A stretch of 39,637 nt of DNA, from contig JAFGYE010000018.1 of NCBI GenBank assembly GCA_016936255.1, forward strand, positions 1-39,637. The letters are read 5' to 3'. The position numbers and the translations under genes are program-made. Shown here in pieces: positions 1-39,637 of the stretch. Numbering within the stretch: the first letter of the stretch is position 1; every line of letters starts with the position of its first letter. This stretch comes from Marinifilaceae bacterium. Its GTDB lineage: Bacteria; Bacteroidota; Bacteroidia; Bacteroidales; Marinifilaceae. The notes beneath the pieces are model-generated. The model worked only from the letters and a program-made list of their open reading frames with translations. It made no database searches and had not been told where the DNA came from.

Positions 1-78
1 ACACTTATCTGTCATTTCGTTGATGCCACCTTTGATGTTCTGTAATTCTTCCTGGGATACTATTTCAAAATTTTTCAT
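1..78 (-). CDS. Double-glycine leader peptide, 3' end outside window
   Basis: The minus strand carries an ATG at 78 followed by 26 open codons running off the left edge. The start reads MKNFEIVSQEELQNIKGG, then INEMTDKC. The pattern of acidic and hydrophobic residues ending in E-L-x-x-I-K-G-G is the classic double-glycine leader of class II bacteriocins and related Bacteroidota precursor peptides. Such leaders are cut after GG by C39-peptidase ABC transporters while the core is exported. The core seen so far (INEMTDKC) already holds one Cys. A bipartite promoter-like motif lies about 55 bp upstream (131-165) and is shared with the ECF sigma gene. The gene is divergent from the TPR-CHAT gene. 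The core sequence and length are unknown because the gene is truncated. The leader pattern is seen directly; export and function are inferred. Confidence 0.7.
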   Translation of the reverse strand, partial: MKNFEIVSQEELQNIKGGINEMTDKC

Positions 79-130
79 TGCTGTTTGTTTTTTTTTTGAT
101 TATAACTGTTTAAGTTTTTTATGGATTACA

Positions 131-165
131 CCCCTTTATTCCCCTTTTTTGAAAAAGGTAACCCT
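131..165 (-). promoter_or_regulatory. Bipartite ECF-type promoter motif, copy 1 (leader peptide)
   Basis: Read on the minus strand this is AGGGTTACCTTTTT, then GGGGAATAAAGGGG. GGTTACC (163-157) and AATAAA (140-135) are separated by 16 bp. The same two boxes with the same spacing occur upstream of the sigma gene at 4666-4699. A -35/-10 spacing of 16 bp fits ECF sigma promoters, so this is probably the promoter of the leader-peptide gene starting at 78. Confidence 0.6.
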
Positions 166-171
166 GGAAAC

Positions 172-205
172 AGAGTTTTTTTAATAAAAAATAAAAAAAA
201 ACTCT
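172..205. repeat. A/T-rich inverted repeat between divergent genes
   Basis: AGAGTTTTTTT at 172-182 pairs with AAAAAAACTCT at 195-205 around a 12-nt A-rich loop. It lies upstream of the CHAT gene, where a terminator is not expected because the flanking genes diverge. It may be regulatory, or chance in A/T-rich sequence. Confidence 0.3.
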
Positions 206-242
206 ATATTTAAACTTTTATTAGTCCGTATTTTTCTTGTAA

Positions 243-3125
243 TTGATTGTTAATAAGAATATTAAAAAACTTTTCCTTAGCGTGAAAAATTTCCTAAAAA
301 AGAATCTTATTTTTCCTCTTTTTCCTCTATTCCTTCTCTTTTTATTTAGTGGGAGCACTAATTTTAACTCAAAATCAGAGTTCGAAAAGAAGATTTATTC
401 GGAAATAAGTAGTCCTGATTCTTTACTACAAGAGCAATTTAATAGAGCGGTTGGTTTTTTAAAGAAGGGTGAATTTGATTATTCAGTTCAGTCTTTTGAA
501 AATGCAATAATCACTATCAATCAAGGTGGACTATCTGATAAAAATTTGGTTTATAGAACTTATGTGAATTTTGGTGTTTTGTTAAATAGAGTGGGAGATA
601 GAAAACATGCTATTACATTTTATGATTTAGCAGAAAATTTTGCAATTAAAGAGTTTGGTGATGATTCTGAAAAATTAATACCTGTATACATTAATAAGGG
701 AACAATTTTTAATATTTTAGGTGATTTATTAAAAGCGCAGACCTATTATGAAAAAGGATTATCATTAATAGAAAATAAAAATGAATCAAGATGGCTTTCA
801 AGTACTTATAATAATTTGGGTGTAGTATCTTACAATAGGGGAAAATATATAGAATCTCTTAATTTTTTTTTAAACTCACTAAATATTAAACTTAAAGAAA
901 ACTCTACAAATTTATCAATAACATTAAATGGTATTGCTAATTGTTATAAAAAGTTAGAGAATTATAAAGAGGCAGATACATATTATCAAAAAAGCATAAA
1001 AGAGATAAAAGAACTAAATGGTAATGACTTTTATTTATTGGGAGATTATTATTTAAATTATGCGGTTTTTCAGGATGAAATTGGTAATAGTGATAATGTT
1101 CTTCCCTATTTGAACTTTGCATATAATATATATATTAAAAATTTTGGTGACAAGCATCCCGATACAGCACATTGTTTAAAGAATTTTGGAGATTACTACT
1201 TTAAAAAGAAAGATCATTTAAATGCTTTAAAATACTATCAAAAAGCTTTAATATCAGAAGTGGATAATTTCAATAACAGTACGGTTTATATCAACCCAAC
1301 AATGGATGAACTGGATCCACAGCTTTCCATTTTAGAAATTTTAAAACCCAAGGCAGTTACTCTTCGTTATTTATACGATAAAACCAATAGTATTTCAGAT
1401 TTAGATTTTAGTCTGCAGACTTATGATCTTTGTTTGGATATTATTGATAAAATTCGAATTGCTTATCAGGATGAAGAAAGTAAATTTGCACTTTCTAAAA
1501 ATGAAAAAGAAACTTATAATCAAGCAATTGAGATAGCGGTTGAATTATATCAACTTACAAAGGATGTAAAATACAAAGAAAAAGCTTTTATATATGCTGA
1601 GCGTTCAAAATCAGCTAGTTTACTGTCTTCATTAAATGATGTAAATGCAAAAAATTTCGGGGGTATTTCTACAGAATTGCAGGTTTTGGAAAGAAATTTG
1701 AAGTTGGATATTGCGAAGTACCGTGAGTTGGTTCATGACGAAAGAAGAAAGCAAACACCAAATCGTGATTCTATTACTAACTGGCAAAATGTACTTTTTA
1801 CATTAAATGATGAATACAATCAAATGGTTCTTCGTTTTGAGGAGGATTATCCGGAGTATTACGCACTGAAATATGATACCAAAACTATTGATATAAAAGA
1901 ATTACAGAGAAGATTAAATGATAATGATTTATTGATTGAATATTCTATCTCGGATTCTGCGTTATTTTCTTTCGTAATAACAAAATCGGGTTTTGAAGTG
2001 GAGCGGGAGAAAATTGAGAAAGATAGCTTCGATTATCATTTAGAGGAGGTTCGTAATTGTTTGAAAACGAACGATTTTGCCAATAATAGTGCTGGTTATT
2101 ATAAAAGATATACAAAATCAGCACATATATTGTATCAACATTTATTAAATGACAAAGACAGCTTAATAAGCGGAAAAAATCTTCTCATAGTTCCTGATGA
2201 TAAAATGGCCTACATTCCATTTGGTGTGCTTTTGAAAAAGGAAGCGGATTCTACAACGATGAATTATAGAAATCTGGAATATTTAATAAAAGATAATTCA
2301 ATTACTTACCACAATTCAGCTACTCTTGGGTTCAAAAATCATTCGAGCAGTTATGGTTTTTCTTCAACCAAATCAGTTTTAGCTTTTGCACCTTCTTATG
2401 ATGGTGTTGATGATTCCATTTTACTAACGGAAAGAGCTTATCGGGATAAATTATATCCCTTACCGGGGGTAAAGGAGGAAGTTACTAATATATCAAAAGT
2501 GATACCTGGTGATTTGTTTATTGATGATATGGCCACGGAAGCTAATTTTAAAGCGAATTCTTGTGATTACGACGTTCTGCATTTGGCTATGCACACTATT
2601 ATTGATGATGAAAATCCAATGTATTCAAAATTGGTTTTCACACAAAATGCCGATACACTGCAAGATGGTCTTCTAAATACGCACGAAATTTACAATATGA
2701 ATTTTAACGCAAGAATGGTTGTTTTAAGTGCATGTAATACGGGCGATGGTAAGTTATTAAAGGGAGAAGGAGTAATGAGTTTAGCACGAGGTTTCTTTTA
2801 TGCAGGATGTCCAAGTGTAATTATGACTTTATGGACTGTAGAGGACAAGACAGGATCAAATTTAATGAGTAATTTCTATACTTTTTTATCTCAGGGATTG
2901 AAGAAGGATGATGCTCTTCGTCAAGCCAAATTGGAATATTTAAAAACCGCAGATGCATTAAAAGCACATCCTTATTTTTGGTCTGGATATGTTACATTAG
3001 GAGATGTGGATCCGTTATATGATAATGGGATATTTAATAAATTAATATACTTTACTTTCGGTTCTGTTGGATTAATTTTATTCTTATTTTTTCGAAAAAA
3101 ATTCAAAGGTAAAGCTGTTGCATAG
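243..3125 (+). CDS. Membrane-anchored TPR-CHAT (caspase-like) protein
   Basis: The 960-residue product starts at TTG 243. A GTG at 282 is an alternative start that gives a tidier signal sequence. A hydrophobic stretch at about residues 22-37 is followed by some seven TPR repeats (about 60-345), a helical linker, and a CHAT domain at about 620-925. The caspase-like dyad is present: His784 in HLAMHT and Cys831 in LSACNTG. One membrane segment near 935-952 precedes a Lys-rich tail. The N-terminal signal plus the positive C-terminal tail suggest that the bulk is periplasmic and anchored in the inner membrane; that topology is inference. CHAT proteins are cysteine peptidases of the caspase/separase clan, often driven by TPR-mediated sensing. 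The gene diverges from a GG-leader peptide gene and converges with a sigma/anti-sigma operon, so proteolysis linked to sigma signalling or peptide processing is plausible. The substrate is unknown. Confidence 0.85.
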   Translation: MIVNKNIKKLFLSVKNFLKKNLIFPLFPLFLLFLFSGSTNFNSKSEFEKKIYSEISSPDSLLQEQFNRAVGFLKKGEFDYSVQSFENAIITINQGGLSDKNLVYRTYVNFGVLLNRVGDRKHAITFYDLAENFAIKEFGDDSEKLIPVYINKGTIFNILGDLLKAQTYYEKGLSLIENKNESRWLSSTYNNLGVVSYNRGKYIESLNFFLNSLNIKLKENSTNLSITLNGIANCYKKLENYKEADTYYQKSIKEIKELNGNDFYLLGDYYLNYAVFQDEIGNSDNVLPYLNFAYNIYIKNFGDKHPDTAHCLKNFGDYYFKKKDHLNALKYYQKALISEVDNFNNSTVYINPTMDELDPQLSILEILKPKAVTLRYLYDKTNSISDLDFSLQTYDLCLDIIDKIRIAYQDEESKFALSKNEKETYNQAIEIAVELYQLTKDVKYKEKAFIYAERSKSASLLSSLNDVNAKNFGGISTELQVLERNLKLDIAKYRELVHDERRKQTPNRDSITNWQNVLFTLNDEYNQMVLRFEEDYPEYYALKYDTKTIDIKELQRRLNDNDLLIEYSISDSALFSFVITKSGFEVEREKIEKDSFDYHLEEVRNCLKTNDFANNSAGYYKRYTKSAHILYQHLLNDKDSLISGKNLLIVPDDKMAYIPFGVLLKKEADSTTMNYRNLEYLIKDNSITYHNSATLGFKNHSSSYGFSSTKSVLAFAPSYDGVDDSILLTERAYRDKLYPLPGVKEEVTNISKVIPGDLFIDDMATEANFKANSCDYDVLHLAMHTIIDDENPMYSKLVFTQNADTLQDGLLNTHEIYNMNFNARMVVLSACNTGDGKLLKGEGVMSLARGFFYAGCPSVIMTLWTVEDKTGSNLMSNFYTFLSQGLKKDDALRQAKLEYLKTADALKAHPYFWSGYVTLGDVDPLYDNGIFNKLIYFTFGSVGLILFLFFRKKFKGKAVA

Positions 3126-3292
3126 AATCACGCTATTTTAGTTAGTGAAAATCGCCTAAAGTGGTGCTCATACTCTGAAGATATAAGAGCAGGAAATGGA
3201 TGTTTTTTACGTTAGAGTCTTAAAAGCTTTTCCGGCCTATATCTCATTATTCAGGGGCAATAAATCTGATTGAACTACAATTACAAAAGTAA

Positions 3293-3319
3293 AAGCCACC
3301 CAATTTTATTGGATGGCTT
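3293..3319. terminator. Bidirectional terminator between convergent genes
   Basis: AAGCCA-C-CCAA pairs with TTGG-A-TGGCTT around a TTTTA loop, a 10-pair stem with one mismatch. T-rich tracts lie on both sides (TTTTACTTTTG on the minus strand). It sits between the convergent CHAT gene and the anti-sigma gene, where a shared terminator is expected. Confidence 0.6.
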
Positions 3320-3347
3320 ACTTTATTTTGATGAATGATGAAGTGAT

Positions 3348-4124
3348 CTATTCCAGCCTGTTAATTATTTCCAAAGCCTTTGTCTTATAAAAACTATTTC
3401 CCTGGGCAATTACATGGAATTGCTTAAGAGCTTTTTCTTTCTCGTTGGTCATTAGGTAACAAAAACCCAAATACCATTCAGATTGCTCTATAAACAGGTT
3501 ATTCTTATGCTTTAATACTCTGCTAAAGTTTTTATTTGCTTTTGAGTATTCATTAATTTCGATATTCGAAATACCCGAATAAAAATTACCCGTGATGTTC
3601 GTGCTATCTTTATCCAATATTTGTTTAAATAAAGTTAAAGCGGTTCGATAATCTTTAGTTTCATAGCTTTTTAAAGCTGTAACCAATAAATTATCTATCA
3701 TGATATCAGACGAACGTGTGTTGATTACAACGTTGTATGGTTTATAGTAGTTGCTAAAAACTTTATCATTTGAATAAGCAGACTGGTTGTTCATGATGTA
3801 CATTAAACTCCCAAAGCCAATAGCTAAAGCAAGGGATGCAGCTACAATATTCCACTTAGTCAAAAATTTCAGTTTTCGCTTCTGAGTAGGATTAGAAGGT
3901 ATTTCAATAGCCTCTAATTTTGCTCTAAGATCCATAACGTCTTGTTCCATTATGGCCTCATTAACCTCCATATGAAGGTCAAGTTCCATTTGAAGTTCAG
4001 AATCTTCGAGTAATTCCTTCTCAAATTCCTTCAATTGGCTTTCTGTTAGATCACCGTCAAGAAAATCCTCGATACGGTCAAAATTCATTTCATTCATCAT
4101 ATACTTCTTTAAATTCATTATCAC
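3348..4124 (-). CDS. Single-pass TPR protein, probable anti-sigma factor
   Basis: The 258-residue protein begins with an acidic helical region (about 15-70, with FLDGDLTESQLKEFEKELLE). It resembles the cytoplasmic zinc-less anti-sigma domains of Bacteroidota. One membrane segment follows (about 91-111), then a periplasmic part with TPR-like helices (about 140-258). The first Met (4124) overlaps the upstream sigma gene by 35 nt. Met codons at 4100, 4097 and 4088 are better candidates, since the sigma stop lies at 4090-4092 and the start at 4088 would follow it directly. This implies translational coupling. The layout of sigma factor, then membrane protein with cytosolic N-terminus and extracytoplasmic TPRs, is that of a transmembrane sigma regulator. 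The role as anti-sigma factor is inferred from context and topology; no motif proves it. Confidence 0.7.
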   Translation of the reverse strand: MIMNLKKYMMNEMNFDRIEDFLDGDLTESQLKEFEKELLEDSELQMELDLHMEVNEAIMEQDVMDLRAKLEAIEIPSNPTQKRKLKFLTKWNIVAASLALAIGFGSLMYIMNNQSAYSNDKVFSNYYKPYNVVINTRSSDIMIDNLLVTALKSYETKDYRTALTLFKQILDKDSTNITGNFYSGISNIEINEYSKANKNFSRVLKHKNNLFIEQSEWYLGFCYLMTNEKEKALKQFHVIAQGNSFYKTKALEIINRLE

Positions 4125-4656
4125 TTTTAATACTATCCATCAATACTTGCTTGCATTGATACTTTTTCTTTTTTGCGTACTTCTCACTCTTGTATCCCAT
4201 AATTTCGGATATTTCCTTTAAAGAAACTTTTTCAAGAGTTAATTGAAGCACCTTTTTACAATCTGAGCCAAGAAGTTTGAAGTGCTTTTGATACAGCCTG
4301 TACCTTTCGGTTTGATCGTAGGTCTGTGTTGCTTCATCCAATCTATTGTCCAAAATAGCATCTGAACTAATTTCATTGCTATTTTTTCTTTTCTCAAGTT
4401 GCTTCAACCATAAAAGTCTACAAATTGAATAGATATAGGTTTTAAAATTACAATTCAGAACCAAAGGTTCTTTTTTCATTTTACGGTAGATTACAATAAT
4501 GGCTTCTTGAAAAAGATCTCTTGCATCTTCTTCACTTCCGTTATTGTTTTCTATAAAATTCCGAATACTTGGGAAGAACTTGCTGTAGATGTAATTTAAT
4601 ACATCATTATTGCTCATGCTGATCCCCTCAAGTATCGCTTCCGTAGTGTAATCCAT
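4090..4656 (-). CDS. ECF-type RNA polymerase sigma-70 factor
   Basis: The 188-residue protein has a region-2 domain at about 18-92 (including SEEDARDLFQEAIIVIYRKM and the following aromatic-rich helix with TYIYSICRLLWLK) and a region-4 helix-turn-helix at about 118-175 (LEKVSLKEISEIMGYKSEKYAKKKKYQCK). It lacks regions 1 and 3, as expected for an ECF factor that redirects RNA polymerase. The start ATG at 4656 lies only about 10-20 bp below the AATAAA box of the motif at 4666-4699, so the mRNA would have a very short leader. The product is probably held by the membrane protein encoded just downstream, whose reading frame overlaps it. The motif immediately upstream, repeated before the leader-peptide gene, suggests autoregulation and a small regulon. 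The family call is firm; the regulon is inference. Confidence 0.9.
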   Translation of the reverse strand: MDYTTEAILEGISMSNNDVLNYIYSKFFPSIRNFIENNNGSEEDARDLFQEAIIVIYRKMKKEPLVLNCNFKTYIYSICRLLWLKQLEKRKNSNEISSDAILDNRLDEATQTYDQTERYRLYQKHFKLLGSDCKKVLQLTLEKVSLKEISEIMGYKSEKYAKKKKYQCKQVLMDSIKSDNEFKEVYDE

Positions 4657-4665
4657 ATTTCCTAT

Positions 4666-4699
4666 CCCTTTATTCCCTTATTGGCTAAAAGGTAACCCT
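4666..4699 (-). promoter_or_regulatory. Bipartite ECF-type promoter motif, copy 2 (sigma gene)
   Basis: Read on the minus strand: AGGGTTACCTTTT, ten bases, AGGGAATAAAGGG. GGTTACC (4697-4691) and AATAAA (4674-4669) are 16 bp apart, exactly as at 131-165. The remaining stretch from 4700 to 4940 holds A/T-rich sequence with no gene that I can support. Confidence 0.65.
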
Positions 4700-4940
4700 T
4701 AAAAAGTAAAAAAAAAGTAAAAAAAGTGCACTTTACAGTGTAAGTTGCTGATTAAGTGGCCGATAAAATTTAAATTAAATAATGATTTTTAATGAAAATG
4801 ATAATTTTTTAACATAAACCAATCCAATATACAATTTTCTTTCAAAATTGAATGTTCCTAAAAGTTATTTTTTTTGATTAATCTGAATTTATATACGGCA
4901 GATGTCATAAAAAGATTTATGAATGCATAATTTATGGTAA

Positions 4941-4979
4941 AAAAAAAGATCAGATTTTCTAATGAAAATCTGATCTTTT
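4941..4979 (-). terminator. Strong terminator of the tRNA-Val operon
   Basis: A perfect 15-bp stem, AAAAGATCAGATTTT (4944-4958) against its complement (4965-4979), has a 6-nt loop. On the minus strand it continues into a run of T. It directly follows the second tRNA. Confidence 0.9.
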
Positions 4980-4981
4980 GG

Positions 4982-5056
4982 TGGGCGATATAGGATTCGA
5001 ACCTATGACCCCTTGGGTGTAAACCAAGTGCTCTGAACCAACTGAGCTAATCGCCC
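4982..5056 (-). tRNA. tRNA-Val (TAC), downstream copy
   Basis: The minus strand reads GGGCGAT, a D arm GCTC-AGTTGGTTCA-GAGC, anticodon stem CTTGG with loop TTTACAC, a T arm with GGTTCGAAT, and a closing ATCGCCC. The anticodon TAC decodes valine. The gene is 75 nt with discriminator A. The next three template bases happen to give CCA, and the last of these is already the first base of the terminator stem. Confidence 0.95.
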
Positions 5057-5085
5057 GAATTATTGGGAATATGTGCTTTTTATAG

Positions 5086-5160
5086 TGGGCGATATAGGAT
5101 TCGAACCTATGACCCCTTGGGTGTAAACCAAGTGCTCTGAACCAACTGAGCTAATCGCCC
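5086..5160 (-). tRNA. tRNA-Val (TAC), upstream copy
   Basis: This copy is identical over the 74-nt cloverleaf to the one at 4982-5056 and 29 bp upstream of it in the direction of transcription. CCA is not encoded (CTA follows the discriminator). Both copies were probably transcribed together and end at the terminator at 4941-4979. Confidence 0.95.
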
Positions 5161-5301
5161 TTGCCCTTAAAAGCGATGCAAATATAAGATGGAAATATTA
5201 TATCTGCAAGAAGAATAATTAAAAAAGTGAAAATATATTTCAAGAGAGGTATAAATAGATACAAAATGCTTTACTTTTAACAGGCATAAAAAATTGATAC
5301 T

Positions 5302-5658
5302 ATGGATAATAATTTAGAAAGAGACTGGAATAAACTTTTATATAAAATTTCTGAAGATTTTAATGTGGATGCCGATTTAAACGGAACATTACTACTAATT
5401 GGGATTCAGGAGCGAGGAAAAGGTTTTCAGGAGAAGTATGAAAAGGATGAAAAAATGGATCACATCAATTTAGCGACATGTACTTTGTTGATGAAATGGA
5501 ATTACTATCAAATTGATGGTTATGATGAAAATGATTGGCCGGTTTTCAAGAAAAATAAAATGGTTCCCCCTTTTTCTAAGGAAAAAGAAGAATTATTGCT
5601 TAAATCTTCGATAGTAGAATACTTTAAAGACAATGATTATTTAGAAAAAGATAATTAA
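5302..5658 (+). CDS. Small conserved-looking protein of unknown function
   Basis: I do not recognise this 118-residue protein. It is acidic, has no signal peptide or membrane segment, and begins MDNNLERDWNKLLYKISEDF. The middle part has an LLLIGIQERGKGF stretch and an aromatic KWNYYQIDGYDENDWPVF stretch, which suggests a compact folded cytoplasmic protein. A box TACTTTTA about 30 bp upstream resembles a weak Bacteroidota -7 element. It is followed after 37 bp by a cyclophilin gene in the same direction and may share its transcript. The start at ATG 5302 is the only good choice. The clean start, coding character and spacing support a real gene; nothing in the sequence tells its job. Confidence 0.65.
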   Translation: MDNNLERDWNKLLYKISEDFNVDADLNGTLLLIGIQERGKGFQEKYEKDEKMDHINLATCTLLMKWNYYQIDGYDENDWPVFKKNKMVPPFSKEKEELLLKSSIVEYFKDNDYLEKDN

Positions 5659-5695
5659 AAGCTAAATTCGAAATTTAAAAATTTCTTAAACACTT

Positions 5696-6508
5696 ATGAA
5701 AAATCTTATTTGTATTGCCATTGTTTTTCTTTTTATATCCTGTCAGGAAAAATTGGAGTTAGGAAAAAAAGATAGAATCGTTGAAATTGAAACCGAGTAT
5801 GGAAATTTAAAAATCCGTTTGTATGATGAGACACCAGCTCACCGCGATAATTTTGTGAAATTAGCACACGAAAAATATTTTGATGGGACTTTATTTCATC
5901 GGGTGATAGATGGGTTTATGATTCAAGGTGGAGATCCGGGTTCGAAAAGTGCAAAGCCTGGGCAGCGATTAGGCGAAGGGGGACCGGGATATCAGATTCC
6001 TGCAGAAATTAAAGTAGGATTATTTCACAAGCGTGGTGTTTTGGCGGCCGCCCGTGAAGGAGACGACGTGAATCCTGAAAAGAAATCAGCAGGTTCTCAG
6101 TTTTATATTGCTCAAGGTAAGATTTATACTCCAGGCGCATTGGATACTTTACAAATGAAGATGAATGAAAAATTAAAAAGTTCTATTTTCAAAAAGGTTC
6201 AAGAACAAAAGGCTGAACTTCTTTCCAAATATCAAATGGAGGGTGAGTTGGATAAACTAACAGATGCAATTGATGGTATTAAATTGGAAGTAGACTCAAT
6301 ATTTAATAGTGAGAAAATTGTATTAAGTAAAGAACAAATTGAAGCGTATACTACTGTTGGTGGTATTCCTCATTTGGATGGAAACTATACCGTTTTTGGT
6401 GAAGTAATCGAGGGAATGGATTTAATCGATTCAATTGCTGGTGTTGAAAAAGACAATTTTGATCGTCCGTTAAAGGACATATCAATGAAAATAAAAATCT
6501 TAAAATAG
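5696..6508 (+). CDS. Cyclophilin-type peptidylprolyl isomerase, lipoprotein
   Basis: The 270-residue product starts with a lipoprotein signal whose lipobox FISC places the lipidated Cys at residue 16. The mature protein should be tethered in the periplasm or outer membrane. The cyclophilin core shows FHRVIDGFMIQGG with Arg69, Phe74, Met75 and Gln77, matching the catalytic Arg-Phe-Met-Gln set of active cyclophilins, and later SQFYIAQG and VFGEV. A charged helical insert of about 70 residues (about 145-217) splits the fold before TTVGGIPHLDGNYTVFGEV. Its likely role is catalysing proline isomerisation in exported proteins. A terminator follows at 6532-6564, so it is transcribed apart from its paralogue immediately downstream. 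Confidence 0.93.
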   Translation: MKNLICIAIVFLFISCQEKLELGKKDRIVEIETEYGNLKIRLYDETPAHRDNFVKLAHEKYFDGTLFHRVIDGFMIQGGDPGSKSAKPGQRLGEGGPGYQIPAEIKVGLFHKRGVLAAAREGDDVNPEKKSAGSQFYIAQGKIYTPGALDTLQMKMNEKLKSSIFKKVQEQKAELLSKYQMEGELDKLTDAIDGIKLEVDSIFNSEKIVLSKEQIEAYTTVGGIPHLDGNYTVFGEVIEGMDLIDSIAGVEKDNFDRPLKDISMKIKILK

Positions 6509-6531
6509 ACAACATTACATGTTGTAAATGG

Positions 6532-6564
6532 AAGCTTCGTAATATATTGCGAAGCTTTTTTTTT
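6532..6564 (+). terminator. Terminator after the lipoprotein cyclophilin
   Basis: AAGCTTCG (6532-6539) and CGAAGCTT (6550-6557) form a stem that can extend inward by a wobble pair, followed by nine T residues. Confidence 0.85.
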
Positions 6565-6618
6565 GGCTTTCAAACTCTGGCTATTTATCTTAGTCCAAAT
6601 TTAAAAAGATATCGTTGA

Positions 6619-7443
6619 ATGAAATTTGGTAAGAAAGTCCTATTTGGAATTGCAATTCTGCTAATAACGAACCTGTCATTTGGACAAACCACCAACTCAA
6701 TTATTTTAATAGAGACCAATATGGGCAATATTAAATTGATGTTGTACAAGGAAACTCCAAAGCACAGGCAAAATTTTCTGCAGTTAATTGAAAACGGGCA
6801 TTTTGATGGAACGCTGTTTTATCGTGTAATAAAGGGGTTTGTGGCTCAGGGCGGATCGCAGGATTCCAGAAATGCGCCGGCAGGAAAAATGATAGGTTAC
6901 GGCAGTTCGAACAGAACCATCGAATCAGAATTTAATCCTAAATACTTTCATAAAAAGGGTGCAATTGCTGCACCAAGAAAGCCGGATAAGGTAAATATTT
7001 TTAAGGAATCAGATATTTCTCAGTTTTATATTGCTCATGGAAGAGTGTTTACGGATGAGGAACTGAGCCTGATGGAAAAAGAAGTGAATATTCCTTTGCG
7101 AAAGCGAATTGTAAAAAAGTTTTTAACACCTGGTAAACGGGAGTTGCTTGATTCTTTAAAAAAAGCTGATAAAGTGGAAGAATTCAGAGCCATTGCGAAA
7201 ACAATTAAGGAGTCAATCGAATTTGAATACAATAGCTCCAATCAGAGACTTGAATTCTCAGAGGCTCGTCGTAAAGCCTACACAACGGTCGGCGGGGTTC
7301 CGCACCTTGATGGTAATTACACAGTGTTTGGTGAGGTAATAAGTGGATTGGACGTTTTGGATAAAATTGTGAAGCTTAAAACGGATGCAAATGACCGGCC
7401 TTTTCAGGATGTTAAAATGAATGTGAAAATTTTGGAATACTAG
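6619..7443 (+). CDS. Cyclophilin-type peptidylprolyl isomerase, secreted
   Basis: The 274-residue protein has a cleavable-type signal peptide (about 1-22, ending LSFGQ) and no lipobox Cys. It is a clear paralogue of the preceding gene: Arg69, Phe74 and Gln77 sit at the same positions, and TTVGGVPHLDGNYTVFGEV is nearly identical. The Met of the active-site cluster is Val75 here, which may change efficiency or substrate range. It carries the same kind of Lys/Glu-rich helical insert between SQFYIAHG and TTVGG. Its likely role is periplasmic protein folding. The pair looks like a tandem duplication that diverged in localisation, lipid-anchored versus soluble. Confidence 0.92.
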   Translation: MKFGKKVLFGIAILLITNLSFGQTTNSIILIETNMGNIKLMLYKETPKHRQNFLQLIENGHFDGTLFYRVIKGFVAQGGSQDSRNAPAGKMIGYGSSNRTIESEFNPKYFHKKGAIAAPRKPDKVNIFKESDISQFYIAHGRVFTDEELSLMEKEVNIPLRKRIVKKFLTPGKRELLDSLKKADKVEEFRAIAKTIKESIEFEYNSSNQRLEFSEARRKAYTTVGGVPHLDGNYTVFGEVISGLDVLDKIVKLKTDANDRPFQDVKMNVKILEY

Positions 7444-7525
7444 AGATTAGTGAGATCTGTTTAAATTATTATGGAATCTTCCGGCTAAAATAGAATCCTC
7501 AGTAACAAGGAGAAAAAACTTTTTG

Positions 7526-7534
7526 TAACTTTGC
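7526..7534 (+). promoter_or_regulatory. Bacteroidota -7 promoter box of pheS
   Basis: TAACTTTGC matches TAnnTTTG and lies 30 bp before the pheS ATG. No convincing TTG box is visible at the usual distance upstream. Its position rules out the upstream TTG at 7531 as the translation start. Confidence 0.65.
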
Positions 7535-7563
7535 CGACTATTGGATTTCAAAAGATTAAAAAT

Positions 7564-8586
7564 ATGTTAGACAAAATAAAGAATTTACTTGAGGAGCTGA
7601 ATGGATTTTCGGCAACTACACTAGAGGAAGTTGAACAATTTAGAATCAAACACCTTAGTAAGAAAGGTAGTATTGCTGTTTTGTTTGCAGATTTTAAAGA
7701 TGTTCCAAACGATCAGAAAAAGGCTGTTGGTCAAGCGCTTAATGAGTTGAAGACAACTGCATTGGATATAGTAAATTCCCTTAAAGATAATTTTACCAAT
7801 CTTGATTTTGGAAAATCAGGTTTGGATTTGACTTTATCGGGTGATCCGGTTAAGTTGGGCTCGCGCCATCCGCTTTCTTTGGTGAAAAATGAAATCACAG
7901 AGATCTTCTCCCGTTTGGGATTTACTATTTCCGAAGGTCCGGAGATTGAAGATGACTGGCATAATTTTTCGGCTTTAAATTTTCCGGAAGAACATCCTGC
8001 CCGCGATATGCAGGATACTTTCTTTATCGAGAAAAATCCGGACGTAATTTTGCGCACACATACTTCTTCGGTTCAGGCACATGATATGTCTGAAATGGAA
8101 TTGCCGATTCGTTGTTTAACGCCGGGACGTGTTTTCCGTAACGAAGCTATTTCGGCACGTGCACATTGTATTTTTCACCAAATTGAGTGTTTGTATATCG
8201 ATGAGAACGTTTCATTTGCAGATTTAAAACAAACACTGACTTATTTTGCCAAAGAATTTTTTGGAGAGAAAACCGAAATTCGATTACGACCATCCTATTT
8301 CCCGTTTACCGAGCCATCGGCCGAGGTGGATGTTACCTGTTCACTTTGTGGCGGAAAAGGCTGTAATGTGTGCAAAGGAACCGGTTGGTTAGAGATTTTG
8401 GGTTGCGGTATGGTTGATCCAAATGTTTTGGAATTAAACGGAATCGATAATAAAAAATACACAGGCTTTGCCTTGGGAATGGGAATCGAAAGAATCACCA
8501 TGCTGAAATACGGTATTAAAGATCTTCGTTTGTTCTTCGAGAACGACATTCGCTTTTTGGAGCAGTTTTCTGCGGCAGGATTCTAG
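7564..8586 (+). CDS. pheS: Phenylalanine--tRNA ligase alpha subunit
   Basis: This is the catalytic alpha subunit that charges tRNA-Phe with phenylalanine as an alpha2beta2 enzyme with PheT, which is not in this window. The reading frame is open from TTG 7531, but the ATG at 7564 (MLDKIKNLLEELNG) gives 340 residues, the normal length, and lies downstream of the promoter box. The N-terminal coiled coil is followed by the class II synthetase core. LRTHTSSVQAHDM precedes the motif 2 region RVFRNEAISARAH. FTEPSAEVDVTC and the Cys-rich CSLCGGKGCNVCKGTGW are typical of bacterial PheS, and motif 3 is GFALGMGIERITML near the C-terminus. The gene appears monocistronic, with a terminator at 8646-8680. 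Confidence 0.97.
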   Translation: MLDKIKNLLEELNGFSATTLEEVEQFRIKHLSKKGSIAVLFADFKDVPNDQKKAVGQALNELKTTALDIVNSLKDNFTNLDFGKSGLDLTLSGDPVKLGSRHPLSLVKNEITEIFSRLGFTISEGPEIEDDWHNFSALNFPEEHPARDMQDTFFIEKNPDVILRTHTSSVQAHDMSEMELPIRCLTPGRVFRNEAISARAHCIFHQIECLYIDENVSFADLKQTLTYFAKEFFGEKTEIRLRPSYFPFTEPSAEVDVTCSLCGGKGCNVCKGTGWLEILGCGMVDPNVLELNGIDNKKYTGFALGMGIERITMLKYGIKDLRLFFENDIRFLEQFSAAGF

Positions 8587-8645
8587 AAATTAGATATGAG
8601 ATTTTAGATGTGAGACATAAGATTCTCTTACACCGATATAAATAC

Positions 8646-8680
8646 AAAAAAGTGCCTTCCATTGCGGGAGGCACTTTTTT
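8646..8680. terminator. Bidirectional terminator after pheS
   Basis: A 15-pair stem, AAAAAAGTGCCTTCC (8646-8660) with GGGAGGCACTTTTTT (8666-8680) and loop ATTGC, is flanked by A and T runs. It can end pheS transcripts and also those from the osmC-like gene on the other strand. The rest of 8587-8826 holds only short degenerate repeats and no gene. Confidence 0.9.
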
Positions 8681-8826
8681 ATTTCATTAATCCCAGGGCT
8701 AAAGCCACAGGGCAAATAATAAAGGAGTTGTTCTTTTGAAATTGCAGCTTTTCAATAGAAAACTACGTACTGTTTGACCTTTCGACTATTGGACTCTTCG
8801 ACCTTTCCAGACTTTTCAAGACTTTC

Positions 8827-9246
8827 TCACTCCTCATGATAAATAATCTCTGATGTAACAGGAATTACCTGCTTGTATAAAGCGCTTACCCCACATTGCG
8901 ATTCTTCGGATATTTTAACCGCCCGCTCCAATTTTTTACGGGGAAGATCCTTGCCAAAGAATTCATAAGTAATGTGCATGTTTTTATAGTAAGTAGGCTG
9001 AGTTTCGGTTAACTCTCCTTCAACAGAAACTTTAATATCCCGGATGTCGAGCCTCATTTTCTTTACAATTAATGCCGTGTCGATGCCCGTACATCCCGCT
9101 AAAGCTGTTAACATTAGCTTTTTGGGGCGGAATCCTTTGTCTTCACCACCCACTTCGGTTCCGGCGTCGGTAATCATTTTATGACCATCCATATTTGTTT
9201 CGTAAGCCAGGTTTCCCAGCCACGATAATTCTACTTTGTGCTTCAT
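8827..9246 (-). CDS. OsmC/Ohr family peroxiredoxin-like protein
   Basis: The 139-residue protein has the OsmC fold signature. PKKLMLTALAGCTGID carries the first conserved Cys (Cys52), and EESQCGVSALY carries the second (Cys118). In OsmC and Ohr these two cysteines reduce organic hydroperoxides. The sequence fits the YhfA-like OsmC branch better than Ohr, because it has MITDAGTEVGGEDKGFRPKKL near the N-terminus, but the branch is a guess. It is cytoplasmic, with no signal peptide. The gene diverges from the Crp/Fnr regulator across a 214-bp gap holding a promoter and an inverted repeat, so the regulator may control it. Confidence 0.88.
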   Translation of the reverse strand: MKHKVELSWLGNLAYETNMDGHKMITDAGTEVGGEDKGFRPKKLMLTALAGCTGIDTALIVKKMRLDIRDIKVSVEGELTETQPTYYKNMHITYEFFGKDLPRKKLERAVKISEESQCGVSALYKQVIPVTSEIIYHEE

Positions 9247-9274
9247 AATTGCAGTGTTTTTAGTCTTTTAACCT

Positions 9275-9307
9275 TTTGGATAAGTAAAACTTAAATTTGT
9301 ATATTTG
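9275..9307 (+). promoter_or_regulatory. Bacteroidota-type promoter of the Crp/Fnr gene
   Basis: TTTG at 9275-9278 and TATATTTG at 9300-9307 are 21 bp apart, matching the -33/-7 consensus TTTG-N17-23-TAnnTTTG. Transcription would start near 9314, leaving a leader of about 145 nt before ATG 9461. Confidence 0.65.
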
Positions 9308-9313
9308 ACCTGA

Positions 9314-9337
9314 TTACAAATTGAACGTGATTTGTAA
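9314..9337. promoter_or_regulatory. Inverted repeat at the presumed transcription start
   Basis: TTACAAAT (9314-9321) and ATTTGTAA (9330-9337) form a perfect 8-8-8 inverted repeat directly after the -7 box. It could be an operator for the regulator encoded downstream or a hairpin in the mRNA leader. It does not match the usual Crp (TGTGA-N6-TCACA) or Fnr (TTGAT-N4-ATCAA) sites. Confidence 0.4.
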
Positions 9338-9460
9338 TAAAAGTAGGAAAAACCCTTCGAACCAAATAAATTTTTTAAAAAGTTTATTTCGCCTTGAGGT
9401 TCTACTGAAGGAATTATTATTGAGTTAGTAGTATTGATTTCAGTTTTAATATAATTTTTA

Positions 9461-10165
9461 ATGAAGCAGAATCCAATTCTTCCAAATTGCAATCAATTGG
9501 CCGAGAAGTTCGGTGAAAGATTTCAAAATTTGAAGGTAGAAGATATGAATCTTTTATTTTGGGGTGAAGATGTACATTTCTATAAAAGAGGTAGTATTAT
9601 TTATTCTGAGGGTGATTCCGCGAAAGGATGTTACTTTCTATTTTCGGGTGTTTTAAAAGTATTTAAAACAGGATTGGAAGGGAAGGAACAAATTATTCGT
9701 TTTGCAAAGCCCGGCGATTTAATCGGTTTTCGTTCTGTGCTGAGTCAGGAGCGGGCATGCACTTCAGCTAAAGTGATTGAAGATGCCACTGTTTGTTTCA
9801 TCCCTGGTAATGTTTTAACCAAACTAATTCAAGAGAACTCCAATTTTGCGATGGAATTAATTCAACTTACATGCAAAGAACTGGATGAGGCAAATGATTA
9901 CATTACTGATATTGCTCAAAAAACGGTACGGGAACGTTTGGCCGAGATTTTAATTCAATTGGAAACAGCTTTTGGATCTACCGAGGATGGCACTTTAAAA
10001 ATTGCCCTCACACGCGAAGAATTGGCCAATATGGTAGGAACAGCAACCGAATCGGTAATACGTTTGTTATCGGAGTTTAAATCAGACAAACTAATTGAAC
10101 TAAATGGCCGAAAAATAAAAATACTAAATACCAAAGCACTTAAAAAAGTCGGCGGAATTTTGTAA
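9461..10165 (+). CDS. Crp/Fnr family transcriptional regulator
   Basis: The 234-residue protein has an N-terminal cyclic-nucleotide-binding-type beta-barrel (about 36-150, with GSIIYSEGDSAKGCYFLFSGVLKVF and RFAKPGDLIGFRS). A dimerisation helix follows (about 155-170), then a Crp-type helix-turn-helix (about 185-225) whose recognition part is LTREELANMVGTATESVIRLLSEF. The first 30 residues lack the Cys cluster of FNR, so an oxygen-sensing Fe-S cluster is unlikely, although scattered Cys residues are present. The ligand is unknown; many Bacteroidota members bind none of the classic nucleotides. It is transcribed away from the OsmC gene, which hints at a stress role. A terminator follows at 10188-10220. 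Confidence 0.93.
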   Translation: MKQNPILPNCNQLAEKFGERFQNLKVEDMNLLFWGEDVHFYKRGSIIYSEGDSAKGCYFLFSGVLKVFKTGLEGKEQIIRFAKPGDLIGFRSVLSQERACTSAKVIEDATVCFIPGNVLTKLIQENSNFAMELIQLTCKELDEANDYITDIAQKTVRERLAEILIQLETAFGSTEDGTLKIALTREELANMVGTATESVIRLLSEFKSDKLIELNGRKIKILNTKALKKVGGIL

Positions 10166-10187
10166 TCCCTGTTTGCAATAATATTTC

Positions 10188-10220
10188 AACCCCATCTGGT
10201 TCGTCCGGATGGGGTTTTTT
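10188..10220 (+). terminator. Terminator after the Crp/Fnr gene
   Basis: AACCCCATCTGG (10188-10199) pairs with CCGGATGGGGTT (10205-10216) through one G-U pair, loop TTCGT, followed by a run of six T residues. Confidence 0.9.
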
Positions 10221-10426
10221 ACATCATTTTTTTGGGGAAGCGATTGGTATCTGGAAGTATTATTAACACTCGTTTTTTGCTATTGTTAATCCATAACAAC
10301 ATGTTTAATTAACATTAATTCACGTTTTTTATTTGGATGAATCTGACAATATATTTACTTTCAGTAATCTTTTTTAATAGTTACAAACAAATTGTTTTCT
10401 TTTTTAACCCTAAAACCCACTTAGTA

Positions 10427-11170
10427 ATGAGTAATAAAGAGAATTTTGAAAGTTTAAAACCAATGTATTTAGCCTCTGCTAAAAATGAGATTAAAGAACC
10501 CAATCAGCCTGTGGATATTGTCATAGATGAAGCCATGGATTTATCGGTAATAGCCGACAAGGATCGGGAATTGTTAGCTACTTCGGATTTGGATGTGAGT
10601 TTAATCGACGATCTGCCAATTCGGGCCGGAGGCCTGCGTTATGCACAAACAGTTTGGGTACAGGTGCAAACGGAGAATTCGGATGCAGAGGAGCAATGGA
10701 AGAGCCTCTCAGTTGAGGCTTTTGAATTGCGCGATGAGCTTTTGCATTTTAGCAGGTATGCTTATCGTAAGAATCCTAAATTAATGGATGTTGTGAACCG
10801 GATTGCCGAAGGATGCGACAATGCTGATATGGTTCAGGATCTTTCGGATTTGGCCATGCTGGGAACAAACAATCCAGAGCCTTTGGAGGGAGTGAATTAC
10901 CCAATGGAAAAACTCGAAAGAGCCTCTGAGTTATCGGATTTATGCGGAGCGCTGTTGGCTAAGGTGAACGGTGTTAGAGTAGATAACGACAAGCCGGCTA
11001 AAGAAATGCGCGACCGGGCATTCACCCATGTAAAACAAGCCGTTGATGCCATTCGCGAAGCAGGGCGTTTTGTTTTCTGGAAAGATGAAGTGCGGTTGGA
11101 GCAGTATGCCAGTGCCTACTTTCGAAAACTAAGAGAAGCCAGAGAAAAGAAGGTGGAAGAGGAGGCCTAA
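10427..11170 (+). CDS. Unrecognised helical protein, Bacteroidota type
   Basis: I do not recognise this protein. The frame is open from ATG 10337, but the first 30 residues would be an unlikely hydrophobic lead. The ATG at 10427 (MSNKENFESLKPMYLASAKNE) gives 247 residues and is preferred. It appears cytoplasmic and largely helical. An acidic N-terminal half includes DLDVSLIDDLPIRAGGLRYAQ. The middle has a possible helical bundle with SVEAFELRDELLHFSRYAYRKNP and AEGCDNADMVQDLSDLAMLG. The C-terminal helix is rich in Lys, Glu and Arg. There is no signal peptide and no visible catalytic motif. Its base composition is richer in G+C than the CHAT or S41 genes. A GC-rich 20-bp tandem repeat begins just after the stop, next to a RAYT transposase. 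Confidence 0.7.
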   Translation: MSNKENFESLKPMYLASAKNEIKEPNQPVDIVIDEAMDLSVIADKDRELLATSDLDVSLIDDLPIRAGGLRYAQTVWVQVQTENSDAEEQWKSLSVEAFELRDELLHFSRYAYRKNPKLMDVVNRIAEGCDNADMVQDLSDLAMLGTNNPEPLEGVNYPMEKLERASELSDLCGALLAKVNGVRVDNDKPAKEMRDRAFTHVKQAVDAIREAGRFVFWKDEVRLEQYASAYFRKLREAREKKVEEEA

Positions 11171-11184
11171 GCTTCTGAAAGCCC

Positions 11185-11352
11185 CGGGAAGAGCGCTTAC
11201 TTTTGCGAAGGGAGGGTCACAGCTGCGAAGGGCGGCTTACTTTTGCGAAGGACGGGTCACAGACCCGAAGATTTGGATAACTATTGCGAAGGAGGCCTCC
11301 CAGGCACGAAGGGAGGCCTCCTTTATGCGAAGGGCGACTCTCAGAACAGAAG
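11185..11352. repeat. Degenerate 20-bp GC-rich tandem repeat
   Basis: Nine units start near 11185, 11204, 11224, 11244, 11264, 11286, 11306, 11327 and 11347. They share a core close to GCGAAGG, with a looser G/C-rich second half such as GGGTCACAG. Unit spacing is 19-22 bp. The patch stands out from the AT-rich surroundings and lies between the unrecognised gene and the transposase. Confidence 0.75.
11289..11323. repeat. Perfect 13-bp hairpin inside the tandem repeat
   Basis: AAGGAGGCCTCCC (11289-11301) is followed after 9 nt by its exact complement (11311-11323). It could act as a terminator for the upstream gene or as a REP-like hairpin recognised by the adjacent transposase. A smaller hairpin CGGGTC-ACA-GACCCG lies at 11252-11266. 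Confidence 0.6.
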
Positions 11353-11403
11353 GGCCAATAGAATGGGGCTTTTTGGCAGAATTAGGAAACAAAAATTGAG
11401 AGC

Positions 11404-11985
11404 ATGAAAAAATTTCAAAACAAATACCGCATTCCCCCGGCACGTGCTCTGTGGTGGAATTATTCCAACGAAGGCAGCTATTTTGTGACCATCTGCACCT
11501 ATAAAAAGCAACTGTTTTTTGGTTCTATTACTGATCAGAAAATGGAATTGTCTGAAATTGGGAAGCTGGCCCATCAATTTTGGTGTGGGATTCCCGATCA
11601 TTTTCCATTCGCAAAATTGCACGCCTTTGTGGTGATGCCCAATCATGTGCATGGTATTATTGAAATATTTAATTCTGAAGAGACGTTGCATGCAACGTCT
11701 GTATACAATGGATTGCATGCAACGTCTGTACAGGATGTGCGGAATGAATCAGATTCCAAAAATGAAAAAATGGCGGCCATATCCCCCAAAAAAGGATCAT
11801 TGGCCAGCATCCTCCGATCCTACAAATCGGCTGTAACAAAAGAGGCGCGAAAAACAGATCCCGATTTCGAATGGCAGGAACGATTTCACGATCACATCAT
11901 TCGCGATGATCAGGAATACCATCGAATCGAAAATTATATCAATAATAATCCCCGGAAATGGGGCGAGGATAAATTTAATGAATAA
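11404..11985 (+). CDS. REP-associated tyrosine transposase (RAYT, Y1 family)
   Basis: The 193-residue protein belongs to the IS200-like Y1 HUH transposases. It has YFVTICTYKKQLFFG near residues 34-48, the metal-binding HUH-type motif MPNHVHGII (His81, His83), and a C-terminal RDDQEYHRIENYINNNPRKW with candidate nucleophile Tyr178. RAYTs are single-copy genes that act on palindromic REP sequences. That fits the palindromes inside and after this gene and the GC-rich repeat before it. The segment at about 95-110 (ETLHATSVYNGLHATSVQD) is translated from two palindromic repeat copies, so the element seems to have entered its own transposase gene without breaking the frame. No inverted-repeat IS ends are seen. 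It is probably a domesticated or genome-resident RAYT. Confidence 0.88.
   Translation: MKKFQNKYRIPPARALWWNYSNEGSYFVTICTYKKQLFFGSITDQKMELSEIGKLAHQFWCGIPDHFPFAKLHAFVVMPNHVHGIIEIFNSEETLHATSVYNGLHATSVQDVRNESDSKNEKMAAISPKKGSLASILRSYKSAVTKEARKTDPDFEWQERFHDHIIRDDQEYHRIENYINNNPRKWGEDKFNE
11681..11700. repeat. Palindromic REP-like repeat, copy 1
   Basis: The perfect 20-bp palindrome AGACGTTGCATGCAACGTCT lies inside the transposase frame and is translated as part of ETLHATS. The identical palindrome occurs at 12009-12028. Confidence 0.85.
11713..11727. repeat. Palindromic REP-like repeat, partial copy 2
   Basis: TTGCATGCAACGTCT repeats the right three quarters of the palindrome at 11681-11700, followed by the same GTA(T/C)A. 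It encodes the second LHATSV of the transposase. Confidence 0.75.
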
Positions 11986-12008
11986 TTTCTACCGTACAGA
12001 TGTAGTAC

Positions 12009-12028
12009 AGACGTTGCATGCAACGTCT
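12009..12028. repeat. Palindromic REP-like repeat, copy 3
   Basis: A third, perfect copy of AGACGTTGCATGCAACGTCT lies 23 bp after the transposase stop and just before the S41 gene. The ATG inside it (12018) is in frame with the S41 gene but is not its real start. Confidence 0.85.
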
Positions 12029-12044
12029 CTATCGAAAAAATAAT

Positions 12045-13393
12045 ATGAAAAAAATACTACTACTTGCTTTCGTATTGATAGCAATTATCAGCAAAGGAAT
12101 TTCACAATCCAACTACTCCTTAGCAATCCCAAATCCGAAATCATTATTAACCAAAGAGCAACTGATTAAAGATAAAGAGGCTTTAAAAAGCTATCACCCA
12201 AATCCTTTTAACTCCTTTCCTGAGAGGGAATGGGATTCTTTAATCGAAGTGATTGCAAAAGAATTGCCTTTGGAACCAATTATGGAAACTGAAAAAACAC
12301 TGATTAGAAGAAAGCTTTTGGATAGAATTACTTTTGAAGATCCTCATTTACGGTTTATTCCGGTACTTGGGAAAACGGGTACTTTAAAGGTGAAAATGAA
12401 GAAGATAAATGCTTTACCCTTTACTTTGCTAAATATTTCCGATACTTTGCTAATTGACAGGAGTTTTGATGAAAAAATTCATTCGGGAGACAGGGTTCTC
12501 AGTATTAATAATATTGATGCAGTTACTTATTTAGAAAGTTCGTATCGCGATCGATATATGTCCGGTTACGCCTTGCAGACTTTTCATCATTTCAGTTTTA
12601 CTTCTGATTATAATATCAAATTAGTTAGGAACAATCAACTTAAAGAGATACTTATTAAAGGAATACCTATGGATAATGGTTTTTTTCCAAAATTATATGG
12701 GGATATCGAGGAAAAAATAATTGACAAAAACAAGACGGGATATTTTAGTATCAACAATTTCGATTACAATAAGTATTTGGTAAAATGCTTAGGGCGTTAC
12801 CTTGATAAGGTGAAAAAAGAGGGGTACAAAAATGTTATTATTGATATTAGAAAAAATCCCGGAGGGAGTGGTGATCACTTTGATGAATTGTTTTCATTAC
12901 TATCGAATAATAAAAAAGATTCCTTATCAGTCAGGCGTTAAATTAAAAGTATCTAAAGCCACCTATAAAGATTATTCTTACACGGAAGATGATTTTGGAA
13001 GATTGGTTGACTTGCCGGATTCTCTTATTGTGAAGGAGTGCCCACTGGATAGTTCAATATATAAAGGGGATTTTAATTATTACGTTTTGATAAGTCAGCA
13101 GACAGCATCGATGGCAGCTACTTTTGCTAATGTGATACAGTATAATAAAATTGGTTTGCTGGTTGGAGAACCTCTTGCCCATAATGCCTTAAATTATGGG
13201 GAGACAATTACAGCAGAGAGAGATAATTCCTTTTTCACAATTTCTACGGTAGAGAATTTTGAGTATACAAAGGCTGAAGAGGGAATTTTAAATCCGGATA
13301 TTTCGATACCTTTTTTTTGCGAGTGAGTTTATGAAAGGCGGAGATCCTGTTCTGGAGAAGTGTTTGGAATACATTAAAAGTCACAGTAAGTAG
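12045..13393 (+). pseudogene. S41-family peptidase, broken by two frameshifts
   Basis: The ATG at 12045 opens a secreted protein (signal peptide about 1-21, MKKILLLAFVLIAIISKGIS). It has a PDZ-like part and the S41 (tail-specific protease) signature NVIIDIRKNPGGSGDHF. The frame then stops at 12941. The rest continues in the +1 frame (IPYQSGVKLKV...), including QQTASMAATFANVIQYNKIGLLVGEP with the expected nucleophilic Ser in TASMA, and stops at 13326. Beyond that, a third frame gives SEFMKGGDPVLEKCLEYIK and a stop at 13391-13393, the normal S41 ending (GkDPvLe..L..I). Both breaks fall in homopolymers: A6 at 12912-12917 and T8 at 13311-13318. Each is repaired by removing one base. It is either a recent pseudogene or homopolymer sequencing error. 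Confidence 0.8.
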
Positions 13394-13539
13394 GCACAGA
13401 AATGCATCTAAAGGATTCTTACAATTGGGATGAGCATAAAAATAAATTTTTCGAATTTAAATTGTAGTAAAGATTAATATAAATCGACTGTTTAGTCCAT
13501 TCCAACAATTTTCCCTATTTTTAGCTTGACTATAATAAA

Positions 13540-15768
13540 TTGACTAACTACCATTCTGCCTTGAAGAAAAAATTCCCCCATTTCCGCCAATTGGATGCCA
13601 TGGATTGTGGCCCGACTTGCCTGCGCATGATTGCCTCACATTTTGGTAAAAACTTCAGTCTACAGTCCTTACGTGATAAATCGCACATTACCCGCGAGGG
13701 AGTTTCGATGTTGGGCATTGCTGATGCGGCTGAAAGTATTGGCCTGCGCACCATGGGCGTTCGCATTAGCTACGAGCAGTTACAGGATGATGCTACGCTT
13801 CCGGCTATTTGCCATTGGGGGCAAAATCATTTTGTGGTGGTGCACAAAATCGAGGTAAAAAAGAAGACAACAACGGTTCATGTTGCCGATCCGGCATCTG
13901 GATTGCTAAAGTTTACCAAAGAGGAATTTATTAAGTCGTGGGCAAGTACACAAAGTCAGGGGGAACTGAAAGGCTTGTGTTTGTTGGTGGAAACCACACC
14001 CGATTTTTACGCGCAGGGCGACGAGGATATTTCCAACAAAAAGAGCATTGGTTTTCTGTTAAAATATCTAAGGCCGTACCATAAGTTTTTGGTGCAATTG
14101 GCACTGGGAATGTTGTTTGGGAGTATGCTGCAACTGATTTTTCCATTCCTTACCCAATCCATAGTCGATGTAGGTATCAATACGCAAAACCTGAGTTTTA
14201 TCTATTTGGTTTTAATTGCTCAATTAGTGCTGTTTATCTCTCGAATGTCAGTGGAATTCATCCGAAGCTGGATACTTTTGCACATCTCAACACGAATAAA
14301 CATCTCATTAATATCCGACTTTTTAATCAAGTTGATGAAATTGCCCATTGGCTTTTTCGATATTAAAATGATCGGTGATTTATTGCAGCGGATACAGGAT
14401 CATACCCGAATCGAAAGTTTCCTTACATCATCAACCTTAAGCATCCTGTTTTCGATGGTCAATCTGGTGATTTTTGGAATTGTTTTAGCCATTTACGACA
14501 TGCAAATCTTTTTTGTTTTTGTAATTGGATCGGTTTTGTATCTAATATGGGTGAATCTTTTTCTGCGAAAACGTCGAGAATTGGATGGGAAACGATTCGC
14601 TCAGTTATCGAACAATCAGAATTCATTGGTTCAGTTAATTACCGGAATGCAGGAAATTAAGCTGAACAACTGTGAGAAACAAAAGCGTTGGGAGTGGGAG
14701 CAAATACAGGCTGAATTGTTTAAGGTGAGAACCAAAGGTTTGGCTTTGAATCAGTATCAGGTTTCCGGTTCTATTTTTTTCAACGAAACTAAGAATATCA
14801 TCATCACCTTTTTAGCGGCCAAGTCGGTACTCGATGGCGGCATGACTTTGGGTATGATGTTGGCGGTGTCGTACATTTTGGGTCAATTGAATTCCCCGCT
14901 TGATAATTTGGTGCAGTTTATTCATTCGTGGCAGGATGCTAAAATTTCGCTCGAGCGTTTGGGTGAAATTCACGAGATGAAGGAGGAAGAAATGCCAAAT
15001 GAGGATCGCTTAACAGAGATTCCCGAAGAAAAGGCCATTGACATCGAAAAGGTATTCTTTCAGTACGAAGGTCCACATTCCGAAATGGTTTTGGATGATG
15101 TTAATTTGAAGATAGAAGATGGAAAAACCACTGCAATTGTTGGTGCATCGGGTAGTGGAAAAACCACTTTAATTAAGCTGATGTTGGGATTTTATCCAAC
15201 TACAAAAGGAAGAATTTCCTTGGGCGGAGTTAGTCTCGAAAATTACAGCTCAGCCATGTGGCGGCAGAATTGTGGTGTGGTGATGCAGGATGGTTTTATC
15301 TTTTCGGATACCATCGCCAAAAACATTGCCGTTGGAGTGGAGAATATTGATAAAAAGAGATTGTTGTATGCGGTTCAGGTTGCCTGTATCGATCTGTTTA
15401 TTGAAAGTTTGCCGTTGCGCTACAATACACGAATTGGTGCCAATGGTCATGGTTTAAGCCAAGGGCAAAAGCAACGGATTTTAATTGCCAGGGCAGTCTA
15501 TAAAAACCCAAAATTTTTGTTTTTCGATGAAGCAACCAATGCCTTGGATGCAAACAACGAAAAGGCAATCATGAACAATCTGGAGGAGTTCAATAAAGGA
15601 AGAACTGTTGTTGTTGTGGCTCATCGCTTAAGTACTGTTCGTAGTGCCGATAAAATAATTGTTCTGGATAAAGGAAAAATTGTTGAGGAAGGAACTCATA
15701 CTGATTTAACAAAATTGAAGGGAACTTATTATCAGTTGGTGAAAAATCAGCTGGAACTCGGCAATTAG
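13540..15768 (+). CDS. C39-peptidase ABC transporter (bacteriocin-type exporter)
   Basis: The 742-residue protein starts at TTG 13540. The N-terminal C39 peptidase domain (about 1-145) has its full catalytic set: Cys23 in MDCGPTCL, His97 in GQNHFVVVH and Asp117 in VADPASG. This domain cuts leaders after Gly-Gly. An ABC transmembrane domain follows (about 165-450). The nucleotide-binding domain has Walker A GASGSGKTT (about 534-542), signature LSQGQKQRI, Walker B FLFFDEATNALD and H-loop VVAHRLST. Such exporters dimerise in the inner membrane, trim GG-leader peptides and push the core through an HlyD adaptor, here encoded at 16228-17526. No outer-membrane TolC partner or precursor peptide is seen nearby; the only GG-leader gene in the window is at 1-78. 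The function is well supported; the substrate is inferred. Confidence 0.95.
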   Translation: MTNYHSALKKKFPHFRQLDAMDCGPTCLRMIASHFGKNFSLQSLRDKSHITREGVSMLGIADAAESIGLRTMGVRISYEQLQDDATLPAICHWGQNHFVVVHKIEVKKKTTTVHVADPASGLLKFTKEEFIKSWASTQSQGELKGLCLLVETTPDFYAQGDEDISNKKSIGFLLKYLRPYHKFLVQLALGMLFGSMLQLIFPFLTQSIVDVGINTQNLSFIYLVLIAQLVLFISRMSVEFIRSWILLHISTRINISLISDFLIKLMKLPIGFFDIKMIGDLLQRIQDHTRIESFLTSSTLSILFSMVNLVIFGIVLAIYDMQIFFVFVIGSVLYLIWVNLFLRKRRELDGKRFAQLSNNQNSLVQLITGMQEIKLNNCEKQKRWEWEQIQAELFKVRTKGLALNQYQVSGSIFFNETKNIIITFLAAKSVLDGGMTLGMMLAVSYILGQLNSPLDNLVQFIHSWQDAKISLERLGEIHEMKEEEMPNEDRLTEIPEEKAIDIEKVFFQYEGPHSEMVLDDVNLKIEDGKTTAIVGASGSGKTTLIKLMLGFYPTTKGRISLGGVSLENYSSAMWRQNCGVVMQDGFIFSDTIAKNIAVGVENIDKKRLLYAVQVACIDLFIESLPLRYNTRIGANGHGLSQGQKQRILIARAVYKNPKFLFFDEATNALDANNEKAIMNNLEEFNKGRTVVVVAHRLSTVRSADKIIVLDKGKIVEEGTHTDLTKLKGTYYQLVKNQLELGN

Positions 15769-15809
15769 AAATTAATTAATAATTTGGAATTAATAATTAG
15801 AAATTTAAT

Positions 15810-16175
15810 ATGAAACCGAACCCGGTTAAAGATAAATCTTATCAATTTAGTGTTCGTATTATTAATTTGTATAAATTTTTAAAGAGTGATAAAAATGAAT
15901 ATATTCTGTCAAAACAAATTCTAAGATGTGGGACATCGGTTGGTGCAAATATTGAAGAAGCTATAGGAGGAATATCTAAAAAAGATTTTATTGCAAAATT
16001 GCATATCTCATATAAAGAAGCCCGGGAAACACATTATTGGTTGAGATTATTAAAAGATACTGAATATATTGACCATAAAATGTTTGAATCTTTAATTGTG
16101 GATTGTGAAGAAATTTTAAAGCTTTTGTCAAAAATTTTAGAAACTACTAAAAGTAATTTGAGTCAAAATAAATAA
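15810..16175 (+). CDS. Four-helix-bundle (IVS/S23-type) protein
   Basis: The 121-residue protein has the family signatures ILRCGTSVGANIEEAIGG, FIAKLHISYKEARETHYWLRLL and a helical C-terminus with CEEILKLLSKIL. The family was first found encoded within intervening sequences of 23S rRNA genes and also occurs as lone genes across Bacteroidota; its function is not established. Here it sits between the exporter ABC gene and the HlyD gene, separated from each by 41-52 bp of A/T-rich sequence built of repeated TTAATTATTAATTA-like words. That suggests insertion into a pre-existing two-gene operon. It may be co-transcribed without having an export role. Confidence 0.88.
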   Translation: MKPNPVKDKSYQFSVRIINLYKFLKSDKNEYILSKQILRCGTSVGANIEEAIGGISKKDFIAKLHISYKEARETHYWLRLLKDTEYIDHKMFESLIVDCEEILKLLSKILETTKSNLSQNK

Positions 16176-16227
16176 GAACTTTAGAGCTCTGTTTAATTAT
16201 TAATTACTCATTATTAATTGTTAATTG

Positions 16228-17526
16228 ATGGATAAGGATACAAACATAGAATTACGTTCAGATGAAGTTAAGGAGATTTTGCAGCGCATGCCTAATTGGA
16301 TCATTCGAAGCGGAACAACTCTTTTTTTCGTTGTTATTTTTGCCCTGCTGATTGGGAGTTGGTTTTTCCGCTACCCGGATATTATTCATTCCAAATTGGT
16401 TCTTACCACTTTAAATCCGCCTGCCGAATTGGTTGCACGATCATCCGGACAGATCCAAAATTTGTATGTTAATGATAATCAGGAGGTGAAAAAGGGAGAC
16501 CTTTTGGCCATTATCGAAAATCCTGCTGTTAATGATGATGTGTTTGTTTTGAAAACAAGAATGGAGGAGTTTCATGAACACCTTACGGGTGTGGATGGCA
16601 TTAAATCAAATTTGTTGGAAGGCAATTTTCGATTGGGAGAAATTCAGTCGTACTACAATGGATTTTTAAAATCATATGTTGATTATCAGCGCTTTTTTGA
16701 TTTGGACTATTACGATCGAAAAATAGAATCTTACAAAGACAAAATCAGTAAGTACAATTTGTATTACGACCGGCAATACCAGCAAAAAGTGATTTCTGAA
16801 AGTGAATTGGCGATATCAAAAAAGCAGTTTATTCGTGATTCATCTTTATTTGTCCGGGGCGTAATTTCGCAGTCCGATTTTCAAAATGCACGTAAAAAAT
16901 ATCTCGAACAGAGTTATGCTTTTCATGGCACACGTTCTTCGCTTGCCTCTACTCAGATTAGTATTTCGGAGGTAAATCAACAAATCATAGATTTGGAATT
17001 GAACAAGGAAAATGAGCGAAAGGAATTACAGAATCTACTCATTCAATCATTCGATAACCTAAAGGCGCAGATAACCATTTGGGAGCAAAAGTATGTGCTT
17101 ACAACACCTATTGATGGTAAGGTTAGTTTTAACCGGTTTTACAGCTCCAATCAAAATGTTAAAACAGGAGAGCGGGTTTTCACTGTATTGCCTTCAGATT
17201 CCACCAAAATTATTGCCAGAGTTGAATTGGGAGTTCAAGGAGCGGGCAAGGTTAAAATTGGACAGCGGGTGAATATAAAACTTGATAATTATCCTTATCT
17301 TGAATATGGAATGCTGGAAGGAACCATTCGATCCATATCAAAAGTACCTGAAGATCAGAAATACAGTTTAGATGTTGATTTTTCTAAAGGTTTGGTTACC
17401 AATTATGGAATTGAGTTGGATTTTGCTCAACAAATTGAAGGTCAGGCTGAAATAATTACTGAAGATCTTCGGTTATTACAGCGTATTTTTAATCCGATTC
17501 GATCATTACTTAAAGCACGTTTGTAA
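16228..17526 (+). CDS. HlyD family secretion adaptor protein
   Basis: The preferred start is ATG 16228, one codon after an in-frame TTG, giving 432 residues. The cytoplasmic N-terminus (about 1-27) is followed by one membrane segment (about 28-49), then the first half of a lipoyl-like domain (LVARSSGQIQNLYVNDNQEVKKGDLLAII). Long coiled-coil hairpins follow (about 100-285), then the second lipoyl half (LTTPIDGKVSF) and beta-barrel domains. This is the periplasmic adaptor of type I export and links the C39 ABC transporter to an outer-membrane channel. Pairing with that transporter is supported by adjacency and shared strand; the four-helix-bundle gene intervenes. Confidence 0.92.
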   Translation: MDKDTNIELRSDEVKEILQRMPNWIIRSGTTLFFVVIFALLIGSWFFRYPDIIHSKLVLTTLNPPAELVARSSGQIQNLYVNDNQEVKKGDLLAIIENPAVNDDVFVLKTRMEEFHEHLTGVDGIKSNLLEGNFRLGEIQSYYNGFLKSYVDYQRFFDLDYYDRKIESYKDKISKYNLYYDRQYQQKVISESELAISKKQFIRDSSLFVRGVISQSDFQNARKKYLEQSYAFHGTRSSLASTQISISEVNQQIIDLELNKENERKELQNLLIQSFDNLKAQITIWEQKYVLTTPIDGKVSFNRFYSSNQNVKTGERVFTVLPSDSTKIIARVELGVQGAGKVKIGQRVNIKLDNYPYLEYGMLEGTIRSISKVPEDQKYSLDVDFSKGLVTNYGIELDFAQQIEGQAEIITEDLRLLQRIFNPIRSLLKARL

Positions 17527-17602
17527 CTTTATTACTGAAATTTGATCCGGTACCGATTGGTTTCTTTCCCATGCAATAAATTTTGATACAAAAACAATTG
17601 AT

Positions 17603-18550
17603 ATGCAAAAGCTGGCTGTTGGGATAGATATTGGCGGAACAAATACGGTTTTTGGTTTGGTCGATAAAAGGGGAAATATACTTGCTGAGGATTTCATTTT
17701 CACGAAAAAGTATGCGGTATTTCAAGCTTTCATAGATGAATTATGTGATAGAATTCAGTTACTTGCTCAGAAATTTAATTGCGAATTGGTTGGAATAGGA
17801 GTAGGAGCTCCAAATGCAAATTATTTGGATCAATGCATTCAGGATGCCTCGAACCTGCCGTGGAAAGGAAAATTTGAACTGGGTAAGCTTTTGAGTCAAA
17901 AATTAAGAGCTCCTGTTTTCGTTACAAATGATGCAAATGCATCCGCAATGGCTGAGATGTTGTTTGGTGGAGCTGTTGGCATGAAAAATTTTATGGTTTT
18001 AACCTTGGGAACAGGATTAGGATCGGGAATTATTGTTAATGGCGAATTGGTGCACGGTCATTCAGGTCTTGCCGGAGAGATGGGACATATAATTGTTCGA
18101 CCTGAAGGCCGGCATTGTGGATGCGGAAGATTGGGTTGTCTGGAAACTTATGTGTCTGCAACAGGAATTAAGAGAACTGTCAGTAAATTGTTTGCAAAAT
18201 TTTCTTATTCAAGTGAATTGAGAAACATACCGTTTAATAAAATGAGTGCCAGGAGGCTGGCATCAGAAGCTTATGCCGGGGATCAAATTGCGATTGAAGC
18301 CTTTGAATTTACGGGTATGATTCTTGGAATCGCTTTAGCGAATGTAATTGCTTTGAATAATCCGGAAGCTATATTTTTGTCTGGAGGTTTATCGAAAGCC
18401 GGCAGTTTAATTTTGAAGCCAACACAATATCATATGGAACAGAATTTACTATCTGTTTTTAAAGGGAAAACACAGTTAAAACTGTCTTCTGTTGAAGGAA
18501 ATTCTGGTGTAATGGGATCAGCAGCACTCGTATGGAAAGTTGTTGAATAA
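17603..18550 (+). CDS. ROK family sugar kinase (glucokinase-like)
   Basis: The 315-residue protein opens with the phosphate-binding motif GIDIGGTNTVFGLVD. It has FVTNDANASAMAEMLFGG, with the catalytic Asp of the family expected in NDAN. GTGLGSGIIVNG is followed by the zinc-binding ROK signature HCGCGRLGCLETYVS. ROK kinases phosphorylate glucose or other hexoses with ATP. It lacks an N-terminal DNA-binding domain, so it is a kinase and not a ROK repressor. Glucose is the likeliest substrate, but N-acetylmannosamine or fructose cannot be excluded. The gene stands alone between the exporter genes and a DUF3187-like gene. Confidence 0.92.
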   Translation: MQKLAVGIDIGGTNTVFGLVDKRGNILAEDFIFTKKYAVFQAFIDELCDRIQLLAQKFNCELVGIGVGAPNANYLDQCIQDASNLPWKGKFELGKLLSQKLRAPVFVTNDANASAMAEMLFGGAVGMKNFMVLTLGTGLGSGIIVNGELVHGHSGLAGEMGHIIVRPEGRHCGCGRLGCLETYVSATGIKRTVSKLFAKFSYSSELRNIPFNKMSARRLASEAYAGDQIAIEAFEFTGMILGIALANVIALNNPEAIFLSGGLSKAGSLILKPTQYHMEQNLLSVFKGKTQLKLSSVEGNSGVMGSAALVWKVVE

Positions 18551-18598
18551 TTTGTAGATTTGATCTTGTTGATCAAATTAACCAGGCCAGGAATATTC

Positions 18599-19588
18599 AT
18601 GAAAAGCTTATCAGTATTTTTTGTTGCAGTTGTTTTATTTTCTAATTACACTCTTGGTCAGAAATTGGTAAAACCATTTCAAACTCATAACCAAAGCCCT
18701 TTGGTTCATTTTTTTGGGATTCCGACTAATCCCGGAGGTTCAGTTCTTGATAAAAATGCATTTTGGTTCGGGGACTATTTTAGCATTGCCAATAATGCTA
18801 CCAGTTCTCAAATAAACGAAGAAGCCATTTACCTGGATGGTGAAATATTCAGAAATGAGCTGTTTCTAAGTTATGGTTTGTTTTCGAAAATGGAAATAGG
18901 TATTGTTATTCCAGTAGTTGAGCATTCAAGTGGGGTTATGGATTCTTTTATTAGTAATTGGCACGATGCATTTAATTTACCTGGAAAATCAAGAGATTTA
19001 ATGCCCAATTATAGCTTAAATTACTTTTTCATGGAAAAAAAGGAGATTATTTTCGAAATGAATGAAAGTAAACTTAGTTTCGGAGATATTAGTATTTCTT
19101 TGGCGACTCCTATTCTGCGAAATCCAAACCACGTTCTCTCTTTTCGCTCCTTCATAAAGTTTCCAACCGGAAATAAAATAAATTTAGTGGGTAGTGGAAC
19201 CAATGATTTTGGATTTCAGATGACAGGAATGGTTAATTCAACTCCTGAAACGAAGGAGTTCACCTTCTATTATTCAGGAGGTTATCTGCGGATTGGTAAA
19301 GGCGCATTACTCGCAAATAAAGTGACCAGAAATGTTGGTTTCGGAAGTGCAGGTTTGGCCTTCCATGCCACCGATAGTTGGTATTTAAAGTCACAATTCG
19401 ATTTTCATACGAGTTTCTACGAGAAATCATATACTAAACAATTAGGGAAAGCATCTGCACAATTGGTTCTCGGACTGGATTATTTTGTTGCAAATAATTT
19501 AGCTGTTTCGTTTGCCTTTGTTGAGGATATCATTGTTAATACAGCACCTGATTTTGTTCTTCAGGTGGGAGTGTCATATCAGTTTTAA
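18599..19588 (+). CDS. DUF3187-like secreted protein
   Basis: The frame opens at 18560, but MKSLSVFFVAVVLFSNYTLGQ at 18599 is a proper signal peptide and is preferred, giving 329 residues. The pattern resembles DUF3187: an early PLVHFFGIPTNPGGSVL, then LDGEIFRNELFLSYGLFSKMEIGI, SFISNWHDAFNLPGKSRD and beta-rich FRSFIKFPTGN. The protein ends in Phe (VLQVGVSYQF), as outer-membrane beta-barrels often do, so an outer-membrane porin-like barrel is a fair guess. A possible -7 box TAGATTTG lies at 18555-18562. No enzymatic residues are evident and the role is unknown. Confidence 0.7.
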   Translation: MKSLSVFFVAVVLFSNYTLGQKLVKPFQTHNQSPLVHFFGIPTNPGGSVLDKNAFWFGDYFSIANNATSSQINEEAIYLDGEIFRNELFLSYGLFSKMEIGIVIPVVEHSSGVMDSFISNWHDAFNLPGKSRDLMPNYSLNYFFMEKKEIIFEMNESKLSFGDISISLATPILRNPNHVLSFRSFIKFPTGNKINLVGSGTNDFGFQMTGMVNSTPETKEFTFYYSGGYLRIGKGALLANKVTRNVGFGSAGLAFHATDSWYLKSQFDFHTSFYEKSYTKQLGKASAQLVLGLDYFVANNLAVSFAFVEDIIVNTAPDFVLQVGVSYQF

Positions 19589-19608
19589 TATTTATAAAGC
19601 ATTTAATT

Positions 19609-19977
19609 ATGAGTTTAATTGGCAATATTATTTGGATAATTTTTGGGGGAATATTTATTTTCTTTGAATATATTATCTGTGGTTTACTAATGTGTTTAAC
19701 TATCGTTGGAATACCATTTGGCTTGAAAATCATACAGTTATCGGTGTTAGGACTTGCCCCTTTCGGTCAAAGAGTGGTGTATAACGAGCATGCCGGAGGA
19801 TGCTTAAGTATTCTTTTAAATGTAATCTGGATTTTTATCGGAGGATTGTGGATTGCTTTAACTCATTTGTTATTCGCGCTGATTTTTGCCATCACAATAA
19901 TTGGAATTCCCTTTGCTCTTCAGCATGTTAAGTTAGCAGGTTATGCCTTAACACCATTTGGAAAAAGCATTCTGTAG
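19609..19977 (+). CDS. YccF-type small membrane protein
   Basis: The 122-residue, strongly hydrophobic protein has two similar halves. Each has a membrane helix pair ending in a TIVGIPFGLKIIQLS-like or TIIGIPFALQHVKLA-like amphipathic stretch, and LAPFGQRVV or LTPFGKSIL follows. This repeated GIPF and PFG arrangement is the YccF domain, found in inner-membrane proteins without a proven biochemical role. It lies 20 bp after the DUF3187-like gene and may be co-transcribed with it. Confidence 0.88.
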   Translation: MSLIGNIIWIIFGGIFIFFEYIICGLLMCLTIVGIPFGLKIIQLSVLGLAPFGQRVVYNEHAGGCLSILLNVIWIFIGGLWIALTHLLFALIFAITIIGIPFALQHVKLAGYALTPFGKSIL

Positions 19978-20008
19978 TGTCTGTCTAAATCACAAACGCA
20001 CATAAAAA

Positions 20009-20036
20009 AAAATCCTGACCGAGAAGTCAGGATTTT
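20009..20036. terminator. Terminator after the YccF gene
   Basis: AAAATCCTGAC (20009-20019) pairs with GTCAGGATTTT (20026-20036) around loop CGAGAA. The T run is short on the plus strand and longer on the minus strand. The rest of the 369-bp gap to the flippase holds a parS-like site (20244) and a promoter box (20311), with no gene. Confidence 0.7.
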
Positions 20037-20243
20037 CACAAAATACTTAAACAACAAACACTAACATAAACGTTCCTTAACGCGTATGTCAACAAAAGTG
20101 GAAAAAATAATTGGGATAAAAAAGTGTTTCGTGAGCTTATAAGACTCAAATTATCAAATATTTCCACCGAAATCGTTTGTGTACCCCTTATTTATTTTTG
20201 ATATAAATATCGAATAGTCTTTTTTTCCGAAAGAAAATGGAAT

Positions 20244-20259
20244 TGCTCCACGTGGAACA
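20244..20259. other. parS-like site, one mismatch in the palindrome
   Basis: TGCTCCACGTGGAACA resembles the ParB-binding parS consensus TGTTTCACGTGAAACA in its common TTCCACGTGGAA variant, with one half-site mismatch (GCTCCAC against GTTCCAC). It is intergenic. A perfect version lies at 33610-33623. Confidence 0.55.
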
Positions 20260-20310
20260 TCTATGAATTCATTTTCAGACACTTTAGAAAAATGAAAAAT
20301 AAAATTATCA

Positions 20311-20318
20311 TATATTTG
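20311..20318 (+). promoter_or_regulatory. Bacteroidota -7 box of the flippase operon
   Basis: TATATTTG (followed by CC) matches TAnnTTTG and lies about 29 bp before the TTG start of the flippase gene. No clear -33 TTTG is visible at the consensus distance. Confidence 0.5.
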
Positions 20319-20346
20319 CCAGTTCTAACAAACTAATTCACTTGAT

Positions 20347-21840
20347 TTGAATCCTCTTAAAAAGCTTGCCGGAGAAACTGTTATTTATGGTGTAAGTTCC
20401 ATATTGGGCCGATTACTTAATTGGCTGTTGGTTCCTTTGTATACGAATTTATTTGTTCCTGAAGACTATGGAATTGTTACAAATCTTATGTCGTATGTGG
20501 CCATACTGCTTGTTGTTTTAACCTATGGCATGGAAACCGGCTACTTTCGTTTTGCAAGCAAAGAGACGAAGAGCGATATTACCTTTTCAACGGGTTTTAT
20601 TTCTTTAATTGCAACAAGTATTTTATTCTGGATTATCGTTGCAGGTTTTTTAAATCCATTGTCTGTTTTTTTAGAAGTGCCTGAAAACAAGAGTTTTATT
20701 GTATTGCTTGCACTTACATTGGGATTTGATGCTATAACAGCTTTGCCATTTGCAAAATTGCGTAAAGAGAACAGAGCAGTTCGTTATGCCGGACTAAAGC
20801 TGATTAATATCGGAGTTAATTTGGGAATAAACCTCTTCTTTTTACTATTATGTCCTTGGATTCACAATAACTTTCCTGAAATACCAATCACCACAATATG
20901 GAATCCTGAATTTGGAATTGGATATATATTTATGGCCATATTTGTTTCAAGTTTCACAAATTTACTACTACTGCTTCCGGATATTTTAAAGGTTCAGTTA
21001 AAGTTAGATCAAAAATTACTGCTTAAAATTCTTGCTTATTCTTCACCCATCTTAGTGGTAAGTATATGCGGAACACTCAATATCAATTTGGATAAAATGA
21101 TTATGCCTGAGTTGATTCCTGAATCACAAAATCCTTTCTACCAGACAGGAATTTATGGAGCAAATTACAAGCTTGCAGTAATCATGACTTTATTCATACA
21201 GGCATTTCGATATTCTTTCGAGCCATTTTTCTTTGCTCAGGCAAAAGAGCAGAGCTCAAAGCAGGTGTATGCTGATGTATTAAAATATTTTGTAATACTT
21301 GGTCTTATTATATTTCTTGGGGTAATGTTTTATCTGGATATTGTAAAAATATTAATTGATTCGCGTTATCATGAAGGACTGGGAATTGTACCTTATGTAC
21401 TCTTAGCTAATCTATTTTTTGGAATTTTCTTCTCTTTATCTTTGTGGTACAAGCTAACAGATAAAACTCGGTTTGGAGCCTATATTGCTATTGTTGGAGT
21501 TATAGTAACGCTTGTCCTGAACATTCTTTTGGTGCCAATATTCGGGTACATGGGGGCAGCGTATTCAGTTCTGGCCTGCTTTTTAGTAATAACTGCAATC
21601 TCCTATATCGCAGGTCAAAAATACTATCCTGTTCCATATGATTTAAAGGGAATACTTTTTTATTTGTTGCTTGCAGCAATCCTTTTTACAATTAGTACTT
21701 ATTTAAACCCGGAAAATCAATGGATGAAAATGGCAGGAAAAACACCATTGTTATTGCTTTTTATCATTGTGGTTGTTCAAAAAGAGCATTTGTGGAGTTC
21801 TTTAGGAAAGATAGTTGGTATAAACAGGAAAAGGAAGTAG
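20347..21840 (+). CDS. Polysaccharide flippase (MATE/MOP superfamily)
   Basis: The 497-residue protein with about 14 membrane helices starts at TTG 20347 with NPLKKLAGETVIYGVSSILGRLLNWLLVPLYT, the usual opening of Bacteroidota Wzx-like oligosaccharide translocases. EDYGIVTNLMSYVAILLVVLTYGMETGYFRF follows, also typical. Such proteins flip lipid-linked sugars across the inner membrane for surface polysaccharide or lipid-linked glycan assembly. It is the first gene of a long co-oriented envelope and housekeeping run, and a sugar nucleotidyltransferase lies two genes downstream. The exact glycan is unknown. Confidence 0.92.
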   Translation: MNPLKKLAGETVIYGVSSILGRLLNWLLVPLYTNLFVPEDYGIVTNLMSYVAILLVVLTYGMETGYFRFASKETKSDITFSTGFISLIATSILFWIIVAGFLNPLSVFLEVPENKSFIVLLALTLGFDAITALPFAKLRKENRAVRYAGLKLINIGVNLGINLFFLLLCPWIHNNFPEIPITTIWNPEFGIGYIFMAIFVSSFTNLLLLLPDILKVQLKLDQKLLLKILAYSSPILVVSICGTLNINLDKMIMPELIPESQNPFYQTGIYGANYKLAVIMTLFIQAFRYSFEPFFFAQAKEQSSKQVYADVLKYFVILGLIIFLGVMFYLDIVKILIDSRYHEGLGIVPYVLLANLFFGIFFSLSLWYKLTDKTRFGAYIAIVGVIVTLVLNILLVPIFGYMGAAYSVLACFLVITAISYIAGQKYYPVPYDLKGILFYLLLAAILFTISTYLNPENQWMKMAGKTPLLLLFIIVVVQKEHLWSSLGKIVGINRKRK

Positions 21841-22031
21841 TCAAGACCTATTATCAACCTTTCATAAAAGTTTTGAAAAATGTATCTTAGCCATTCGAAA
21901 AAAAAATGAAATATTCTTCCAGCAATTGTTATTCATTTGAAACGTCCATGACAAAGAATTCTGAAAATCAAGGAGATGATTATTCCAGCATGGTAAGTTC
22001 CATCTGAGCATAAAATAAAAAATACAAACAG

Positions 22032-22466
22032 ATGAAAGTAAAAATCGTTAACAAGTCGAAGCACGATCTACCTAAATACAGTACAGAATTATCTGCAGGT
22101 ATGGATCTTAGAGCAAATCTTGACGAACCGGTATTATTAGAATCATTGGAACGTAAATTAATAAAAACAGGACTGTTTATTGAATTACCTGCAGGATACG
22201 AAGCCCAAATTCGTCCGCGTTCAGGCATGGCCTTAAAAGAAGGAATTACTGTATTAAATACACCAGGAACTATTGATGCAGATTATCGGGGTGAAATAGG
22301 TGTAATTCTTGCAAATCTTTCAAATCGTGTTGTGGAGATCAAAGATGGTGATCGGATTTGTCAGATGGTTGTTGCTGCACACGAAACAGTAAATTGGGAA
22401 CCCGTGGAGGATCTGGAGACATCAGAAAGAGGTGCCGGAGGATTTGGACACACCGGAAAATCCTAA
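22032..22466 (+). CDS. dut: dUTP diphosphatase
   Basis: The 144-residue trimeric dUTPase shows the five family motifs in order: [39 protein letters not shown] (with the uracil-binding hairpin and catalytic Asp), RICQMVV, and C-terminal [12 protein letters not shown], which closes over the active site. It hydrolyses dUTP to dUMP and keeps uracil out of DNA. It begins at ATG 22032 with 191 bp of non-coding sequence before it. Confidence 0.97.
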
Positions 22467-22484
22467 TGCGTTAAAAATTATTAA

Positions 22485-22519
22485 TTTGGATCAAAACAAA
22501 TTGTAAAAGGGTACATTTG
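22485..22519 (+). promoter_or_regulatory. Promoter of the nucleotidyltransferase operon
   Basis: TTTG (22485-22488) and TACATTTG (22512-22519) are 23 bp apart, within the Bacteroidota -33/-7 range. A 10-bp inverted repeat AATTGTAAAA (22499-22508) / TTTTACAATT (22536-22545) flanks the -7 box and start region. Confidence 0.55.
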
Positions 22520-22569
22520 ATCCGTTTTTTAGTTATTTTACAATTCACTACTACTAGATATTTTAACAG

Positions 22570-23574
22570 ATGAAAATAATTGTTCCAATGGCAGGAATGG
22601 GGAAACGCATGCGTCCTCATACATTAACAGTGCCAAAACCTTTAATTCCAATTGCAGGAAAGCCTATTGTTCAGCGTCTTGTCGAAGAAATTGCAAAAGT
22701 TTCTGAAGAAGCAATTGATGAAATAGCATTCATTATTGGTGATTTTGGCAAGGAGGTTGAGGAAATATTATGCGGTATTGCTAAAAATATTGGCGCTAAA
22801 GCCAGCATTTATTATCAGGAAGAAGCATTGGGAACAGCTCATGCCATTTATTGCGCGGCACCTTCTTTATCGGATAAGGTTGTAGTTGCCTTCGCAGACA
22901 CTTTATTTAAAGCAGATTTTGTTTTGGATGCCGAGGCAGACAGTGTGATATGGGTGCAAAAAGTTGAGGATCCTTCTGCTTTTGGGGTTGTTAAAATTGA
23001 TGATAGAAATAACATTACAGATTTTATTGAGAAACCTAAAAATTTCGTGTCTGATTTAGCAATCATTGGAATTTATTATTTTAAAGATGGTGATAACCTA
23101 CGGGATGAATTGGAATATCTGATGAAAAATAAGGTGCTTGTAAATGGTGAATATCAGCTTACTAATGCCTTGGAAAACATGAAGAACAAAGGACTTTCCT
23201 TTAAACCGGGACAAGTTATTGAATGGATGGATTGCGGCAATAAGGATGCAACCGTTCATACAAATCAAAGAATATTGGAATACCACAAGAATGATGATTT
23301 GGTTTGCTCTTCGTCTTCATCCGAAAATTCCATTATTATTCCTCCATGTTACATCGGAGAACATGTTAAAATTAAGAATTCGGTAATTGGGCCCCATGTT
23401 TCGGTAGGTTCAAATACAACAGTAAGTAATACTTTGGTTCGCAACTCAATCATTCAGCGTAACTCAAATCTTGAAAACTTAAACCTTGAAAATTCTATGA
23501 TAGGTAATTATGTTGATGTTCAGGGTGAAGTTTCGGAATGGAATGTTGGAGACTTTGCGACCTTCTCAAAATAA
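22570..23574 (+). CDS. Sugar-phosphate nucleotidyltransferase
   Basis: The 334-residue protein starts MKIIVPMAGMGKRMRPHTLTVPKPLIPIAGKP. The G-x-G-x-R nucleotide-binding loop and the PKPLIPI motif are those of glucose-1-phosphate-type nucleotidylyltransferases. The central FADTLF has the metal-binding Asp. FIEKPKNF and EWMDCGNKDA complete the catalytic domain (about 1-235). The C-terminal part (about 250-325) has hexapeptide-like repeats (IIPPCYIGEHVKIKNSVIGPHVSVG) forming a left-handed beta-helix. It makes an NDP-sugar from NTP and sugar 1-phosphate. The sugar and nucleotide cannot be told from sequence; the adjacent flippase and envelope genes suggest a surface glycan. Confidence 0.92.
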   Translation: MKIIVPMAGMGKRMRPHTLTVPKPLIPIAGKPIVQRLVEEIAKVSEEAIDEIAFIIGDFGKEVEEILCGIAKNIGAKASIYYQEEALGTAHAIYCAAPSLSDKVVVAFADTLFKADFVLDAEADSVIWVQKVEDPSAFGVVKIDDRNNITDFIEKPKNFVSDLAIIGIYYFKDGDNLRDELEYLMKNKVLVNGEYQLTNALENMKNKGLSFKPGQVIEWMDCGNKDATVHTNQRILEYHKNDDLVCSSSSSENSIIIPPCYIGEHVKIKNSVIGPHVSVGSNTTVSNTLVRNSIIQRNSNLENLNLENSMIGNYVDVQGEVSEWNVGDFATFSK

Positions 23575-23580
23575 AGATAG

Positions 23581-25353
23581 ATGAAGGTGGGATGTAAATT
23601 TTGTTTGGCAGTTCTTATTGGTTGTTTGGTGTCGGGCTCTTTGTTAGCAGGGGGAATTGCGCCAATGCCTAAAAAAGAGATAGTACAGAAAGAAGTAAAG
23701 TTGACAGAGGCGCAAAAATTAGAGTTTGATTTTGCCTTTACGGAGGCAACAAAGGCTGTTTTGCTGCAGGAGTTGGATAAAGGGCTTTCTTTGTATGCAA
23801 CCTGCCTTAAAATTGATCCATCGAGCGCTGTTGTACGTTACGAATTGGCGAATATTTATATGAGTCAAGAAGATTTCGGTAGTGCCCTGGAACTTTCCAG
23901 AGCTGCCGTTTCATTACAGCCGTTAAATATTTGGTACCAAATTCAGCTTGCAAATATTTACCAGAAAAAGGGGATGATGGATCAGGCTTGTGCTGTGTAT
24001 AATGAATTGGTGAAACTGCATCCGGAACGAAACGATTTTTATTATTTGCAAGCTGCGATATTTGCCTCCGTAGAAAAGTTTGGCGAAGCCATAGAAGTCT
24101 ATAATCGTTTGGAGAAAAAGGTAGGAATACAGGAAGGAATTTCTTTGGAAAAAGAGCGTTTATATCTTGCGGCAGGGAACCGAAAAATGGCCTATTCCGA
24201 AATTCAGAAACTGATAAAAAAGAATCCTTACCGGGCTGATTTCTATGGAATGTTAGCCGATCTGTATATGGAAGACAAAGATGAAGATAAAGCTTTTGAA
24301 CAGTACGAAAAGATATTGAAAATTGATCCGGAAAATGGTTTGGTTCATTTTTATTTAGCGGATTTTTATCGAAGAAAAGGCGAAATTGAAAAAAGTAATG
24401 CTTCCCTTACAAAGGCTTTCAGCAATTCAGAAATTGAAGCGGATCAGAAAATTCAATTTTTAATTTCCATTCTGATGAATGGAAATAAAGAAGGCATGTC
24501 TGATGAATATTTGAAAGAATTATTGGACATATTGGTTGAAGTTCATCCGGGACAAGTAAGAGTACATGCACTTTATGCTGATTTTCTTAGAAAAAGAAAA
24601 GATAATGAAGGCGCACGATATCACTTAAGGAAAGTGCTTGAAGAGGAAAAAACAAATTATGTAGTTTGGGAAGAATTGCTTTTGATAGACAATGAAATGT
24701 TGGACTTTGAAAGTATGTTTAATGAAAGTTCGGAGGCATTAAAATATTTCCCGACTCAACCTATTTTATATATTTTTAAAGGGGTTGCGGCAGCTCAAAA
24801 GCAGGAGTACAATGTCGCAATTGAAACATTGGAAGAGGGTTTTTCTTATATCGGTGAAAATGTTAAGTTACGGGTTCAGTTTCAGACTTATTTAGGGGAT
24901 GCCTACTATCAAATGGGCGACGCAGAAAAAGCATTTAAAGCTTATGATGAGGTCTTATTGTTCGAACCGCAAAATGTGATCGTGTTAAACAATTACAGCT
25001 ATTATTTGTCAGTTAAAGGTCTAGAGCTTGAAAAAGCAAAAAAAATGAGTTCTCTTTGCATTAAACTCGAAGCAGAAAATTCTACTTATCTGGATACTCA
25101 TGGATGGGTTTTATACCAAATGGGAGAATATCAAGATGCTAAAAATATTTTGGAAAAAGCTATGGAATTCGGAGGTGGAGAATCGGCTGTAATTGTCGAA
25201 CATTACGGAGATATTCTTTTTCGTTTAGGCGATACGGAAAAGGCTCTTTCAGAATGGAAAAAGGCAGTTGAAATTGGCGAAGGTTCAGAGTATTTGGCAG
25301 AAAAAATAAAGACAGGAAGTATTCCTGAAGAGAAGAAACAAAATGAACAATAG
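23581..25353 (+). CDS. Secreted TPR-repeat protein
   Basis: The 590-residue protein has an N-terminal signal peptide (about 1-24, ending LLAGG). It is then filled with TPR repeats, for example VRYELANIYMSQEDFGSALELSRAAVSLQP and ADFYGMLADLYMEDKDEDKAFEQYEKILKIDP. It starts 6 bp after the nucleotidyltransferase stop, and its end overlaps the DUF4292 gene by 11 nt, so both are probably translated from one mRNA. Its position next to a lipoprotein and an EnvC-like protein points to a periplasmic scaffold in envelope assembly. The partner is unknown. Confidence 0.9.
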   Translation: MKVGCKFCLAVLIGCLVSGSLLAGGIAPMPKKEIVQKEVKLTEAQKLEFDFAFTEATKAVLLQELDKGLSLYATCLKIDPSSAVVRYELANIYMSQEDFGSALELSRAAVSLQPLNIWYQIQLANIYQKKGMMDQACAVYNELVKLHPERNDFYYLQAAIFASVEKFGEAIEVYNRLEKKVGIQEGISLEKERLYLAAGNRKMAYSEIQKLIKKNPYRADFYGMLADLYMEDKDEDKAFEQYEKILKIDPENGLVHFYLADFYRRKGEIEKSNASLTKAFSNSEIEADQKIQFLISILMNGNKEGMSDEYLKELLDILVEVHPGQVRVHALYADFLRKRKDNEGARYHLRKVLEEEKTNYVVWEELLLIDNEMLDFESMFNESSEALKYFPTQPILYIFKGVAAAQKQEYNVAIETLEEGFSYIGENVKLRVQFQTYLGDAYYQMGDAEKAFKAYDEVLLFEPQNVIVLNNYSYYLSVKGLELEKAKKMSSLCIKLEAENSTYLDTHGWVLYQMGEYQDAKNILEKAMEFGGGESAVIVEHYGDILFRLGDTEKALSEWKKAVEIGEGSEYLAEKIKTGSIPEEKKQNEQ

Positions 25354-26206
25354 AAAATATTCAAAAATTGTTTTAAGGGTTCTGATCGTTATCATTGCCC
25401 TTTTTCAGTTTTCCTGTAAATCATTTTATGAGTTAGGTGTTGAGAAGGCAAAGCCAATATCAGACAATAAGCTATATAACGGATTAATAGACAGCAGTTT
25501 AAATTATCAGAGTATATACGTAAAACGCTTTTCGGCAAGCTTTTCGGTTGATGGAATAAGCAAAAGTTTTAAAGGTTCTATTAAAATAGAAAAGGATAGT
25601 ATTATTTGGATTGATATTACTGCCTCTGTAGGGATACCGGTAGCCCGACTGCTCATTACACCAGATTCTGTAAAAATGATCGATCGGCTTAAGAAAACTT
25701 ATTTTATTGATGACTTTGGGTTCTTTTCGGATAAACTAAATATGGATTTGGATTTTTATTCTTTCCAGAGCATCCTTACCAATTCAATTTTTAGAATTGA
25801 TAACGAAGAGAAAGAAAAGGCTTTTATTCGATCTTTTGATGGAAAAATAATTGACAACAAGTATGTTTTTATATCTGACAAAGCGAGAAAGATTGATCGA
25901 AAATTAAAGAAGGATAAGCTGGAAAAATTAAATAGGTTTAACTATCAAAGAGTAGATATTGATCCTTCTTTAATGAGGATTACAGATATATTGGTAAAAG
26001 AATTTGATGCTGCGAGAGACATAACTATTAAGTATCGGGATTTCACTGTTTTTGAAAACAGGAAGTTCCCCAAACGATTGGCTTTTGAAGTAAAGGATCC
26101 AAAACATTTATTATCTTGTAACATTAAATTTAATAAGATAACATTTAGTGAAGATCTGCGCTTTTCGTTTACAATACCTGACAAATACGATCAAATTTAT
26201 CCATAA
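25343..26206 (+). CDS. DUF4292 lipoprotein (LolA/LolB-like fold candidate)
   Basis: The 287-residue protein has a lipoprotein signal with lipobox FSC (Cys28), then a beta-rich body. RFSASFSVDGISKSFKGSIKIEKDSIIWIDITASVGIPVARLLITPDSV is the hallmark of DUF4292, whose strand pattern recalls the LolA/LolB lipoprotein-trafficking fold. That link is inferred. The start overlaps the upstream TPR gene by 11 nt, and the EnvC-like gene follows after 7 bp. It is likely anchored at the outer membrane, with a role in envelope biogenesis. Confidence 0.88.
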   Translation: MNNRKYSKIVLRVLIVIIALFQFSCKSFYELGVEKAKPISDNKLYNGLIDSSLNYQSIYVKRFSASFSVDGISKSFKGSIKIEKDSIIWIDITASVGIPVARLLITPDSVKMIDRLKKTYFIDDFGFFSDKLNMDLDFYSFQSILTNSIFRIDNEEKEKAFIRSFDGKIIDNKYVFISDKARKIDRKLKKDKLEKLNRFNYQRVDIDPSLMRITDILVKEFDAARDITIKYRDFTVFENRKFPKRLAFEVKDPKHLLSCNIKFNKITFSEDLRFSFTIPDKYDQIYP

Positions 26207-26213
26207 AACCACT

Positions 26214-27440
26214 ATGGGATTTAGCAAATTAACATTTATTAAAATATTTTATATAGTAATTGCTCTTCTGGTTATATCATCAGCAGATGCTTTTTCTCAG
26301 CATGATATTTCTACTCTTAAGAAAAGAAAAGAGCAGAATGCTAAAGACATAGCGTACACCAATAGTCTTCTCACCAACACTTTGAAGAATAAGAATGTAA
26401 CATTGGGACAATTAAACCTTCTAAATCAAAGAATAAAGGCCAGAAAAGCTTTGATTGAGTCCATTGAAAATGAAATTTCTTATCTCAATTCTCAGATTGG
26501 TAAAATGAATGCGGATGTAAAGGGCTTGGAAGATGAATTGAATAAGCTGAAGCAACAGTATGCAAAGTTGATTCAATATGCGTACAAGCAAAGAAATTCG
26601 CATGAAAAACTGATGTTTTTATTGTCAGCTAAGGATTTTAATCAAGCTTACAAGCGATACAAGTATCTTCAGCAATTTTCGGAATACAGCAAAGAACAAG
26701 GCAAACAGATTGGCTCCAAAAAAGATTCGCTGAAGGCAAGCTTACTTCGTTTGAAAAAGGCAAAGAGCGAAAAAGTTGTTTTGCTATCAGATAAAACAAA
26801 GGAAAATCAGAGCTTAGCTCAAGAGAAATCCCAGCAATCTGAGATAATTTCAAAATTGAAGCAGCGTGAGAAACAGCTTAGGGATGATTTAAAACAACAA
26901 CAGCAGTATACTAAAAAGCTGGAAAGGGAAATTCAGAAAATCATCGAAAGTCAGGCTAAACTAGCGGCTAAGAAAAATAAGGGAGGAGGCAAATTTGGCT
27001 TAACTCCGGAGGAAAAGATACTTTCAGAATCATTTGATCAAAATAAGGGGAAGCTTCCCTGGCCTACAAAAACAGGTTTTATATCTGAAAAATTTGGGGA
27101 ACACAAACATGCAGTGCTTAAGCATGTTAATGTTCGAAATGATGGTGTAAATATTACGACTGACAGCAACGCCGAATGTCGCTCTATTTTTAAAGGAGAA
27201 GTCACACACATCCTATCTATGCCGGGTCTTAATAATGTGATTATTATTCGTCATGGTGAGTTTTTCTCTGTTTATTCAAACCTTTCTTCGGTTAGTGTAA
27301 AAAAAGGCGACACGGTTTCGTCCAAAGAAAAAATTGGCGAGGTGTATACCGATCAGGCGCAAAGCCAAACTGTTCTTAAATTCCAATTATGGAAAGGAAG
27401 TACGAAATTGGATCCTTCATTGTGGCTGTATCGGAATTAA
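26214..27440 (+). CDS. EnvC-like murein hydrolase activator, degenerate LytM
   Basis: The preferred start is ATG 26214 (MGFSKLTFIKIFYIVIALLV), 7 bp after the previous stop; the open frame begins further upstream inside that gene. The 408-residue protein has a signal peptide, a long coiled coil (about 30-265) and a C-terminal M23/LytM domain (about 285-408). The zinc-binding residues of active M23 peptidases are replaced. The usual HxGxD reads NDGVNI, and the usual HLHFE reads VLKFQLW. YSNLSSV also lacks the typical His. Like E. coli EnvC, it should therefore not cut peptidoglycan itself but activate an amidase during division or envelope remodelling. The amidase is not in this window. Confidence 0.9.
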   Translation: MGFSKLTFIKIFYIVIALLVISSADAFSQHDISTLKKRKEQNAKDIAYTNSLLTNTLKNKNVTLGQLNLLNQRIKARKALIESIENEISYLNSQIGKMNADVKGLEDELNKLKQQYAKLIQYAYKQRNSHEKLMFLLSAKDFNQAYKRYKYLQQFSEYSKEQGKQIGSKKDSLKASLLRLKKAKSEKVVLLSDKTKENQSLAQEKSQQSEIISKLKQREKQLRDDLKQQQQYTKKLEREIQKIIESQAKLAAKKNKGGGKFGLTPEEKILSESFDQNKGKLPWPTKTGFISEKFGEHKHAVLKHVNVRNDGVNITTDSNAECRSIFKGEVTHILSMPGLNNVIIIRHGEFFSVYSNLSSVSVKKGDTVSSKEKIGEVYTDQAQSQTVLKFQLWKGSTKLDPSLWLYRN

Positions 27441-27461
27441 CTCTTTTACGTAGTAGTTGGT

Positions 27462-30400
27462 ATGGGTTCTAGTCAGGAAATTTTTATCGGAAAATTAGAT
27501 CGGTTTATTCGAAAATACTACCAAAATCAGCTCCTAAGAGGTTTGCTTTTGAGTATTGTTCTGATTTTGTCCTATTTCTTGATTGTTTCATATACAGAAT
27601 ACTTACTGTATTTTTCAGTTTCGGTTCGAACATTTCTCGCCATTTTTTCGGTACTGTTTTTTTCTTTGATAATTGTGAAACTAATTATTTTACCCATAAT
27701 TGGTTTGTTTCAAATTGGAAAAAGAATAAGTTACAGACAGGCTATTGCTATCATTACCCAATATTTTCCGGATCTGCAGGATCGGTTGATTAATACATTG
27801 GAATTAACCGAGCTGTCAGCTAAAAGTAATTCATCCGGTGACTCTCTTTTAATGGCCAGCATCAATCGAAGAATGGAATCCATTCAATTGATTCCTTTTA
27901 GAAAAGCGATATCATTCAGATCGAATCTTAGCTATTTAAAATACCTTGTAATCGTATTCATTGCAGTTGTGGGGACTTATATTGTCTTGCCGGATATGTA
28001 TTCCGGCAGTGCGAATCGTTTGGTTCATTTCAGAAAGGAATACATCGCCCCAGCCGACTTTAAATTTAAAGTAAACCAAGATTCCATGAAAGTGGTTCGA
28101 GGCTTTGATTTCTGCCTGAAAGTGCAAACAGAAGGTAAATATGTGCCGGCTAATGTCTATCTGATTTCTGAGGGGAATCAGTTCCTTTTAAAAAAGATAG
28201 GAAGCAATAGTTTTAGCTACCTTTTCAGGAATGTAAATAGAGAAGTAAGTTTCTTTTTAAAGGCCGGCAAAATAACATCATTAACTTATCAGCTTGAACT
28301 TTTATTTAAACCTGAAATTAAGTCTTTTGAGCTTTCCGTAAAATCACCATCTTACACAAATGTACCAGAAAGAAAAGAGCAAAATTTGGGGGATATTAGT
28401 GTCCCCGAAGGATCTTTACTGGAATGGACGATTGAGGGAGAAGATACCAATTCAGTTCAAGTTGTTTTCAATGATTCTCTAAATCAAGTCAATTCAAAAA
28501 ATAAAGGCAATATATTTTTATTTTCAAAAACGATCTTTCAGAAAAATAAATACCAGATTTATGTGAGTAATGAGCAATTTAAAAAACAGCTTTTTGCCAA
28601 TTATACGATTGATGTAATACCAGATCTTTATCCACAGATTCAGGTGTCAACCATACAAGATACTTTATTGGCTAAAGCTTACTATTTTAAAGGTATCTTA
28701 AAGGATGATTATGGATTTACTAAATTACGGTTTTGTTATCTGATCAATGATCAGGAACCTGTTTACATTCCAATAAATATAAATAGGAATATTAGTTCTC
28801 AGGAGTTCTATTACGCCTTCGATTTTGAGAATGTCGATGTAGGTGAAGGAAGTCATGTACAATATTATTTCGAAGTTTTCGATAACGACGGAATAAATAA
28901 GCCGAAAATGTCCCGGTCCCGGCAATTTTCGTTATTAGTTCCCGATTCGAAGCAGTTGTACGATTTAAATAAAAACATTCAGGATAGTATCTCGGATCGG
29001 ATCAAAAAAGGTATTGATCTGAGTCAATCCATACAGGAAGATATAAAGCGTCTTCAGAAAAATATGTTGGATGGCAACGGAGACCAATGGCAACAACAAC
29101 AAATATTTCAGCAAATCGATTCTAAAAAGAAACAATTGGATGAGTTGCTAAAAAATATCAGGCAAGAGAATGCAAAAAAAGATCAGTTGTCAAATTCTTT
29201 GGGACAAAAAGATTCTTTACTAATCGAAAAGCAAAAGCAAATTGAAAAGCTTCTTGAAAATGTAATGGACGATGAGTTGCAGAAATTATTTGAAGAATTT
29301 AGCAAATTAGCTGAAGATTTTAAATCGGAAGATTTAAATAAGCTTGGGAACCAATTAAACATGTCGTTTGATGATTTTCAGAAACAAATGGATCGCAACT
29401 TAAATTTGTTGCAACGATATGATATTGAGATTCGTATGAATCAAATCATCGGCAGAATTGATAAAATTGCGGATACTCAGGAGGAAATTAGTGGCCTGGG
29501 GCGCAAGCAGGAGGAAAAAATGAATTCTCAGCAAGTTGAGGAAAGTCAAAAATGGGATGATTTGAAAAAAGACCTCGAAAATCTTCTTGAAAAAAATTCA
29601 GGCATTAGTGATCCGTATCAATTTCAAAATCCGTCTGAAGAACTTCAGTCGATTTCTGAGATGATGAAAGAATCAAAATTTTTTTTAGAAGAAGGGCAAA
29701 ACTTTAAGGCTTCAAAAAATATGAAGGCAACTTCTAAAAAACAAAAAGCTCTTGCTCAAAAGTTGAATAGTAATCTTTCAAAAAGTGTAAGTGCACAACT
29801 TACCGTTGATATTGATAATTTAATTCGTTTGATGAATAACCTAATGGAATTTTCATTTCAGCAGGAGGCCGTACTGACAGATTACAAAACTGTGGATTAT
29901 CGAAATCCGTTATTTTTTAAAATGATTGAAGAGCAGGGGGGATTAAAAGAAGAGTATTTACTCATTCAGGACTCTTTGTTTTCTCTTTCATCTCACTCGC
30001 CTCAGGTTGCTGCTTTAATTGGAACAAGAATTTTTGATATTAGTAATTATCTTGATCAGGTTCTTGAAGAGGCCAACAACAGAAGAAAAATTCAAGCGAA
30101 TATTACTCAACAAAAAGTACTAACAGAAATTAATGAATTATCGTTGTTTCTTTCTGAAGCATTAAAACAGCTAATGGAACAAATGGCGAATGCCATGCCT
30201 GGTGATCAAATTGGTGATCAAAAGGGAGGAAAGCCATCTTTTTCAGGCATGCAATCGGAGCAGCAATCCTTAAAAAAGATGTTGGAGGAGATGATTCAGG
30301 AAATGAAATCAGGAAAAGGTAAAAATAATTCCACAGAAAAATTAGGTAAGTTTTTACAAAGGCAGGAAATGTTTCAACAAAATTTGAGTGAAATTCTTCA

Positions 30401-30755
30401 GAAGGGCGGTGTTGGAGATGAGACCGAGAATATATTACGTGAAATAATGAAAATGATTGATCAAACGCAATCAGACATATCTAATTTTTCCATAAATTCG
30501 AATACAATAAATAGGCAAAACAGAATAATTTCCCGTTTGTTAGAAGCTGAAAATGCCCATAGAGAAATGGATTTTGATAAAAAAAGAGAAAGTAATTCTG
30601 GAAATATAATTAAATTGAGTAACCCTACAGAAATATTTGAGTATAAAAGAATACGAACAGATTTCGAAGGTGTTTTCGGTGACTCTTATGTAAAAATGAT
30701 TGACTACTATAATAAATTGTATTTGGATTACATGATCAAAATAAATAATGACTAA
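27462..30755 (+). CDS. DUF4175 large membrane coiled-coil protein
   Basis: The 1097-residue protein has two or three N-terminal membrane helices (about 25-87) and another near 157-175. A beta-rich extracytoplasmic region follows (about 195-470), with repeats like LLAKAYYFKGILKDDYGFTKLRFCYLI. The rest is a very long Gln/Lys/Glu-rich coiled coil (about 480-1000). This is the DUF4175 architecture of Bacteroidota and some alphaproteobacteria, whose function is not established. It starts 21 bp after the EnvC-like gene and overlaps the next gene by 8 nt, so it belongs to the same operon. A structural or signalling role at the inner membrane is plausible. Confidence 0.88.
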   Translation: MGSSQEIFIGKLDRFIRKYYQNQLLRGLLLSIVLILSYFLIVSYTEYLLYFSVSVRTFLAIFSVLFFSLIIVKLIILPIIGLFQIGKRISYRQAIAIITQYFPDLQDRLINTLELTELSAKSNSSGDSLLMASINRRMESIQLIPFRKAISFRSNLSYLKYLVIVFIAVVGTYIVLPDMYSGSANRLVHFRKEYIAPADFKFKVNQDSMKVVRGFDFCLKVQTEGKYVPANVYLISEGNQFLLKKIGSNSFSYLFRNVNREVSFFLKAGKITSLTYQLELLFKPEIKSFELSVKSPSYTNVPERKEQNLGDISVPEGSLLEWTIEGEDTNSVQVVFNDSLNQVNSKNKGNIFLFSKTIFQKNKYQIYVSNEQFKKQLFANYTIDVIPDLYPQIQVSTIQDTLLAKAYYFKGILKDDYGFTKLRFCYLINDQEPVYIPININRNISSQEFYYAFDFENVDVGEGSHVQYYFEVFDNDGINKPKMSRSRQFSLLVPDSKQLYDLNKNIQDSISDRIKKGIDLSQSIQEDIKRLQKNMLDGNGDQWQQQQIFQQIDSKKKQLDELLKNIRQENAKKDQLSNSLGQKDSLLIEKQKQIEKLLENVMDDELQKLFEEFSKLAEDFKSEDLNKLGNQLNMSFDDFQKQMDRNLNLLQRYDIEIRMNQIIGRIDKIADTQEEISGLGRKQEEKMNSQQVEESQKWDDLKKDLENLLEKNSGISDPYQFQNPSEELQSISEMMKESKFFLEEGQNFKASKNMKATSKKQKALAQKLNSNLSKSVSAQLTVDIDNLIRLMNNLMEFSFQQEAVLTDYKTVDYRNPLFFKMIEEQGGLKEEYLLIQDSLFSLSSHSPQVAALIGTRIFDISNYLDQVLEEANNRRKIQANITQQKVLTEINELSLFLSEALKQLMEQMANAMPGDQIGDQKGGKPSFSGMQSEQQSLKKMLEEMIQEMKSGKGKNNSTEKLGKFLQRQEMFQQNLSEILQKGGVGDETENILREIMKMIDQTQSDISNFSINSNTINRQNRIISRLLEAENAHREMDFDKKRESNSGNIIKLSNPTEIFEYKRIRTDFEGVFGDSYVKMIDYYNKLYLDYMIKINND

Positions 30756-31155
30756 ATCAGAAAAATTACTAATCTTTCCATCCGAATTAGAGAATATAAG
30801 TAGAGTTGAAAAACTTATAGATGAAATTTCTTCATCTCATAACCTTAGTTCTGAAATTTATGGGAAAATTTCAGTTGCCCTCATTGAAGCCGTCAATAAT
30901 GCTATCTTGCATGGCAACCAACTTGACGTTACTAAAAAGGTGAAAATTGAATATAATATTGATGACGAATCGATTAGTTTCATTGTGTGGGATGAAGGCA
31001 AGGGATTCGATTTTTCAAATATACCTGACCCTACGCTTCCTGAAAATCTGGAGAAAACACATGGAAGGGGAATTTTTCTGATGAATCATCTGGCTGATGA
31101 TATTGAATTTGGAGAGAATGGTGCTATAGTAGAAATGAAATTTATTTTTGGATAA
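30748..31155 (+). CDS. RsbW-like anti-sigma/ATP-binding protein
   Basis: The 135-residue protein is a single HATPase_c domain of the RsbW/SpoIIAB type. The N-box is EAVNNAILHGN (about 47-57), the G1 box DEGKGFDF (about 82-89), and the G2 box GRGIFLM (about 106-112). RsbW-type kinases phosphorylate an anti-anti-sigma (STAS) protein and bind sigma factors. No STAS or sigma gene lies next to it here, and in Bacteroidota such proteins are often part of other switches. The start overlaps DUF4175 by 8 nt and ybeY follows after 2 bp, so expression is tied to its neighbours. Confidence 0.9.
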   Translation: MTKSEKLLIFPSELENISRVEKLIDEISSSHNLSSEIYGKISVALIEAVNNAILHGNQLDVTKKVKIEYNIDDESISFIVWDEGKGFDFSNIPDPTLPENLEKTHGRGIFLMNHLADDIEFGENGAIVEMKFIFG

Positions 31156-31157
31156 AA

Positions 31158-31583
31158 ATGTTGATTACTTACGATACGTGTGAAGCTAGTATTCCCGCGA
31201 TTGATCAGAAGCGTTTAAGCGAATGGATCAATCGCGTTGTTGTTAATAATGGTTTCGAAATTGGAGAGATAAATTACTATTTCTGCTCTGATAATTACCT
31301 GCTTGAGATGAATCGGGAATACTTAAATCACGATTATTTTACGGATATCATTACTTTTGATTATACTGTTACTGATATTGTATCAGGAGATTTATTTATA
31401 AGTGTTGATACTGTTCTTGATAATGCAAAAGAGTATGGATGCGAATACCTTCAGGAATTGCATCGTGTAATGATTCATGGAGTCCTACATTTAATGGGCA
31501 TTGATGATAAAACTGATGAGGATCAGCAAATAATGACCCAAAAGGAAGACGAATCGTTAGCATTACTTTCCGATATTGATTAA
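31158..31583 (+). CDS. ybeY: Endoribonuclease YbeY
   Basis: The 141-residue enzyme is a metal-dependent endoribonuclease for 16S rRNA maturation and 70S quality control. The zinc motif is HGVLHLMGIDD: His107 and His111 are kept, while the third ligand of HGxLHLxGxDH is Asp117 instead of His, a variant common in Bacteroidota YbeY. DIITFDY upstream matches the conserved TDVLSF-type strand. It ends an operon that starts at 22570. Confidence 0.93.
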   Translation: MLITYDTCEASIPAIDQKRLSEWINRVVVNNGFEIGEINYYFCSDNYLLEMNREYLNHDYFTDIITFDYTVTDIVSGDLFISVDTVLDNAKEYGCEYLQELHRVMIHGVLHLMGIDDKTDEDQQIMTQKEDESLALLSDID

Positions 31584-31730
31584 ATTTGTGAAATTTTTTT
31601 AGTTTATTGATTTGAATTCTAGATGATTAGTATAGTAGAGTCTGTGCTAGTTTATTGGTTTTCAGTTTTTTAAATAAAATAATTATCTTTACACAAATAA
31701 GAATAACGAATATAAATATCTTTTTATTAT

Positions 31731-33608
31731 ATGTTGCCAAAGTATGATGTTATAGTAGTGGGTGCCGGTCATGCCGGATGTGAGGCGGCAACAGCTGCGG
31801 CAAACCTTGGATCTTCGGTTCTTTTGGTTACCATGGATATGAATAAAATTGCTCAAATGTCATGTAATCCAGCTATTGGAGGAATTGCAAAGGGGCAAAT
31901 TGTTCGTGAATTAGATGCTTTGGGGGGGTATACAGGTATAGTTACCGACCGTTCATCCATTCAATTTCGAATGCTTAACCGCTCTAAAGGGCCTGCTATG
32001 TGGAGTCCAAGATCACAATGTGATAGAATGATTTTTTCTTCGGAATGGAGAAAAATCGTTGAAAATACAAATAATCTGGACATGTGGCAGGATGCCGTTG
32101 TACAAGTGATTATAGAGGATGGCAAAGCAGTTGGTGTGACTACAAAATTGGGAATCGATATTACTGCGAAATCCGTAATACTAACCAATGGAACTTTCCT
32201 TAACGGATTAATGCATATTGGCCGCAAGCAGGAAAAAGGAGGTCGCACAGCAGAACCAGCTTCTGTAGGAATTAGTGAACAATTAAAAAGTATTGGCTTT
32301 GAAGTTGGGAGGATGAAAACTGGAACTCCTGCACGTTTAGATGGCAGAAGTATTGATTTTTCAGTAATGAAAAGACAGGATGGGGAAGAAGGATTTTATC
32401 AATTTTCTTATCTGACAGATCATGTAGATCGGATTCTTACTCAGAGACCATGTTATATTACGTATACAAATTTGGAAGTTCACGATAACCTTAGGGAAGG
32501 GTTTGAAGAATCACCAATGTACAATGGAACAATTCAAAGTACTGGGCCAAGATATTGTCCAAGTATAGAATCTAAATTGTCGACTTTTGCTGAGAAGCAA
32601 GAGCATTTACTTTTTTTAGAGCCAGAAGGGGAGTGCACTCAGGAGTATTATATCAACGGATTTTCATCGAGTCTTCCTTGGGATGTTCAGCTAAAAGCAC
32701 TTCAAAAAGTTCCTGGATTGGAAAATGTGAAAATGTATCGTCCGGGATACGCAATCGAATATGACTATTTTGATCCAACTCAACTTCATCATACTTTGGA
32801 AACAAAATTGGTCTCGAACTTATTTTTTGCCGGACAAATTAATGGCACAACCGGATATGAAGAAGCAGGAGCTCAGGGAATGATGGCAGGAATAAATGCG
32901 AGTTTATTGGTGCAAGGAAAAGAGGCTTTCACACTGAATAGAGACGAAGCTTATATTGGTGTTTTAATTGACGATTTGGTAACGAAAGGTGTTGATGAAC
33001 CTTATCGGATGTTTACTTCAAGAGCCGAATACCGTATTTTATTAAGGCAGGATGATGCAGATTTTCGTTTAAGTCCTAAGGCTTTTAAATTAGGTTTGGT
33101 GGGACAAAAGCGAATTGACTTACTGGAGGAGAAAATTGAATTTAGAGATAAATTGGTTACCTTTTGTAAAGAGTTTAGCTGCAAACCGAAGTTCCTAAAT
33201 CCGATACTCGAGAAATTAGGAACGGCACCATTAAAACAAGGGGTAAAATTATACGATATAATTCTTCGTCCACAGGTTCAGATAAATGATTTGATGGAAG
33301 ATATTATTCCATTGAAAGAACTGGTGGATTCAATCCCTAACAGGAGAGAGGAAATTATTGAAGCAGCAGAGGTATTAATCAAATATTCGGGATATATTAA
33401 CAGGGAAAAATTGATTGCCGAAAAATTGACCCGCTTGGAGAATATTAATATAAAAGGCAGATTTGAGTATGCAAGCCTGCAATCTATATCTACCGAGGCA
33501 AGACAAAAGTTAGATAAAATACAGCCTCAAACTATCGGTCAGGCATCACGCATATCGGGTGTTTCCCCTAGCGATATTAACGTTCTTTTAGTACTCATGG
33601 GACGATAA
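31731..33608 (+). CDS. mnmG: tRNA uridine-5-carboxymethylaminomethyl modification enzyme
   Basis: The 625-residue FAD protein works with MnmE to build the cmnm5 group on wobble uridine-34 of several tRNAs. It shows the FAD-binding [55 protein letters not shown] and [23 protein letters not shown], all family hallmarks. Its length is normal and it starts at ATG 31731. A box TATCTTTAC at 31684 may be its -7 element. A perfect parS-like palindrome follows 2 bp after the stop, and a terminator lies at 33659-33707. mnmG (gidA) is often found near the replication origin. Confidence 0.97.
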
Positions 33609-33609
33609 C

Positions 33610-33623
33610 GTTCCACGTGGAAC
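33610..33623. other. parS-like site, perfect palindrome
   Basis: GTTCCACGTGGAAC is a perfect 14-bp palindrome centred on CACGTG and matches parS in its GTTnCACGTGnAAC form. It sits in the short gap between the mnmG stop and the terminator. ParB binding here would help load SMC and segregate origins. Confidence 0.7.
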
Positions 33624-33658
33624 TAAGGAGTATTTTAAAATAGTTTACTCCTTAAAAC

Positions 33659-33707
33659 GCCCGAAATTGCTTTTCCGCACATCGAAAAGTTAATTTCGGG
33701 CATTTTT
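33659..33707 (+). terminator. Terminator after mnmG
   Basis: GCCCGAAATT (33659-33668) pairs with AATTTCGGGC (33692-33701). An inner CTTTTC/GAAAAG pairing extends the stem, and five T residues follow. Confidence 0.88.
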
Positions 33708-33776
33708 GAAGGTAATATTGGGTTGTTTTAGGAATTGAATTAAGAGAAACCCATTTCAAATGATAATATATTAGAG

Positions 33777-35420
33777 ATGACAAGTAATAGGTTTTCAATA
33801 TCAGGTAAAGTTGTAGATGTTGTTTCGCGTGAAATAATCAATGCAGAGGTGTATGTTGAAGAGGGAAGAATCACTTCCATTAGTAAGAGAGATTCTGTTC
33901 CTGATCAATATATCTTACCAGGACTTGTTGATGCACATATGCACATTGAAAGTACCTTATTAATACCAAGTCGGTTTGCAAGTTTAGTTGTACAGTTTGG
34001 CACATTAGGTTTGGTTACAGACCCGCACGAAATAGCAAATGTGCTGGGTGAGATTGGCGTTGATTTCATGATTAATGATGCCGGTAAAGTTCCTTTGGAA
34101 ATTCGCTTTGGTGTTCCGTCATGCGTACCGGCCACCAAACACGAAACTTCAGGTTTTGTTTTGGATAGTAATATTGTGGAAAGCTTACTGAAAAGAGAAG
34201 AAGTTGTTTGTCTTGCTGAAGTAATGGATTTTGTTGGTGTGATTGAAGACGATCTTGAGGTACTCAAAAAAATAGTAGCGTGTAAGAATCTTGGAAAAAA
34301 AATAGACGGTCATGCTCCAGGTTTAAAAGGAAAGGATTTGAAAAAATATGTGGCATCTGGAATTTCTGCGGATCATGAATGTTCAACTTTGGAGGAAGCT
34401 CTTGAAAAGATTTCTTTAGGGATGATGATTCAAATACGGGAGGGTAGTGCTGCTAAAGATTTTGAGGCGCTGTATTCTTTGCTGGAAACACACCCGGATA
34501 GAATCATGTTGTGCACAGATGATTTGCATCCAGATGATTTAATTGAAAATGGGCATATAAATTTTCTGATTAAACGTGGATTGAAGAAGGGACTTAATTT
34601 ATTTTCATTACTGCGGGCCGCTAGCTACAATCCAATCCATCATTACGGATTAAATCTGGGATTGTTGCAGGTTGGCGATTCTGCAGATTTTATTGTAATT
34701 GATCATCCGGAATCATTTGTTGTAGAGCGGGTATTTCGAAAAGGTGTTTGTATTTATAAAAATAAGGAGGTTTTGTTTAATGTAAGTAATGAAATCATCT
34801 TGAATAATTTTAGTCGAAAACCAATTCAATTAGCAGATTTGGCTGTTAAGCCTCAAAATGGTTCATTGCGGGCAATGGTTGTTAAGGATGGTGATCTGAT
34901 AACTGATTCAATTTTGTGTACACCAAAGGTAATTGATACAAATGTTGTATCTGACGTTGATAATGATTTATTGAAAATGGTTGTGATGAGCAGATACGAT
35001 AACAGAAAGCCTGTAATGGGATTTGCCAAAGGTTTTGGTTTTAAAAAAGGAGCTATTGCCGAAAGCATTGCTCACGATAGTCACAATATTATTGCTGTAG
35101 GAACGAATGATGAAGATTTGCTTCATGCAATTAATTCACTAATTGAAATGAAAGGTGGTATTGTTGCTGTAGACAACGGAGAGTGTGAGTCGGTCCAGTT
35201 GGAAGTGGCAGGATTAATGTCGAACAAAACAGGAGAGGATTTGATAAGGGAATATACAAGATTGAGTAATTTTGCTTCCGATCTGGGATCAAATTTTCAA
35301 TCGCCTTTTATGACTCTTGCATTTATGTCTTTGTTGGTAATTCCGAAACTAAAATTGTCGGATAAAGGTCTTTTTGATGTTAATGAATTTAGAGTAGTTG
35401 ACCTTTTTAAAGAAGAGTAA
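33777..35420 (+). CDS. ade: Adenine deaminase
   Basis: The 547-residue amidohydrolase-superfamily enzyme converts adenine to hypoxanthine and ammonia in purine salvage. The N-terminal metal-binding motif is VDAHMHIEST. TDPHEIANVLG, LAEVMDF, IDGHAPGLKGKDL and the Asp in MLCTDDLHPDD supply further catalytic and metal residues. A C-terminal beta domain with VVMSRYDNRKPVMGFAKGFG and AVDNGE completes the adenine-deaminase type, distinguishing it from adenosine deaminase. It starts at ATG 33777 after the mnmG terminator and leads into uvrC with a 26-bp gap. Confidence 0.95.
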   Translation: MTSNRFSISGKVVDVVSREIINAEVYVEEGRITSISKRDSVPDQYILPGLVDAHMHIESTLLIPSRFASLVVQFGTLGLVTDPHEIANVLGEIGVDFMINDAGKVPLEIRFGVPSCVPATKHETSGFVLDSNIVESLLKREEVVCLAEVMDFVGVIEDDLEVLKKIVACKNLGKKIDGHAPGLKGKDLKKYVASGISADHECSTLEEALEKISLGMMIQIREGSAAKDFEALYSLLETHPDRIMLCTDDLHPDDLIENGHINFLIKRGLKKGLNLFSLLRAASYNPIHHYGLNLGLLQVGDSADFIVIDHPESFVVERVFRKGVCIYKNKEVLFNVSNEIILNNFSRKPIQLADLAVKPQNGSLRAMVVKDGDLITDSILCTPKVIDTNVVSDVDNDLLKMVVMSRYDNRKPVMGFAKGFGFKKGAIAESIAHDSHNIIAVGTNDEDLLHAINSLIEMKGGIVAVDNGECESVQLEVAGLMSNKTGEDLIREYTRLSNFASDLGSNFQSPFMTLAFMSLLVIPKLKLSDKGLFDVNEFRVVDLFKEE

Positions 35421-35446
35421 GCTATATTAGAGGAAAATTAGAATAA

Positions 35447-37249
35447 GTGATAAAAAGTAAAAATACAGATCATTTAAAATCTTTGGTTTCTGCCTTGCCG
35501 GAAGAGCCGGGAGTGTATCAGTTCTTTGATGAGAACGACACAATTATATATGTTGGAAAAGCAAAGCGACTCAAACGGAGGGTAGCTTCCTATTTTAATA
35601 AAGTTCACGATTCGGCAAAAACCAATATAATGGTTCGCAAGATTGTGGATATTCGACATATTGTTGTTGAATCTGAAGAGGATGCTCTGTTATTGGAAAA
35701 TAACTTAATTAAAAAGCATCAGCCACGATACAATGTTCTTTTGAAAGACGATAAATCCTTTCCCTGGATTTGTATTAAAAGAGAGAACTTTCCAAGGGTT
35801 CAAGTCACCCGTAATATGATTAAAGATGGCTCGGAATATTTTGGGCCCTATACGAGTGTGAAAATGGTTCGGATTTTAATGGACATGATGCGGTCTTTGT
35901 ATCAATTGCGAACATGTAATTTAAGTCTTTCGGAAGAGGGGATTAGGGATAAGAAATTCAAAGTCTGTTTAGAGTATCATATTGGAAATTGCAAAGCGCC
36001 TTGTATTGGGAAGGAGAATAAAGATGAATATGAACAAATAATACAGGATATTCGGAATATATTGAAAGGGAATATTGGCTCGGTGACTTCTCATTTGAAA
36101 GAAAAAATTCAGGAACTGGCCAATGATTTCAAATTTGAAGAGGCACATCTTCTTAAAGAGAAATTAGATTTACTGGCAAAGTATCAAAGTAAGTCAACAA
36201 TTGTAAATCCTTCCATTGATAACATTGATGTGTATTCTATTGTTGATGATGAAGATTCTGCGTATGTAAATTTTTTAAAAGTGGTAAATGGAGCCATTAT
36301 TCAGGCACACACCATTGAAATGAAAAAGAAAATTTACGAAAGTAAAGAGGATTTGCTTTTGCTTGCTATTACAGAGATCCGGCAGAAGATTTTTAGTACG
36401 GCAAAAGAAATTTTGATTCCTTTTGAGCTTGAATTATCCATTGAAAATGTTCGGTTTGTTGTCCCTCAACGTGGCGATAAAAAGAAATTACTGGATTTAT
36501 CTGAACGCAACGTTAAATATTATCGTCTCGAAAAGTTAAAGAAAGGGGATAGGTCTCTAAAACAATCGCATTCTGAACGTATTGTAGAAACCATGCGCAC
36601 TGATTTAAGATTAAAAGATGCACCGGTTCATATTGAATGTTTTGACAATTCGAACATACAAGGAACTAATCCCGTCGCCTCTTGTGTTGTGTTCAGGAAT
36701 GCAAGACCTTATAAAAAGGATTATCGGCATTTTAATATAAAAACAGTAGTTGGAGCAAATGATTTTGCGTCTATGGAAGAAATAATTTACCGGCGTTATA
36801 AAAGATTGCTGGATGAGGGAAAGAGTTTACCGCAATTGATTTTGATTGATGGGGGAAAAGGACAATTGGGGGCCGCCTTAAATAGTTTGGATAAATTAGA
36901 ATTGCGTGGAAAGATTTCTGTAATTGGAATCGCCAAAAAACTGGAAGAAATTTATTTTCCAGGCGATCCTTATCCGTTGTATCTGGATAAGAATTCAGAA
37001 ACTCTTAAAACCATTCAACACTTGCGAAATGAATCACATCGCTTTGCAATTACCTTTCATAGGCAGAAGCGATCGACGGCATTTATTGTCTCGGAATTAG
37101 ATAAAATTGAAGGTGTCGGACCAAAATCAGTTCAAAAGTTAATTAAAAAGTTTAAGTCAGTAGAAAATGTTAAGAATGCTACTATCGAAGAACTTAAAAC
37201 AGAACTCGGTAGTTCGAAAGCCTTAACTGTTTGGAAATATTTTAATTAG
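35447..37249 (+). CDS. uvrC: UvrABC excinuclease subunit C
   Basis: The 600-residue protein starts at GTG 35447. The N-terminal GIY-YIG nuclease domain is EPGVYQFF followed by IIYVGKAKRLKRRVASYF (about 20-53). A UVR helical pair (about 200-240, DFKFEEAHLLKEKLDLL) binds UvrB. The RNase-H-like second nuclease domain is at about 370-530 (IECFDNSNIQGTNPVASCVVF, LILIDGGKGQL). A C-terminal helix-hairpin-helix has IEGVGPKSVQKLIKKFKSVENV. It makes both incisions around damage in nucleotide excision repair. Length and order are normal. Confidence 0.97.
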   Translation: MIKSKNTDHLKSLVSALPEEPGVYQFFDENDTIIYVGKAKRLKRRVASYFNKVHDSAKTNIMVRKIVDIRHIVVESEEDALLLENNLIKKHQPRYNVLLKDDKSFPWICIKRENFPRVQVTRNMIKDGSEYFGPYTSVKMVRILMDMMRSLYQLRTCNLSLSEEGIRDKKFKVCLEYHIGNCKAPCIGKENKDEYEQIIQDIRNILKGNIGSVTSHLKEKIQELANDFKFEEAHLLKEKLDLLAKYQSKSTIVNPSIDNIDVYSIVDDEDSAYVNFLKVVNGAIIQAHTIEMKKKIYESKEDLLLLAITEIRQKIFSTAKEILIPFELELSIENVRFVVPQRGDKKKLLDLSERNVKYYRLEKLKKGDRSLKQSHSERIVETMRTDLRLKDAPVHIECFDNSNIQGTNPVASCVVFRNARPYKKDYRHFNIKTVVGANDFASMEEIIYRRYKRLLDEGKSLPQLILIDGGKGQLGAALNSLDKLELRGKISVIGIAKKLEEIYFPGDPYPLYLDKNSETLKTIQHLRNESHRFAITFHRQKRSTAFIVSELDKIEGVGPKSVQKLIKKFKSVENVKNATIEELKTELGSSKALTVWKYFN

Positions 37250-37319
37250 GTGTATATAATTGAGGTGTTTGTATAGATTTAATTTGTTTGTGTTTTTGGA
37301 TTTCCCAGAAATAGTGTTT

Positions 37320-38303
37320 TTAAAAAAGAGCTGATAAAATCTCATTCTCTGTAAGTTTGATAAAGAATAAATTTAGATTGAGTTCTTTAAGTATCTTGGT
37401 AATAGTGTTTTTATCGTGATAGTTACCAATTAATATAGATTCAAAGCTGGAATTTTGATTTTCAACAAGGCAATTCCCAAATAACTCAAGGTTTCTAATA
37501 ATTCCTTTCTCTACCTTAATACTTATCTCTAGAATTGATCCTTCTGAGAAATTGGATAGTTTCTCGAATGTATAATTGGGAGAGTAGCCATAATTCCATT
37601 CCCAGTTATTATATTTCTCTGCCATTAAAGCTTCTATCTTTTCAATATCAATTGCCGATAGTTCAAATTCCTTAGCATCTGGAAATTTCGTTGTCAAATC
37701 CGTTAATATTAATTGAGCAAAGTTATCGATACTCATGGAGTTGGAAAGATATTCAGAGATGTTCGTTACCTTACTTCTAATGGATCTTATACCCCGATCT
37801 TTGAACTTGAGAGGATTTACCTTTAACAGCTGATTTAAGCGATTTAAATCGCTTGAAAATAGCATTGTGCCATGTTGCATAAGCTTGTTCTTAAAAATGT
37901 GTGAAGCATTCCCTGAAAATTTCTTTCCATCGATCGTTAAATCGCTTTTTCCTTCAAATTTAGCGTTTACGTGCAGCTTTTGAAGAGTATCGATAATCGG
38001 CTGACTGTATTTTTGAAAATCAACCAATTTACTTTTTTCTCCACTCTTGATAAAGCAATAATTTAGATTTCCTTCGTCGTGAAAAACGGTTCCTCCACCT
38101 GACATTCTTCTAATAACAGGTATATTTTCCTGTTCAGCTTTGTCGAGATTGATTTCAGCCAGGGTATTTTGATGTTTTCCTACAATTAATGCAGGAGTAT
38201 TGGTATACAAGAAGAAAAAATCATCTTCATGGTTTTTTAGCAAATACTCTTCGCAGGCAATGTTAAAAACGGGGTTGGTAGATGAACTGATGAAATACAA
38301 CAT
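37320..38303 (-). CDS. lplA: Lipoate--protein ligase
   Basis: The 327-residue protein has the BPL/LplA catalytic domain: NIACEEYLL, the conserved RRMSGGGTVFHDEGNLNYCFI, and KFSGNASHIFKNKLMQHGTMLF, which holds the active-site Lys region. The C-terminal third carries the LplA accessory domain. It activates lipoate with ATP and attaches it to E2 and H proteins of dehydrogenase complexes. It is transcribed against its neighbours: its 3' end faces uvrC across 70 bp with no clear hairpin, and its 5' end diverges from dtd. Confidence 0.94.
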   Translation of the reverse strand: MLYFISSSTNPVFNIACEEYLLKNHEDDFFFLYTNTPALIVGKHQNTLAEINLDKAEQENIPVIRRMSGGGTVFHDEGNLNYCFIKSGEKSKLVDFQKYSQPIIDTLQKLHVNAKFEGKSDLTIDGKKFSGNASHIFKNKLMQHGTMLFSSDLNRLNQLLKVNPLKFKDRGIRSIRSKVTNISEYLSNSMSIDNFAQLILTDLTTKFPDAKEFELSAIDIEKIEALMAEKYNNWEWNYGYSPNYTFEKLSNFSEGSILEISIKVEKGIIRNLELFGNCLVENQNSSFESILIGNYHDKNTITKILKELNLNLFFIKLTENEILSALF

Positions 38304-38439
38304 GCTTTACTTTTTTTTTGTAACGGATTACAAATATCAGTATTAATTGGGAAATATCTTAATTTAGAATCAATTTTAATAAGGTACAAGTCTGGAAAAA
38401 CGGTTTTGGCAATATCTTTTTTACATGAATATGATGTGT

Positions 38440-38447
38440 TATATTTG
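38440..38447 (+). promoter_or_regulatory. Bacteroidota -7 box of the dtd operon
   Basis: TATATTTG matches TAnnTTTG and lies 40 bp before the dtd ATG. The best upstream TTG (38406-38408) is too far away, so the -33 element is unclear. Confidence 0.5.
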
Positions 38448-38487
38448 AGAGGAACAATTAATTGTAACATTTAATAAATATATTGAT

Positions 38488-38940
38488 ATGCGGGTTGTGG
38501 TTCAGCGGGTTACTCAAGCTTCAGTGAGTGTAGATTCTGAAATAATCGGGCAGATGTCGAAAGGATTGCTGGTGTTGGTGGGAATAGAGAATGCTGATAC
38601 GGAAGAGGATTCGGAATGGTTGAGTAAAAAAATCTGTCATCTTCGAATTTTTGACGATGAGGAAGGAGTAATGAATAAATCTTTACTTGAAGTGGATGGA
38701 AATATTTTGGTAATCAGTCAGTTTACTTTGCATGCAAAAACTAAAAAGGGGAACAGACCATCTTATATTACAGCTGCAAAACCTGATATTTCAGTACCTC
38801 TGTACGAGAATTTTGTTGCTCGTTTGGAAAAAGCATCCGGAAAGAAGGTGGAAACAGGAAAATTTGGTGCCGAAATGCAGGTCTCATTGGTTAACGATGG
38901 TCCGGTTACCATTGTAATGGATACTAAAAACAAGGAATAG
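38488..38940 (+). CDS. dtd: D-aminoacyl-tRNA deacylase
   Basis: The 150-residue protein begins MRVVVQRVTQASVSVD and carries both catalytic signatures: SQFTL (about residues 77-81) and the C-terminal NDGPVTIVMD, equivalent to the Gly-cisPro loop that rejects L-amino acids. It frees tRNAs mischarged with D-amino acids or glycine. The stop codon abuts the next ATG without a gap, so the two genes are co-translated. Confidence 0.97.
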   Translation: MRVVVQRVTQASVSVDSEIIGQMSKGLLVLVGIENADTEEDSEWLSKKICHLRIFDDEEGVMNKSLLEVDGNILVISQFTLHAKTKKGNRPSYITAAKPDISVPLYENFVARLEKASGKKVETGKFGAEMQVSLVNDGPVTIVMDTKNKE

Positions 38941-39276
38941 ATGATGAATCAGATAGGAATTAAGGAAGCCCAGGAAAAAGTTGATCAATGGATCAAAAAG
39001 TATGGAGTTCGTTATTTTAATGAATTGACCAACATGGCTATTTTGACCGAAGAGGTAGGAGAGGTGGCTCGAATTATCTCCAGAAAATATGGAGAGCAAT
39101 CTTTCAAAGAAAGCGATAGGAAAGTTGATTTAGCAGATGAGATGGCTGATGTTCTTTGGGTTTTAATGTGCCTGGCAAATCAAACAGGAGTTGATTTAAA
39201 CGAAGCTTTCCAGAAGAATCTTGAGAAGAAAACGGAGCGGGATATGTACCGGCATAAAAATAATGAGAAACTCTGA
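38941..39276 (+). CDS. MazG-like nucleotide pyrophosphohydrolase
   Basis: The 111-residue helical protein has the MazG-type metal site: EEVGEVAR (Glu37, Glu38, Glu41) and DEMADVLWVL (Glu67, Asp70). A single short domain of this kind hydrolyses (d)NTPs to monophosphates and pyrophosphate, often clearing damaged nucleotides. Two ATGs in tandem directly follow the dtd stop; either could be used. A strong terminator follows at 39311-39348. Confidence 0.92.
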   Translation: MMNQIGIKEAQEKVDQWIKKYGVRYFNELTNMAILTEEVGEVARIISRKYGEQSFKESDRKVDLADEMADVLWVLMCLANQTGVDLNEAFQKNLEKKTERDMYRHKNNEKL

Positions 39277-39310
39277 GAACAGTAATTAAGCAGATGCTTT
39301 TTACACTAAG

Positions 39311-39348
39311 GCCAAAGTAATCATAGCGATAACTTTGGCTTTTTTTTT
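39311..39348 (+). terminator. Terminator of the dtd operon
   Basis: GCCAAAGT (39311-39318) pairs with ACTTTGGC (39332-39339), with an inner ATC/GAT pairing, followed by nine T residues. The remaining sequence up to 39551 is A/T-rich with no gene. Confidence 0.92.
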
Positions 39349-39551
39349 ACATGTGAATGCCAATATTATTTGTTCACAGAAAAATTGCTGTTAAAATTTG
39401 AATTCTATTGATCGCTAAAAATATAATGAGTTATGTGAAATTTTTCACGATAATATTTTTATTATTAATAGACAATTAAGGTATATTCGTAGTAGTATAT
39501 GAATGTTTTGTCAAATAAATATTCTTTTCAATTATTTAAAAAACTTTAGTT

Positions 39552-39637
39552 ATGGACGCATTTTTAGCATTTATTGGATTGTGGCCTGTTAGTTGGGCTC
39601 CAAAGTATTGGTCTTATTGTTGGGGACAATTAATTCC
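39552..39637 (+). CDS. Phage tail collar (MdpB-like) protein, 5' fragment
   Basis: An ATG at 39552 opens 28 codons running off the right edge: MDAFLAFIGLWPVSWAPKYW, then SYCWGQLI. The pattern M-x-x-F-L/I...W-P-x-x-x-A-P-x-x-W-x-x-C-x-G-Q-L-I is the start of tail-collar/microcystin-dependent-protein (MdpB) family proteins, which usually run to 160-200 residues. They resemble phage tail fibres, and their free-standing role is unclear. In Bacteroidota they often occur in tandem sets, which the next part of the contig could show. The second conserved position normally reads CDGQL; Trp here replaces Asp. Confidence 0.65.
   Translation, partial: MDAFLAFIGLWPVSWAPKYWSYCWGQLI

Follow-up and report, generated by a model that had tools for sequence, protein, structure and literature searches.

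A putative ECF sigma factor regulon with double-glycine peptides, a membrane TPR protein and a TPR-CHAT neighbour in Labilibaculum and related bacteria

The sigma factor locus and its two sites

The window, the whole stretch of 39,637 nucleotides that was analysed, is an entire contig (C82), and the peptide ORF at its left end (78 to 1) is hence incomplete. The features discussed here are as follows.

1–78, minus strand: first gene of a double-glycine (GG) leader peptide array (MKNFEIVSQEELQNIKGG-INEMTDKC...), truncated where the contig ends
128–169, minus strand: putative sigma-type promoter of the GG-peptide gene (GGTTACC 163–157, GAATAAA 141–135, GGGGTG 134–129), with an equivalent site 5′ of the array in relatives
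243–3125, plus strand: TPR-CHAT caspase-like protein (Pfam CHAT, 1.1e-57), start likely GTG 282, with a hydrophobic N end and a C-end transmembrane helix
3348–4124, minus strand: putative anti-sigma with an N-terminal helical part, one transmembrane (TM) helix and a C-terminal TPR domain (TPR matches just below Pfam cut-offs)
4090–4656, minus strand: ECF sigma factor, 188 aa (TIGR02937, 59.6 bits versus a cut-off of 42.9; Sigma70_r2, 25.8 versus 24)
4662–4703, minus strand: putative sigma-type promoter of the sigma gene (GGTTACC 4697–4691, GAATAAA 4675–4669, GGGATA 4668–4663)
13540–15768, plus strand: C39-peptidase ABC exporter (PCAT; Pfam Peptidase_C39, 3.3e-32)
16225–17526, plus strand: HlyD-type membrane-fusion partner of the exporter (Pfam HlyD_3)

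Each GGTTACC box is followed by AATAAA (140–135 and 4674–4669), giving GGTTACC-N16-AATAAA on the minus strand at 163–135 and 4697–4669 with identical spacing, as the original prediction had described: two same-strand copies with an equal offset between the boxes. The distance of about 55 bp that it gave to the peptide ATG (78) stands, at 56 nt from AATAAA, and what it called 'just before' the sigma start can be made exact, as only 12 nt separate AATAAA from the sigma ATG (4656). With spacers of N14–18 allowed, the window holds 2 matches, versus a mean of 0.01 in 100 dinucleotide shuffles, none of which had 2 matches.

The sigma protein matches TIGR02937 over residues 20–159. Its small size and its sigma-2 and sigma-4 regions place it among the ECF (group 4 sigma-70) factors; Pfam gave no separate sigma-4 match in it. 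Its ATG at 4656 looks real because, in orthologues compared by eye, the residues behind this ATG are kept while synonymous bases change; the same comparison led us to reject a start at a downstream methionine, ~52 nt from the motif. With this ATG and transcription expected to begin at ~4662, the sigma transcript would therefore have a leader of only ~6 nt; for the peptide promoter, a start at ~128 would be expected.

The next gene, whose start likely lies near 4100 and overlaps the sigma end, encodes the protein with one TM helix and a helical N-terminal part, a putative membrane anti-sigma whose binding to the sigma factor is likewise putative. The recognizable anti-sigma domain of class I anti-sigmas (ASDI), often with Hx3Cx2C, was not found in it: no anti-sigma family in Pfam or NCBIfam matched at E 0.001, and among 14 aligned proteins there is no invariant His, the single invariant Cys sitting in the TPR part. 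In the convergent TPR-CHAT protein, the CHAT His and Cys are conserved in 13/13 aligned sequences. The protein is predicted to be periplasmic because the frames have a hydrophobic N-terminal stretch (11/13) and a C-terminal TM helix (13/13). Both the membrane TPR protein behind the sigma gene and the TPR-CHAT neighbour with conserved His and Cys are new beyond the original prediction.

Conservation of the site and its association with the sigma factor

In the window's own genome, a loose form of the pattern gave 7 matches versus 1 for the reversed control, and 6 of the 7 have GGTTACCTTT together with the exact N16. Across 56 genomes of the family, 108 motif sites with at most one mismatch were found versus 1 in the control. 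The motif is present in all 22 family genomes with a sigma orthologue versus 2 of the 34 without (Fisher 1.3e-13, relatedness ignored); the two exceptions, G001 and G006, are poor assemblies of the same genus (1180 contigs; 63% complete) and were retained in the counts. In 21 of the 22 sigma-bearing genomes it lies 11 nt upstream of the sigma ATG, and the last one has two mismatches; this comparison supports the predicted self-activation of the sigma gene. The promoter is kept in 13/13 named Labilibaculum/Marinifilum orthologues (L063–L075), and in Sunxiuqinia/Gaoshiqia and UBA12447 (L077–L082, L084) no GGTTACC was found upstream of the sigma start.

In a wider sample of the order, the motif occurs in 15/295 genomes (control 0). 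A sigma relative is present in 14 of these 15 versus 103/295 overall, the exception being G245, and by coordinates the motif is directly upstream of the sigma gene in 8 of the 14. The specificity of the pairing is limited to part of the family, because a sigma relative also occurs in 89 of the 280 order genomes that lack the motif.

Well-matched sites are not scattered at random over the genome, a pattern that the original prediction had set against itself, and sites with 2–3 mismatches are scarcely or not above the reversed control. With at most 3 mismatches, 25 matches were found in G000 versus 26 in the control, i.e. weak sites are background-like; with at most 2, genomes G000, G071, G004 and G013 gave 14, 11, 6 and 7 matches versus 7, 5, 6 and 8. 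A site at C25:6040 (N14) in the window's own genome was set aside as background-like, as are most of those with 2–3 mismatches.

The fuller site reads aG-GGTTAC(C/T)TTTT-N11-GGAAT(A/T)AAGGGGTR, composed of an extended -35 box (aGGGTTAC[C/T]TTTT), a spacer of 11 nt and a -10/discriminator of unusual sequence (GGAAT[A/T]AAGGGGTR). Over 91 sites, conservation extends beyond the searched pattern, with G in 87% at -1, G in 74% at 21, T in 92% at 33 and A or G in 99% at 34, and the spacer is the same in 35/36 matches of a search that permitted 1–28. GGTTACC is itself an odd-length palindrome, or inverted repeat, and a 65–75-aa HTH protein heads some regulon operons (8/101 contexts), as might be expected if GGTTACC were bound by a linked regulatory protein rather than serving as a -35 box, with the sigma gene merely a co-regulated target. 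We consider this improbable: the element is asymmetric, with TTTT on one side only, its distance to GAATWAAGGGGTR is fixed, its presence follows the sigma gene and an HTH gene is absent from most contexts. We infer that the site is read by this sigma factor and not by another linked one.

Candidate regulon members

Recurrent targets of the motif comprise GG-peptide arrays, HTH-led lanthipeptide/GG-peptide operons, T9SS-tailed proteins (among them a C25 peptidase and a PKD protein), RHS/SpvB-like proteins, lipoproteins, kinases and two small RNA (sRNA) families. In Labilibaculum and related bacteria this looks like a conserved gene set under the motif. Labels for the 101 site contexts read were assigned by simple patterns, and the 'lipoprotein-like' rows L117, L150 and L152 are doubtful. 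In 19 of the 101 the motif precedes a GG-peptide array, in agreement with the claim that the GG peptide belongs to the regulon.

The array that is cut in the window has five tandem peptide copies at the equivalent place in the conspecific genome G071 (L136). Array peptides are 30–33 aa, double-glycine and encoded as tandem near-identical copies; the mature part has 12–15 aa and ends in an acidic -[DE][DE]x[IL]V. In the listed copies the leader is followed by GG (GG was itself part of the search), and in a GG-leader scan one copy reached 14.4 bits with TIGR01847 versus a cut-off of 15.7 (E 0.046). The PCAT is the candidate exporter and leader peptidase of these peptides. It lies ~13 kb from the array in the window, and exporter and HlyD partner recur in 6/7 stretches of relatives, 3 of them behind motif-HTH-peptide genes; in L273, L274 and L278, genes for GG peptides or lanthipeptides are clustered with a C39-ABC exporter.

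The peptides may instead be secreted effectors or bacteriocins, an output only, with the sigma factor responding to envelope stress or competition. Lanthipeptide and GG-peptide clusters appear to be driven by the same site and near-identical tandem copies would fit a high-output product, and this reading is a serious one, if somewhat short of an even chance. Against it, a mature peptide of only 12–15 aa with an acidic end is unlike typical pore-forming bacteriocins, an immunity gene was not noticed among the ORFs flanking the arrays (read in passing), and both CHAT and a histidine kinase, the latter encoded behind the peptides, adjoin the arrays. A search for the kinase in G000 gave no match, an empty result that does not count against its presence there.

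The two sRNA families are putative, with conserved sequence, terminator-like stems and the upstream site; neither matched Rfam. RNA models built without the promoter sequence found 32 sRNAs, 30 of which have the motif (≤2 mismatches) 25–39 nt upstream, and among matches not used in model building it is upstream in 4/5 and 12/13 (two of these held-out matches had previously been seen with the motif). The sRNA-A promoter of G004 has 6 mismatches, and one sRNA-B match, L243, is probably false (E 0.0017, motif absent).

Chance likeness of the two sites in the window, for which only the AT-rich context speaks, has a negligible probability given the shuffles, the family and order counts, the fixed spacing, the flank conservation and the sites upstream of sRNAs. 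We conclude from these comparisons that the sites are very probably promoters of the 188-aa ECF sigma factor, which would control itself and a conserved regulon; this high confidence covers promoter and regulon and does not extend to the signalling steps below.

A possible circuit and its relation to known systems

The sigma gene is followed by that of the membrane TPR protein, and the predicted periplasmic TPR-CHAT protein usually adjoins. Of the stretches read at 23 named sigma loci, 15 contain CHAT; four of the other eight are cut short, and L074, L076, L082 and L084 are full length. In seven distant loci sigma, anti-sigma and CHAT stay neighbours at 30–38% CHAT identity, five convergent, with CHAT divergent in L184 and on the same strand in L185. 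No CHAT lies beside the sigma gene in g12 (L181), and in genus g10 CHAT is beside the peptide array and promoter with sigma on another contig. Judged by gene order, the sigma–anti-sigma–CHAT module is not fixed.

We propose that the sigma factor would turn on its own operon, the peptide array with its kinase, and the HTH-led lanthipeptide/GG-peptide operons linked to the C39 exporter, together with the T9SS-tailed C25 peptidase, RHS/SpvB-like proteins, lipoproteins and two sRNAs. The TPR protein of the next gene, with its single membrane pass, would probably restrain the sigma factor as its anti-sigma. The TPR-CHAT protein may cleave or otherwise release this anti-sigma, a step that we regard as possible rather than probable, and it is more tentative still that the exported peptide is the ligand read by the TPR part of CHAT, which would create a positive loop. 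These CHAT and peptide-ligand steps, and with them the complete chain, are graded lower because L184 and L185 have a non-convergent CHAT and because four of the full-length named loci lack it. The complete chain, in which the 12–15-aa GG peptide is sensed periplasmically by TPR-CHAT, the anti-sigma cleaved, the sigma factor freed, the peptide amplified, and lanthipeptides, T9SS-tailed proteins and sRNAs switched on, is a shade less likely than its least certain step. With a probability not far below one half, other proteases free the sigma factor, the role of CHAT being to process peptides or surface proteins or to serve the array in some other manner; g10, the four of 23 named loci without CHAT and the varying orientation in two distant loci would fit this. 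The adjacency kept in seven distant loci, five of them convergent, argues for a CHAT role in sigma release, as does the top structural match, Craspase TPR-CHAT, which cleaves a sigma inhibitor in another system according to passages of PMC10028731.

According to a coevolution study (PMC7406223), class I anti-sigmas adjoin only 6% of Bacteroidetes ECF sigmas versus 32% on average. The present locus is a concrete candidate for how others of these sigma factors are restrained and released, with a defined promoter and regulon, a CHAT protease and a membrane TPR protein as putative anti-sigma. Its genera include cultured strains, and it offers a test for TPR-CHAT control of sigma factors outside CRISPR. 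If the proposal is true, caspase-like proteases, peptide signalling, antimicrobial-peptide production and sRNAs would be joined in one circuit, of which we recognized no earlier report among the matches listed from the open-licence PMC literature.

The streptococcal Com/Blp systems use double-glycine pheromones, C39 exporters and a membrane kinase with a response regulator. Shared with them are a short, putative GG-leader peptide, a C39 exporter, bacteriocin-type genes in the regulon and a possible positive loop; here an ECF sigma factor and CHAT replace the kinase and response regulator, the host is Gram-negative and the peptide genes are in tandem. E. coli sigma-E, an ECF sigma paired with a membrane anti-sigma, regulates its own gene and drives the sRNAs MicA, RybB and MicL. 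By the motif evidence the present sigma factor would likewise be autoregulated and would drive putative sRNAs, and it has a putative membrane anti-sigma, but the sRNAs, promoter, phylum and candidate protease differ. In PorXY-SigP of Porphyromonas gingivalis, an ECF sigma is linked to T9SS (PMC4800418 and PMC7712824). The SigP targets are T9SS component genes, whereas the targets here are T9SS-tailed proteins. The -10 element also differs from the CGT box of Flavobacterium ECF-type promoters as described in a section of PMC9723704.

Two systems resemble the locus in structure. Myxococcus xanthus DdvS/DdvA pairs an ECF sigma with a transmembrane anti-sigma, and DdvS becomes active once DdvA is inactivated by a signal that an excerpt of PMC4374960 gives as unknown. 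Among the Foldseek matches of the CHAT model is DdvA (8rw5, E 1.7e-11), at a low TM-score (0.28–0.30); in the present locus CHAT and the anti-sigma are encoded separately, next to a peptide array. The best PDB match of the predicted TPR-CHAT structure is the TPR-CHAT protein of Craspase (8d9f_A, E 1.7e-14, Foldseek). In the Type III-E CRISPR (CASP) system, Csx30 binds and inhibits CASP-sigma and Csx29 cleaves Csx30, as stated in part of PMC10028731. Unlike in Craspase, CHAT here is predicted to be periplasmic and a TPR protein with one TM helix is the putative inhibitor; among the window ORFs, which were read in passing, no gRAMP (Cas7-11) was noticed. A CHAT-domain profile gave 0 matches to PDB sequences at E 0.01, Csx29 included, and the likeness is structural: the predicted structure shows the TPR-CHAT fold, catalytic His and Cys included, and the genes for an ECF sigma and a putative inhibitor lie nearby. 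If borne out, the locus would use a caspase-like protease for peptide-based quorum or kin sensing, and might be a chromosomal equivalent of the sigma switch of Craspase.

The promoter-like element and its probable sigma factor

The window holds two identical copies of a bipartite motif, with equal offset between the boxes as the original prediction described, both found by pattern search:

163-135, minus strand: GGTTACC-N16-AATAAA copy
4697-4669, minus strand: GGTTACC-N16-AATAAA copy

In 100 shuffles of the window the motif occurred 0.01 times on average, and no shuffle held two. Across the same Labilibaculum genome, a looser pattern gives 7 matches versus 1 for the reversed control, with GGTTACCTTT and the exact N16 common to 6 of the 7. 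When spacers of 1 to 28 were allowed in nine genomes of the genus, 35 of 36 matches had an identical length. The consensus of 91 aligned sites reads T-rich, aG, GGTTAC(C/T)TTTT, 11 nt, GGAAT(A/T)AAGGGGTR; it is mostly dictated by the search pattern, but the bases outside the pattern also carry information, namely G before GGTTACC (87%), G before GAATAAA (74%) and, within GGGGTR, T (92%) and A/G (99%). Judged by sequence, the motif is a promoter-like element. Taking GGTTAC as the -35 box, transcript starts would be expected about 7 nt after AATAAA. The sigma start always lies 11 nt behind the 30-nt pattern in the contexts read, and the sigma mRNA would therefore be almost leaderless. For many proteins the start falls 28-36 nt behind the pattern; the distance is 34-56 nt for the array peptides and 107-111 nt for the C25 peptidase.

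The distribution of the element follows that of the sigma. In a family sample of 56 genomes (motif at <=1 mismatch, sigma called at E <=1e-30), 108 sites fall in 24 genomes, with 1 for the control. The sigma is present in 22 genomes, all of which have sites, and in 21 of these a site lies, by coordinates, exactly 11 nt before the sigma ATG, which supports the earlier proposal of a self-activated ECF promoter; in G018 (stretch L181) the site before sigma has two mismatches. Neither motif nor sigma occurs in 32 genomes, and the motif is found without a sigma match only in G001 and G006, fragmentary members of the same genus (Fisher p = 1.3e-13, shared ancestry ignored). In an order sample of 295 genomes, with C/T and A/T allowed at two variable positions, no mismatch and sigma relatives called at E <=1e-20, 46 sites fall in 15 genomes (control 0). 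A sigma relative is present in 14 of these 15 versus 103 of 295 overall (p = 2e-6; by genus 8 of 9, p = 0.0015), and by coordinates a site stands directly before sigma in 8 of the 14 (G000, G127, G153, G158, G171, G257, G269 and G321). The motif genome without a sigma match is G245 (L189, C96:1048), which is 88% complete.

In relatives outside the pattern, the -35 is kept and the -10 drifts (L181, L183, L185, L085). The element was not seen before sigma in Sunxiuqinia/Gaoshiqia and one Prolixibacteraceae MAG (L077-L082, L084), and among the 280 order genomes that lack the motif, 89 carry a sigma relative; specificity is therefore not universal in the sigma family. On this comparative evidence, the element probably belongs to this sigma.

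Probable target genes, peptide arrays and candidate small RNAs

The 129 sightings reduce to 101 distinct site contexts, under simple labels and with some loci overlapping and a few cut by contig ends: array peptide (19, in line with the predicted membership of the GG-leader peptide in the regulon), sigma (18), lipoprotein-like (16), C25 peptidase (10), sRNA-A (10), HTH (8), SpvB/RHS (4), sRNA-B (3), other GG peptide (2) and other (11). Well-matched sites in the window's own genome precede sigma, the array peptide, a lipoprotein, two sRNAs, a C25 peptidase and a PKD protein, both with T9SS tails, and an SpvB/RHS-like protein, where the T9SS tail is encoded by the second gene behind. In distant order members, sites precede sigma and histidine kinases like that of the array (L194, L205, L210), and in L201 a site is followed by an HTH gene and a small ORF, GG-led by eye. 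Several regulon sites in G002 (L101, L163, L165) lie near contig ends, suggesting that the SpvB/RHS and lipoprotein genes are present in repeated copies.

At the place of the peptide site (163-135 in the window), relatives carry behind it a tandem array, not a single gene, with five copies in the conspecific G071 (L136; 33-aa peptide), five in L150 and six in L143, spaced 130-220 nt in the arrays read. Contig C82, which the window covers in full, stops within the first copy, a break that the repeat most likely caused in the assembly. The five annotated stretches have a histidine kinase behind the array, 275-287 aa long; HisKA and HATPase domains were found in the one that was scanned. Among 38 listed peptide strings, one peptide being counted with two starts, 37 share the ending [DE][DE]x[IL]V and have mature parts of 12 or 15 aa; the other is a different gene in L121. 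The leader of one array copy scores 14.4 bits against TIGR01847, just under the 15.7 cut-off.

At C48:29218 and C70:99207, a terminator-like hairpin lies about 100 nt behind the site with no conserved ORF. Their aligned equivalents form two candidate sRNA families, in which both sides of the terminator stems show changes by eye; an Rfam scan of the sources matched nothing besides two tRNAs. Covariance models built from the downstream RNA alone (ten A and four B training sequences, picked for having the site) were run on 56 genomes and detected family A in 15 of them and family B in 17, all in sigma-bearing genera. A site (<=2 mismatches) lies 25-39 nt upstream of 30 of the 32 matches, including 4 of 5 non-training matches for A and 12 of 13 for B, whereas over the following 400 nt even the best match has 4-8 mismatches. 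The two without it are L221 (6 mismatches) and L243, the latter probably a false match. A stretch of about 70 nt behind the site, kept between G256 and G340 (L187, L188), is possibly a third sRNA.

Sites also head peptide clusters. In G002, LANTHIPEPTIDES and the exporter occur in the order site, HTH, class I lanthipeptide precursor, LanC, LanB, C39 exporter, HlyD; the order is the same in G003, and in G011 HTH, two GG-led ORFs and the C39 exporter come after the site. The window retains the exporter, together with HlyD:

13540-15768: C39 exporter

It is 83-98% identical to that of six of the seven stretches read and was not found in the seventh, L277; no site at <=1 mismatch lies near the exporter in three of those six (L275, L276, L279). 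The window's exporter and HlyD have no site before them (best match 5 mismatches), nor was a lanthipeptide gene noticed in that place. Separately, an ORF at 11404-11985 presumably resembles REP-associated transposases, and a protease-like gene at 12018-13326, which we take to be of the S41 type, appears split into two overlapping ORFs, likewise in the conspecific L136. L164 has a single 448-aa ORF at this place, and the split is probably a species-level frameshift.

The sigma, putative anti-sigma and CHAT module

The gene behind sigma encodes the putative anti-sigma, a protein that has a single TM segment, is helical in its N-terminal part and carries a TPR domain at the C-terminal end (model pLDDT 73). 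Just upstream of the sigma promoter lie two adjacent tRNA genes of equal score (4982-5056 and 5086-5160, minus strand). Among 23 named sigma loci, 15 have CHAT, a TPR-CHAT caspase-like protein, within the stretch fetched; of the other eight, the stretches of L077 and L079-L081 are incomplete and those of L074, L076, L082 and L084 complete. CHAT is convergent wherever present in Labilibaculum/Marinifilum, and of seven distant loci (30-38% identity) five have it convergent, L184 divergent and L185 upstream on the same strand. In genus g10, CHAT (71-72%) occupies a different contig from sigma/anti-sigma, yet it divergently adjoins the peptide promoter in each of the two genomes read (L268, L269). 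In g12 (L181), CHAT was not seen beside sigma.

The CHAT frames have TPR repeats; 11 of the 13 carry a hydrophobic stretch at the N-terminus and all 13 a TM helix at the C-terminus, which makes CHAT periplasmic by prediction. Both His and Cys of the caspase-like domain are conserved in 13 of 13, and in all 13 comparisons conservation is lower for the TPR part than for the catalytic part (for example 55 vs 76%, 54 vs 74% and 66 vs 90%). In L136 (G071, single-contig assembly; 9533-13400), interruptions affect the frame of CHAT as well as that of the anti-sigma, owing either to indel errors or to recent decay.

Proposed mechanism and known systems

Sequence comparison shows the promoter element, its target genes, the gene order and the conserved catalytic residues. 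In the mechanism that we propose, the sigma would read the element and be held by the TPR membrane protein; CHAT, perhaps after binding mature peptide, would cleave this anti-sigma, and the freed sigma would raise sigma, peptide, peptide clusters and sRNAs.

ECF sigmas, CHAT proteases, GG peptides and sigma-driven sRNAs are each known kinds. No report of their union was recognised among the literature matches listed, which cover open-licence articles and in several cases a share of the matches, for example 20 of 303 and 12 of 652, so this silence is weak evidence of absence. The AlphaFold model of CHAT (pLDDT 81.5, pTM 0.70) matches Craspase TPR-CHAT best, followed by separase and the anti-sigma DdvA. 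In Craspase, according to PMC10028731, Csx30, an inhibitor of CASP-sigma, is cleaved by the TPR-CHAT protease; the parallel is one of structure and gene company and not of sequence, a CHAT-domain profile having matched no PDB sequence at E 0.01.
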